A stretch of 44,173 nucleotides of DNA, taken from positions 1 to 44,173 of the IMG/VR virus record IMGVR_UViG_3300005828_000326; one strand, given 5' to 3'. Below, piece after piece: positions 1 to 44,173 of this stretch. Each line of letters starts with the position of its first letter. Position 1 is the stretch's first letter. The DNA is from a virus. The position numbers and the translations under genes were made by a program. The notes under the pieces were generated by a model. It worked only from the letters and a program-made list of their open reading frames with translations. It was not told the DNA's origin and searched no databases.

Positions 1-1182
1 CGATCAGTGGCGGGATCGGGGGCTACGTCCTACGTCTATTCGATCACCGGGAGGGATCACACAAAGCAATTCGAGATGACGCCGCTATGGTTCAACCGCT
101 TCACGCATGAGAATCTTGCGGGGAGCGCTTCAACGCGCGTCTATTCCATCTTGCCTACCATCGGCGGGGACCCCGCCGAGACTGTGCAAGCGTTTCTGAT
201 CTCGTGGCTGCAAGAGCTCGAGAGCATTGGCCGCGCCAATTGGCCGATCCCGACGACGCTCCCCAACACGCTCGGCAATTTCATCGAAGACATACAGGCG
301 GGCTTTTCGCTTGAGGGGTTTACGGGCGTGCCTGACCGAATTTCGATCAACCCCAATTTCATGGAGCCCACGGGCAACATTTGGGGGCTCGCGCAGGAAT
401 GGAGCGACCCGGCTTTCTGCGAGCTCTGGTGCGACTTGGGCAAGGGCGGCGTGCAGCTTGCGGCTGGCGAGGAGTGCACGGTCGAAGAGAGCTCGCTTTC
501 GGTGTTTTTCCGTGACCGACCGTTTCCTTTGAGCGGCGCGGTTTTCGATGATCAGGGCAACAACCCCGCGGGCCTTTCGCTCGGGCTTGATAGCGCGTGG
601 TTTTCGTTGCCTCTGCATATCGTGCCGCGGCAGCAGATCATAAGCGACACGGTGCAGCGTTCCGGCTCAGAACGGCTCAACGCCTTTTTCGTGTCGCCGC
701 AGCTCACGCAGGAATTTGCGCGGATCGGGCGCAACGACTTGCTGCAACCGTTGTGGAGCTCGCAGGACATTTTTCGGCACGGGATGCGCCGCTACGACAT
801 GATGAGTCGATACAAGGCGCGCAACGCCAACCTGGCGACGCTCAGTGCCACGCAACGCCACATGCTCCGCGACTGGTACGCGATCAACCCGTATCTCTAC
901 AACGGCGAGATCAACCTAGCGGTTGGGCGCCCTGACATACGCGTGGGCACGCGCGTGCGTATCCCCGCCGACGCGGGCGAGACTTCGCTAGACGAGACTT
1001 TCTACGTCGAAGGTGTCACGCACAATTGGGTATTCGGTCAAGGTATCCGCACCACGTTGCGCGTGACGCGCGGGTGGTTTGGGGCCGATGATACGCTGAT
1101 GGATGCGATTGAGCAGCTTGTAGATCAGTATGCAGAGCCCGTCCGCATGACGCCGCGGGCGGCGAGCACGGGGGTAGCATGA
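1..1182 (+). CDS. Baseplate hub protein, gp27/gpD-like (5' truncated)
   Basis: The reading frame is open from the first base, so the true start probably lies upstream; the GTG at position 7 is only the first possible start inside the window. The C-terminal part (FYVEGVTHNW, then an RVTRGW ending) resembles the hub proteins of contractile tails (late control D, T4 gp27, PBSX XkdQ), which form the ring between tail tube and spike. The middle (residues about 200-290) holds a long helical stretch with PQLTQEFARIGRND. The stop overlaps the ATG of the spike gene by ATGA, indicating translational coupling. The family call comes from motif memory and gene order; a hub role is well supported by the spike gene immediately downstream. 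Confidence 0.7.
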   Translation, partial: RSVAGSGATSYVYSITGRDHTKQFEMTPLWFNRFTHENLAGSASTRVYSILPTIGGDPAETVQAFLISWLQELESIGRANWPIPTTLPNTLGNFIEDIQAGFSLEGFTGVPDRISINPNFMEPTGNIWGLAQEWSDPAFCELWCDLGKGGVQLAAGEECTVEESSLSVFFRDRPFPLSGAVFDDQGNNPAGLSLGLDSAWFSLPLHIVPRQQIISDTVQRSGSERLNAFFVSPQLTQEFARIGRNDLLQPLWSSQDIFRHGMRRYDMMSRYKARNANLATLSATQRHMLRDWYAINPYLYNGEINLAVGRPDIRVGTRVRIPADAGETSLDETFYVEGVTHNWVFGQGIRTTLRVTRGWFGADDTLMDAIEQLVDQYAEPVRMTPRAASTGVA

Positions 1183-2363
1183 GCGGCGAAGTCACGCCCC
1201 AAGGGGGATTGCAACGGCGGTGGCAGCTTCCGGGGCAACGCTACAACGCAATGGGGCAGCTCGTTCGAGGCGTGGTGGTAGCAACCTACGTGACCGACGA
1301 CCCGGATCATCCCGAGACCCCCGAGGGGAATGAGGATCAGCGGATACCCACGGGCGTTTACTGCGACGTGCTTTGCTACTCGAGCTTGCCGGGGCTGCGC
1401 TACGTGGCCTTGCGGCAAGTCATGGTTTTACAGGACAAGGGCAGCATGCACGACGGGCGGATCTGGAAACCGAAAGCCGCCACGTTCGATATCACGGGCG
1501 ACTCATTGGACGTGGACGGGCCCACCGAAGTCGGTAACATGGACGGCGACCACGTGTTGATCGGCTTCATTGAAGGCAACCCGACCGAGCCCGTCATACT
1601 CGGCGGCGTGCCCCACCCTAGTCGCGATCAGGGCAACGAAGAGAACCCAACCGGGCGCCGCTTGCGTCTCAAGCTCGAGGACGGCGACCCGGATCTGTGC
1701 AAGCACCACGGCTCATTTTGGGGCGTGGAAAACAACGGGGATTGGATCTGCGACACGACTTTTGCCAACGACGGTACGCTGCGCGACGCGGACGGGGAGC
1801 GCGGCTTCGAGCAACCACAACCCGACGACGGGAAGGGGGCGCAGCGTTCACGCTTGCCCCCCGCGGCCGAGCACCTAACCGAATGGGTAGACCATGTTAC
1901 CGACCCCGAGAATCCCGCGGTTATGAGCTCGAACAAGCACACGACGGAGCTTCGGGAGCGCAAGATACAGAGCACCGGGACGGTGATTGACGAGCTTCTC
2001 GACTACGCGGACCCCAATGCCCCCGAGAGCAAAGCTCACGCGAAGCTCACCGCGACGTTGCGCGAGCTCATACTCAAAGAGGCCGGCTCAATTTGGCGCG
2101 TGATACTCGAAGAAGGGGCCAACACGCTCGAGGCCAAGCTTGCAGACGCCGACGCAGAGCTCAAGGTGGGCGACGGAGCGGTGGGGGCGATGATTGCGCA
2201 GAATTGGGAAACGTTCTTCGACGGTGATCTGAAAACCTGGCTCACAACGCACACGCACCCCACGGGCGTGGGGCCGAGCGGTCCCCCCGCCGAAGCCGCT
2301 GCATTTCCCGCCTATGCAAGCGGGGGCTCCACGAGCACCAAGCTCACCTTCCCGGATGGGTAA
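1179..2363 (+). CDS. Baseplate central spike protein, gpV/gp5-like OB fold
   Basis: Encodes 394 residues. Residues about 70-145 contain the OB-fold signature of spike proteins: a stretch resembling GDHVLIGFIEGNPTEPVILG followed by GVPHP, typical of gpV/gp5/VgrG-type proteins that cap the tail tube and puncture the outer membrane. The C-terminal part (from residue about 240) is rich in repeated short polar segments, as expected for a beta-helical needle, and ends in a His/Pro/Gly-rich tail (THTHPTGVGPSGPP), a pattern common in spike tips or their PAAR-binding ends. The start overlaps the hub stop by ATGA. No lysozyme domain is apparent, unlike T4 gp5. Confidence 0.8.
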   Translation: MSGEVTPQGGLQRRWQLPGQRYNAMGQLVRGVVVATYVTDDPDHPETPEGNEDQRIPTGVYCDVLCYSSLPGLRYVALRQVMVLQDKGSMHDGRIWKPKAATFDITGDSLDVDGPTEVGNMDGDHVLIGFIEGNPTEPVILGGVPHPSRDQGNEENPTGRRLRLKLEDGDPDLCKHHGSFWGVENNGDWICDTTFANDGTLRDADGERGFEQPQPDDGKGAQRSRLPPAAEHLTEWVDHVTDPENPAVMSSNKHTTELRERKIQSTGTVIDELLDYADPNAPESKAHAKLTATLRELILKEAGSIWRVILEEGANTLEAKLADADAELKVGDGAVGAMIAQNWETFFDGDLKTWLTTHTHPTGVGPSGPPAEAAAFPAYASGGSTSTKLTFPDG

Positions 2364-2366
2364 CGC

Positions 2367-2843
2367 ATGGCCATGGATGAAAACACGCTCGCCACCGAGC
2401 TCAAGAAGCTCGAACCAGCGGCGACAGAAGCCGCGGCGGCGACAACGTTGGCTGATGCTTACGCCACCTATGCTGCGGACGCTGAGAGTAACGGTGTGCC
2501 CTTGTCAGCAGTCGGGCTAGCGGCTGGGAAGGCGGCTTTTGCGGCAGCTCTCACGGGTATGTCTGCCCCCGGTGCCGCTATCGTGTCGATACCGACCGCG
2601 TGTGTCGCTTTCTGGGCTGCGGTAGCGCTGGGGCTCGCAACAAGCTTCACGGGAGCAACGGCAATCGCGCCCCCGCCCCACGCAACGCTTGCTGCGGACT
2701 TCGCAGCGCTCATGCCGCAAAACGTGATCGACGAAGTGACGCTCGAGCAAGCCGCGGCTGACATTGCGGCCATGATGCACACAAACGCCACGACAGGCGG
2801 CGCCGTGACGTTCCCTGGACCTACGGTTGCGCCTATCGAATGA
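2367..2843 (+). CDS. Small Ala-rich baseplate-associated protein of unknown function
   Basis: A 158-residue protein, very rich in alanine, threonine and proline, that starts three bases after the spike stop. I do not recognise a family. The N-terminal third (LATELKKLEPAATEAAAATT) is predicted helical; residues about 60-100 are hydrophobic and small-residue rich (FWAAVALGLATSFTGATAIA) and could be a packed helix pair rather than a membrane span. Small proteins of this composition often sit beside the spike gene in contractile phages, which suggests a spike-tip, chaperone or baseplate role. That is inference from position only. Confidence 0.6.
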   Translation: MAMDENTLATELKKLEPAATEAAAATTLADAYATYAADAESNGVPLSAVGLAAGKAAFAAALTGMSAPGAAIVSIPTACVAFWAAVALGLATSFTGATAIAPPPHATLAADFAALMPQNVIDEVTLEQAAADIAAMMHTNATTGGAVTFPGPTVAPIE

Positions 2844-2853
2844 GGGGGAAACG

Positions 2854-4830
2854 ATGGCCGTATCGGCATTGAAGCAGCTTCGAGAAGAGACGCGCCAGCG
2901 AGCCACGGGCGACGACAAATATTTTCGTCGTATGCTCAATTTCTTTGAGCTTCGGCCCCCGGCTCGTCTTGTTGCAGGGCTCACGCAGCAATTCCTTTTC
3001 CCCTTCGTCATTCCCCCAGACAGCATGCGCGTCGAAGAGCCCTTCACGGTGGAAGTGACGCCGACGCAGGGCGGGGGACTCTACACCGAAGAAAATGGGA
3101 TTGTGCAGCGCTTGATCTCCATTCGAGGCCATACCGGATTCAAGCCGCGTCCGCTCAATGGCAGCGGCCCTTGGGTGCTCAGGGCAGTGAATCCCGAGAA
3201 GAAGTCTTACACGCGCAACCTAAAGCCCGTCGTTCCCGACTTGCTTACCGGGCACGCGCACTTCATGTATCTGCAAGATGCAGTTTTTCGCACGTATGCT
3301 GATCTCAAACGGGACCCGAGCACGAGCGAAGAAACCAAGCTCATTCTGCACATACCCAAAGACGATGAGCACTGGCTTGTGGTGCCGCAACGGTTCACGC
3401 TCGAGCGCTCGAGCGCGCAACCGTTCCACTACTCATACGCAATTGACCTCGTTGCGGTCGACGCAGCGAAAGCGGTTGACGCTGATTTCTCCGAAGATAA
3501 GTCGCTTCTTGACGCGATGAAAGACGCTGTGCGCACGATCAAGGGCGCAATCGACCTGGCGACCGGGGCGGTGCAAGACCTGACCCGCATTGCCGGTGAG
3601 ATTGAGAATTTCATCAAAGACACGGCCAAGATCCTCGACGCCGTATCCACCTTGATCGATGCCGCGTCCGACTTCGTGGACGGGATCACTGATCTGATCT
3701 CGGCCCCTCTTGCTCTGATTGACTCTGTGCTTGGTATCATCGACAGCGCACTCGAGGCGTGGGACACCTTGAAAGAGGCAAACGAGGATATCCAAAACAT
3801 CGACGACACCGTGCTGCACAAGTTTGACGACATACGGGATGCGCTCGAGCTCTTCGGCACGCACCCGGCGAAGTTCGAGACGGACAAGCAGCGCGAAGCC
3901 CGCAAGCGCAAAGAGCGGTCTGCGTTGGTGCGAGACGTATCCCGAGCACGCCAGCTCGAGGCACTTGGATCGAGTGCGCCCGACTCGCTTGCGGGATGGG
4001 CTTCGCTTGGTACGAGGCTAACTCCCGGTGACGTGCAATCCGGCGTGGGGGAAACCTTCCAAAGCGTCTTCGTAGTCAACTACCGCAGCGCGCAGATTGT
4101 TTCCGTGGGCGCGGGCGATACACTGTCAAACCTGGCTTCGCGCTATCTCGGCGACGCTCGCAGGTGGGATGACATTGCGGACACGAACAACCTTGAAGGG
4201 CCGTTTACCGACCCGCAAGCTTCGTCGGATCTGCAAACGACCGACGAGCCCGCGTTGCCGGGAGCTCTCGGCACCGGCGATAGCATACTCGTGCCCAACT
4301 TCAGCAAGGCGGCCGAAGACAGGCCGATACTGGTAACGCTAGGGGTGAGACCTACAGAAAGCCCCCTCGTGCACCTACTCGGCCGTGACATTGCCACCAC
4401 GCAGACCTATCAGACGGCGAACCGGCCCGCGACGGTTTCCGCCCCCAGACGCCCGCTCTTTGATCTGCCCGTCGACGTGGCCGGGGGGAGCATTGACGCG
4501 CAGTCGGTCAACGGCATTGCCAACTTATCGCAGGGCCTTTTGCTTCGGATCACAACCGAGCGTGGCTCGGATATCCTATATTCGAGGCTCGGCCTCGGAC
4601 GCACTACGGGGATCAATCAGTCTGCCGTGGATCTCGAGATTATTCGCTTCAGAATTCAGGAGTGCCTTGAAGCGGACGGGCGAGTATCGAGCGTCCGCAG
4701 CGTCATTTTTCAGGGGATAGACGCGAGCACCGAGGCACCGTCCAACGTGGCGTTGGATGCTCTGATCGTGGACGTGGAGCTTGAGGTGTACGGCTTCGCG
4801 CAAAGGCAAAACATCCGACTAGAGTTCTAA
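2854..4830 (+). CDS. LysM-containing baseplate/tail protein
   Basis: Encodes 658 residues. The start is the ATG preceded by GAGGGGGAAACG rather than the upstream in-frame TTG. Residues about 20-120 form a beta-rich N-terminal domain (PFVIPPDSMRVEEPF) like tail tube-proximal proteins of contractile systems. Residues about 210-330 are strongly helical with regular Asp/Ile/Leu spacing, likely a coiled coil. Residues about 410-490 carry a LysM-like repeat (IVSVGAGDTLSNLASRYLGD followed by RRWDDIADTNNL). LysM occurs in T4 gp53 and PBSX XkdP-type baseplate proteins, where it serves assembly. Its position between spike and gpJ-like wedge genes fits a baseplate component. The exact equivalent in model phages is uncertain. 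Confidence 0.7.
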   Translation: MAVSALKQLREETRQRATGDDKYFRRMLNFFELRPPARLVAGLTQQFLFPFVIPPDSMRVEEPFTVEVTPTQGGGLYTEENGIVQRLISIRGHTGFKPRPLNGSGPWVLRAVNPEKKSYTRNLKPVVPDLLTGHAHFMYLQDAVFRTYADLKRDPSTSEETKLILHIPKDDEHWLVVPQRFTLERSSAQPFHYSYAIDLVAVDAAKAVDADFSEDKSLLDAMKDAVRTIKGAIDLATGAVQDLTRIAGEIENFIKDTAKILDAVSTLIDAASDFVDGITDLISAPLALIDSVLGIIDSALEAWDTLKEANEDIQNIDDTVLHKFDDIRDALELFGTHPAKFETDKQREARKRKERSALVRDVSRARQLEALGSSAPDSLAGWASLGTRLTPGDVQSGVGETFQSVFVVNYRSAQIVSVGAGDTLSNLASRYLGDARRWDDIADTNNLEGPFTDPQASSDLQTTDEPALPGALGTGDSILVPNFSKAAEDRPILVTLGVRPTESPLVHLLGRDIATTQTYQTANRPATVSAPRRPLFDLPVDVAGGSIDAQSVNGIANLSQGLLLRITTERGSDILYSRLGLGRTTGINQSAVDLEIIRFRIQECLEADGRVSSVRSVIFQGIDASTEAPSNVALDALIVDVELEVYGFAQRQNIRLEF

Positions 4831-4856
4831 GACAACGCGCACAGAGGGGGGAACCT

Positions 4857-6476
4857 ATGCCGCGCTTCACACCGCTTACACAGCCGCAGATCTTGCAGAA
4901 GATGCTTGCGAAGACCATTACACGTGCGGGTATCAGCGACGTGGGCGATAGCTCCGTCGTCAAGCACTTGCTTGCCGCTGCGGCTCGAGCCGACGCAGAG
5001 CAGTTCTATCAAATGGTGCGGCTGCTCAAGCTCTTCTCGCTGGACACGGCGACTGGCGATGATCTCGACGAGCGCGCCAAAGACGTACAGCCCGCGACTA
5101 TCAGCCGACTGGCGGCGCAGAAGGCGTCCGGTTTTGTCGTCTTCTCGCGGGCGGGCACGGTGGGCACGGTAACAATCCCCGCGGGCACCAAGGTGAAAAC
5201 GTCGCTCGGGATTGAATTCACGACAACGGCGGTGGGCACGATATCGGCCACGAGCCCCGAGCGGGTGTCTGGGCACGGCGTGGGGCGTGACTCCAACCTT
5301 GTTTCGGTGCTTGCTGTGCAACCGGGGGCTGCGGGCAACGTAGCGCAAACCACCGTTATCCGCTTCGGGTCGAAGCCCGCGGGCGTGGATGAGGTAACTA
5401 ACCTAACGGGCTTCAGCAATGGCGCGGACAAAGAGACCGATGATAGCTTCCGCAACCGGATCAAGAATTTCATTGCGAGCCTTGCCCGTTGCACGGTGGG
5501 CGCTATCGAGAGCAATCTGATCGGCCAGCAAGACCCCGACACGGGGGCGTCAATTCTCTTCGTGAAGGTAATCGAAGACTCCGTGCAACCCGGCTACATC
5601 ACGATCTACATCGACGACGGTACGGGGACTGCGGAAACCAACGAAGAGATCGCAGTCGCCCTAGTCGGCACCTACACGTGGAATGGCACGACAACCGTGC
5701 TTGTGGATGACACAAGCGACGTGGCGGCCGACGATTGGATCAGACTCGATAGCGATGGCCAGTTTTTCCAAGTGCAGAGCGTCGTGGTGGATACGTCGCT
5801 CGTGATTGCCAACCCGGGAGCTCTCACCATACCGACTGGGGCGGGGGCTTCGAGCAAGAGCGGCGACGTGGTGACGACGGGGCTTGCAGGCCCACCCCCG
5901 AATACGGCGGTCGGTGGTGAGACGACGTTGCGGCTCGAGTACAGCGCAATCAAAGAGGCCACCGGGATCACGGTGTGGAGCTCCACGCGGGGCCTTCTCA
6001 ACGAAACCACCGAGTACATTGTCAACTTCCCCACGGGGCAAATCGACTTCCCCGTGCCTCTGTCGGCGGGTGAGGCGCTTGCGGCCAACTATACGCGCTA
6101 CACGGGCCTCGTGGCGTATGCCCAGAAGGTGGTGGACGGCGACCCCGACGACCGGATCAATTTCCCGGGGCTCCGCGCCGCGGGCATCCTGGCAACCGTG
6201 GGCGTGCCCCAAGTCTTGCTGCAAAACGTGCAGTGCTCGTTGACTATCCTCGAAGGGTACGACTCCACGGACATTCGGGCAGCGGTCACGCAGGCGATCA
6301 AAGACTACATCAACGGGCTTTCGATCAGCGGCGACGTGATCCGAGCGGAGATCATTGCCCGGATCATGGGCGTGGAGGGCGTTTTCAACGTGGTGCTCAC
6401 GGAGCCGGCGACAGACCGGATCATCCTGGACGATCAGCTTGTACGTGTGCAGGACGCGAACATAACCATTTCGTAG
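4857..6476 (+). CDS. Baseplate wedge protein, gpJ-like
   Basis: A 539-residue protein with the Baseplate_J pattern: an N-terminal helical part with LLKLFSLDTATGDDLDERA, a beta domain with IPAGTKV, then FSNGADKETDDSFRNRIKNF and a C-terminal DPDDRINFPGL section. This family (P2 gpJ, T4 gp6) forms the wedges that link hub and tail fibres. A segment of about 65 residues beginning TYTWNGTTTVL (roughly residues 271-336) interrupts the usual order and is nearly duplicated in the gpI-like protein downstream. The start is set by a strong AGGGGGGAACCT ribosome site. Confidence 0.85.
   Translation: MPRFTPLTQPQILQKMLAKTITRAGISDVGDSSVVKHLLAAAARADAEQFYQMVRLLKLFSLDTATGDDLDERAKDVQPATISRLAAQKASGFVVFSRAGTVGTVTIPAGTKVKTSLGIEFTTTAVGTISATSPERVSGHGVGRDSNLVSVLAVQPGAAGNVAQTTVIRFGSKPAGVDEVTNLTGFSNGADKETDDSFRNRIKNFIASLARCTVGAIESNLIGQQDPDTGASILFVKVIEDSVQPGYITIYIDDGTGTAETNEEIAVALVGTYTWNGTTTVLVDDTSDVAADDWIRLDSDGQFFQVQSVVVDTSLVIANPGALTIPTGAGASSKSGDVVTTGLAGPPPNTAVGGETTLRLEYSAIKEATGITVWSSTRGLLNETTEYIVNFPTGQIDFPVPLSAGEALAANYTRYTGLVAYAQKVVDGDPDDRINFPGLRAAGILATVGVPQVLLQNVQCSLTILEGYDSTDIRAAVTQAIKDYINGLSISGDVIRAEIIARIMGVEGVFNVVLTEPATDRIILDDQLVRVQDANITIS
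5664..5871 (+). repeat. Inserted module, copy 1 (TYTWNG module)
   Basis: Codes for about 65 residues that recur in the gpI-like protein. Shared marks are TYTWNGTTTVL, DTS, IRLD-x-DGQ-x-F and IPTGA followed by SSK. Similarity is visible in DNA as well (tacacgtggaaYggcacgac), so the copies may have been exchanged by recombination. See copy 2. Confidence 0.75.
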
Positions 6477-6485
6477 GGGGCTCAA

Positions 6486-6893
6486 ATGGCTATCACACTC
6501 GACGCTGTGAGCCCGATCCGGCTTGACGCCAACGGAGGCGCACGGCTCACGATCGAGGGGGACTTCTCGGAGCACCTTGGGCAAGAGTTCTTTGTTGAGC
6601 TCGTGCCCACGGTCGGCGACCCGGTGCGAGCTCTGACAGGGCGGCCCGGCAATCCCGACCGGGTGTCCCCTCTCAACAGCGCTAAAATGGTCTGCTATGC
6701 CCCACAGGCGACGCCAGGGGGTGGCTACGACCTTCGGGTTAGGCGGACGGATGACAGCGTGTCAGAGACGCTTGCAGGCGTTCTTACGGTGCTTTCGAAG
6801 CAGCACAATACGGCCGTTTTCGGGCTGCGAAGCATCTTGCCCCCCACGTACAAGACCGGCCCGCGCAACGTCGGGCTATTGGAGCGGATTTGA
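6486..6893 (+). CDS. Small baseplate protein with IPT/Ig-like fold
   Basis: A 135-residue protein beginning AITLDAVSPIRLDANGGARL, a pattern reminiscent of IPT/TIG immunoglobulin-like domains (a 'sense of the world behind which lies' Gly-rich strand pair and a cysteine-containing middle strand). The C-terminal tail (RSILPPTYKTGP) is Pro-rich and probably extended. It sits between gpJ-like and gpI-like genes, so it is likely a small baseplate or fibre-attachment subunit. The start follows TAGGGGGCTCAA and the stop overlaps the next ATG by one base (TGATG). The family call is a weak resemblance. Confidence 0.6.
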   Translation: MAITLDAVSPIRLDANGGARLTIEGDFSEHLGQEFFVELVPTVGDPVRALTGRPGNPDRVSPLNSAKMVCYAPQATPGGGYDLRVRRTDDSVSETLAGVLTVLSKQHNTAVFGLRSILPPTYKTGPRNVGLLERI

Positions 6894-9250
6894 TGACAAG
6901 CGCAGTCGGTTTGCTCGAGGCCGTGACGGGTGCCATCGGCGAGTCAGATGCCGCCATAGCGGGGATCGCTCTCACGCGTTTGACAGCTCCCGTGACCGAT
7001 GGAGTGGTGCTTGCGGCCACGTACACGTGGAACGGCACGACCACGGTGCTAAGCGGGGACACGTCCGCGGTGGCGGTCGGCGACTTCATACGCTTGGACG
7101 TGGACGGGCAATATTTCGAGATCACCGGGATCACGCCTAACGTATCGGTCACGATCGACAACCCGCAATCGCTCGTGATCCCGACTGGGGCGAGTCAAAG
7201 CAGCAAGGCCATAACCTCCCTGCCAGTCGAGACCACGTTGGACTTCGCCGACTCTGGCCGGGTGTCTTGTGATGGGGTGGTTTACCACTACGCGTCAAAG
7301 ACCGATCAGAGCTTTGACGATATCACCTACTTTGTCGGTGGTGTCGAAATGGCGGGGGTGCAACGACTCCACCGGATCGAGTCGGCGGTGTACGACCGGA
7401 ACCGGGACCGCAACGCACTGGATCTCGCTCGCCGCGCCATGCTTGTCGAGTACGCCGAAGGCGAGGACTTGAACGCTCTGGGGCGCAATCTCGGTGTGCT
7501 GCGTTCCGCGTTTCTCACCGGCGACGATCAGTTTCGGGAGATCATCAAAGCCCTGGCCTACAATCCCAAGGGCACGTTGTACGGCTTGCAGATAGCGCTC
7601 GAGGCGCTCGTGGGCGAGGGCAATTTCTCGATCTACGAAGACTTGATCAACGACCCTGCCAAGGTGTTTATCACGCTCTCGGCTGGGGCGGTGATCAGTG
7701 ACCGGGCGCAAGGCTCGGCGTATTTGCAGGAAGGGGAAATTCAACCCGCGGACACGATAACGCAGATCACGGTGGATTATCCCGTGATCTCGCAAGGCGT
7801 GGTGGGACGGATCGAGCTTGCACCCTATGAGCTTGTTTCGCCGACCGATCAGGTCACGCCTGACAATCTCACGTGGGAACCCTACCCGGGCGCAACGCCC
7901 GTTGCGCAGTGGGCGCTCGTGGGCGGTAGCGGCATTGGTTACAACGGCAGCGAAGAAGCCGTGGGCTTCGGCTCCCCCACGGCAAAGTCATACTTTGCGC
8001 ACGTGGCACGGTGCATGCCGGGTACGGAAGCGGTGTTTTCGGCTTCGGTGAAACCGATCAGCAATCCGCTCTCGCCTTCAACCGATCTCAACCGGATACC
8101 GTGCATGGTGGTACACACGACCGGGGGGCGGCTGTATCGGTTGGGCTTCTATCAGGTGTCGACCTATTGGCAATTGGGGTGGCAGAGCAACACGGGGGCC
8201 TGGCTCACGGCGCCGATCCAAGTGCTCAACATTGACGGGAACTATCACGAGGTGTCGATCCATGTGCATGCCGATGGAAGCGCCACGTGGTCATGGGATG
8301 GGACCGCGCAAGAGACGTTGCCGGTGAGCTCCTTTTCGACGACGGCGGTGGAGGGGGGACAAACGATCATCGGCTATATTGGGGGTAGCAGCACGACGGC
8401 GCCCTGGTTTTGGCTGAAGCGTCTCGAGCAATCTTACCGCTCCCCCGGCCGCGACTATTGGGCCGCGGAAGCCGCAGATGGCGTTGTGGCGCTTGGCTCG
8501 CGGTTGCTCACGAGCGCGGCGCTCACCTTCCAGGCAAGCGATGTGGGCGCGGGCTTCACGACGCGTAACAGCGCTGTCACGAATGCGCAAGGGGGCAATA
8601 ACAACGGCCGCTGGCTTGTCGAGTCGCAAGGTGGCACGAACGTTACCTTGATCGGTCATACGTGGACGGGCGCTACTGTGCAGGGGGCGAACCCCGACCG
8701 GATCATTCTGCCGTTGGATCAACAATTGCTGAAGTTCCCCGACGACTTGGGCAAAGAAATTGAGATCATTGACAGTGAGCTCGGGCAGGATGGGGTGTAC
8801 GTGATCGACGAGCTCCTAGATCCCGACACGTTGACGGATATCGAGCTCGGAGCGTCGCCCCAGCCGCAACTCACCAACGTGTGCAAGGTGGTGTCGGGGG
8901 GCTTTGTCAGTGAAACGGATCTGAGCTTTCGTTTGCGCCCGAATTTTGCTGCTGAGAGCAACCTCGAGTGGGTGTTGCAAGACGCCGGCTCTGTGGTCAG
9001 CAATGTTTTGACGTTACGGCAAGACGTATCCGCAGTGCCCGCGTCTGCAAGAGTCTTTGCGGTGCTATATGCGCAAGTCTTGAGTGCTCAACTACTTCGC
9101 AACGCAGATCTGAGCAACCTAGTGGTCAGCAATGATCCGTTGCTGTTCACATATTGGCCATTCTACCTTGCCGATCCGCTCGGGTACGCGCGAGACTATC
9201 TGTCAAGCGTTACGGCGGCCGGCGTCATACCGGATTTTACACTCGAGTAG
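6893..9250 (+). CDS. Baseplate/tail protein, gpI-like with carbohydrate-type domain
   Basis: Encodes 785 residues. Residues about 150-260 resemble phage tail protein I (wedge partner of gpJ): LARRAMLVEYAEGEDLNALG, then REIIKALAYNPKGTLYGL. Upstream, residues about 42-106 hold the second TYTWNG module. Residues about 320-520 look like a LamG/concanavalin-type beta sandwich (SYFAHVARCMPGTEAVFSAS to WFWLKRLEQSYRS), suggesting sugar binding at the baseplate periphery. The chosen start is the ATG directly after the in-frame TTG, giving a TGATG junction with the previous gene. Gene order J-I-fibre is classical for contractile tails. Confidence 0.7.
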   Translation: MTSAVGLLEAVTGAIGESDAAIAGIALTRLTAPVTDGVVLAATYTWNGTTTVLSGDTSAVAVGDFIRLDVDGQYFEITGITPNVSVTIDNPQSLVIPTGASQSSKAITSLPVETTLDFADSGRVSCDGVVYHYASKTDQSFDDITYFVGGVEMAGVQRLHRIESAVYDRNRDRNALDLARRAMLVEYAEGEDLNALGRNLGVLRSAFLTGDDQFREIIKALAYNPKGTLYGLQIALEALVGEGNFSIYEDLINDPAKVFITLSAGAVISDRAQGSAYLQEGEIQPADTITQITVDYPVISQGVVGRIELAPYELVSPTDQVTPDNLTWEPYPGATPVAQWALVGGSGIGYNGSEEAVGFGSPTAKSYFAHVARCMPGTEAVFSASVKPISNPLSPSTDLNRIPCMVVHTTGGRLYRLGFYQVSTYWQLGWQSNTGAWLTAPIQVLNIDGNYHEVSIHVHADGSATWSWDGTAQETLPVSSFSTTAVEGGQTIIGYIGGSSTTAPWFWLKRLEQSYRSPGRDYWAAEAADGVVALGSRLLTSAALTFQASDVGAGFTTRNSAVTNAQGGNNNGRWLVESQGGTNVTLIGHTWTGATVQGANPDRIILPLDQQLLKFPDDLGKEIEIIDSELGQDGVYVIDELLDPDTLTDIELGASPQPQLTNVCKVVSGGFVSETDLSFRLRPNFAAESNLEWVLQDAGSVVSNVLTLRQDVSAVPASARVFAVLYAQVLSAQLLRNADLSNLVVSNDPLLFTYWPFYLADPLGYARDYLSSVTAAGVIPDFTLE
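7013..7210 (+). repeat. Inserted module, copy 2 (TYTWNG module)
   Basis: Second copy of the approximately 65-residue module found in the gpJ-like protein. It starts TYTWNGTTTVLSGDTS, continues with FIRLDVDGQYF and ends IPTGASQSSKA. Roughly half the residues match copy 1 over the whole length without large gaps. The conserved Asp-rich loop (RLD-x-DGQ) could bind a metal or sugar. Confidence 0.75.
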
Positions 9251-9260
9251 GGGGCAACCT

Positions 9261-12200
9261 ATGTCAACCGATCTTCTGCGCGTCGAACCGAACCAGCGTA
9301 TCGACTACACGGATTTTGACTATCTGCTCAACGAGTCGCTCACGGGGATCATGCGTGATGCGGCCAACAACTTTTTGTTGAACCCGGATGCGCCCGCAGC
9401 CGAGCGCATGCGTATCATCGACGGCTTTGAGATGACGAACCCGGCCGGGAAGCAGCTCTCGGTTTCCCTGGGGCGGGCACTCTTGGCCGAGCGAATCGCT
9501 GGCGTCGTCAACTATGGGGCACTTGTTTCGTCGGGCGACGCTTCGCAGACGATCGATATGGCTCCGTTGTCCCCCGCGGTTTACGGCGTTTTTATCCGCT
9601 TTGAGTACGTGGACGCGGATAGTGGCTCTCGCGTTTTTTGGAACCCGGGCGGTTTGGGAACGGAATTCACGCAGAATATCTCGACGCGGCGCAACGCTGC
9701 GTGGTCGGTGCGGGTGGAGCTCGCTTCGCCCGGAGCGGAATGGCTACAGATCGGAACGGCTGACAATTCGGGCGGCTCCCTTGTGATTGTCGATCAGCGG
9801 GATCTCTATTTCGAGGGCCCTATCAATGGCAGTTACGCAAGTGGATGGAGCTCTGAGGGAGGTGGCGTTGCCAACGACCGCAACGCAGACCGGAAGCAAT
9901 ACGGCGTGACCGACTTGCAGACGTTCACGGCTGCCATGAGGCAATGCCTCGAGGATATCCGCGGACGTGGATTGCGGCGGTGGTACGAAAAGGGCATTGG
10001 CGGTCTGAATGTCGGCTTTGACACAGATCCAACCGAGGGGGATCTCTTTGTCGGGGATGCAACCTTCGGGCTCAGTTACGTCGACGCCAACGATGTTCGT
10101 TTGTATGGCCACACGGGCGACTATCTGCGTTACGACCGCAACGAAGGCACCTATGGGCAATGGCAGCTCTGGGTTAATAGCGCTGAACGATTCAATGTGG
10201 ATGACACAGGCGGCGTGTTTCAAGGCGGCCTCGTGGTGGGCTACGACGGAACGCCTGAAAGTCTCAAACTCAAGGTTGGTGGTGACGAGTTCTATATGTA
10301 TCGAACCGCCAGCTTCAACTATATCAACTTCAACACGGGAAATAGCTGGTTTAAGTGGACGAAGGCTGACAACAAGTGCGAGTTTGTGCACAACAACGTT
10401 CAATCGTTCACGTTCGATACGGACGGGATACGCATCGCAAAAGGTTTGTATGTGGGCGGCATTGGCGTTGCTCCCACAAACGATAAGATCTACGCAGCCG
10501 GTGACATCGAAGCGGGCTTGACTCTGAGATCGCAAGGTGACACGTGGGTAGGCTCAGGGCTCAACGTTGGTGGTGCGACGAACCCAACAACTGGCGACGG
10601 GATTTTTACTCGTGGTATCCACGTTGGATCAGATCTTGGAGTCTCAAACGACACGATACGGTGCACCGGATATATCAGAGCCGACGTTGGGTTTCAGTCT
10701 GGCGCGGCGTCAACGCCCGGTGTGGGTGACGGAATTTTCTCGGGTGGCATAGTTGTTGGGTATGACGCAACGCCCACCGACGATCAAGTACGCGTGGGCG
10801 CGGCTACCTTCTTTCTCGATTACAATTCCGGTTTGCCCCGTATCGTCTTCGATAACACTGGCAATTCCGTTATCTCACTTGGTGGCGGACCCGACTTTGG
10901 CTTTTTGCTTAGCGGCTCCGAAGAGATGACACTGCGAAGCACTGGGCTATCGATCGAAAATGGCTTGTATGTCGGCGACGCTACCGGCACACCGCAAGAC
11001 AATGACATCATCGCAGAGGGCACGATATCGGCGAATGATGGGATCTATGCACCAAAGCTCGGATTGGACTTCAACGATTACATTTCCTGGGTAAGCAATT
11101 CTTACGCATCTTTTTACGTCAACAACGTCGAAGAGATGCGGCTTGCGACAGACGGCTTACGTGTTGCCAATGGGATCTACGTTGGCAGTGCAACGGGCGC
11201 TGCCACCGACAATGACATTTATGCTGAGGGTGACATCAAGGCGGCTAACCAAGTGTGGGCCGGGGCGGGATCATCAAACGGTTACTATTTCGGCGCGGTC
11301 ACTGAACGATTTGTGTACGACACTGTTGCGGACGAGTATTGGCTCATTATCGGTAGCAGCATAATGCTCAAAGTGGAAACAGGCGGCCACACGACCACGA
11401 CAGGGGAGCTTGCGGTTGCAGGCAAGAAGATCTACTTTGGGAGCCGCAGCGACAACGACTATTTGCTCTTCAACGACTCCACGAACGATCTCGACATCTA
11501 CATTGACGCTGTGCTCGAGTACACGTTTGACAACGCAGGAATCGACCTCCACGGTAACTCGCTTTCAGGAGCCGGGGAGCTCTATGGTCAGAAGATAGGT
11601 CGTGACTCAAACGACTATATCGAATGGCTAGACAACACTCGCATGGATTGCTACGTCAACAGTGTTGACGAGTTTCGGGTTAGCACGTCCGGTGTAGCCG
11701 TAAACAAAGGTTTGCACGTCGGTCAAATCACTACGACCCCAAATGACAACGACATAACGTGCGACGGCACGATCACCGCAGCGGGGGGTCTCGGCGTTGG
11801 TGCTGTAACACCGACAAACGCTAGCTTGTACGTCGCTCAAGGCATCATTGTTGGATACACGCCGCCTTCGTGGCCCTCGTCGCCCAATGTAAACGTTGGC
11901 GACGGCGGCTTTGGCTTGAAGTACAATTCAGGCGACCCCTACATTTCCTTTGACACAGACGCAGTTTTTATCTTCTACCGCTCACCCGATAATCGCTTTG
12001 AGTGGATGAATGACGGCACGTCTCAACCGTGGATGAAACTAGGGCCTAACCCAAGCGCGCAAGCCAACGTCACGTTGTCTTTGCAAAGCTGGGGGAACCC
12101 GGCGAACGGACAGCCAATACTCAATCGCACCACGTCGATCAATTGCCTTTCTGAGCAACTTCTCACAGGCGACTATACTGCCGCTTCACATAGTTTGCCG

Positions 12201-13301
12201 CCCGCAGTGCTTGAGATCGACGGTGGACGTAATGTCGACAGCAACGGCACAACGGCCAATTGGCGGATAACACGTTTCAACGGTGGCGACATCGGCGAAG
12301 CGACTGGCAATACCGAAATTGACGTTGCTTTTGGTGCGTACTACGAGCCCCAGCTAGGCAGCACCGGGCTCTATAACTGCCCCTATATTGAAGTCTACTC
12401 AAACGCAAAAGACGGCGTGAACCCGCTAAACGGCGACTACATGAGACTTCACGCGGGAGTGTTTTCCTCTGGGGCTGTTATGGCTCGAGTCGATACTGGC
12501 TTTGGGCAAGATATCGTGCGGTGCCGACCGATCATGCCGAACGGCAATACTGGTGGCGCTTACGACATTGGCAATTCGACGGGGTATTTCAATGATTGCT
12601 ACATGGACAAATACTATGGCAAGAGCACCACAATCACAGCGTTTGACGCCTACAACGACTTGGCGTTGATCGATGCTTACGATCCGAAGGCTCGCGTGGC
12701 CGTGATCGAAAAAGGCGGGGAGCGGCGGCTTGTGCAGGAAGGCAATCCTGCGACGCTGCCTTGGCCCATGCTTGGGCCTACTTGCCCGACCGACCGCAAG
12801 CCGTTTATTGATATCAGCGATTCAATCTTCTTCTTGCTAGGTGCCATCAAGCAAATGCACGCGAAGCACAAGACGGAGATCGGGCTCCTACGGCAACAAG
12901 TGGCCGAGCTCAAGGGCGTATCCACCGAAGAGCTCGAGGCCGCAACGGCTCCCCAGTCGCAGGCGTTGACGCTCGCGGAGGCAATGGGCTCTGTGGCTCG
13001 CACGGCCGGCAACGAGCCCTTCTGCTACATGAGCAACGAAAACTGGGAACCCGTCGAGGGCCACGTCACGGCGAAAAAGCCCGTGATCCTTGTCGGTGGA
13101 CGGGGGCACGCCCGCTTGACGGCGCAAGAGGCCAATGAAGGCATGTGGCGCGGGATCATCATACATCCATCCGTGCTTGAGAAGTTTCCTCTTGAGGCAT
13201 GCTTCATGGGCGACTACATCCACCCGATACGTGCTTACGTGAAGCAGCTAACACTAGCCGGCGTGCCGCTGTGGTCGGGACGCGCAATTAGGAGAGTCTA
13301 G
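9261..13301 (+). CDS. Long repeat-rich tail fibre protein
   Basis: A 1346-residue protein, the largest in the window. The start is the ATG after TAGGGGGCAACCT, ten bases past the gpI-like stop. Residues about 1-210 form an attachment domain. From about residue 245 to 870 short beta modules recur, each opening with G-[LI]-x-V-G and continuing with a D-N-D-I or similar turn (for example GLYVGDATGTPQDNDIIAEG and GIYVGSATGAATDNDIYAEG). Such modules form trimeric beta shafts in tail fibres. A helical segment (residues about 1190-1235, AIKQMHAKHKTEIGLLRQQV) is a likely trimerising coiled coil, followed by a distinct C-terminal domain with FPLEACFMGDYIHPIRAYV. Role: host recognition. The C-terminal family is not recognised; I see no clear peptidase S74 catalytic pair. 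Confidence 0.8.
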   Translation: MSTDLLRVEPNQRIDYTDFDYLLNESLTGIMRDAANNFLLNPDAPAAERMRIIDGFEMTNPAGKQLSVSLGRALLAERIAGVVNYGALVSSGDASQTIDMAPLSPAVYGVFIRFEYVDADSGSRVFWNPGGLGTEFTQNISTRRNAAWSVRVELASPGAEWLQIGTADNSGGSLVIVDQRDLYFEGPINGSYASGWSSEGGGVANDRNADRKQYGVTDLQTFTAAMRQCLEDIRGRGLRRWYEKGIGGLNVGFDTDPTEGDLFVGDATFGLSYVDANDVRLYGHTGDYLRYDRNEGTYGQWQLWVNSAERFNVDDTGGVFQGGLVVGYDGTPESLKLKVGGDEFYMYRTASFNYINFNTGNSWFKWTKADNKCEFVHNNVQSFTFDTDGIRIAKGLYVGGIGVAPTNDKIYAAGDIEAGLTLRSQGDTWVGSGLNVGGATNPTTGDGIFTRGIHVGSDLGVSNDTIRCTGYIRADVGFQSGAASTPGVGDGIFSGGIVVGYDATPTDDQVRVGAATFFLDYNSGLPRIVFDNTGNSVISLGGGPDFGFLLSGSEEMTLRSTGLSIENGLYVGDATGTPQDNDIIAEGTISANDGIYAPKLGLDFNDYISWVSNSYASFYVNNVEEMRLATDGLRVANGIYVGSATGAATDNDIYAEGDIKAANQVWAGAGSSNGYYFGAVTERFVYDTVADEYWLIIGSSIMLKVETGGHTTTTGELAVAGKKIYFGSRSDNDYLLFNDSTNDLDIYIDAVLEYTFDNAGIDLHGNSLSGAGELYGQKIGRDSNDYIEWLDNTRMDCYVNSVDEFRVSTSGVAVNKGLHVGQITTTPNDNDITCDGTITAAGGLGVGAVTPTNASLYVAQGIIVGYTPPSWPSSPNVNVGDGGFGLKYNSGDPYISFDTDAVFIFYRSPDNRFEWMNDGTSQPWMKLGPNPSAQANVTLSLQSWGNPANGQPILNRTTSINCLSEQLLTGDYTAASHSLPPAVLEIDGGRNVDSNGTTANWRITRFNGGDIGEATGNTEIDVAFGAYYEPQLGSTGLYNCPYIEVYSNAKDGVNPLNGDYMRLHAGVFSSGAVMARVDTGFGQDIVRCRPIMPNGNTGGAYDIGNSTGYFNDCYMDKYYGKSTTITAFDAYNDLALIDAYDPKARVAVIEKGGERRLVQEGNPATLPWPMLGPTCPTDRKPFIDISDSIFFLLGAIKQMHAKHKTEIGLLRQQVAELKGVSTEELEAATAPQSQALTLAEAMGSVARTAGNEPFCYMSNENWEPVEGHVTAKKPVILVGGRGHARLTAQEANEGMWRGIIIHPSVLEKFPLEACFMGDYIHPIRAYVKQLTLAGVPLWSGRAIRRV

Positions 13302-13303
13302 CC

Positions 13304-13678
13304 ATGTTGTTGCTGAAGCTTGCAGAGCCTTTGCAAATTGATCAGCGGTGCGACGCCAACGCTCCGTACACGCACGCCCTGATCCACCATTCTGAGGATT
13401 ATCCGGCGACCGAACAATGCCGCATGGGGGTGCACCTTGGTTGGATAGACGCGACAAACCGCTTTCAGGCGGGCGTGTGTAACGGAGCCGATTGGGGTTT
13501 CATCCGAAGCGGTTACGTGATCGCTGGGGCAGATTATGATGCCCTTGAAAAAGTGCGTACCGACAAAGAAGGGGCAGGCCCGGCATACTTCCGGGCTCAA
13601 TATCAATGGCTCATTGACAACGGCCACCTAGCCGGCTCAATTGTGGATGAGCAGCCAACCGCGCCAGCCGATGAATAG
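13304..13678 (+). CDS. Unknown protein downstream of tail fibre
   Basis: A 124-residue protein starting two bases after the fibre stop, with an AGGAGAGTCTAGCC ribosome site. I do not recognise it. It contains paired aromatic segments (MGVHLGWIDATNRFQAGV, DWGFIRSGYV) and ends in an acidic, Ala/Pro-rich tail. Genes here are often fibre assembly chaperones or receptor-binding accessories; that is positional inference only. Confidence 0.6.
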   Translation: MLLLKLAEPLQIDQRCDANAPYTHALIHHSEDYPATEQCRMGVHLGWIDATNRFQAGVCNGADWGFIRSGYVIAGADYDALEKVRTDKEGAGPAYFRAQYQWLIDNGHLAGSIVDEQPTAPADE

Positions 13679-14105
13679 GAAACAACGGCGCTTTTTGGCA
13701 TCAAAGAAAGGACGGGAGCAGATGGAAAAGGCAAAACCGAAAAAGCCGAGCTTGAAAAATGAGCAGCCAAACATGGACGCGGCCGATCGCGCGGAACGTA
13801 TGCAAAAGCTTTTGACAGGACGCGCACGGTCAGAAAATTCAGTGGTCGACTACATGGTAAACCAGCTCCGCGCGGTGCTTCAGGAAACGGAGCAGCTCTC
13901 AAGCCAACTTCAGCAAACTGAAGCACGGGCCACGCAGATGCGCAATCGACTGATCGAGCTTCGGGGGATACGCGCAAAGTACGCCGACGACATTGCGGCG
14001 TTTGACCGACCCGGAGAAGCGTCTTCGGAAAAGACAGCAGAGCAGCCCCCCGAAAGCGTTGAAGCACCAGACGCTTCGGCGGACAAGGCCGAAGCCGCCG
14101 CCTAA
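13671..14105 (+). CDS. Coiled-coil protein of unknown function
   Basis: Encodes 144 residues from an ATG that overlaps the previous stop by eight bases. MNRKQRRFLASKKG is a start common in small phage proteins. A basic N-terminus is followed by a clear coiled coil (residues about 65-105, VVDYMVNQLRAVLQETEQL onwards) and an acidic Ala/Glu-rich tail. An alternative start is the ATG 51 bases downstream, which has a better ribosome site (GGACGGGAGCAG). Function unknown; virion or lysis-associated roles are both possible from position. Confidence 0.6.
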   Translation: MNRKQRRFLASKKGREQMEKAKPKKPSLKNEQPNMDAADRAERMQKLLTGRARSENSVVDYMVNQLRAVLQETEQLSSQLQQTEARATQMRNRLIELRGIRAKYADDIAAFDRPGEASSEKTAEQPPESVEAPDASADKAEAAA

Positions 14106-14189
14106 TTGATGTTGCCCGCGTCCCACCTTTCCCGCACCCTATAAGCATGCATCACAGACCCGTAGTCAACGGGGGGAAAGGATCATGTC

Positions 14190-14567
14190 ATGTCCGACGG
14201 GAAGCTTGAGAAAGCGAAAACCTTGGGTGTCGAGGCTCTGTGGCGTTTCTTCGGGGCTCTATTCATGGAGACGAAGACCATGCCGGACGGCACGCCAACG
14301 CGGGCGGCGAGCTTGCACCGCTTGCTGGCGCTCGTGTGCTTCGGTGTGTGCATGGTGCTTTGGCTGAGCCCCGGGATGGAGCCCCCCTCGCCCGAGGTGA
14401 TCAAGGCCCTGGCCGACGCAGGGATCGACCTGCAACAAGTGGCGCAGACGGCAAGCAACGTGCCCAGTAGCCTCATGATGACGCTATGGGGGCTTCTCGG
14501 GCTCAACGGAGCCAACAAGATTGCGAGCACGGTGGCCGCGGCCCGCAAGAGCGAGCCGAAGCCATGA
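14190..14567 (+). CDS. Holin-like membrane protein
   Basis: A 125-residue protein with one strong transmembrane span (residues about 45-65, LLALVCFGVCMVLWL) and a second weaker hydrophobic helix (SLMMTLWGLLGLNG). A charged N-terminus and a basic tail (ARKSEPKP) fit small class II holins, which set the time of lysis by opening the inner membrane. It heads a three-gene membrane cassette and its stop overlaps the next ATG (ATGA). A start five bases upstream lies in another frame. The call rests on topology and neighbours, not on a recognised family. Confidence 0.55.
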   Translation: MSDGKLEKAKTLGVEALWRFFGALFMETKTMPDGTPTRAASLHRLLALVCFGVCMVLWLSPGMEPPSPEVIKALADAGIDLQQVAQTASNVPSSLMMTLWGLLGLNGANKIASTVAAARKSEPKP

Positions 14568-15019
14568 GGTGGCTTCGATGGCTCCGAGACCATTGGGCCG
14601 TTCCGTTTGTCATGCTGGCGGCTGGGGCGGGGTGGCTGTGGCACCGAGTCACGAGCTCCCCTCCCCAGTCGCTTGGCAATGCATTCAGCACAGAGCTTGC
14701 AGTGATAGCGGCAGCCCGCGAAGCGCGTCAAGTGCGCGCCGAGCTCGGCTACGAGGAAGCTCTGCGACACGTGGAGGATCGCTATGCATACGCCCATGAG
14801 CATCTGCGTCAAACGCAAACTGCCGAGATATATCGACTGCACCGAGACCCTATTGCGCTCGCAAAGCGGCTCGAGCGCGTCACGCGCAGCTTGCCCCCGC
14901 CGCCCGTCGTGGTCGAGGGGGCTCCTCTTGTGGACCCTGATACTGATCGGGTTGCTTGGCTTGATGTTGGTGAGCAGACGTGGCCTAGCTTCCGACGTGA
15001 CCGTGACGGGAATCTGTAG
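14564..15019 (+). CDS. Rz-like inner-membrane spanin subunit
   Basis: A 151-residue protein with an N-terminal signal anchor (WAVPFVMLAAGAGWLW, residues about 11-28) and then a long, charged, helical periplasmic part (VIAAAREARQVRAELGYEEA, residues about 55-110), the layout of i-spanins, which join inner and outer membranes at the last step of lysis. The C-terminus is Pro-rich (PPPPVVVEGAP). It starts by ATGA overlap with the holin-like gene, and another membrane-protein gene begins inside its 3' end in a different frame, as in many Rz/Rz1 pairs. Confidence 0.55.
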   Translation: MRWLRWLRDHWAVPFVMLAAGAGWLWHRVTSSPPQSLGNAFSTELAVIAAAREARQVRAELGYEEALRHVEDRYAYAHEHLRQTQTAEIYRLHRDPIALAKRLERVTRSLPPPPVVVEGAPLVDPDTDRVAWLDVGEQTWPSFRRDRDGNL

Positions 15020-15383
15020 CACCGAGACGCCGACCGATTGCGTCTACCCGATTGAGCAAGGCGAAGAAGCACCTTTCAGCGGCCAATTGATCACCGCGGA
15101 GCGGGCGGCGCGACTCGTGGTGGCGTCCGAGTCTTGTGGGGCCTACATGCGCACGGAGCTCGAGCGCGCACGCGCCCTGTACGAGCTCAGATTGGCTCAG
15201 TGCGGCGAAAAGAGGGAGGCCCAGGCCGAGGCCAACATGCGCCAGCTAGAGGCTCTACAGCGGCGCCTAGAGGCCGTGGAGGGGCCCCTCGCACCATGGT
15301 GGCAGCGGCCTGAATTCTTGAGCTCCACGGCGCTCACCGTGGGCGTCACGCTGGCGCTCACCGTGGCTCTTGTGGCAAGGTGA
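14928..15383 (+). CDS. Two-anchor membrane coiled-coil protein, spanin partner candidate
   Basis: Overlaps the 3' end of the Rz-like gene by 92 bases in another frame. I place the start at a TTG preceded by GAGGGGGCTCCTC, giving 151 residues. The first ATG with this frame would lie 144 bases upstream, and another 36 bases downstream. The protein has an N-terminal signal or anchor (TLILIGLLGLMLV), a Cys-containing helical middle (residues about 60-115) and a C-terminal transmembrane span (STALTVGVTLALTVALVAR). No clear lipobox is visible, so it is not a standard Rz1 or u-spanin, yet position and overlap suggest a lysis role. The start is uncertain. Confidence 0.5.
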   Translation: MWTLILIGLLGLMLVSRRGLASDVTVTGICSTETPTDCVYPIEQGEEAPFSGQLITAERAARLVVASESCGAYMRTELERARALYELRLAQCGEKREAQAEANMRQLEALQRRLEAVEGPLAPWWQRPEFLSSTALTVGVTLALTVALVAR

Positions 15384-15414
15384 GTTTCCCATACTTTCCT
15401 CTTTGTGAAGGCGG

Positions 15415-15443
15415 CCCGCCGCGGCACCCCACGTCGCGGCGGG
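15415..15443 (+). terminator. Strong GC hairpin after lysis cassette
   Basis: A perfect 9-bp stem (CCCGCCGCG/CGCGGCGGG) with an 11-base loop, 32 bases after the last lysis gene. It lacks a following T run, so it may be a processing or stability structure rather than a classical intrinsic terminator. Confidence 0.5.
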
Positions 15444-15462
15444 TACGCGTACCTGCGTCCGG

Positions 15463-15478
15463 TTGCGGATATCCGTAA
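15463..15478. promoter_or_regulatory. Near-palindromic operator candidate
   Basis: TTGCGGATATCCGTAA is a palindrome with one mismatched pair. It lies 38 bases upstream of the first lipoprotein gene, within the only sizeable gap before it. A protein-binding role is inferred from symmetry and position. Confidence 0.35.
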
Positions 15479-15516
15479 CGGTAGGTTGGGAGTCGCAATC
15501 AAAGGAGTGTTTTACC

Positions 15517-15972
15517 ATGCAAATTCGCAGTGCCATTGTCGTTTTTTCAGCCTTTCCGGTGCTCGCGGCCTTCGGCTGCCATCCCGACGACGAGCCCGCT
15601 TATGAGCTCGACGGGGTGCCCGTCGAGATCGACGGCGACGGGCCTACCGAAGAGGAAATGACGCTCACGGTCGAAACCTATCGCATGCAGGTAGCGCTCG
15701 AGTTTGGGATCAGCCCCGCGCGTGAGATCGAGGTGTGGCGGCAGATCGACGAAATCCGATGGACCGACGAAGGGATTGCCGGCGAGGGGAGTTACGACCC
15801 CGCGACGCGTCGGTTGCGGCTCAATTGGCCAGGGTGCGCGGCGTGGTCGGCGTTGTACCCGAAGCTCACCGAGCACTATGTGCGAGTGTTGACGGGGAGC
15901 GACGACGCTTCAGAGCACAAAGAATGGGCCCTTGCCCTTGCTCGCAACACGGCCGAGATCTTGTGCGATTAG
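15517..15972 (+). CDS. Small lipoprotein, paralogue A
   Basis: A 151-residue protein with a signal peptide ending in FPVLAAFGC, a plausible though imperfect lipobox. The start is the ATG after AAAGGAGTGTTTTACC. The mature part shares an ordered set of motifs with the gene 750 bases downstream: Y-x-LDGV, E-I-R-W-T-D, Y-D-P, N-W-x-G-C-A and L-T-E-H-Y. The two are therefore duplicates. Exported phage lipoproteins often act in superinfection exclusion or lysogenic conversion; which one applies is not shown by the sequence. Confidence 0.7.
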   Translation: MQIRSAIVVFSAFPVLAAFGCHPDDEPAYELDGVPVEIDGDGPTEEEMTLTVETYRMQVALEFGISPAREIEVWRQIDEIRWTDEGIAGEGSYDPATRRLRLNWPGCAAWSALYPKLTEHYVRVLTGSDDASEHKEWALALARNTAEILCD

Positions 15973-16329
15973 CGGTTTGTGGGGGCCGATCCCGAGGGTA
16001 AGCCGGCGTCGTGCCCCCCGGGACCCCATGCTCTCCGTTCACACCTCGTTTCAGGCGGGGTGAGCAACCGTTCCCGGTAACTCTGAGCAAACGGCATACC
16101 GGCCATGGGGCATGGCGCTCGAGGTGGCAACCTTGACGCCATGAATCGACCCGGGGCGAAGCCCTATCACCGGGCGACTGGGGCAGGCAAGCGAAAGCCA
16201 GCCCCCCGAGGCCCATTCCCCGGGGGGCTGCTGCCAGCAAAGAGGCAAACGGAGAAGGCGCTTCTCGATGTTACCAGAAAGCGCGGGGGTGGTGGTGCTT
16301 TTGACCGAAAGTCGAAAAAACGATCGAGG
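15973..16329. other. Gene-free stretch between convergent genes
   Basis: About 357 bases without a convincing gene. It holds one hairpin (listed separately), one inverted copy of the dispersed CCCAGTCG octamer and several short GC repeats. I looked for a tRNA cloverleaf and T-arm motif and saw none. Short antisense frames here have no ribosome site or recognisable product. Confidence 0.5.
16200..16229. terminator. Bidirectional hairpin between convergent genes
   Basis: A 9-bp perfect stem (AGCCCCCCG/CGGGGGGCT) with a 12-base loop lies between two convergent genes. It could stop transcription from both sides. T-rich tracts are poor on both strands, so efficiency is doubtful. Confidence 0.45.
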
Positions 16330-16596
16330 CTACTCGGTCACGTGCTCGTAGGGACCCTTGAGAATGTGCTCTGCAAGGTTCTTGCAGAAGTCCGAGAGCT
16401 CATCGTCGTTCTTGTCCGCGTAGGCGCCCGACCTAACCGCGGCAATGCAGATATCCGCAGCGAGATCTTGCACCTTCTTGACGGCGACAGGTTTCGGCTC
16501 CGGGGGACCATTGCCGTTGCCCGGGTGGGCAACAACCGGACCCGTGGCGAGGGCGAGTGACGTGCACAGGATGGCGGCAATCAAGGGTAGTTTCAT
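16330..16596 (-). CDS. Small secreted protein of unknown function
   Basis: An 88-residue protein with a classical signal peptide (KLPLIAAILCTSLALATG, cleavage likely after VVA). The mature part begins with a Gly/Asn/Pro-rich linker and has two cysteines that could pair in the periplasm. The minus-strand ribosome site AGGAG lies 8 bases before the ATG. It is one of only two genes on this strand in the window and lies between the two lipoprotein paralogues. No family recognised. Confidence 0.65.
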   Translation of the reverse strand: MKLPLIAAILCTSLALATGPVVAHPGNGNGPPEPKPVAVKKVQDLAADICIAAVRSGAYADKNDDELSDFCKNLAEHILKGPYEHVTE

Positions 16597-16722
16597 GGGG
16601 CTAACTCCTCTTTTGTGTTTCAGGGACCGGACCCACGGAAACCCGCTGCAAATCGCGTTCCGCGGGAGCGGAACGGCTCTTGCTCAATACTGAAGCGGCT
16701 TTCAGCGAAAGGAGTCAAGCCC

Positions 16723-17175
16723 ATGCTGAGAATAGCGCTTCTGATCAGTCTTTTCTGTGGGTGTGGCATGGCAGACCGGGGATATGTGCTCGACGGGGTG
16801 TCCGTGGTGCTCGAGAGCAATAACGGCCCGAAGATCGAGCACTTATCGCAAGCGGTGTACGTGTACCGCAATGCGGCGGTTGAGCATTGGAATATCCCGA
16901 CGAGGCAAGAGCGTGTGGCCTGGCGGGGTTTGCGGGAGATCCGGTGGACCGACCGCGTGGTGGTGGACCGCGCCGACTATGATCCCCAAACGGCGATTGT
17001 CTCGGCCAATTGGCTAGGATGTGCGCTTGACGTACCGTTCTTCGAGGCGCTCACCGAGCACTACGCAGGCGACGGGCTTACCGACGAAGACCTAGCGTGG
17101 GCCGAAGAGCTCCGCGAAGAGAACGCCCCCGCCGTCTGCGCGGGGGACGCCGACAACGGCTTGTGGCCCTGGTAG
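16723..17175 (+). CDS. Small lipoprotein, paralogue B
   Basis: A 150-residue protein with a short signal peptide ending SLFCGCG, a likely lipid-attachment cysteine. The start ATG follows GAAAGGAGTCAAGCCC; upstream in-frame codons are not needed. It shares Y-x-LDGV, E-I-R-W-T-D, Y-D-P, N-W-x-G-C-A and L-T-E-H-Y in order with paralogue A, with roughly one third of residues alike. The stop lies one base from the stop of the convergent minus-strand gene. Function unknown; probably outer- or inner-membrane bound. Confidence 0.7.
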   Translation: MLRIALLISLFCGCGMADRGYVLDGVSVVLESNNGPKIEHLSQAVYVYRNAAVEHWNIPTRQERVAWRGLREIRWTDRVVVDRADYDPQTAIVSANWLGCALDVPFFEALTEHYAGDGLTDEDLAWAEELREENAPAVCAGDADNGLWPW

Positions 17176-17176
17176 C

Positions 17177-17836
17177 CTACCGGCGACGCTTCGAGCTCGA
17201 GCGCGGGCGTTGCCGCGCCTTGTCGTGTGCGCTCTGAGCCTTCCGACGCTCGTACTCTTCGCGGCTGATAAAGCGCCCCTTCTTGTCCCGATACTGCTGA
17301 GAAGCGGCTCGATGGGTGGCCTTGTCCTTTTCGCTCTGAGCTCGTCGCCGCTCGTACTCGGCCGCGCTTATCGGCTTGCCGTACTTGTCGCGGTAGGTGT
17401 GCTCGTCGTGGATGTTCGCTTCGCGGCGCCATGACCCCTCGGGATTTTTCTGCTCAAAATGCTTCTTCGAGAGCATGTAACTGATGGCAGCCCCACCGGC
17501 AGCCCCGGCCCCAGCCGCAGCGAGATACTTCCACGTGTCGTTGGCTTCTTTGGACTCGGGATCTTTCCAGACCCATTGTCCGTCTGGCCCCCAATGCCCC
17601 GCGACGGGGTTGCCCACGTGATTGACGTATTGCCCGGGGGCGACTGGCGGAAGGGCCTCGGGTGTCGGTTGAGGTGGCACGGTGGGTGCAAGAGGGGCCG
17701 GTGTCGGGGCAGGTGGCACGCCGGTTGCAAGAGGGCTCTGATCGGAAAACGTGACAGGCCCCTCGAGCTTCTGACGCGGCTTGTCACAGGCGGCGGCGAG
17801 GGTACAGGCTGAAATGAAAAATACAAAAGATTTCAT
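17177..17836 (-). CDS. Proline-rich lipoprotein with tandem basic repeat
   Basis: A 219-residue minus-strand protein. The start is the ATG after GGAGGAGATAAAACG, not the upstream in-frame ATG. The signal peptide ends TLAAAC, a possible lipid-attachment cysteine. Residues about 35-70 are Pro-rich, then come a G-x-WGPDGQWVW segment, a Gly/Ala-rich hydrophobic helix (LAAAGAGAAGGAAISY), and two copies of a 26-residue repeat with the marks YRDK-x-G, E-Y-E-R-R and AQS-x-x-DKA. It ends strongly basic. The layout suggests an envelope-anchored protein whose repeat binds nucleic acid or peptidoglycan; this is inference. Confidence 0.65.
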   Translation of the reverse strand: MKSFVFFISACTLAAACDKPRQKLEGPVTFSDQSPLATGVPPAPTPAPLAPTVPPQPTPEALPPVAPGQYVNHVGNPVAGHWGPDGQWVWKDPESKEANDTWKYLAAAGAGAAGGAAISYMLSKKHFEQKNPEGSWRREANIHDEHTYRDKYGKPISAAEYERRRAQSEKDKATHRAASQQYRDKKGRFISREEYERRKAQSAHDKARQRPRSSSKRRR

Positions 17837-17896
17837 CGTTTTATCTCCTCCATGGTCGATGCGTGGCCCATTCGGGATAGCAACCGCCAAGGGCCG

Positions 17897-17930
17897 TGTC
17901 ACGTTTTTCGGCGAGGGTCGTTAAACCAGA
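17897..17930 (+). promoter_or_regulatory. Phage promoter-class site P1
   Basis: TGTCAC, 18 bases, TTAAACCAGA. The first of four sites sharing TGWCMC-N18-TTANMCCAG and a GTTTTT-like run after the first block. It points rightwards into the gene-free control region, so its first product may be untranslated. Confidence 0.6.
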
Positions 17931-17978
17931 TAGCCGTTGAGGTGCGCCCGGACGGTGGTACGATGCCTCGTTGGTTGT

Positions 17979-18061
17979 GAGACCAGAGCTCGCCCCGTAC
18001 TCGGACACGGCCCGCGCCAGGTGGTGTCACTTGGACACGTTCTGTCAACGTAGAGACCAGA
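17979..18061 (+). repeat. Two GAGACCAGA repeats
   Basis: GAGACCAGA occurs at the two ends of this interval, 74 bases apart, and its core resembles the ACCAGA end of P1 just upstream. They may be degenerate promoter copies or binding sites for one factor. Confidence 0.4.
18024..18038. promoter_or_regulatory. Inverted repeat GTGTC-N5-GACAC
   Basis: Perfect 5-bp arms around five bases. The arm GTGTCAC repeats the first block of the promoter-class sites. A factor-binding site is possible. Confidence 0.35.
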
Positions 18062-18100
18062 CCCGCACCAACGGCTCGCGCTGAGATCCGCTACACCTAG

Positions 18101-18111
18101 TGTGAGTCACA
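18101..18111. promoter_or_regulatory. Palindrome TGTGAGTCACA
   Basis: An 11-base perfect odd palindrome, followed closely by GGTGACAC. Symmetry suggests a dimer-binding site; no assigned protein. Confidence 0.35.
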
Positions 18112-18158
18112 ACGAACAGTGGTGACACATGACCGTGATACGCGATGCGTGTTCGCTG

Positions 18159-18203
18159 CCCCGCCCGTGCCCTTGATCCCCAGCTTGCTGGTTAAGGGCG
18201 GGG
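18159..18203. other. Nested hairpin next to AT-rich core
   Basis: Outer arms CCCCGCCC/GGGCGGGG pair perfectly. An alternative inner fold pairs CCCTT/AAGGG and CCAGC/GCTGG. It borders the tandem repeats and could be a primer-formation or protein-recognition structure. Confidence 0.5.
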
Positions 18204-18214
18204 AGCGATCCTCA

Positions 18215-18246
18215 AGCTAAAAAGCTAAAAAGCTAAATAGCTAAAG
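18215..18246 (+). repeat. Four tandem 8-bp repeats AGCTAAA[A/T/G]
   Basis: AGCTAAAA, AGCTAAAA, AGCTAAAT and AGCTAAAG follow one another with an exact period of eight bases. They resemble short iterons and run into the AT-rich palindrome cluster. Confidence 0.8.
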
Positions 18247-18275
18247 ATCTTAAAAGCTTTTAAGCTTAAGATCTT
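18244..18275. repeat. Cluster of four overlapping AT-rich palindromes
   Basis: AAGATCTT, AAAAGCTTTT, TTAAGCTTAA and AAGATCTT lie end to end, with the outer pair forming a long inverted repeat. This is the most AT-rich spot in a GC-rich window and a likely site of easy strand opening. Confidence 0.75.
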
Positions 18276-18294
18276 AATAAATTAAGGAAAAACG

Positions 18295-18306
18295 GAACAA
18301 TTGTTC
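18295..18306. promoter_or_regulatory. Palindrome GAACAATTGTTC
   Basis: A perfect 12-bp palindrome that fits the GAAC-N4-GTTC form of Gram-positive-type LexA boxes. It may equally be an operator for a phage regulator. LexA binding in this host is not shown. Confidence 0.4.
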
Positions 18307-18351
18307 AGTGCTGGAAAACTCTAGTCGTTTGAGCTCTGATCACGGGGTGGA

Positions 18352-18372
18352 GTCGGGGGCTTCGCCCCCGAC
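18352..18372. other. GC hairpin with TTC loop
   Basis: A perfect 9-bp stem, GTCGGGGGC/GCCCCCGAC, with a three-base loop. It stands directly before a second GC hairpin. Confidence 0.5.
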
Positions 18373-18374
18373 AA

Positions 18375-18408
18375 GGGGGCTCGCTTCGCTCGCCCCCAGT
18401 TTGGTTTT
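18375..18408 (+). terminator. Possible intrinsic terminator in control region
   Basis: GGGGGC/GCCCCC arms around an 11-base loop, followed by AGTTTGGTTTTC. The T-rich tail is imperfect. It could end a transcript begun at P1 about 450 bases upstream, which would make that transcript non-coding. Confidence 0.4.
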
Positions 18409-18444
18409 CAATTGCTTTCGACTGGGAAGGGTGAGGGGATTGGA

Positions 18445-18459
18445 CCTGAGTAGATCAGG
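18445..18459. promoter_or_regulatory. Inverted repeat CCTGA-N5-TCAGG
   Basis: Perfect 5-bp arms, three bases upstream of an 18-bp palindrome. The pair may form one compound operator. Confidence 0.35.
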
Positions 18460-18462
18460 AGC

Positions 18463-18480
18463 AATAGAGAATTCTCTATT
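18463..18480. promoter_or_regulatory. 18-bp perfect palindrome, operator candidate
   Basis: AATAGAGAATTCTCTATT reads the same on both strands. It lies 77 bases upstream of the first gene after the control region, a suitable place for a repressor. Confidence 0.5.
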
Positions 18481-18557
18481 TCCCCTATCCGCCCCAGTCG
18501 GAAGCTCGAGCGAGGGAGCAACGAAGCAGAAGCGAGGCAGAAGCGAGGAAACGGATC

Positions 18558-18782
18558 ATGGAGAAGCCCGGGATCGGGGGGTACGTATGCCTGCGAATGA
18601 TGACGAGCACGGCGATTTTGATCGGCGCCGCGGTGCTTGGAATCCGCGGAGCGGTCGGGCATAGTCTCGACGACTGGGGGGCGTTGGTTTTTTGGCTCGT
18701 CGGCAGTTATCTCGCCTTCACGGCCCTGATGCCCCCGCCACGCGAATTGGAGGGGAACCCTGATGTTTCGGATCACGGTTGA
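18558..18782 (+). CDS. Small membrane protein
   Basis: A 74-residue protein with two hydrophobic segments (STAILIGAAVLGIRGAV and ALVFWLVGSYLAFTALM) separated by a short polar turn, suggesting a membrane hairpin. GAGG lies ten bases before the ATG. It is the first gene after the control region and overlaps the next gene by 20 bases. Function unknown; early phage membrane proteins can affect host takeover or exclude other phages, but nothing here shows which. Confidence 0.5.
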   Translation: MEKPGIGGYVCLRMMTSTAILIGAAVLGIRGAVGHSLDDWGALVFWLVGSYLAFTALMPPPRELEGNPDVSDHG

Positions 18783-19020
18783 GTGCCTAACCACCGAAGA
18801 GATAGAGCATTTTTGCTTCGACAATATCCACGTGAAGTATGAAGGCAGGCCCGGCAAGCGGACAATGAAAGTGGCCGAGCTTTGCGCCTATGACGGCTTC
18901 ACGGCGGCGACCCCCGCCGACGCTCTGTATGCCTGCGAGGCCGAGTGTGCGCGCAAAGAGCGAGCCGAGTGGAGCGGTGAGGATGACGACGGGGAGCCCG
19001 AAGACGAAGACGAGACCTGA
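18763..19020 (+). CDS. Small acidic protein
   Basis: An 85-residue protein with a ribosome site GGAGGGGAACCCTG. The N-terminal half alternates beta-type segments with an HVKYEGRPGKRTMKV stretch; the last 20 residues are almost all Asp/Glu, the kind of tail seen in DNA-mimic or SSB-tail-like proteins. Three cysteines are present. No family recognised. Confidence 0.55.
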   Translation: MFRITVECLTTEEIEHFCFDNIHVKYEGRPGKRTMKVAELCAYDGFTAATPADALYACEAECARKERAEWSGEDDDGEPEDEDET

Positions 19021-19198
19021 CCGACCCCGGCCCCAGTCGCCGCTCGAGCGCTGGGTAGACGGCCATCGGCTTTGCGGTCGGGGCTATCAGTGGGAAAGCC
19101 GCACAGCGCGGGATCAGCCCGTCTACGTCTGTCTCGGGTGTGGCGAGAGCTTCCCCGACGATTTCCCCGCCGCGAAGCTCGCGGGGGTTGGAGCATGA
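18983..19198 (+). CDS. Small cysteine-containing protein
   Basis: A 71-residue protein from an ATG within the acidic-tail region of the previous gene (38-base overlap). After a basic N-terminus it has HRLCGRG and VCLGCGESF, which could form a small zinc site. The start is uncertain because GAGG lies directly against the ATG; upstream in-frame ATGs would add residues of shadow composition. Its stop lies in the ribosome site of the helicase gene. Confidence 0.45.
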   Translation: MTTGSPKTKTRPDRPRPQSPLERWVDGHRLCGRGYQWESRTARDQPVYVCLGCGESFPDDFPAAKLAGVGA

Positions 19199-19201
19199 GC
19201 A

Positions 19202-21709
19202 GTGCCAGGCCCGATATGGTTTCGCGCGTGGAATCACTACACGCAGATCTTTCCACCGGATGACTTGATCCTACGCACGCTTGACCTCGAGTGCCGCTAC
19301 CCGACGCAGCACGCGGAAGCGCTTGGCACCGGGTGGCGTCCGCCGATGGGCGAGGGGGGCGGCTGGGACGGGTGGATCAGGTTGCTTCGGAGGCCGAAGA
19401 CGCAGCCCCCCTACGCGCCCACCGGATTGCTTCCCCGGCTTTGCCGGGTGGCCCGCCGCATGGGTTACGAGCCCCACGTCGACGACAAGCGGGAGCGGCC
19501 CCCGGAGGGCGTGCCCGAGTTCCCCAAGCTCGAGCTCCGCGACTATCAGGAGGCAGCCGTTGATGCCGCGATCAAGATGGGCCGCGGGGTGCTCGATCTG
19601 CCCCCTCGGGCGGGCAAGACTCGCATGGCGGCCGAGCTCCAACGGCGGTTGGGGCTCAACACGTTGTGGCTGGCGCCGACCGACCGGATTGTGAGCCAGA
19701 CCGTAGATGTGCTCGAAGAGCACTTCGGCAAGCACTTCGCAGCCCGGCCCGAGAGTGCCGCGCACGCGGCCGAGCTCGCCCACACGCGCGTCGTGTGCAT
19801 GACGGCGGCCATGGCGTCGAGGCTCACCGCGGAATGGTGCCGGACCCGTGACGTTGTGATCGTTGACGAGTGGCATCATTGCCTGTCGCCGACGACGCGT
19901 GTGCAGACGGCTACCGGGTGGGCGCCCATTGCGACGTTACGGGTTGGCGATCTGGTTTGGGCTAGTGGGCCGGGTGGATTGCGTTTGCAGCCTATCGCAC
20001 GGGTGTGGCGTCGGTCTGCGCCAGGCGTGATGTTGCGGATAGTGACGACGAGAGGAACGTTGGAGGTTACCAGCGAGCATGAAATTTATACACCAACGGG
20101 AAAGCGGCGGGCGGGGGAGCTGCGAGTTGGGGGGACCGTATCAGTGCGGCAAATGTGGTCGGTTGATTGCTCGCAAGGGGCCTTGGGTGGTTCACGAGCG
20201 GGCTTGTCGTGGGCCGGATACGGGCACGCGGAAATGCCCGACGTGCGGCGTTGTCGTGCCGAAGCGCAGCTTCGGGGGCCATCGAGTGTCTTGCTTGGGG
20301 CTCAATTCCATGGCCGACCCTTCGACGCATGCTTTGGCAATGAAAAAGCGGAGCAAAAACGAGGCATATCGGAAATATCTAGCGGAACGGATGCGTGGGG
20401 AGCGCAATCCGGCAAAGCGAGTGGACGTCGTTTGGAAGCTTCGTCGGGGATGGAGGGAAGCGCACACGGGTTGCGTGCCTTATGGGCGTGGGGTCGGGGG
20501 CAAGGGGAACGGGCCGACCCCTTCGGAAGTCTTTTTGCGGGAGGGATTGTTGGATCTCGGCTTCCAATTCGAGTTCAAGATTGTCACCGGCAATCGCAAA
20601 GGGGCGCGGTGGTACTCACTAGACGCCGCTCACGAGGTCGCGCGCATAGCCGTGGAAGTGGACGGGAGCAGTCATGCTTCGCGGGGGAAAACGGATGCTC
20701 GGAAGGATGCTTTTTTGACGGGTCGGGGCTGGGTGGTGGTACGGATATCGGTGTTGGACGTGCAAGCGGGCGTGGCTTGGGTATCGCAGAAATTCTCAGC
20801 ATTGCGGCAATTGAGCCCCCGAGTGATTCAGTTTTCGATCTCGAAGTGACTGAAGATCACAACTATTTTGCCGAGGGTGTCTTGGTATCCAACAGCGCTA
20901 GCAAAACTTATACCAAGGACATTTTCCCCAAGCTCGATCACGTCTTCTACCGCTACGGGATGACGGGCACGCACTTTCGCAGCGGCGACGACGCCATGGC
21001 CATGCACGCGCTGTTGAGCGAGACGATCTACCGACTGTCACCGCTCGAGCTCCTACAGCGGGGCCACCTAGTGCCCACGCACGTGTGCTTCGTTCCGGTG
21101 GGCAGCCCCCGACTCCGGGGGGTTGGGCGGACCTTCCACGGGGGGTTTGGGACGGCGGGCGTCCATGAGCACGAAGACCGCACGAGAATGGCTGTAGAGG
21201 CCGCTCTGAGCCTTCATACGCTCGGGCGAAGGGTTATGGTCCTAGTGGGCACGAAAAGCCAAGGACGGGCCATCCAGGGCGCTCTACGGCAGTGTTTGCC
21301 CCTACCTCCCCCAGCCGCAGAGTTCGAGGCCGTGGAATTCCTATCCACCGACCGGCCCCGCCGCGTGCAGCAAGGCGTGATCGACAGCTTCCTGACGAGC
21401 CAGGAGGTAAAGATCCTGATCGGCACCACGATTCTCGGCGAGGGGGTGGATCTGCCCGCGGCCGACGCCCTTGTGTATGCCCGCGGCGAAAAGGCCGAGG
21501 TGTCGTTGACGCAGGCGGTCTACCGGGTGGGGACCGCGGACGGAGCGAAAAAGGCCGCGATCGTGGTCGACTTCGCCGATCGTCACCACAAGCACTTGCT
21601 CGAGCACTCCCTTGAACGGTTGCGGCTGTACTACCGTGAGCCGACATTCACGTTGACGATACTCGACGATCCAGGCCAGCTTGCAGGGTGGGCGGCCAAG
21701 GTGCCGTGA
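19202..21709 (+). CDS. SF2 DNA helicase precursor interrupted by an intein
   Basis: A GTG start (GGAG eight bases upstream) gives an 835-residue precursor. Helicase motifs: Q-like LRDYQEAA (about 112), Walker A PPRAGKT (about 135), Ia LAPTDRIVSQT, II DEWHH (222-226), III MTGTHFR, V GTTILGEGVDLP and a degenerate VI QAVYRVGT. This matches UvsW/RadD-like SF2 enzymes that unwind branched DNA or act in phage replication. The intein begins at Cys227, directly after the catalytic DEWHH, and ends at Asn564. Splicing would join DEWHH to SASKTY, as expected for an intact motif II (DExHH followed by S-K-T-Y), leaving about 497 residues. The frame also remains open across the endonuclease gene described below. 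Confidence 0.85.
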   Translation: MPGPIWFRAWNHYTQIFPPDDLILRTLDLECRYPTQHAEALGTGWRPPMGEGGGWDGWIRLLRRPKTQPPYAPTGLLPRLCRVARRMGYEPHVDDKRERPPEGVPEFPKLELRDYQEAAVDAAIKMGRGVLDLPPRAGKTRMAAELQRRLGLNTLWLAPTDRIVSQTVDVLEEHFGKHFAARPESAAHAAELAHTRVVCMTAAMASRLTAEWCRTRDVVIVDEWHHCLSPTTRVQTATGWAPIATLRVGDLVWASGPGGLRLQPIARVWRRSAPGVMLRIVTTRGTLEVTSEHEIYTPTGKRRAGELRVGGTVSVRQMWSVDCSQGALGGSRAGLSWAGYGHAEMPDVRRCRAEAQLRGPSSVLLGAQFHGRPFDACFGNEKAEQKRGISEISSGTDAWGAQSGKASGRRLEASSGMEGSAHGLRALWAWGRGQGERADPFGSLFAGGIVGSRLPIRVQDCHRQSQRGAVVLTRRRSRGRAHSRGSGREQSCFAGENGCSEGCFFDGSGLGGGTDIGVGRASGRGLGIAEILSIAAIEPPSDSVFDLEVTEDHNYFAEGVLVSNSASKTYTKDIFPKLDHVFYRYGMTGTHFRSGDDAMAMHALLSETIYRLSPLELLQRGHLVPTHVCFVPVGSPRLRGVGRTFHGGFGTAGVHEHEDRTRMAVEAALSLHTLGRRVMVLVGTKSQGRAIQGALRQCLPLPPPAAEFEAVEFLSTDRPRRVQQGVIDSFLTSQEVKILIGTTILGEGVDLPAADALVYARGEKAEVSLTQAVYRVGTADGAKKAAIVVDFADRHHKHLLEHSLERLRLYYREPTFTLTILDDPGQLAGWAAKVP
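20062..20066 (+). promoter_or_regulatory. Ribosome site for nested endonuclease
   Basis: GGAGG stands 12 bases before the ATG of the out-of-frame endonuclease, inside intein block B coding sequence. It supports independent translation of the nested gene. Confidence 0.5.
20079..20849 (+). CDS. Vsr-like (EDxHD/DUF559-type) homing endonuclease nested in intein
   Basis: A 256-residue protein read +1 relative to the helicase frame. Near the N-terminus are two zinc-finger-like motifs (C-x2-C-x12-H-x3-C and C-x2-C-x11-H-x3-C, residues about 23-70). The C-terminal half is a Vsr-like nuclease: TPSEVFLREGLLDLGF (about 145), YSLDAAHEVARIAVEVDGSSH (split here for length: YSLDAA then EVDGSSH, about 179-198), DARKD and GWVVVRISVLDV. 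This is the family of I-Bth0305I, known from genes broken by split inteins. It starts in block B and ends in the C-terminal block region, so both ends are dual-coding. The frame has a TGA just upstream of the open part, so it is not joined to the intein without a frame change. Confidence 0.8.
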   Translation: MKFIHQRESGGRGSCELGGPYQCGKCGRLIARKGPWVVHERACRGPDTGTRKCPTCGVVVPKRSFGGHRVSCLGLNSMADPSTHALAMKKRSKNEAYRKYLAERMRGERNPAKRVDVVWKLRRGWREAHTGCVPYGRGVGGKGNGPTPSEVFLREGLLDLGFQFEFKIVTGNRKGARWYSLDAAHEVARIAVEVDGSSHASRGKTDARKDAFLTGRGWVVVRISVLDVQAGVAWVSQKFSALRQLSPRVIQFSISK

Positions 21710-21740
21710 CACGTTTTTGTGCGGCGAGCGTTATCCCAGG
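21707..21740 (+). promoter_or_regulatory. Phage promoter-class site P2
   Basis: TGACAC, 18 bases, TTATCCCAGG. The first block contains the helicase stop codon. The site is followed within about 30 bases by a strong terminator. Confidence 0.65.
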
Positions 21741-21767
21741 TGAGGGCTGATGACGCCCGCGAAATGT

Positions 21768-21777
21768 CCCCGACCGA
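21768..21777 (+). promoter_or_regulatory. Competing arm upstream of terminator
   Basis: CCCCGACCGA pairs perfectly with TCGGTCGGGG in the terminator hairpin region, so two mutually exclusive folds exist. This is the architecture of an attenuator, though either fold still precedes the T run. Confidence 0.45.
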
Positions 21778-21785
21778 TGCGATCC

Positions 21786-21812
21786 AAGCCCCGCGTCGGT
21801 CGGGGCTTTTTT
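21786..21812 (+). terminator. Rho-independent terminator
   Basis: An 8-bp stem AAGCCCCG/CGGGGCTT with a 7-base loop and a following T run, textbook form. It stops transcription from the helicase operon or from P2 before the next gene, whose ribosome site GGAGGCGAAGGG comes right after. Confidence 0.85.
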
Positions 21813-21831
21813 CCCTACGGAGGCGAAGGGT

Positions 21832-22233
21832 ATGGATCAATCCGCAGTGCAATTGCCGCAAGTGGCGGCCATGAGTGACGAAGAGCGGGCGGAAGCGCAG
21901 CGCAACGTGGCGATAACGCGCGAGCACCTATTGCAGTGGCTACATGCCACGCAACGCGACTGGATCACGTTCAACGCGATCGATCTCGTAAAGGCGCTTT
22001 CCGACGACGGGATCAGGGCCTTTCAGGGGATCGTGGCCGCTTATCGGGACTACCGACGAGGCAAGCGCACCGGCCGAAAAATCGAGGAAACCGACCCGCG
22101 GACGGGCAAAACCTTCGTGGTCGATGAGGTATACGGCGAACAGCTCTCGGTGGTTGAGGCCGAGCAAGCGTTGCGATACCTTCTCGGGATGGTTCGGGAG
22201 CTTGATCCTACCTGGACGCTCGCAAGACTGTGA
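21832..22233 (+). CDS. Unknown helical protein
   Basis: A 133-residue protein with GGAGGCGAAGGGT before the ATG. Mainly helical, with a basic middle (YRDYRRGKRTGRK) that could touch nucleic acid. It is the first gene after the terminator and heads the operon that encodes the replicative helicase and primase, so a replication accessory role is possible. No family recognised. Confidence 0.6.
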   Translation: MDQSAVQLPQVAAMSDEERAEAQRNVAITREHLLQWLHATQRDWITFNAIDLVKALSDDGIRAFQGIVAAYRDYRRGKRTGRKIEETDPRTGKTFVVDEVYGEQLSVVEAEQALRYLLGMVRELDPTWTLARL

Positions 22234-22320
22234 CCGACTGACACACGGGGGGTGCGCTGTGCGACGGCTGGCGATTGCGCATGCGTGCTCCCCACCACAA
22301 CGCAAAACGGAGCAAGACGA

Positions 22321-22956
22321 ATGGGCTCAACCATGCAGCTCGAGGCTACCCTTTTGTCCGATTACAACTTCTGGCGTGCTCAGACGTGGCACACGAAGCA
22401 ATTGCGCGAGAAGGGCTACCTTCGGGATCTCAAGCTCAAGAAGACGGCGCCCGCGTTCACGGCGCTTGGCCAGTGGTGCGGGGAGCGTGGTATTGATCCG
22501 CGGCGGTGGATCTATTTCCGCTTTGCGTCGCGCAATTGGCGCTTCGCCCCACGGTTGGATCAATTGATCCCGAGCAACAAACGCGAAAACGAAACGATCC
22601 AGAAGTACAAACTGCTCAAGACAACGCCAGCCTTTTCCCACCGAGTGCACGAGCAAAGTCGTTTCCACGCAGAGCCCACCGGCGTTTATTGGGACGTGAA
22701 CCGCGACATAAGCCACCTTGCCGAAGCCATCAAACGCCGCTACATAGCCACAAATCAGCTCGAACGATGCATGAGTGAAATGGACTCGCGCACGTTTGGC
22801 TACCATCCCAGAAGCAGAGTGTGTGAACGTTGCCCCGCGGCCACGGAGTGCTTGCGTCGTCTGCAAGCGAAGGCCCCCTTCGATATCGTCGCGTTGCGGC
22901 GAGGCGACGTTGACTTGCAATCCTGCTACGTGACAGCACAGCGGACACGGAGCTAA
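22321..22956 (+). CDS. Unknown replication-operon protein with Cys cluster
   Basis: A 211-residue protein; the ATG has GGAG eight bases upstream. The earlier in-frame start would add poorly supported residues. It is basic, rich in Trp/Tyr/Phe (YNFWRAQTWHTKQL, RWIYFRFASRNWRF), and ends with C-x2-C-x5-C (CERCPAATEC), a likely zinc or iron-sulfur site. It lies five bases before the DnaB-like helicase gene, the usual place for a helicase loader or partner, but no loader motif (Walker A) is present. Confidence 0.6.
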   Translation: MGSTMQLEATLLSDYNFWRAQTWHTKQLREKGYLRDLKLKKTAPAFTALGQWCGERGIDPRRWIYFRFASRNWRFAPRLDQLIPSNKRENETIQKYKLLKTTPAFSHRVHEQSRFHAEPTGVYWDVNRDISHLAEAIKRRYIATNQLERCMSEMDSRTFGYHPRSRVCERCPAATECLRRLQAKAPFDIVALRRGDVDLQSCYVTAQRTRS

Positions 22957-22961
22957 TCAAC

Positions 22962-24416
22962 ATGAATGCACCGAGCGAAGCCACGCGATTGCCCTTCGAC
23001 CTACAGTTTCAGATGGGCCTGTTACGGCTCATGTGCGAAGATGGGCACTTCGGATCTATCATCGGCAAGCACCTAAAAGCCGAATACTTCGAGGATGAGG
23101 CCCTAGCGTGGGCCTGGCTCTCGGCCCAGTCGCACGAGCAACGCTACGGGCAATATCCGGCCCTGGCGACGTTGCGGCAGTACGCGCAGCAAGCCGATCC
23201 GCGTGTTGCGGCGTTGTACGCGGCGATGGTGCAACGGGTGGAGCAAACCCCGTTGATTGACGAGCAATGGATGCGCGACGCGGCCGTGTCATTCTGCAAG
23301 CGCAATCTCTTCGTGGCGGCTGTTCAAGAGTCGTCACGCGACTACAACAAGGGCAACCTAGCGGAAGCTTACGAGCGGCTTGCGCGGGCGAGCGAAGAGC
23401 TCGAAAAAGCGACTTGGACCACGCCCGACGCAACGCTCTTCTTCGATGATCTGTATCGGCGGCAGATCAAGCGCATTACAGGTGAGAGTGAGGGGGCGAC
23501 GGTGGCGACGGGGATTCACGAGCTCGATAAGCTTCTCGGCGGGGGACTGTCGAAGGGCGAGCTCGGTTGCTGGATCTCGGTGGCGAAGGGTGGCAAGTCG
23601 ACAATGCTCGTTACGATGGGCGTGTCAGCGACGAGCGTGCAAATGATGCGCGTTGCGCACTTCATTTTTGAGGGTGGGCGCACGCAAGTGGAAAACCGCT
23701 ATGAGTCGTCATTTACGGGCGAAGCGTATCAGGAGATCAAGCACGGGTTGAGCTCCGACGCTTACGTGAGAGCGGCTGAACAGTACAAGTATCTCAGGGG
23801 CAAGCTCTATCTGCATGCGATGGTGGACTCGTGGGATCACACGATAGTGGACGTGTCCGAGGCAATGCGCTCGCTCAAGCGAGTGCACGGATGGGACCCC
23901 GACGTTGTGATCATCGACTATGGCGACTTGCTCAGTGGCAGGGACAAGAACTATCGCAGTGAGACGCAGAAGCAGAAAGCAGTGTTTCGGGATCTGAAGC
24001 TCTTTGCGGCGCGGGGCTATGCGGTGTGGACGGCGAGCCAAGTGCAGCGGCCCGGGGAGGGCTCAGAGGAAACCGCCGACTGGATCTATAGCCGGCAGAT
24101 CGCCGACTGTTACGAAAAAGTGCGCGTGTGCGATTTCCTCGGTAGCTTGAACCAGTGCCGGCAGGAAAAAGACGAGAAAGTGATGCGCGTATTCGCGGAG
24201 ATCTACCGGGACAACGCGGCGGGCTTGCGCTTCTGCCTCTATTGCGACTTCTCACGCATGTTGATCGAATCGCGGCCGGGTATCCGAAGCTCTGTCATGC
24301 CTGACCTGTACGCTTCGAGTAGTCGGATCGGTGGAAAAACGGATATCCAAAAGCCCACGGGTGCGGTACAAACCGCGCATCAGATCAACGCTTGGGGCAT
24401 GCATGGACCTTCGTAG
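22962..24416 (+). CDS. DnaB-like replicative DNA helicase
   Basis: A 484-residue RecA-fold helicase. Residues about 1-140 form a helical N-terminal domain. The core has TGIHELDKLLGGGLSKGE, Walker A SVAKGGKST (about 207-215), Walker B DVVIIDYGDLL (about 312-322), and TASQVQRPG as the sensor segment, as in DnaB and T4 gp41. It unwinds the fork 5' to 3' as a hexamer and should work with the primase encoded immediately downstream, whose gene overlaps it by 14 bases. No fused primase domain is present, unlike T7 gp4. Confidence 0.85.
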   Translation: MNAPSEATRLPFDLQFQMGLLRLMCEDGHFGSIIGKHLKAEYFEDEALAWAWLSAQSHEQRYGQYPALATLRQYAQQADPRVAALYAAMVQRVEQTPLIDEQWMRDAAVSFCKRNLFVAAVQESSRDYNKGNLAEAYERLARASEELEKATWTTPDATLFFDDLYRRQIKRITGESEGATVATGIHELDKLLGGGLSKGELGCWISVAKGGKSTMLVTMGVSATSVQMMRVAHFIFEGGRTQVENRYESSFTGEAYQEIKHGLSSDAYVRAAEQYKYLRGKLYLHAMVDSWDHTIVDVSEAMRSLKRVHGWDPDVVIIDYGDLLSGRDKNYRSETQKQKAVFRDLKLFAARGYAVWTASQVQRPGEGSEETADWIYSRQIADCYEKVRVCDFLGSLNQCRQEKDEKVMRVFAEIYRDNAAGLRFCLYCDFSRMLIESRPGIRSSVMPDLYASSSRIGGKTDIQKPTGAVQTAHQINAWGMHGPS

Positions 24417-25404
24417 CGCAATCGATCACTTCGATCTTGAGCGGTTTGTGCAAGACCACGGGGGCGCCGAAAAGCAGCCCGGGGAGTGGACCCTTTTTTG
24501 CCCGTGGTGCGGCAAGCCAAAGCTCATTGTGAGCATGCGGCTTCGCACGTGGCATTGCTGGCGGTGCCAGAAGTACGAGCTTCGATGGACGGGGACGCGC
24601 TACAAGCGCACGGCGGTGGCAGGGGCGGGCGGTGTGCTTCAACTCGTGATGGCGCTCGAGCGTTGCACGCGGCAAGAGGCCGAAGCCCGGCTTCTGCGGG
24701 GCAACGTGCGGCGGCCGGGATCGCTCGAGAAGGTGGAGCTCGAAGCGTTGCCGGTGATCGCGGGCCCTGCGAAGTGGGGTGCCCCCATTGCCCCGCCCCC
24801 AGCCGTGCGCCCGTTCGGCGAGCTCCCCCCGTACCTTGCGCAACGGGGCCTTACCATGGATGACGTGCGGGCCTTTGGGCTCACGTGGTGCGACGGTGGG
24901 CGGTATCACAATCGGGTGATTTTTCCCGTCTTCGAGCGGGGAGCGCTCGTCTACTGGCAAGCGCGGGCTATGTGGGATGACACGAGCCCGCAGCACGTCA
25001 AGACGCTCAATCCCCCGCGGTGCGTGGGGGCCTTCACAAGCGCCGAAGTGCTATTCAACTACGATCAGGCGATCCAGGTAGGGCGTGGGCACGTGTGCAT
25101 CACAGAGGGCCCTATAGACGCCGTACACGCGGGTTTAGACGCCGTGTGCACCTTCGGGAAGCAGATCAGCCCGACGCAGATCGGCAAGCTTCTTTCAGCG
25201 GGTGTTGCATCGCTTGATCTCATGTGGGATGCAGACGCGGAGGCCGACGCGGCGATGGTAGGAGCGCAGCTTGCTTCGCTGTTTCGTGTGCGGCTCGTGC
25301 GGCTCCCCTCGGGGGACCCGGGCGACTGGCCACGCGAACATCTGCAAGCTTTCCGAGCGCAAGCGCTCGAGCTCCACCGACCGTCGAGGCTGTCAGCAGT
25401 CTAG
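24403..25404 (+). CDS. DNA primase with zinc ribbon and Toprim domain
   Basis: A 333-residue protein from the ATG overlapping the helicase 3' end. Residues 33-55 form a zinc ribbon (C33-P-W-C36 and H51-C52-W-R-C55) for template recognition. The Toprim core has VCITEGPIDAVHAG (catalytic Glu, about 234) and LMWDADAEAD (metal-binding Asp cluster, about 273). It makes RNA primers at the fork with the helicase upstream. The length fits stand-alone phage primases with no fused helicase. The next gene starts eight bases later. Confidence 0.85.
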   Translation: MDLRSAIDHFDLERFVQDHGGAEKQPGEWTLFCPWCGKPKLIVSMRLRTWHCWRCQKYELRWTGTRYKRTAVAGAGGVLQLVMALERCTRQEAEARLLRGNVRRPGSLEKVELEALPVIAGPAKWGAPIAPPPAVRPFGELPPYLAQRGLTMDDVRAFGLTWCDGGRYHNRVIFPVFERGALVYWQARAMWDDTSPQHVKTLNPPRCVGAFTSAEVLFNYDQAIQVGRGHVCITEGPIDAVHAGLDAVCTFGKQISPTQIGKLLSAGVASLDLMWDADAEADAAMVGAQLASLFRVRLVRLPSGDPGDWPREHLQAFRAQALELHRPSRLSAV

Positions 25405-25412
25405 GGGGGACG

Positions 25413-25640
25413 GTGAAACGCAAGACCACGCTTCTTCTTGAGCAGGAGGCGCTCGATCTCATTGACGAGGTGGCGAAGCTTCGTTTGGGTATCGGGCGTA
25501 GTGCTTTTCTTACGCTGGCCGGGGTTTCCCTGGCGGTGCAGTTCGCGGGGATCGTTCCCCGTCCGAAGCGCAAGCATAGTCTCGAAAAATTGCAGCACGT
25601 TCTCGCTGGGGTACAGGAGGCTATGGAAAAAGCCTTGTAA
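25413..25640 (+). CDS. Ribbon-helix-helix (CopG-like) DNA-binding protein
   Basis: A 75-residue protein from a GTG after AGGGGGGAC. KRKTTLLLEQEALDLIDEVA is a beta strand plus helix as in CopG/Arc repressors, followed by GRSAFLTLAGVSLAV (second helix) and a basic C-terminal helix. Such proteins bind DNA as dimers and usually repress their own operon. An inverted repeat lies 110 bases downstream in the following gap. Confidence 0.6.
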   Translation: MKRKTTLLLEQEALDLIDEVAKLRLGIGRSAFLTLAGVSLAVQFAGIVPRPKRKHSLEKLQHVLAGVQEAMEKAL

Positions 25641-25751
25641 TGCCGCGGACATGGGGGAGGCTCCGGCTTTTGCGGGTTTTAGTGGATTACTTGTTGCATT
25701 TTACTCCTATCCGCCATAGCGTTCTGAAATTCTGAGGGTTTACAATAACTT

Positions 25752-25763
25752 GTCAATTTTGAC
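25752..25763. promoter_or_regulatory. Inverted repeat GTCAA-TT-TTGAC
   Basis: Perfect 5-bp arms in the 181-base gap between the ribbon-helix-helix gene and the sigma-like gene, within a locally AT-rich stretch. It is a possible operator for the small repressor and overlaps a TTGAC promoter-like hexamer. Confidence 0.4.
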
Positions 25764-25821
25764 CTGCGGCTGCGGGATTGTCGCAGTGCGGCTTTGAGGC
25801 CGTGAATTCGAGGGGGCTTGG

Positions 25822-26361
25822 ATGAAACCTACAGAAGCGGAAGGCGGGGCTCTGCAAGAGTACGGCGCGGCCATCGCAACGGTGGCGCGCAGCGCGGCGC
25901 CCGTGGCTCGGCGAAGCGACGTGATCGGCTACACGCGCGACGACTACGCCCAAGAGCTCGCCCTAGTCGCAACACAAGCGCGCCAGCGCTTTCGGGATGA
26001 TCATGGTTTCTCGACGACGCAGGAGCGGCGTTATGTGCTCAAGAGTCTTTGGAACCATGTTCGGGATCGCATGAAAACGCGTGGCCGTGTTGCTGGGCTC
26101 CATGCGCACAATCGTGCGGCCACGCTGATTGAAAGCGTTGTGCGTGGGCCGATCAATCCGTTTCCGCAGTACGATGCCCGCGAGTATGCGCGACGACTTG
26201 AGCGGGATCTCGGGTCGACAGATGTGGCTTTGGTGCGGCGTCTTGCTGAAGCCGGGGGCCACGTGCCGAGGGCGCATGATCCGCAAGTGGACGGGAGCTT
26301 GCGCACGTTTCGGCGGACTGTCGATCGTCTTCGACAAAGAGCCGAAGACTTGCGGCCGTAG
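25822..26361 (+). CDS. Sigma-factor-like protein (divergent)
   Basis: A 179-residue protein with GAGGGGGCTTGG before its ATG. Residues about 35-90 recall sigma region 2: an acidic helix YTRDDYAQELALVATQARQRF, split by a short loop, then YVLKSLWNHVRDRMKTRGR with aromatic and basic residues placed as in -10-binding helices (the first motif is residues about 37-56). The C-terminal part has STDVALVRRLAEAGGHV and LRTFRRTVDRLRQRAEDL, which could be a region-4-like helix-turn-helix. A promoter-class site begins four bases after its stop. The relationship is a weak resemblance and other helical DNA-binding proteins remain possible. Confidence 0.4.
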   Translation: MKPTEAEGGALQEYGAAIATVARSAAPVARRSDVIGYTRDDYAQELALVATQARQRFRDDHGFSTTQERRYVLKSLWNHVRDRMKTRGRVAGLHAHNRAATLIESVVRGPINPFPQYDAREYARRLERDLGSTDVALVRRLAEAGGHVPRAHDPQVDGSLRTFRRTVDRLRQRAEDLRP

Positions 26362-26363
26362 GT

Positions 26364-26397
26364 TGTCCCGTTTTTGCGTCACATGCGTTAGACCAGG
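26364..26397 (+). promoter_or_regulatory. Phage promoter-class site P3
   Basis: TGTCCC, 18 bases, TTAGACCAGG, with GTTTTT after the first block. It lies in the gap after the sigma-like gene and should give a leader of about 25 bases before the next ATG. Confidence 0.65.
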
Positions 26398-26433
26398 CGT
26401 GCGCAGCGACGCGCGAAGCGCAAGGGAGGTTCA

Positions 26434-27429
26434 ATGCTATTGCCCCTACGACGAGAGGGAGGCCGGTGGATTGCGACTGGTCCCCTCCCCAACGATGTGC
26501 GGATCAAAGAGACGCCGGACGGTCAGATCTTTACCAACGCAGCGGGCGAATCGCAGCCCGAGTGTTTTGGGCGGTATTGGGAAGCCGTTGGGCCTGACAA
26601 TGACGATTGCTCCGTTTGTGAGCTCGAGCCGGTCTGCAAGTACGCCGTCGTTCACGTCTACTTGCCCACCGTGTTGGGGGAGCTCGAGACACAAATTGAC
26701 GAGGCGACCGTTGAGACTTTGGCGCCTGAGCTCGACCTCAATCACGAAGCAGTGCGGGCGTTGCTGGCCGACTATCAAGCGGCGCATCAACCGGAGTCGG
26801 CTGCGAGCAAGGCGAAGCGTCCGAAGCGGGCTCCGCGTCAACGGGTGGCGGCCTCGGTTGGCGTCGACGCAAAAGGAGCTCCGACCGAAAACCCTACGTT
26901 GGCCCCGGCTGCACAACTTGTGACGGTCGGGGCGTCTCAAAATCTGATAGCAAGATTCTCTGCCCGGATTGCGGAGGTGTGGGACGCCGAGCGACGAGTG
27001 TGGCTGCGCCCGTGGGAGTCGAAGTGGCGGCGGGATCAGGAGCGCAAAGCGAACGAGTGGATTGCGCGGCTCGTGCAGGGGATGATCCTTCGCAGGAGTT
27101 ACGCGGGGAGGTGGTGGGAGGTGGAAGTTTGCCGATGGGCCTACCGCTTCCACCGAATCAAATTCCCCACGTTGCAGGCGGCAACGGAGGCGTTGTTGCA
27201 AGAGGCATCCCGCTTCCGCCGAATGCGAGTGGTGAGGTTGAGCTCCCCCGAGCAAGTAGCGCAGTGGTGGTGCCTGCCCCGACTGTTGATCCCCCAGGTG
27301 GCCGTGCCCCACGAAGTCAAAGCGGCAGTGGAGCTCGAGGTGTCACGGCTGCGCAACGTGTTTTGGCCAGGCGGTTTACAGTTAATCCCCCAGCAAGATG
27401 CATACGGTTCGCACCGGAAGCGGGCGTGA
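26434..27429 (+). CDS. Unknown protein with Cys cluster, upstream of DNA polymerase
   Basis: A 331-residue protein with AGGGAGGTTCA before the ATG. Residues about 60-72 hold C-x2-C-x5-C (CSVCELEPVC), like the Cys cluster in the protein before the helicase. A basic Lys/Arg/Ala linker (about 125-145) separates it from a C-terminal domain rich in Trp and Arg (LRRSYAGRWWEVEVCRW), which faintly recalls DUF2924-type domains. It is the first gene behind P3 and directly precedes DNA polymerase. Function unknown; DNA binding is likely from charge. Confidence 0.6.
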   Translation: MLLPLRREGGRWIATGPLPNDVRIKETPDGQIFTNAAGESQPECFGRYWEAVGPDNDDCSVCELEPVCKYAVVHVYLPTVLGELETQIDEATVETLAPELDLNHEAVRALLADYQAAHQPESAASKAKRPKRAPRQRVAASVGVDAKGAPTENPTLAPAAQLVTVGASQNLIARFSARIAEVWDAERRVWLRPWESKWRRDQERKANEWIARLVQGMILRRSYAGRWWEVEVCRWAYRFHRIKFPTLQAATEALLQEASRFRRMRVVRLSSPEQVAQWWCLPRLLIPQVAVPHEVKAAVELEVSRLRNVFWPGGLQLIPQQDAYGSHRKRA

Positions 27430-27551
27430 GCACGAAGGGGGGATCGGTTTATCTCGGGCCTGATGCGGCATTGCGGTGCTTGAGACTGATGCATGCAGGA
27501 TCGGATCTGACAGACGCTTTGGATATCGTGACCGCATGGCCGTGCAATTGA
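27426..27551 (+). CDS. Very small protein before DNA polymerase
   Basis: A 41-residue reading frame starting at GTG, overlapping the previous stop (GTGA) and the polymerase start by 16 bases. It reads MSTKGGSVYLGPDAALRCL and on, with a plausible amphipathic helix. It has no strong ribosome site; it fills an otherwise 106-base gap and may serve mainly for translational coupling. Uncertain. Confidence 0.35.
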   Translation: MSTKGGSVYLGPDAALRCLRLMHAGSDLTDALDIVTAWPCN

Positions 27552-29503
27552 GAGCATTCTACGAGACCGTCGTAGATCCGCAGCGACGCATTGTTGACGA
27601 CGCCGAGACTTTCGGCCGGTTGATTGCGTGGCTGCGGACGCGGCGGGCTATCGTGGTTGACTACGAAACGAGCGGCCTTGCTTGGTTTCGGAAAGCTCGG
27701 ATCTGCGGTGTTGGGTTGGGGGCGTGGGATGACTCCGGGCGTTTCTTTGCTGCCTACGTGCCGATCAGGCATCGCACCTTGCAGCCCCAACTTGACGCCG
27801 ACCGTGTGTTGCCCGCGGTCGGCGCTCTTCTCGCTGATGAGCGGATCACCAAGATCGGCCACAATCTGAAATTTGAGGATCACATGAGCCGCGTTGACGG
27901 CATGGTGATCCGTGGGCCGCGTTACGACACGCAGGTTGCAGCGCACTTGTACGATGAAAATCGGCCCACGCAGCTCGAGCGGCGGGCGCTTGATGACTTG
28001 GGCGACCGAAACGCTTTTGAGTACAGCAAGCAAGTCACGGAGGCGATTGCGGAGCTTGCGCACGCCAATGGGTTGAAGCGAGAACCCTATCGAGCTTTGT
28101 ATGGCTACAGTGAGCTCGACACGCAGTTTTGCGGCCGGTATTGCTGCACCGACTTGATTCACACGGCGGGCCTTTACAGCAAGTATGAGCGTTGGGGCGT
28201 TTCACGTTACTTCGGTGAGCTCTGTCAGACTGAGATGAGGCTCACCGAGGTGATTTGCGACATGGAGTGCGCCGGCCTTCCGTTGGATATCCCATATCTT
28301 GAAGCGCTCAAGCAAACGGTCAGAGCGACGAAGGCGCAGCTCGAGCAACGGTTGTGGGAAGCGACCGGGGGCTATGACATCAATCCCGGGTCGGACCCCG
28401 AAGTGCGTACTCTACTCAAAGACGTTTTGCGGTTGCCGCTGCACATGCTCACCGACACGAACGAATACAAGGTGAATGCTGAAGCGCTTGGGGAATTCAC
28501 CGACAATCCCGTGGTGCGCTTGCTGCTTCAATGGAGGGAAGCCGACAAGATCGATACCACCTACACGTCGAGTATTATCGCGCGATGTGATGCGCGGGGG
28601 TATCTCTTCGCTGATCTGAAACAGAATGGCACCGTGACGGGTCGGCTCTCGTGCGACAATCCCAACTTCCAGAATTTTCCCTCTGAGAGCAATACGCGGG
28701 CGCTTGCTGCGACAGGAAAAGAGCTCAAAGAGGGAGGCAAAGATCCGTGGTCGATACGGCGAGCTTTTGTCATGCGGGGGCCCGAATGGGCCCGCGTGTT
28801 TCTCGACTACTCGCAGATCGAGCTTCGGGTGCTTGCTCACTACTCGCGCGATCCGATCATGGTCGACGCGTTCTTGCAGGGCGAGGACGTTCACGACAGG
28901 ACGGCGCGGGAGGTTGGCGAGATCTTGGGAACGAAGGCCGAGCGGCGGATCGCAAAGGTTGTGAATTTCGGCCTAAGCTTCGGGATGAGTGCGGTCGGGT
29001 TGAGTCGTAAAGCTAAGATCTCGATGGATGACGCCGAGAAGTTCTTGCAGGCGTTTTTCACACGGTATCACGGCGTTAAAGGGTACTCGCAGGAGCTCTG
29101 GGGGGCGGCGCGGCGCGACAGGGGCCAGTGGCGAAACATCTTCGGGCGGCGGCGTACCGTCAAGGCTCTGTTGAGCGAACACCTGGCCGAGAAGTCGGCT
29201 GCCGAGCGGCAAATGATTGCGAGTGCGATCCAGGGGACGGCGGCCGAGCTCACCAAGGCGAGCTTGGTGCGGATCGCCGACTGGCTCAAGCAGGCAGGCG
29301 TGCCCGCAATGCTCGTCAACACGGTGCACGACGAGATCCAGCTTGATACGCCCCGCGAGTACGTGCCGATCGTGGTGCGTGAGTGCAAAGCACTGATGGA
29401 GTATTTCCCGCAATTCGCACCGATTCCGGTGCTAGTGGACGCTGATTTTTCAATTGAGACGTGGGCTGATAAGCAGCCTTTCGAGCCCGAGGGGGGAACA
29501 TGA
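27536..29503 (+). CDS. Family A DNA polymerase with 3'-5' exonuclease
   Basis: A 655-residue polymerase I-type enzyme. The exonuclease has IVVDYETSGL (Exo I, about 38-47), KIGHNLKFED (Exo II, about 105) and YSELDTQF (Exo III, about 190), so proofreading residues are intact. The polymerase has motif A FLDYSQIELR (about 422), motif B RRIAKVVNFGLSFGMSA (about 471), and motif C NTVHDEIQ (about 595). Motif B has Phe where most family members have Tyr in NFG-x-x-YG. There is no 5'-3' exonuclease domain, as in T7 polymerase. It should copy the genome with the helicase, primase and clamp-like protein encoded nearby. The ATG is within a run of overlapping genes. Confidence 0.9.
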   Translation: MAVQLRAFYETVVDPQRRIVDDAETFGRLIAWLRTRRAIVVDYETSGLAWFRKARICGVGLGAWDDSGRFFAAYVPIRHRTLQPQLDADRVLPAVGALLADERITKIGHNLKFEDHMSRVDGMVIRGPRYDTQVAAHLYDENRPTQLERRALDDLGDRNAFEYSKQVTEAIAELAHANGLKREPYRALYGYSELDTQFCGRYCCTDLIHTAGLYSKYERWGVSRYFGELCQTEMRLTEVICDMECAGLPLDIPYLEALKQTVRATKAQLEQRLWEATGGYDINPGSDPEVRTLLKDVLRLPLHMLTDTNEYKVNAEALGEFTDNPVVRLLLQWREADKIDTTYTSSIIARCDARGYLFADLKQNGTVTGRLSCDNPNFQNFPSESNTRALAATGKELKEGGKDPWSIRRAFVMRGPEWARVFLDYSQIELRVLAHYSRDPIMVDAFLQGEDVHDRTAREVGEILGTKAERRIAKVVNFGLSFGMSAVGLSRKAKISMDDAEKFLQAFFTRYHGVKGYSQELWGAARRDRGQWRNIFGRRRTVKALLSEHLAEKSAAERQMIASAIQGTAAELTKASLVRIADWLKQAGVPAMLVNTVHDEIQLDTPREYVPIVVRECKALMEYFPQFAPIPVLVDADFSIETWADKQPFEPEGGT

Positions 29504-30012
29504 GCCACCAAGAATTGGACAGCTTTATCGCCCGATTGCAGGGGATTCCAAGCTTCAACATCAACATGATAGTCGACGACGGACTCCGCGTGACTCCGTG
29601 GTATGAGGTGGGCCGCGAGATCTGGCGGGATCTCGTTATCGACGAGCTCACCATACGTGATCAGCTCGAGAAGATTGCCGCGCAGATCCAGCAATGGGGG
29701 CGTCTGTCGGCGACGGCACGGCGGGTGTGGCAGATGCAGGAGCGCGGCTATCGTGCTTGGCGCTCGGCTTTCCTGCTACGGGAAATGAATCCCCAGGGGC
29801 AGCCCGAGGGGTGGAAAAAGCCCACCAAAGAGCAAGTCGAAGCCATGTATCGGGTCGATCCCGAATACCATAGCTGGCAGGTATTGGTTGAGGAAGCCGA
29901 GGAAGCCTTCAACGCAGCCGAGGCCCTATTGCAAGCCTTCCGGGCAAAAAAGGACGTGCTCTTGCGGTACGTGTCCGTGTGGCATGAAGCTGGGGCGCCC
30001 ACGGCGCGATGA
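29500..30012 (+). CDS. Helical protein between polymerase and SSB genes
   Basis: A 170-residue, almost wholly helical protein; its start overlaps the polymerase stop (ATGA) after GAGGGGGGAAC. The C-terminal half (KKPTKEQVEAMYRVDPEYHS, then a long EEAFNAAEALLQAF helix and AKKDVLLRYV) resembles helical proteins that flank SSB genes in several phages and are suspected recombination or SSB partners. No enzyme motif is visible. Its stop codon lies in promoter-class site P4. Confidence 0.55.
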   Translation: MSHQELDSFIARLQGIPSFNINMIVDDGLRVTPWYEVGREIWRDLVIDELTIRDQLEKIAAQIQQWGRLSATARRVWQMQERGYRAWRSAFLLREMNPQGQPEGWKKPTKEQVEAMYRVDPEYHSWQVLVEEAEEAFNAAEALLQAFRAKKDVLLRYVSVWHEAGAPTAR

Positions 30013-30043
30013 CCCGTTTTCGGGTGCCCGTCGTTAGACCAGG
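30010..30043 (+). promoter_or_regulatory. Phage promoter-class site P4
   Basis: TGACCC, 18 bases, TTAGACCAGG. As in P2, the first block starts in the stop codon of the preceding gene. It should give the abundant SSB its own transcript, with about 20 bases of leader before a GAAAGGAG ribosome site. Confidence 0.65.
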
Positions 30044-30069
30044 GTGGACACGAAAGGAGCCATTGAGCG

Positions 30070-31449
30070 ATGACTAGTTATTCGCAGTACCCGCAGCCCG
30101 GCCAATACCCGGCCCAGTCGCAGCCCCCGCAGTATCCGGCGCAGCCCCAGGGCTATCAACAAGCCTACCAGGCGCCCCAGGGGGCCCCTCAACAGCCGCA
30201 TGCACCGCAGCAATACCAACAGCAGGCCGCGCCTGCGTATGCGCAGCAGGCGCCGCCCCAGGCCGCTTACGGGGCATCACAGCAAGCGCCCCAGACTCAG
30301 CAGCAGGCGTATCAACACGCGGCGTCCTACGACGTTGACGACGCGGCCGTGGCGGCTGCGTACCAAAACACGTCGGCGCCCGGTGCAGGGCGGGGGCCGA
30401 CTCCGCAATTTTTGAAGATCCCCGGGCCGCGTGGGCAACAGACGTGGGATGCGAGCGTGCCGCTGCAATACAGCAACTATGTGATCATTCGCATTCTGGG
30501 CCCGTCCGCGCCAGGCAAGCCGATCTTCGTTGAGAGCAAGACGCACTTCTACAAATCGCACAAGTATCCCAAGGGCCGTGTGCTTGGGTATCAGGGCGAA
30601 AACTCTCTTTTCATGCAGGCTATTGCCGAGGCCGCGCGGAGTAACGAGGCACGCTTGCAGAAGATTGCCACGGAGTTTGGCCGCGTCCGTTGGCAGTATT
30701 TCTACAACGTGCTTGATCTGAGCCATCCCGAGAGCCACTACGGGCAAGACGGCGTGATGAGGCCCTACCTACTGTCGGCGGGGCGGCAGCTCCACCGGGA
30801 CATCGGAAATCTTAGTGATCACCGGGGTGGGATCTCCCGGATCGTGTCGAATGAGCACGGCCGCGCGATCCGGTACACGAAGACGAAGAACGGGCCCGAG
30901 CCCATGAACGTCGAGTATGACGTGCGCGACGAAGACCCTTCGCCTCTGCACCCTTACTTTTACCCGGCGACGCACAATATGTGGGATCTCGAGGCCCAGA
31001 TCCAGAACCCGACGCAGGATGAGGTTTTGGAGGCGATCCGCGAGCTCAACTTGCCCATGCCGGCAATGGGGCAATCCTTTGGGCAAGTACCGTCGACGTA
31101 TCAGCAGCAAGCGCAGAGCATGGCTTACAGCCCGAACCCGAATCCGCCGTATCAAAACCCCTACCCGGCGCAGTATGCGACGCAGGGTGCTCCCCCGGCC
31201 GCGGGCGGTGCAGTGGCGGCCCCGCCACCATATCAGGCGAGCCAGGCACGGATGCCTGCGGAGCAGCCCCCGCCACCGGCCATGGCGCAAGGCATGCCCA
31301 GCGCGCCCCCGCCAGTCGGAGGCTACCAGCAGCAACCGGGTGGGCTTCCCCCGCCCCCGCAGCCCCCGCCGATGACGCCCCCGCCTGTGAGCTCGGGAGG
31401 GGCGGCTCCAAGTGGGTATCCGCCGCTGCCAGGCAATCCCCCTTTTTGA
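30070..31449 (+). CDS. gp32-like single-stranded DNA-binding protein with low-complexity tails
   Basis: A 459-residue protein. Residues about 110-335 form a globular domain resembling T4 gp32-type SSBs: YVIIRILGPSAPGKPIF, a central FYNVLDL strand, SAGRQLHRDIG and a GRAIRYTKTKNG strand near the end, followed by SPLHPY. The zinc cysteines of gp32 are absent. The first about 100 residues are nearly all Gln, Pro, Tyr and Ala (prion-like), and the last about 115 are Pro/Gln/Gly-rich, ending in NPPF. E. coli SSB also has a disordered tail for partner binding, but with a different composition. It would coat template DNA during replication and recombination. Confidence 0.65.
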   Translation: MTSYSQYPQPGQYPAQSQPPQYPAQPQGYQQAYQAPQGAPQQPHAPQQYQQQAAPAYAQQAPPQAAYGASQQAPQTQQQAYQHAASYDVDDAAVAAAYQNTSAPGAGRGPTPQFLKIPGPRGQQTWDASVPLQYSNYVIIRILGPSAPGKPIFVESKTHFYKSHKYPKGRVLGYQGENSLFMQAIAEAARSNEARLQKIATEFGRVRWQYFYNVLDLSHPESHYGQDGVMRPYLLSAGRQLHRDIGNLSDHRGGISRIVSNEHGRAIRYTKTKNGPEPMNVEYDVRDEDPSPLHPYFYPATHNMWDLEAQIQNPTQDEVLEAIRELNLPMPAMGQSFGQVPSTYQQQAQSMAYSPNPNPPYQNPYPAQYATQGAPPAAGGAVAAPPPYQASQARMPAEQPPPPAMAQGMPSAPPPVGGYQQQPGGLPPPPQPPPMTPPPVSSGGAAPSGYPPLPGNPPF

Positions 31450-31637
31450 GCCCACGGGATGACGGTCGGCACTTATGCTTTGGGGCGCATGAGCCGGGGG
31501 CTCGCATGTGCGAGTTTTGCCCGAGCGAAGTGCTCGGGCCATGCGTACAGCGAAGCCCCCGCCGTGCCCCTCGGGATGACATGAAGGCCAGCAGTGCGGA
31601 GCTCGTGGCGCTCGAGCGGCGACTACGGGGGGAATGA
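31446..31637 (+). CDS. Small zinc-binding-type protein
   Basis: A 63-residue protein from a TTG overlapping the SSB stop (TTGA). LCFGAHEPGARMCEFCPSE followed by GPC places four cysteines in a pattern typical of small zinc ribbons. A later ATG (60 bases downstream, after a GGGGG tract) would lose the first cysteine, so I prefer the TTG. It precedes the recombinase gene with an ATGA junction. Function unknown. Confidence 0.5.
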   Translation: MSPRDDGRHLCFGAHEPGARMCEFCPSEVLGPCVQRSPRRAPRDDMKASSAELVALERRLRGE

Positions 31638-32806
31638 TGGCAAAGGCACGAAGCAAGGGGGCCTCGAAGAAGAGTCGCAAGACGGCGACGAGTAGGGCCA
31701 CAAGGGAGGCGAAGCCCCGCAAGCGAGTGGCAATCAAGAGTGATCCGTTGCGCGAGTATCAGGCCATGATGCGCAAAGAGAGCATTGCTCGCGTGGTGGC
31801 TTTGTCGAATGACGAGGCTATGCCCAACATACGTGGGCGGATCAGCACGCAATCGCTGGCGCTAGATAGGGCGCTACGGGGTGCACAAGATCCAGCCGAT
31901 TGGCCTGGCGGCGTTCCGATGGGGCGTGTCACTGAGATTTTTGGCCCCCCGTTCATTGGCAAGAGCACCTTGCTGGATCACTGCTTCGCGTCGGTGCAGC
32001 GTATGGGCGGCGTTGCCGTGCTCATTGATACGGAGGTAAGTCGAGATCGGCACTACACGGAGCGGCTCGGTGTTGATCTGGCGGCGTTGCAACCGTTGGA
32101 GTTCGAGCGGGGCGAAATGTTCATTGAGAACGTGATCCGCGCCGTCTACTGCTCCATTGATTTCTGGGCATCGCACTATCCCGACATGCCTGTGCTGATA
32201 GGCTGGGACGCCCTTGGGGGCACGGGTACAGAAGACGAATGGTCCAAGGGTATGCAGTCTGAAAGCAAGCTCAAGCCGGGTGCCGCTGCGAAGGCGATGC
32301 ACAGTGCGACGCGCCAGCTTGCGCCGCGTTTGGGTGGAACGCGTATCGCGTTTGTCATTCTCAATCACGAGTACGAAATGATCAACACGACGCCCGGACG
32401 TTTCGGCAAACGGCGCGAGACTTACGGCGGGTCGGGTGTGCGGCACGCGGGCTCGGTACGCATTCAGCTCTATAGCGGCGGCAATCAGATCAAACTTTCG
32501 GACGGTCGGGTTATTGGGCGTGAGGTGGTGGCGAAGCTCGTCAAAAACAGGCTCGGCGAAAACAGTCAAGTGACGGTGCCTATCGTCGGCGGGCGCGGCT
32601 GCGAGAATGTTTACACGTTGTATTCCGACTTCAAGAGCGTGGGGATCTGCGTCACCAACGGATCATGGGCGCAAATCAATTTGGACGGCGAGATCTTGAG
32701 CTTTCAGGGATGGGCAGGATTGCGCGCGAAGTGCGCCGAAGACCCGACACTCTTTGACCGACTCGTGGCGGTGTGGAGGGAGCATTGTGCCAATTTATAC
32801 CTATGA
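31634..32806 (+). CDS. RecA/UvsX-like recombinase
   Basis: A 390-residue protein with a Lys/Arg-rich N-terminal extension of about 35 residues. The RecA core has VTEIFGPPFIGKST (Walker A about 102-111), LIDTEVSRD (the strand with the catalytic Glu), VLIGWDALGG (Walker B), and a central IAFVILNHEYEM strand. It forms filaments on single-stranded DNA and drives strand exchange, working with the SSB just upstream and with SbcCD and the resolvase downstream. ATGATG follows CTACGGGGGGA; either ATG is possible. Confidence 0.8.
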   Translation: MMAKARSKGASKKSRKTATSRATREAKPRKRVAIKSDPLREYQAMMRKESIARVVALSNDEAMPNIRGRISTQSLALDRALRGAQDPADWPGGVPMGRVTEIFGPPFIGKSTLLDHCFASVQRMGGVAVLIDTEVSRDRHYTERLGVDLAALQPLEFERGEMFIENVIRAVYCSIDFWASHYPDMPVLIGWDALGGTGTEDEWSKGMQSESKLKPGAAAKAMHSATRQLAPRLGGTRIAFVILNHEYEMINTTPGRFGKRRETYGGSGVRHAGSVRIQLYSGGNQIKLSDGRVIGREVVAKLVKNRLGENSQVTVPIVGGRGCENVYTLYSDFKSVGICVTNGSWAQINLDGEILSFQGWAGLRAKCAEDPTLFDRLVAVWREHCANLYL

Positions 32807-33029
32807 TTGCGCGGAGTGCGAGCGGGTTGTTGACGTTCTTGTGTCCTATCAGGACCGTGACGGGGAGCATGCTTGCTCGGTCTGTGGGGGCTCGCTTGTG
32901 CGTCACGGAGTGAGTGGTTTTCAGCTCGGCAAGTCGGCCTATCAAATGCAAGCCGTGCTTGCCAACGGTGATCACATCAAAGGCCATTTTGGGAAGGATG
33001 CAAAACGGCGAAAGCGAAAGGGGCAATGA
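32787..33029 (+). CDS. FmdB-type zinc ribbon protein
   Basis: An 80-residue protein from a GTG (GGAGGGAGCATT upstream) overlapping the recombinase 3' end by 20 bases. It starts MPIYTYDCAECERVVDVLVS and has CSVCGG about 28 residues later, the FmdB zinc ribbon signature. The tail is basic (KDAKRRKRKGQ). FmdB-type proteins are presumed regulators and are frequent in phage genomes; the specific role is unknown. Confidence 0.8.
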   Translation: MPIYTYDCAECERVVDVLVSYQDRDGEHACSVCGGSLVRHGVSGFQLGKSAYQMQAVLANGDHIKGHFGKDAKRRKRKGQ

Positions 33030-33271
33030 TCGGTGGAAAGCGGCGAGCTCCACGTGTCATGTTGCGGCCGGCAAGTGGCATTCTCGAGATCCTGTTGCCC
33101 GAGTATCATCCCACGGCAACCTACGAGGTTTGCCTCGGGGCGCACCCCACGGCGTCGGAGATCTGCGACTGGCTAGGTCACGTGGCAGAAAAGCGGTGGG
33201 CCAGCCCGGAGGTTTTGGGCCACCTTGTTTTGGCAATGGATAAGGTGATCGGATTGCAGGGGCTACGATGA
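33026..33271 (+). CDS. Small protein of unknown function
   Basis: An 81-residue protein joined to both neighbours by ATGA overlaps. It has a beta-type first half (SGILEILLPEYHPTATYEV) and a helical second half (EVLGHLVLAMDKVIGLQG). It lies between the zinc ribbon and SbcD genes and is likely co-translated with SbcD. No family recognised. Confidence 0.6.
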   Translation: MIGGKRRAPRVMLRPASGILEILLPEYHPTATYEVCLGAHPTASEICDWLGHVAEKRWASPEVLGHLVLAMDKVIGLQGLR

Positions 33272-34266
33272 TCTTGTTTTCGGATATCCACCTACGAGAG
33301 CAGTGCGCCGACGTGGTGCTCGGGGAGGTACTTCCGGGGCTGCGCGAGGCGTGTGTTGCGCGTGGTGAAAAAGAGGCCGCGTGCTTGGGCGACTTTTTCC
33401 ACCTGCGTTATCGGATCGATGCGCGGGTGCTCAATGGCGTACTCGATGAGTTCCGCCGCTGGCGCGACGCTGGAATTCACTTGCACTTGTTGCCAGGGAA
33501 TCACGATCAATACGAGATCCGCGGGCGCAATGCGCTCGAGGTGTTCCACGAGCTCGACAACGTGACGGTCTACACGCAGCCGACGCAGACCCCGCGGGGG
33601 CTTTGGCTGCCCTACCGCAAAGACGCGACAGAGCTTCAGCAAGTGCTTGCCTCGCCCCCCTCCCCAGTCGGGCGCAAGGTGCTCTTCGCCCATATCCCGA
33701 TCCGCGGTGCGGTCATGAATGACGCAGCGACGGACACCGAGGGCGTGCCCCTCGAATGGCTCGCCCAATGGGACGTGGTTTTTTGCGGGCACTATCACAA
33801 ACGGCAGCAAGTAGCGGCTCACCGTTGGTATGTGGGAAGTGCTTGGCAGACTCGGGCCGATGAGAGCGGCCAAGCAAAGGGTTTTGCGGTGTGGCATGAG
33901 CAAGCCGGCCGTATTGAGTGGGTGGATACGGCTTGGGGCCCGCGGTATCACCGGATCACCGTTCACGCAGGCGACAAGCTCGATCTGTCGGGTGTGGCGC
34001 AGCGGGATGACTTGCGAGTGCGGGTGATAGGCCCTGGCGCCGAAAAGGCTGCGGAAAGTTTCCATAAGGCAATCGCAACTACCGGGCAGTTTCGAGTTAC
34101 GGTGACGCCCGAGCTCGAGCACGTCGAAGCTCGGCTCGACGTTGTGGACGGCGCCGATCTGAGCTCTTACGTGAAGGCGTATGTGGCCCAGCAAGCGGAG
34201 CCTGGGGAGCATGGGGCGTTGCTCGCCGTGTTCAAGGAGATCACGGGTGTGGAGATCCGGCCATGA
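33268..34266 (+). CDS. sbcD: SbcD/Mre11-like nuclease
   Basis: A 332-residue metallophosphoesterase. All core motifs are present: FSDIHL (residues 4-9), LGDFFHLR (about 40), LPGNHDQ (about 76), FAHIPI (about 140) and FCGHYHK (about 174), which bind two metal ions. A C-terminal domain of about 110 residues would contact SbcC (T4 gp47 equivalent). It trims DNA ends and opens hairpins together with the SbcC-like ATPase, whose ATG overlaps its stop by four bases. Confidence 0.88.
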   Translation: MILFSDIHLREQCADVVLGEVLPGLREACVARGEKEAACLGDFFHLRYRIDARVLNGVLDEFRRWRDAGIHLHLLPGNHDQYEIRGRNALEVFHELDNVTVYTQPTQTPRGLWLPYRKDATELQQVLASPPSPVGRKVLFAHIPIRGAVMNDAATDTEGVPLEWLAQWDVVFCGHYHKRQQVAAHRWYVGSAWQTRADESGQAKGFAVWHEQAGRIEWVDTAWGPRYHRITVHAGDKLDLSGVAQRDDLRVRVIGPGAEKAAESFHKAIATTGQFRVTVTPELEHVEARLDVVDGADLSSYVKAYVAQQAEPGEHGALLAVFKEITGVEIRP

Positions 34267-36308
34267 AATTTGAGAGCGTGGAGATCGAGGGGTATGGCAG
34301 CTATTACGGTGTGCATACGGTGCCGCTTGCCGATCAGGGGCTCGTGCTCGTGCTGGGGGACAATCAAGACGAACCCCGTATGGATAGCAACGGAGCCGCA
34401 AAAAGTACCATCTTCGAGGCCATTGATTGGGCGTTGTTTGGCGTGGTGCCGAAAGGTGATCACGTCGATTCTATCATCAACGACGAGTCTAGCTTTGCGC
34501 GCGTGCGAGTGTCTCTGTTTGACGCCGATCATGCGTGCCCCGTGGTGGTGCAGCGTGAAAAGACCCGAGCGAAGGCGGGCAAGCTTCAATACTGGGTTGG
34601 TGGGCAGAGCTCAAACGAGGCGTTGGACGTGCGCGAGACGCAGCGGCTTTTAGAGCAAGAGCTTGGCCTTGATCGGGACGTGTACCACGCAGCGGTGTTT
34701 TACGCGCAATCAGATTTGCTCAAGTTCGCTGAGAGTACCGAAGCGAAGCGCATGGAGCTCTTGAGTAAGATCTTGCCTGAGCTTCGGCAGATTGACCTAT
34801 GGCTCGAGCCCGCAAAGCAATTGGCGAAGCGCTACGCAGACGAAGCGCACCGGGCTTTGGTGCAGAGCTCGACAACGCAGACGCGAGCCGAAGAGGCCGC
34901 GCTGGCGGTGAGTAACTTCGATCAGCAAGTGCGTGACTGGGAAGCGAACCGGGAGCAACGCTGCCAAGCGATTCTGATGGGAAAGCAGCAGCAACAGCAA
35001 GCTCGGGACAAAAACCTTGAATTGATCGAGCAAATACGGCGCGCAGAGCTTGAGCTCGCAGGCATGCAGGCGCCCCCGAGTGAGATGGACGCGGCGCTTG
35101 CCGAGGAGATCAAAGCGGCGCGCAGCAACGAGAGTGCTTGGCAGGGACGGTTGAGAGCGTCGCGGGAGCAGATTGCTCGGTTGAATGGTCGCAAGCAACG
35201 GTTGCAACAAGAGCGGTCGGGCGCTTGTTCGCTATGCGGTCAGCCGATCACTGAGCAACACTTGGCAAAGGAATTGGCAGCGCTCGATCACGAAGTGCAC
35301 AGCGAAGGGCTCACTGCGACAGAGGCCGAGTGCTCGGCCGCGGGGTGGAATCAACGCGTTTTGGAGTGCCAGAAAAAGCATGATGAGATCCGGCGAGCCG
35401 CGGCTGCGCTCGCTCAACGACGCGGCGAGCTCGAGGGGTGGCTGCACCATGCCCGCCAGTCGGTGAAAGATCCCACGGAGTTTGACGAGCACCTTGCGGC
35501 ACTCGATAGGGAATATGCTTCATGGCGCAATGCGTACAATCCGGTGCAGCAACAAAAGGAGCAGTGCCGGGAGCGTGCTTCGGGGTTGTTGCAGCAAGCC
35601 GAAGTCGCTCGGCAGACGGCGCAGAAGTGGGCTGACGCACAGAAGCTTGCCGACTTTTGGGTGGCGGCTTTTGGTGCGAAGGGGCTTCGCTCTTACGTGC
35701 TGGATCATCGGCTCAAAGAGATGACCGACGCTGCAAACCATTGGGTGCGTCTGCTCACCGGGGGCACGATATGGGTGCGCTTTGAGACGCAGAGGATGGG
35801 ACGGAGTACGCGGAAGCTCTCGAACGAGATCAACATACGAGTGTTTCGTTTCAATCCTGATGGCAAGATCACCGAGCGCAATTACAAGTCGTGGTCGGGT
35901 GGCGAGAAGCGGCGCGTGGGGTGGGCAATCGATTTCGGTTTGTCGCGGCTGATTGCGGCTCGTGCTACCAAGCGTTACGACATGCTTGTACTCGATGAGG
36001 TGTTTCGACACGTGGACGCTTCGGGCGGCGAGGCCGTGATCGAGATGCTTCACGAGCTCCGCAAAGAGCGAAGCTCAATCTTCGTGATCGAACATGACTC
36101 GGGGTTTCAGGCTCACTTTGAAAAGCAGTGGCTTGCGGTGAAAAAGAACGCGCGGAGCTCACTGCAAACGGTTGTAGAGGGGGTGTCCGATGGGCAGCGT
36201 TTCCAAGTTACCAAGGGCGGCGAGACGGGTGCGGGGAAAAGCAAAAAGGCTCTACCGCCTAGTTCCCCTGCTAAGGCCCGGCGCAAACCTGCCCGAAGAG
36301 CAGGCTAG
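34263..36308 (+). CDS. sbcC: SbcC/Rad50-like ATPase
   Basis: A 681-residue SMC-type protein. The N-lobe has VEIEGYGSYYG and a Walker A-like DSNGAAKST (about 41-49), in which the Gly before Lys is replaced by Ala. Long coiled coils (about 175-520) flank a zinc hook CSLCGQP (about 321-327). The C-lobe has the signature SWSGGEKRR (about 543), Walker B MLVLDEVFRHVD (about 573) and the IEHD His switch. T4 gp46 is of similar size. With SbcD it processes ends for recombination. The Lys/Pro-rich last 40 residues overlap the next gene by 119 bases in another frame. Confidence 0.88.
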   Translation: MKFESVEIEGYGSYYGVHTVPLADQGLVLVLGDNQDEPRMDSNGAAKSTIFEAIDWALFGVVPKGDHVDSIINDESSFARVRVSLFDADHACPVVVQREKTRAKAGKLQYWVGGQSSNEALDVRETQRLLEQELGLDRDVYHAAVFYAQSDLLKFAESTEAKRMELLSKILPELRQIDLWLEPAKQLAKRYADEAHRALVQSSTTQTRAEEAALAVSNFDQQVRDWEANREQRCQAILMGKQQQQQARDKNLELIEQIRRAELELAGMQAPPSEMDAALAEEIKAARSNESAWQGRLRASREQIARLNGRKQRLQQERSGACSLCGQPITEQHLAKELAALDHEVHSEGLTATEAECSAAGWNQRVLECQKKHDEIRRAAAALAQRRGELEGWLHHARQSVKDPTEFDEHLAALDREYASWRNAYNPVQQQKEQCRERASGLLQQAEVARQTAQKWADAQKLADFWVAAFGAKGLRSYVLDHRLKEMTDAANHWVRLLTGGTIWVRFETQRMGRSTRKLSNEINIRVFRFNPDGKITERNYKSWSGGEKRRVGWAIDFGLSRLIAARATKRYDMLVLDEVFRHVDASGGEAVIEMLHELRKERSSIFVIEHDSGFQAHFEKQWLAVKKNARSSLQTVVEGVSDGQRFQVTKGGETGAGKSKKALPPSSPAKARRKPARRAG

Positions 36309-36774
36309 CTTTTTGGGGCTCAATCGGGGGCAGGCGATTTTTCTTGACGCCGAAGAGCAATCGCTTGGCGACTTTCTGTTTCTGTCGGTGCCCGAGGACT
36401 CGAGCCAGGAAGCCTTGCGCGTGATACAAGAAAACGCCGTGCGGTTGTTCGACAAGCCGGTTGTGCTTGTCACGCACAACCTAGCTTTCCTGCGTGTGGA
36501 TCAAGTGAGTGAAAACGATGCCAAGCGACTCATGCAGCGAGAAATTGCGGAAGCGAAGGCCCATAGTGACCGACTCCGTGAGCTCGCCAGGCAAGCCCTT
36601 GCCGAGACAAACGGCGCGGGTGGTGCGGACAATGGCGCTCGATCCGGGGTTGGCGTTGACGGGGCTAGCGGTGGTGAGGTGGGGCTTGGGACCGCCGCAA
36701 GTCGAGACGGTGTTGCTGCTCAAGACGGAGAAGGCCCGGAAAAAGGAGCTTCAACAGATCCGGGTGTCGAGTGA
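36190..36774 (+). CDS. Unknown protein overlapping SbcC and RuvC-like genes
   Basis: A 194-residue protein with a strong ribosome site (GAGGGGGTGTCCG) inside the SbcC gene. The first about 40 residues (basic) lie in DNA shared with the SbcC tail, and the last about 48 (Gly/Ala/Glu-rich) in DNA shared with the RuvC-like gene. The unshared middle (FLGLNRGQAIFLDAEEQSLG, then VVLVTHNLAFLRV and a charged helix) has normal protein composition. I recognise no family. It may be a recombination accessory, from context. Confidence 0.6.
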   Translation: MGSVSKLPRAARRVRGKAKRLYRLVPLLRPGANLPEEQASFLGLNRGQAIFLDAEEQSLGDFLFLSVPEDSSQEALRVIQENAVRLFDKPVVLVTHNLAFLRVDQVSENDAKRLMQREIAEAKAHSDRLRELARQALAETNGAGGADNGARSGVGVDGASGGEVGLGTAASRDGVAAQDGEGPEKGASTDPGVE

Positions 36775-37177
36775 CGATCAGCGACGGATGCGTGAGATCT
36801 GGGTTGCCGTGCAGCATGCCATGATCGAGGCAAAGCCCGTGGCTGTGGCGATTGAGGCATACAGCCCGATACCCGGCAAGCAAGGTGGGGGTGCGTGGAA
36901 GGTGGGGGCGGTGACTCAAATGCTGATGGCTCTTTGTTGGTCGCAGGGTGTCGAGCCGGTGATTGCCCGACCGGCCGATTTGCGGCGGCGCTTTCTGAAG
37001 CAGGGCGACGGAACCAAAAGCGCCATTGAGCAAGCGGTCGGCGATGAGATATCCGGTGCAGCGGCGGCGCTCGAGCAATTTCCGCGGTCGAAGCGGGAGC
37101 ACGTGGCGGACGCGATAGGTTACACGGCGATTGCTTACGACGAAATGATGAGAATCCGCCACCTGGCGGGGCTATAG
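36632..37177 (+). CDS. RuvC-like Holliday junction resolvase
   Basis: A 181-residue RNase H-fold nuclease. Catalytic marks: MALDPGLALTGLAVV (first Asp, residue 4), VAIEAYSPIPGKQ (Glu about 74) and KREHVADAIGYTAIAYDEM (paired Asp near the C-terminus), as in RuvC and phage homologues. The length is typical of RuvC. It cuts four-way junctions made by recombination or at packaging. The ATG is preferred; a GTG nine bases earlier is possible. The start region overlaps the previous gene by 143 bases. Confidence 0.75.
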   Translation: MALDPGLALTGLAVVRWGLGPPQVETVLLLKTEKARKKELQQIRVSSDDQRRMREIWVAVQHAMIEAKPVAVAIEAYSPIPGKQGGGAWKVGAVTQMLMALCWSQGVEPVIARPADLRRRFLKQGDGTKSAIEQAVGDEISGAAAALEQFPRSKREHVADAIGYTAIAYDEMMRIRHLAGL

Positions 37178-37188
37178 GGGTTACACCG

Positions 37189-37659
37189 ATGGCAGTGAGC
37201 AAGAAGAAGGCCACGAAGAAGGCCACGAAGAAGGCTACGAAGAAGAAGGCGAAGCGTACGCCCGTCCGGGCGAAGGCAGAGGCCCCGGAGGCTGCGGCTG
37301 AGAGTAGCGAAGCGGCGGCGTCCAAGCCGCCCCCGCCCCCTCCCCCGGCAAAGGAAACCAAGGCCCCTGCCCAGTCGCCAGCAAAGGACGAAGAGCCGGG
37401 GCGCGTCTGGCGCGTCTTGGTACAGATCGACAATTCGCTGTATGGTCGGTTGCGGACAATAGCGCAACGTGAAAATGCGCTGTTTCCGGCCGACGAAGAG
37501 TTGAGCATAGCGCAACAAGCGGCGGTGTTGCTTGAGGCAGGTGTCACCATGTGGGAAGAGGACGGCGAGGAAACCATGGGGGACGGTTTTCTTGACGATC
37601 CAGAATACTCAACCGCCCTTTCGGCTGCTATGACCGGGAGGGTTATTACCCCAAGGTAG
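37189..37659 (+). CDS. Protein with histone H1-like basic tail
   Basis: A 156-residue protein. The N-terminus repeats KKAT three times (SKKKATKKATKKATKKKAKR), as in bacterial histone H1-like proteins, then has a Pro run and an Ala/Glu linker. From about residue 72 a globular part begins (WRVLVQIDNSLYGRLRTIAQ) that resembles a strand-helix-helix DNA-binding fold. It is probably a DNA-binding or DNA-compacting protein. The Lys repeats come from a 12-base tandem DNA repeat. Confidence 0.6.
   Translation: MAVSKKKATKKATKKATKKKAKRTPVRAKAEAPEAAAESSEAAASKPPPPPPPAKETKAPAQSPAKDEEPGRVWRVLVQIDNSLYGRLRTIAQRENALFPADEELSIAQQAAVLLEAGVTMWEEDGEETMGDGFLDDPEYSTALSAAMTGRVITPR
37201..37247 (+). repeat. 12-base tandem repeat coding for KKAT units
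   Basis: AAGAAGGCYACG is repeated head to tail, coding for the Lys/Ala/Thr tail. Such repeats change copy number easily by slippage, so tail length may vary between related phages. Confidence 0.6.
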
Positions 37660-37666
37660 GAGCCAA

Positions 37667-37963
37667 ATGCGGGGGGGAATTTTGGCACTCACGACGGGCG
37701 ATGCTCTCGTGCCGGTGTTTTCCATGCTGGCGCGTGCAATCGCTTCGAGATTCAAAACAGATCCGAGCCTAATCAAAGCGGGCCTCGAAGTGCGCGAAGG
37801 CAAATTGATGCCTTCGTTTGGGGTGCCCGCAAGCGCGCTTGAGAAGTCGGGCGTTGCAGAGGATGAGGCTCGAGAGATCATGCGTCAAGCGTGGACAATG
37901 GCGCGGCCGTTGGTGCAGCGGTCGTTGCTGAGTGTCCGGGGGCGCTGGCATGAGCTCGGGTGA
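37667..37963 (+). CDS. Small protein of unknown function
   Basis: A 98-residue helical protein with GTAGGAGCCAA before the ATG. It has a hydrophobic N-terminus (ILALTTGDALVPVFSMLARA) that is amphipathic rather than a signal, and an acidic-basic helix near the end (EDEAREIMRQAWTMARPLV). Its end overlaps the next gene by 14 bases. No family recognised. Confidence 0.6.
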   Translation: MRGGILALTTGDALVPVFSMLARAIASRFKTDPSLIKAGLEVREGKLMPSFGVPASALEKSGVAEDEAREIMRQAWTMARPLVQRSLLSVRGRWHELG

Positions 37964-38711
37964 CGTTAAGCGCAAGGTACGTCGCCCGCTGATCTCAATA
38001 ACACGTGAAGCCGAGCCCGGGGTGGTAGAGGCCCCGAAGGCTGTGCTTGACGAGCGGGGCGTCAACCGTGAGGAGCGCGAAGCATGGCGCCGCGCGATGG
38101 GCAACGAGTATGTCTACAATCCGCGTGGCATCACATTGGCCCAGCTTGCGAACAATCCGCGGCTCGGTAACATACCCATTGGCACGGTTGTGCAATGGTC
38201 GCGGTGGGACAATTGGGTTGAGCTCCGCAAGGCGTTCGGCGAGCGAGTGCGCCGAATGGTTGAAACGCGGATCGCTAATGACCACGTGCAAGCGCAGATT
38301 AACGAGCTTCGCTACCTTATCAAGATGCACGGGGACTTACAGAAGAAGCTCGAAGTGGCGATTGCTGATATGCCGCTCAAGTCTTGCGAGGCCGCAATCG
38401 GTGCGTTTCTCAAGCTCGATGAGCGGATCGATGAGCGGCGCCAGCAATTGCGGGCGGTGCTTGTGCAGCGCAATCCGCCCGAGGAGCCAGGCGAAGACGC
38501 GGAGGCCGCGGCGCCGACCGCAGCTCAGATCACGCCGCGTCTCAGTGACGCGGAGGTGGTGGCGGCAGGCAAGGCGATACTGAGGGAGCGATGGGCCAGA
38601 CCGACAAGCGAGCCGCAAGCCGGGGAGCTCCCCGAGGCCGTGCCGCAAAGAAAGAAGCGGCCCCCGCCAGGCCGCGGCGACGTTGGAGCCCCACCGAAGA
38701 GCGAGCCCTGA
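37950..38711 (+). CDS. Helix-turn-helix protein, possible terminase small subunit
   Basis: A 253-residue protein from an ATG after CCGGGGGCGCTGGC. Residues about 60-100 (GITLAQLANNPRLGNIPIGT, then VVQWSRWDNWVELRKAF) form a helix-turn-helix followed by W-x-x-W-x-x-x-R, as seen in many terminase small subunits and phage DNA-binding proteins. A helical, oligomerisation-type domain follows (about 115-180), then a disordered Pro/Arg-rich tail whose last 40 residues overlap the next gene. No large terminase is in the window, so the packaging role is uncertain. Confidence 0.5.
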   Translation: MSSGDVKRKVRRPLISITREAEPGVVEAPKAVLDERGVNREEREAWRRAMGNEYVYNPRGITLAQLANNPRLGNIPIGTVVQWSRWDNWVELRKAFGERVRRMVETRIANDHVQAQINELRYLIKMHGDLQKKLEVAIADMPLKSCEAAIGAFLKLDERIDERRQQLRAVLVQRNPPEEPGEDAEAAAPTAAQITPRLSDAEVVAAGKAILRERWARPTSEPQAGELPEAVPQRKKRPPPGRGDVGAPPKSEP

Positions 38712-39286
38712 TCAACGCGGTTGGGTACACGACAGCAAAAGGGATAGCCAATTCTGTGGGCCACACGCGGCGGGCTGCTGAGAGCAAGCTGGCGAGGCTC
38801 ACGGGCCGCGGAGCTCTCGGCCGCGGGAGCTATACGCTGCGGCAATTGATCCTGCAAACCGGCTACACTCGGGAGCAGCTTCGGCGCGCGAGCTCGGCGC
38901 TAAACCAGAAGTGGAAGCGGCTCGATCCACGGGGCGCTTTCCTCGTGACAGAGGAGCAGCGCGACGAGCTCATAGCCTGGCTGGCGCATGACTATTGGGC
39001 CACGGTGCATAGGCTGTATGGGTGCCTGCATTGCTCTACCGAGGCAAGAGCGCACCGAGCGCTGGGGCTCTGCGGGCGTTGTTACCACGGCTATCGGCGT
39101 GCGTGTCGGGCCCGGGGGTTACAGATATCCCCAAAACGACAGGCACGGGCTCTTGCGTGTGCGGGGCAAACTGATAAATTGGCTGAAGAAACGCTATTGA
39201 GAATGCGGCGCGGCATGGCTCCCGATCTTGTGACCCTAGATCACGTGGTGGCTTTGCTTGGGGGTGGACCATGCTTCTCGAAATAG
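38591..39286 (+). CDS. DNA-binding protein with Myb-like HTH and zinc cluster
   Basis: A 231-residue protein with GAGGGAGCG before its ATG, inside the 3' end of the previous gene (121-base overlap). After a basic tail, RWSPTEERALINAVGYTT and ANSVGHTRRAAESKLARL look like a Myb/SANT-type helix-turn-helix (residues about 30-70). A second one follows (YTLRQLILQTGYTREQLRRA). CLHC and, 15 residues later, CGRC form a likely zinc site (about 142-163). This architecture fits a phage transcription regulator. Confidence 0.6.
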   Translation: MGQTDKRAASRGAPRGRAAKKEAAPARPRRRWSPTEERALINAVGYTTAKGIANSVGHTRRAAESKLARLTGRGALGRGSYTLRQLILQTGYTREQLRRASSALNQKWKRLDPRGAFLVTEEQRDELIAWLAHDYWATVHRLYGCLHCSTEARAHRALGLCGRCYHGYRRACRARGLQISPKRQARALACAGQTDKLAEETLLRMRRGMAPDLVTLDHVVALLGGGPCFSK

Positions 39287-39474
39287 ACGATCATGAGAAG
39301 GGGATCTTGGTTGATGCACTTGCAGGAGCGCTGCAACGAGACGACGGGGGGGAGACTGAAACACGACGTGAGCAGATCCGGGCGTTGCTCCGAAAGGTTG
39401 GCGGCGCTCAAACGGAGGTGGGAAATGGATCGGCTACTCGAGATGAGCGGGCACTTGGTGGAGGATCTCCTTGA
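39271..39474 (+). CDS. Very small acidic/basic helical protein
   Basis: A 67-residue protein with TGGGGGTGGACC upstream. LLEIDDHEKGILVDALAGAL is a pattern seen in many small phage proteins of unknown role. The last about 17 residues overlap the next gene and are of low complexity. It begins inside the previous gene's end. Confidence 0.5.
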   Translation: MLLEIDDHEKGILVDALAGALQRDDGGETETRREQIRALLRKVGGAQTEVGNGSATRDERALGGGSP

Positions 39475-39652
39475 GTTTGCCCGTGCCGAAAACATGAGCG
39501 CTGCGGAGCTCTGGGAGCTTATGAGCTTCTCGCACGTGGTGCTTGGCGATCTCCTCTACCCGGACAATGCCCGCGCTGCTTATGACGGCGCGCAGGCGGC
39601 TTTTGCGACCTACCAAGCGGTTATGGGGTGCCCGCAAGGCCCTTCCCATTAG
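39425..39652 (+). CDS. Small helical protein
   Basis: A 75-residue helical protein; GGAGGTGGGAA is an excellent ribosome site. It is rich in Leu, Ala and Glu (GHLVEDLLEFARAENMSAAE) and mostly acidic. It overlaps the previous gene by 50 bases and directly precedes the clamp-like gene. Function unknown. Confidence 0.55.
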   Translation: MDRLLEMSGHLVEDLLEFARAENMSAAELWELMSFSHVVLGDLLYPDNARAAYDGAQAAFATYQAVMGCPQGPSH

Positions 39653-39660
39653 GGGCATCC

Positions 39661-40710
39661 ATGTTGCACAAGGCGATCAAGCGGGCGAGCAAGTTCGCTC
39701 CGCGGGGCAAGAACGCCCCGCCGACTTTCCAAGCGGTGCGGTGGCTTCCGGCCCCCGAGGTAGCCTACCTCGGGCAAGCGCAAGGCTCGTGGGTGGTGGC
39801 ATTCGATGGCACGGTCGGCATAGCCATCCACGTCGGCGAGGCGCTCCCGTCCGTTTTGCTGCCCACGGATGGGCTTTCTCAAGCGGTGGCGTCCCCCATT
39901 GCCAGCGTCGTTGATCAGGGTGTCAGCGTGGCGCTCGAGACGCAGGCGGGGGGCACGTTCCAGATCCCAAAGCGAAACCCCGAGGGCTTTCCCCTGCCCC
40001 CTCGTGGTCACGCTTTTTTGCCATGGCCGATCTGGCATGACGCGGTGCGCGTGATCCATGCCGCCGCGGGAGCGAAGACGGCGCAACCGATGTTTGGGCA
40101 TGCGTGCCTGCGGCCCGCGGGGCTCGAGGTGACGGACGGGGTGTCAGTCGCTCACGCCCCCGGGCACGGCTGGGAAAGCCAGGTGTGCTTGCCGGCGAGG
40201 ATGTTGGACCCCGCCCCAGTCGACGGTGCCGTGGAAATGGCGATCGACGAGCACTATGCAATCGCGCGGCTGGCGGGCATCGAGTATCGGTGGGGCCAAG
40301 TGCGGCGCGACTTCGCTTTCCCCGACTGTCGGACGGCGCTTGCGAGTGCGGAGGGCCGCGGCGGCGTCGCAACGGTGAGCGTCAAGGCGTTCCGCGAAGC
40401 GGTGCGGCAAGCGGTCAGCATATCGGTTTCGAGCGCGGTGGGTTTGACGTTTGATGGGCCAGGGCTCGGATTGCTAGGGTGGCGGGGCGCTGGGGAGTCG
40501 ACCGAGCACGCCTTTGACGTGACGCTCCCCCTGCAAGTCGTGCGACCGCTCGAGACCCCGTTGACGATCTTTCTCGACGGTAAGGTGTTGGCTCGTGCCC
40601 TGCGAGCCGTTGATACTCCAATGGTCATGGTGGGCTACAGCGGCGAGTACGAGCCGGTGCGGCTTTCGTGGGCGGGTGTGGCGGAAATGATCTGGCCTTG
40701 GCGGTTGTAG
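39661..40710 (+). CDS. Sliding clamp-like protein (DnaN/beta type)
   Basis: A 349-residue protein, close to the usual 360-380 of bacterial beta clamps. Three repeats of the clamp fold seem present: FQAVRWLPAPEVAYLG to about 110; CLRPAGLEVTDGVSVAHAPG with VCLPARML in the middle; ATVSVKAFREAVRQAVSIS and FDVTLPLQV in the last part, ending MIWPWRL, which resembles the M-P-M-R-L end of DnaN. It would ring DNA and hold the polymerase. The start follows TAGGGGCATCC. The resemblance is structural in pattern and not a close sequence match. Confidence 0.6.
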   Translation: MLHKAIKRASKFAPRGKNAPPTFQAVRWLPAPEVAYLGQAQGSWVVAFDGTVGIAIHVGEALPSVLLPTDGLSQAVASPIASVVDQGVSVALETQAGGTFQIPKRNPEGFPLPPRGHAFLPWPIWHDAVRVIHAAAGAKTAQPMFGHACLRPAGLEVTDGVSVAHAPGHGWESQVCLPARMLDPAPVDGAVEMAIDEHYAIARLAGIEYRWGQVRRDFAFPDCRTALASAEGRGGVATVSVKAFREAVRQAVSISVSSAVGLTFDGPGLGLLGWRGAGESTEHAFDVTLPLQVVRPLETPLTIFLDGKVLARALRAVDTPMVMVGYSGEYEPVRLSWAGVAEMIWPWRL

Positions 40711-40729
40711 TCGTCAAGCGGGGGGTATC

Positions 40730-41848
40730 ATGGGCGACAGAGCAGACGCGACGCGGTTTTTCTACGAGCTCGAGCAATTCAGCGAGCGCTACGCAAGACA
40801 GGAGCTCGGCTGCGAGCTTCGGGTGCAGCACGGCGGCCCGAAGCCTGACCGGCCGTGGCGCGGGGCTGTGATCCACTACACGGCCGACGAAGACCTAGAT
40901 CGGGTGATCCGTTGGTTCATGAACCCGGCGAGCAACGTCTCGGCGCACGTGGTGGTAAGTGATCGCAAGCTCGGCTGTCACGACGGATTGGCCGCGGGGC
41001 TCGAGCTTGTCAAGCGGCTGCCCGTGACCGTGATCCAGTGTCGGCACCCGGGGCAAGGCGCGTGGCACGCGCGGTGGGCCAACGAAAGGTGTTACGGCGT
41101 CGAGTGCGTGTCGGCTGGGCTACTGAAAGCCGATGGCCGAGGCAATTTCTACTCATGGCGGGCTCGTGACGGGTCGGGCGAGCCGTGGACCATGCCGTGG
41201 ACGGTGCCTTACAAAGACGTGACGGAGCTATACGGCAAGCACTGGGTGCGCTACCCGGGGGAGCAAGTGGCCGCGGTGATCACTGTGTTGCGCCGCTTGT
41301 TCGCCATGGGCGAGCCCTTCGCCCTGCCCAGTCGCCCATGGGTGGTGGGCCATTCTGCTGTGCAGCTCGGCAAGTTTGATCCCGGCCCCGACTTTCCGAT
41401 CCACGAGCTCCGTGCGGCTCTGTGGGATGACTGGAGGCCCCCGACCGATTACTCATGGTGGGAAGCTTTCAATGGGGATCATAAGTGGGGCAAGCGTTGG
41501 CGTGACGCGTCCGTGGTGGCCGCTGTGAAGGTGCTGGCGGGGCGTCGTAAGGGTGACAAAGATCCGGGTGTGGAAACGGCGTGGACGCGCGCTAGGAGCG
41601 CGTGGAGTGCCATGCCGGATAACTGGCGGGAGTCGACGGGATGGATCAAATTGGGGCTCCATTTGTTGGGGTACGCGGTAACGACTTGTGGCGCCGGCGA
41701 TTTTGCCGACGTGGGGATGGACACCGACGATCACACGAGCGTCGGGATCTTTCAACAAGCGATGGGGCTGAAGGTGGACTCAATACCCGGCCCGATCACG
41801 ACGCGGGCGTTGAATGTGAGGCTGCGCGATATGTTGGGGGAAGCGTAG
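40730..41848 (+). CDS. Endolysin: N-acetylmuramoyl-L-alanine amidase with peptidoglycan-binding domain
   Basis: A 372-residue lysis enzyme. The Amidase_2 domain (about 45-225) has VIHYTADED (zinc His), NVSAHVVVSDRK, HPGQGAWHA and VGHSAVQLGKFDPGPDFP (second zinc His and the K-x-D-P-G-P end), as in T7-type and AmpD-like amidases. The C-terminal PG_binding_1 domain (about 300-370) has DDHTSVGIFQQAMGL and GPITTRAL. No signal peptide is seen, so it needs the holin, which is encoded 26 kb upstream. It cuts the amide bond between sugar and peptide in the cell wall. Confidence 0.85.
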   Translation: MGDRADATRFFYELEQFSERYARQELGCELRVQHGGPKPDRPWRGAVIHYTADEDLDRVIRWFMNPASNVSAHVVVSDRKLGCHDGLAAGLELVKRLPVTVIQCRHPGQGAWHARWANERCYGVECVSAGLLKADGRGNFYSWRARDGSGEPWTMPWTVPYKDVTELYGKHWVRYPGEQVAAVITVLRRLFAMGEPFALPSRPWVVGHSAVQLGKFDPGPDFPIHELRAALWDDWRPPTDYSWWEAFNGDHKWGKRWRDASVVAAVKVLAGRRKGDKDPGVETAWTRARSAWSAMPDNWRESTGWIKLGLHLLGYAVTTCGAGDFADVGMDTDDHTSVGIFQQAMGLKVDSIPGPITTRALNVRLRDMLGEA

Positions 41849-41913
41849 CGTGGGAACGAGCGTGCGCGTCTTTGGCGCTCCGTCCCGGGTGGTGCCGTTG
41901 GGGCGTTGACGTG

Positions 41914-42048
41914 ATGGTGCGCAAGTTCGGGATGTGTCCGAGGTGCCTCGAGCTCGAATTGCATCACAGCGGGTGGTGCAGTCTGCGGCTTGATACAGGG
42001 GCGCTTGTAGAGCAAGCGGCGGTTTACAAGGGGACCCTTCCCCGATAG
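41914..42048 (+). CDS. Very small Cys-containing protein
   Basis: A 44-residue protein, MVRKFGMCPRCLELELHHSG and on, with C-x2-C, His-His and a later Cys able to bind zinc. GTGATG gives two possible starts; the ribosome site is weak (GGGGCGTT). It lies between the endolysin gene and a hairpin. Low certainty because of size. Confidence 0.4.
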   Translation: MVRKFGMCPRCLELELHHSGWCSLRLDTGALVEQAAVYKGTLPR

Positions 42049-42058
42049 ATATCCTAAA

Positions 42059-42128
42059 CCCCGCTGTGGTCCGTGCGACTTACTCCTGGTTGCTCTTACG
42101 GGTGGTTGCCACGGCGGGGCTTCTTTTC
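42059..42128 (+). terminator. Long-loop hairpin with T-rich tail
   Basis: Arms CCCCGCTGTGG and CCACGGCGGGG pair over 11 positions with one G-T pair, around a 39-base loop, followed by CTTCTTTTC. This may be a terminator or an RNA structure before the next gene, whose ribosome site GAGGTGGCG follows immediately. Confidence 0.45.
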
Positions 42129-42139
42129 GAGGTGGCGAA

Positions 42140-42523
42140 ATGAACGCAGAAAAGCAATGGAAAGAGGCGACTCGGTTGCTGCAAAATTGGCGTGTCGAGG
42201 TGGACGCAGAGCTTGTGCGCTTGCGTGAATACCTCGTGACGCTCGAAGACGAAAACTGGGAAGGTGTCATGCGAGAAGAGGCGCTTCTCGATCAGATCCG
42301 GCAGATCCAAGCAAAGGCCGGTGAATGGCTCGAGAAGCGGAATCACGCTGTGGGAACGGTCCTATCGTGTTACCGGCTTGTGAAATGGATCGACGAAGAG
42401 CTCCGAGCTATCATCTTGCGCGCGAAGGCCGTGGAGCCATCGGAGGCGCGAAAGGCGGCTGCGGCTGCGTTGAAGGGGGGACACAATGATGCCGATCAAG
42501 GGAACGGCGACGCTGTGGGTTGA
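42140..42523 (+). CDS. Helical protein of unknown function
   Basis: A 127-residue helical, probably coiled-coil protein (EVDAELVRLREYLVTLEDEN, then LDQIRQIQAKAGEWLEKR). Ribosome site GAGGTGGCGAA. It heads a run of overlapping small genes. No enzyme motif or family recognised. Confidence 0.55.
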   Translation: MNAEKQWKEATRLLQNWRVEVDAELVRLREYLVTLEDENWEGVMREEALLDQIRQIQAKAGEWLEKRNHAVGTVLSCYRLVKWIDEELRAIILRAKAVEPSEARKAAAAALKGGHNDADQGNGDAVG

Positions 42524-42728
42524 TGGCAGCGCACGCCGCGTGAGCGAGGTGGACGTGGCACCCGGCCCTGGGGACACCGTTCGCATTGAATTGCTTGCCC
42601 CTCTCTACACGGGTGAGCCCAACGAAAGCGCCGCGGATCTGATGCTCTTTGAGCTCGATATGCAGGCGGCTTCTGATCTCGCTAATGCTTTGGGGCACCA
42701 CGTAGCGCAGCACGAAGGGGGTGCATGA
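42486..42728 (+). CDS. Small beta-type protein of unknown function
   Basis: An 80-residue protein with AAGGGGGGACACA before ATGATG. The first half is beta-like (GTATLWVDGSARRVSEVDVA, then GDTVRIELLAP) and the second helical and acidic. It overlaps the previous gene by 38 bases and ends in ATGA with the next. Confidence 0.55.
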   Translation: MMPIKGTATLWVDGSARRVSEVDVAPGPGDTVRIELLAPLYTGEPNESAADLMLFELDMQAASDLANALGHHVAQHEGGA

Positions 42729-43105
42729 TGCGCTGGATCAGGCGGGCGCTTCGGCGCGTCTTCTATTGGGTTTGGGGGCAAGAGCTCGGCGGTGTGCGGA
42801 GCGCTTCAACGCAAGCGGTGGGCTTCGCTCAATCCGCTTTCGACGAAGTGAAGCGGCTTCGTGGGCAGCTCTCAGCGTTGCAGGCGCTTGACGTGGATCT
42901 GCACCACTACGGCCACGCGGTGATCATCACACGGGTGGGTGGAGCGGATCGAGTCAAGATTGTGGACATTGCATCCGACTTGACCGTGGCTCAATATCGG
43001 GATCTGATAACGGGGCTCGAGCGGGACTTCGGCGCGCGTCTGAGTCACGTGGACGGGCCGCACACGATACCTCGGGAGCTCTTTTTCACGGGGGAGGGTC
43101 GTTGA
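42725..43105 (+). CDS. Small protein of unknown function
   Basis: A 126-residue protein with a basic, aromatic N-terminal helix (MMRWIRRALRRVFYWVWGQ) that could lie on a membrane surface, then a helix (FDEVKRLRGQLSALQAL) and an alpha/beta second half (GHAVIITRVGGADRVKIVD). No family recognised. Coupled to both neighbours by short overlaps. Confidence 0.55.
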   Translation: MMRWIRRALRRVFYWVWGQELGGVRSASTQAVGFAQSAFDEVKRLRGQLSALQALDVDLHHYGHAVIITRVGGADRVKIVDIASDLTVAQYRDLITGLERDFGARLSHVDGPHTIPRELFFTGEGR

Positions 43106-43356
43106 TGCACATGGGGGAGGCGCTTGTTTGGCTGATACGCCGAGACGGTTGGATGCGCCGCGTGGTGCTCGGCACGCCTTTGCCTGAGATGGTTTGCGTC
43201 AATGAGACGGGCGAGATCACGCTAGGGGGCAGCTCCAAGCCCGCCCCAGTCGGGCCCAAGATCATCGAGCGAAGGTTCCAGCGTATGCGGCTCATGAAGC
43301 CGAAGGCAATGGATTGGCTGCCGTGGCACGAGCCCTACTACTACCGCGAGGTGTAA
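43105..43356 (+). CDS. Small protein of unknown function
   Basis: An 83-residue protein with GGGGAGGGTCGTTG before the chosen ATG; a TTG three bases earlier also exists. The sequence alternates short strands (WMRRVVLGTPLPEMVCVNET) and ends with aromatics (WLPWHEPYYYREV). It carries a CCCAGTCG octamer. No family recognised. Confidence 0.5.
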   Translation: MHMGEALVWLIRRDGWMRRVVLGTPLPEMVCVNETGEITLGGSSKPAPVGPKIIERRFQRMRLMKPKAMDWLPWHEPYYYREV

Positions 43357-43478
43357 TTGAGCGATCTGGCATGGCGTGGCTTGATCTTGTGCTGGCGGGT
43401 TTCACCATGGTGCCCGCTGTGGCACCGTTTGGCGGTTTCTTTGTTGACTGCGTACCTTCGCAGGTTGGAGCGGGAAGC

Positions 43479-43685
43479 ATGCACGGTCCATGGGTGGAAG
43501 TGACGTTTGACTCCGTGCTCAAAGACTTTAGGCACTTGGACGCGGTGCTCTTTGACATTGGGGGGGATCAAGTTTGGATACCTCGGTCGTGGCTACGGGA
43601 TGACGAGTATGACTTGTGCAGCAAGACGGGCACGGGGACTTTCGAGATCCCCGAAAACTTGGCGATGCAAAAAGGACTGATCTAG
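43479..43685 (+). CDS. Small conserved-type phage protein (WIP-S motif)
   Basis: A 68-residue protein; I choose the ATG after GGAGCGGGAAGC. KDFRHLDAVLFDIGGDQVWI followed by PRSWL and PENLAMQKGL matches a pattern common in small phage proteins of unknown role (D-x-x-x-V-W-I-P-x-S, then a helix with LA-x-x-KGL). Upstream ATG at 43371 would extend it by 36 residues including a hydrophobic helix. A TTG at 43357 opens a different short frame of 48 codons; neither is certain. Confidence 0.5.
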   Translation: MHGPWVEVTFDSVLKDFRHLDAVLFDIGGDQVWIPRSWLRDDEYDLCSKTGTGTFEIPENLAMQKGLI

Positions 43686-43692
43686 GTGAGCT

Positions 43693-44004
43693 ATGCGAGA
43701 TCGTGACAATCAAAGAGGTGAGCGGAAACCTTTGGTATGGGAGGAGCGGACGGCTTTTCAAGAGGGGCGCGTCATTGGCCAAGTGCAATCGGCTGAGACT
43801 GCGCGGGGTAGCATTTACAGTGTGCGCTTTGGGCGTGAGAATTTCAAAGACCCGAGCAAGCTCGTGCCGTTTCTCGAGCCACGCGACATTGCAGCGCTTC
43901 GGATCGTGGTCGACAAGGTGGATGACTACCTGAAGACGGAGCGCACCGACGACGTGAAGGCTCGCTTCTCGTCGGGCGACCGGGTGCGGCGCGAGTACGT
44001 TTGA
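43693..44004 (+). CDS. Small protein of unknown function
   Basis: A 103-residue protein with AGGTGAGCT before the ATG. A basic N-terminus, a beta segment (GRVIGQVQSAETARGSIYSV) and a helical stretch (PRDIAALRIVVDKVDDYL) are visible. No family recognised. Confidence 0.55.
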   Translation: MRDRDNQRGERKPLVWEERTAFQEGRVIGQVQSAETARGSIYSVRFGRENFKDPSKLVPFLEPRDIAALRIVVDKVDDYLKTERTDDVKARFSSGDRVRREYV

Positions 44005-44028
44005 TCTGTTGCCATAGCGGGGGGAGCT

Positions 44029-44173
44029 ATGGGCGTTGACTACGCGGAGCAGTTCAAGACTGCCCGAGGCCGGATCTTCAATTTGTTGAGCGATCTGCAA
44101 TGGCACTCATGGCGCGAGCTCCGCAAGATCGGGGGCGTGCGGTACAGTGCCCGGTTGCTTGAGCTCAAACGCC
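44029..44173 (+). CDS. Winged-helix-like protein (3' truncated)
   Basis: Partial gene running off the window after 48 codons, with GGGGGGAGCT before the ATG. RIFNLLSDLQWHSWRELRKI followed by YSARLLELKR resembles the winged-helix start of small phage regulators in which a helix reads a 'sequence-R-I-x-E-L-R' recognition segment. The rest lies outside. Confidence 0.5.
   Translation, partial: MGVDYAEQFKTARGRIFNLLSDLQWHSWRELRKIGGVRYSARLLELKR

What the first reader, a model, noticed from the sequence alone, without database searches (positions are those of the whole stretch)
19880..20893. Homing endonuclease encoded out of frame inside an unbroken intein
The helicase intein has good splicing blocks at both ends, yet its middle makes sense only in the +1 frame, where a 256-residue Vsr-like endonuclease with its own GGAGG and ATG is found. 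The helicase frame has no stop over the same about 770 bases. Vsr-like endonucleases of the I-Bth0305I type are known as free genes between halves of split inteins; here the host gene is not broken. It could be a step between contiguous and fractured inteins, or a stable dual-coding design in which stop codons are selected against in two frames.
Basis: partly seen in the sequence, partly recalled or inferred. Interest (0 to 1): 0.93.

Follow-up and report, generated by a model that had tools for sequence, protein, structure and literature searches.

The report
Intein hiding an out-of-frame homing endonuclease
A self-splicing protein insert in a phage helicase carries its DNA-cutting "homing" enzyme in a second, overlapping reading frame while the helicase frame is kept free of stop codons, and about a hundred related elements from phages and bacteria share exactly this layout, which seems not to have been described before.

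Summary
Window 19880-20893 is a 338-aa intein in an unbroken helicase gene. Its two ends fold as a HINT splicing domain. The 203 residues between are predicted disordered, because the same DNA encodes a 256-aa EDxHD (DUF559, I-Bth0305I-like) endonuclease in the +1 frame, with its own start.

I found the same layout in 97 sequence clusters at 30-70% GC, in phage isolates (Vibrio, Pseudomonas, Corynebacterium), metagenomic phages and bacterial contigs, inserted mostly after the Walker-B "DE" of helicases, clamp loaders and a terminase. Over 20,157 overlapping codons the host frame has 0 stops; the third frame has 1,348. No member has the endonuclease in frame or in the +2 frame. The endonuclease frame is under purifying selection (omega 0.06-0.18). 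The host frame is kept open but not conserved. The +1 phase is explained by the code: every host-frame stop needs T in an endonuclease third position, and NNT to NNC is always synonymous.

Empty sites, mini-inteins and a nested split-intein clade give the homing cycle and a route to "fractured" genes. The closest precedent, the ShiLan domain (PMC11855218), is an out-of-frame HNH insert with no detectable intein. Expression and splicing remain inferred.

The parts
19202..21709 (+). Helicase ORF, 835 aa, unbroken, containing the intein (N-extein 19202-19879, C-extein 20894-21709)
   Evidence: ResIII 1.8e-10, Helicase_C 1.4e-6, PHROG 16 helicase 4.2e-52; relatives L002-L012 lack the insert
19880..20893 (+). 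Intein, 338 aa, Cys1 ... Ser-Asn, followed by +1 Ser
   Evidence: Hint_2 4e-5, Intein_splicing 5e-4, intein_Cterm 5.8e-6; family models N 41.6 bits and C 31.8 bits
19880..20158 (+). N-terminal half of the HINT splicing domain (residues 1-93), blocks A and B
   Evidence: AlphaFold2 pLDDT about 95; Foldseek to intein structures, E down to 9e-7
20159..20767 (+). Host-frame linker (residues 94-296) with no recognisable fold; its DNA is the body of the endonuclease gene
   Evidence: pLDDT below 50 at residues 94-296; host-frame omega about 0.9-3.1 in relatives
20768..20893 (+). C-terminal half of the HINT domain (residues 297-338), blocks F and G
   Evidence: AlphaFold2 pLDDT 91-97; intein_Cterm
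20079..20849 (+). Homing endonuclease ORF, 256 aa, +1 frame relative to the helicase; Cys-rich N-terminal part, then EDxHD catalytic domain
   Evidence: DUF559 1.7e-7; best PDB fold 3r3p I-Bth0305I, prob 1.00; catalytic columns D182, E193, D195, H199, D206 kept
20520..20813 (+). EDxHD catalytic domain of the endonuclease (residues 148-245)
   Evidence: pLDDT mostly 81-96
20062..20067 (+). GGAGGT, putative Shine-Dalgarno 11 nt upstream of the endonuclease ATG
   Evidence: sequence; Shine-Dalgarno enrichment across the family
20043..20045 (+). TGA closing the endonuclease frame 33 nt upstream of its ATG

Best explanation
This is an intein whose homing endonuclease is a separate gene nested in the +1 frame of the intein-containing host gene. 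SHOWN by sequence: one mRNA carries two overlapping frames. The host frame reads helicase-N, HINT-N, a meaningless linker of about 200 aa, HINT-C, helicase-C without a stop. The +1 frame reads an EDxHD endonuclease with its own ATG. INFERRED: ribosomes in the host frame make the precursor, and the HINT domain splices out the intein with its linker to give intact helicase. Ribosomes starting internally, often at a Shine-Dalgarno, make the free endonuclease. The endonuclease cuts intein-free alleles at the same site, and repair copies the whole element in. SHOWN: selection keeps the endonuclease sequence and only keeps the host frame open. The +1 phase is the one where this costs the endonuclease nothing, because every host-frame stop needs a T at an endonuclease third position and NNT to NNC is always synonymous. 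INFERRED: when a stop does enter and an internal start rescues the C-half, a split-intein ('fractured') gene results.
For: 97 clusters (80% identity), GC 0.30-0.70: 0 host-frame stops in 20,157 codons, 1,348 in the third frame, none in frame and none in +2. Within-gene synonymous shuffles expect 482 stops in 63 clusters, observed 0. Third-position T before AA/AG/GA codons 0/5,340 versus 3,440/14,720 elsewhere; fractured and free relatives do not avoid it (70/249, 49/238); in +1 no stop is ever forced, in +2 a mean of 2.3 per protein. Endonuclease omega 0.06-0.18, host-frame omega 0.9-3.1. Splicing residues: 97/97 Cys1, 97/97 end in Asn, 97/97 +1 Cys or Ser. HINT fold with a disordered middle; EDxHD fold. 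Starts: 61/63 ATG, endonuclease frame stopped a median 9 nt upstream, Shine-Dalgarno of 5+ nt in 15/63 versus 6/181 controls. A retrieval based on the intein rather than the endonuclease: 78/80 carry the +1 endonuclease, 2 are mini-inteins. Empty allele in phi674, 531/534 identical after removal of the 302-aa intein. Fractured clade among unbroken members.
Against: No expression, splicing or cleavage data. About half of the first ATGs have no Shine-Dalgarno match of 4 or more nt. The window's endonuclease is a long branch with unsure placement, and its insertion point (DEWHH|S) differs from the usual DE|C. Deep branches of the endonuclease tree are weakly supported, so the direction unbroken to fractured is favoured, not proven.
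Confidence: 0.87

Rival explanations
1. The endonuclease is made by programmed +1 frameshifting from the helicase frame, as an N-extein/HINT-N/endonuclease fusion, not by internal initiation.
For: The phase is always +1, and about half of the members lack a clear Shine-Dalgarno.
Against: The endonuclease frame is stopped a median 9 nt before its start, so any shift would have to fall in a very short interval that differs between members; 61/63 have an ATG at the start; Shine-Dalgarno matches are about 7 times enriched; and the genetic code alone accounts for the +1 phase.
Confidence: 0.08
2. The overlap encodes two functional proteins: the host-frame middle is itself a useful domain (true dual coding).
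For: It is retained, about 200 aa, in nearly all members.
Against: Host-frame omega 0.9-3.1 against 0.06-0.18 for the endonuclease; 4,591 nonsynonymous versus 551 synonymous host codon changes; no predicted fold; mini-inteins without it exist.
Confidence: 0.03
3. Artefact: a sequencing indel pair, or a chance open frame in GC-rich DNA over a decayed in-frame domain.
For: The window is GC-rich, and one locus alone could be explained this way.
Against: Same phase in 97 clusters down to 30% GC and in isolate genomes; 0 stops against hundreds expected.
Confidence: 0.005
4. The insert is an RNA-level intron carrying a homing endonuclease gene, and the host-frame reading is incidental.
For: EDxHD endonucleases occur in group I introns (PMC3943268).
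Against: Intein blocks, HINT fold and splicing residues in the host frame; no Rfam match in 19000-22000 even at E up to 1.
Confidence: 0.005

Closest known systems
ShiLan domain (Arsenault, Gosselin, Gogarten 2025, PMC11855218)
   Same: Phage insertion, open in the host frame, with an endonuclease hidden in another frame and a patchy distribution that suggests homing.
   Different: HNH rather than EDxHD; third frame rather than +1; GTG start and no detectable ribosome-binding site; the authors found no intein or intron and propose that it is not spliced. Here a complete HINT intein surrounds the gene.
Fractured genes with split inteins and Vsr-like endonucleases (Dassa et al. 2009; from own knowledge, paper not held)
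   Same: Phage enzyme genes, EDxHD/Vsr-type endonuclease between the two intein halves.
   Different: There the host gene is broken into two ORFs around a free-standing endonuclease gene. Here it is one continuous ORF. Three clusters found here (L060, L138/L141, L140) are of the fractured kind.
Classical inteins with in-frame homing endonuclease (for example LAGLIDADG, PI-SceI)
   Same: HINT splicing domain with the endonuclease inserted between blocks B and F; homing cycle with empty and mini alleles.
   Different: The endonuclease is a separate reading frame and so a separate polypeptide, not a domain of the excised intein.
I-Bth0305I, the EDxHD homing endonuclease of a phage group I intron (PDB 3r3p)
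   Same: Catalytic-domain fold (Foldseek prob 1.00) and EDxHD residues.
   Different: Intron-encoded; no sequence hit to 3r3p at E up to 1.

Membership tests
Intein | HINT fold from N and C splicing blocks | tested here: met
Intein | Nucleophile Cys1, block B TxxH, terminal Asn, +1 Cys/Ser/Thr | tested here: met
   Window: C1, TSEH, SN, +1 S; family 97/97 for Cys1, terminal Asn and +1 residue
Intein | Precise insertion; uninvaded homologues | tested here: met
   L002-L012 for the window; phi673/phi674 exact pair
Intein | Protein splicing activity | not testable with these tools
   needs expression
EDxHD homing endonuclease | Vsr-like catalytic fold with E, D, H, D residues | tested here: met
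   DUF559
EDxHD homing endonuclease | Site-specific cleavage of the intein-less allele | not testable with these tools
   only indirect: empty and filled allele pair
Fractured gene / split intein | Host gene broken into two ORFs | tested here: not met
   Window ORF continuous; met only by L060, L138/L141, L140
ShiLan-type out-of-frame insertion | HNH endonuclease in an insert with no intein or intron | tested here: not met
   EDxHD endonuclease and a complete intein
Conventional full intein | Endonuclease domain in the same frame as the splicing blocks | tested here: not met

The most novel reading that the evidence does not exclude
Overprinted inteins are a major, long-lived class of mobile intein with a separately translated endonuclease, kept possible by a property of the genetic code (NNT to NNC always synonymous), and they are the ancestral state from which at least some phage split inteins and fractured genes arose by a stop plus an internal start.
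Probability: 0.55. Interest if true: 0.92.

Novelty: new variant of a known kind. Interest (0 to 1): 0.87.

Why it matters
It is an architecture for mobile inteins in which the endonuclease is uncoupled from splicing as in introns, yet with no RNA splicing and no broken gene. In the GenBank phages that hold it, the annotated CDS is the helicase alone, so the endonuclease goes unrecorded. It gives a concrete, testable origin for split inteins, and one of the cleanest cases of one-sided overlapping coding, with a code-level reason for the phase. Tractable pairs exist (phi673/phi674 on Corynebacterium glutamicum; Vibrio phages with full, mini and empty alleles).

Tried and rejected
Close relatives of the window's endonuclease in viral contigs by single-sequence search: none, so alignments were used. 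Intron explanation: no Rfam hit. Chance in GC-rich DNA: rejected by shuffles and by low-GC members. Frameshift fusion: disfavoured. First C-block filter was too tight and under-called unbroken inteins as 'partial N'; corrected. A too-diverse intein alignment gave no searchable stretch, and one Pfam call failed on wrong frame coordinates. Plasmid search found only other DUF559 proteins (Hhe, small DUF559 genes), not pursued. Paper searches for an out-of-frame endonuclease in a genuine intein found nothing beyond the ShiLan work; subscription papers and preprints are not held, so absence there is not proof.

Full report
WHAT IS THERE. The helicase ORF 19202-21709 is open for 835 codons and an ATG-started ORF of 256 codons lies in its +1 frame at 20079-20849. 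In the helicase frame, Pfam and NCBIfam find ResIII and Helicase_C in the exteins and intein N and C blocks between them; in the +1 frame they find DUF559. The intein is exactly 19880-20893: Cys1, TxxH block, Ser-Asn end, +1 Ser. Removing it leaves a 497-aa helicase, and close relatives L002-L012 are contiguous across that point. AlphaFold2 of the window's intein, read in the helicase frame, gives pLDDT about 95 for residues 1-93 and 297-339 and below 50 for 94-296; Foldseek matches inteins at E down to 9e-7. The +1 product has a confident catalytic domain whose best PDB match is I-Bth0305I (3r3p, prob 1.00, target TM 0.66), and it keeps the columns invariant among 32 relatives, including D182, E193, D195, H199 and D206.

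IT IS A FAMILY. tblastn with the endonuclease hit 38 phage records, and in the ones inspected the match lies inside an unbroken annotated helicase CDS but in its +1 frame: Pseudomonas phage MR14, Vibrio lentus phages, Vibrio phage 104E43.1, Corynebacterium phage phi673; Vibrio phage CP-T1 and 159E43-1b were added later. Profile-guided scans of viral and genome contigs gave 122 distinct endonuclease DNAs in 104 clusters at 80% identity: 97 clusters with an unbroken intein and the endonuclease at +1, none in frame, none at +2, three fractured, four free-standing. An intein-based retrieval that does not use the endonuclease gave 78 of 80 loci with the +1 endonuclease and two mini-inteins. Hosts include DEAD/ResIII helicases, SNF2, RecQ-like and Strawberry-notch helicases, the clamp-loader delta' subunit and a terminase. 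88 of 97 inteins follow the Walker-B residues DE; 97 of 97 have Cys1, a terminal Asn and a +1 Cys or Ser. Six of the dual loci are on bacterial contigs, including the Ktedonobacter racemifer isolate (L103).

NOT CHANCE. The 97 clusters (GC 0.30-0.70) have 0 host-frame stops in 20,157 codons, against 1,348 in the third frame. Permuting synonymous codons within each endonuclease, which preserves its protein and codon usage and is therefore conservative, predicts 482 host-frame stops in 63 clusters; host codon usage predicts 587; observed 0. The mechanism is visible: a host-frame stop needs an endonuclease codon ending in T followed by AA, AG or GA. Such T is found 0 times in 5,340 risky positions but in 23% of 14,720 others, while fractured and free relatives do not avoid it. 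Clusters share ancestry, so these totals should not be read as independent trials.

WHY +1. For all codons NNT to NNC is synonymous, so an endonuclease of any sequence can be written with no stop in the host frame when it lies at +1. At +2 the same proteins would force a mean of 2.3 stops, mostly Met followed by a codon beginning with A (this last from the code table), and only 9 of 97 could avoid all. No programmed frameshift is needed to explain the phase.

ONE-SIDED CODING. In 59 pairs of relatives, changes at endonuclease positions 1, 2 and 3 are 1,817, 1,664 and 3,975. Host-frame codon changes are 4,591 nonsynonymous to 551 synonymous. Nei-Gojobori omega is 0.06-0.18 for the endonuclease and 0.9-3.1 for the host frame. 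The host frame is kept open, not kept as a protein sequence. Omega in overlapping frames is only approximate, but the contrast is large.

EXPRESSION (INFERRED). 61 of 63 members have an ATG; the endonuclease frame is stopped a median 9 nt upstream, which leaves little room for a frameshift fusion; Shine-Dalgarno matches of 5 or more nt precede 15 of 63 starts versus 6 of 181 control ATGs. In many members the GAGGT lies in the codons of an Asp-Glu-Val-Leu motif of the intein. In the window GGAGGT lies 11 nt before the ATG.

MOBILITY. Corynebacterium phage phi674 is an empty allele of phi673: removing the 302-aa intein gives 531/534 identical residues. The +1 residue is Cys in phi673 and Val in phi674, and 7 of the 17 nucleotide differences lie within 77 nt downstream of the site, consistent with co-conversion. 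In Vibrio phages the same helicase site has full (L018, K391), mini (K459, 268E42.1, PS65A.1, about 150 aa) and empty (PS17B.1, 1.285.O) alleles. This is the set of states expected of a homing cycle.

LINK TO FRACTURED GENES. L060, L138/L141 and L140 (GC 0.33-0.40) carry the same endonuclease overlapping a helicase-N/intein-N ORF and a separate intein-C/helicase-C ORF, with 15-30 host-frame stops; the C-halves begin with ATG inside the endonuclease gene. They form one clade (SH-aLRT 99) within a mostly unbroken group (91). L105, a free endonuclease beside an uninterrupted helicase, groups with unbroken L108 (99). The simplest reading is unbroken first, then fractured or freed. The tree is a quick one with many weak forks, and the window's row is a long branch.

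COMPARISON. The only published relative in concept that I found is the ShiLan domain (PMC11855218): an out-of-frame HNH gene in a phage methylase insert that is open in the host frame, but with no intein or intron, a different frame and no ribosome-binding site. Fractured genes (Dassa et al. 2009) and I-Bth0305I are cited from own knowledge; those papers are not held. EDxHD as a homing family is described in PMC3943268, and DUF559 is assigned to it in PMC9403480.

LIMITS. No expression, splicing or cleavage data were available. The literature library lacks subscription papers and preprints.

Noticed in passing
L013:3525-5813: A close relative of the window's helicase has a different, in-frame intein-like insert of about 260 aa at Walker A (PRC...N|SGKT), with no +1 endonuclease.
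   Followed up: partly
L296 (Vibrio phage PS65A.1) 501-3632: One helicase gene holds a large in-frame intein at Walker A (GGGK|T) and a mini-intein at Walker B.
   Followed up: partly
L099:1652-6586: RecQ-like gene carries two inteins: an upstream one with in-frame LAGLIDADG (Hom_end) and a downstream one with the +1 EDxHD endonuclease.
   Followed up: partly
window 19867-19896: The window's intein sits three residues downstream of the usual DE|C site (DEWHH|S), perhaps because Trp follows DE and Ser is the nearest usable +1 residue.
   Followed up: no
L060, L138, L140: Candidate new naturally split inteins with very short separation between halves and the endonuclease gene overlapping both.
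   Followed up: partly
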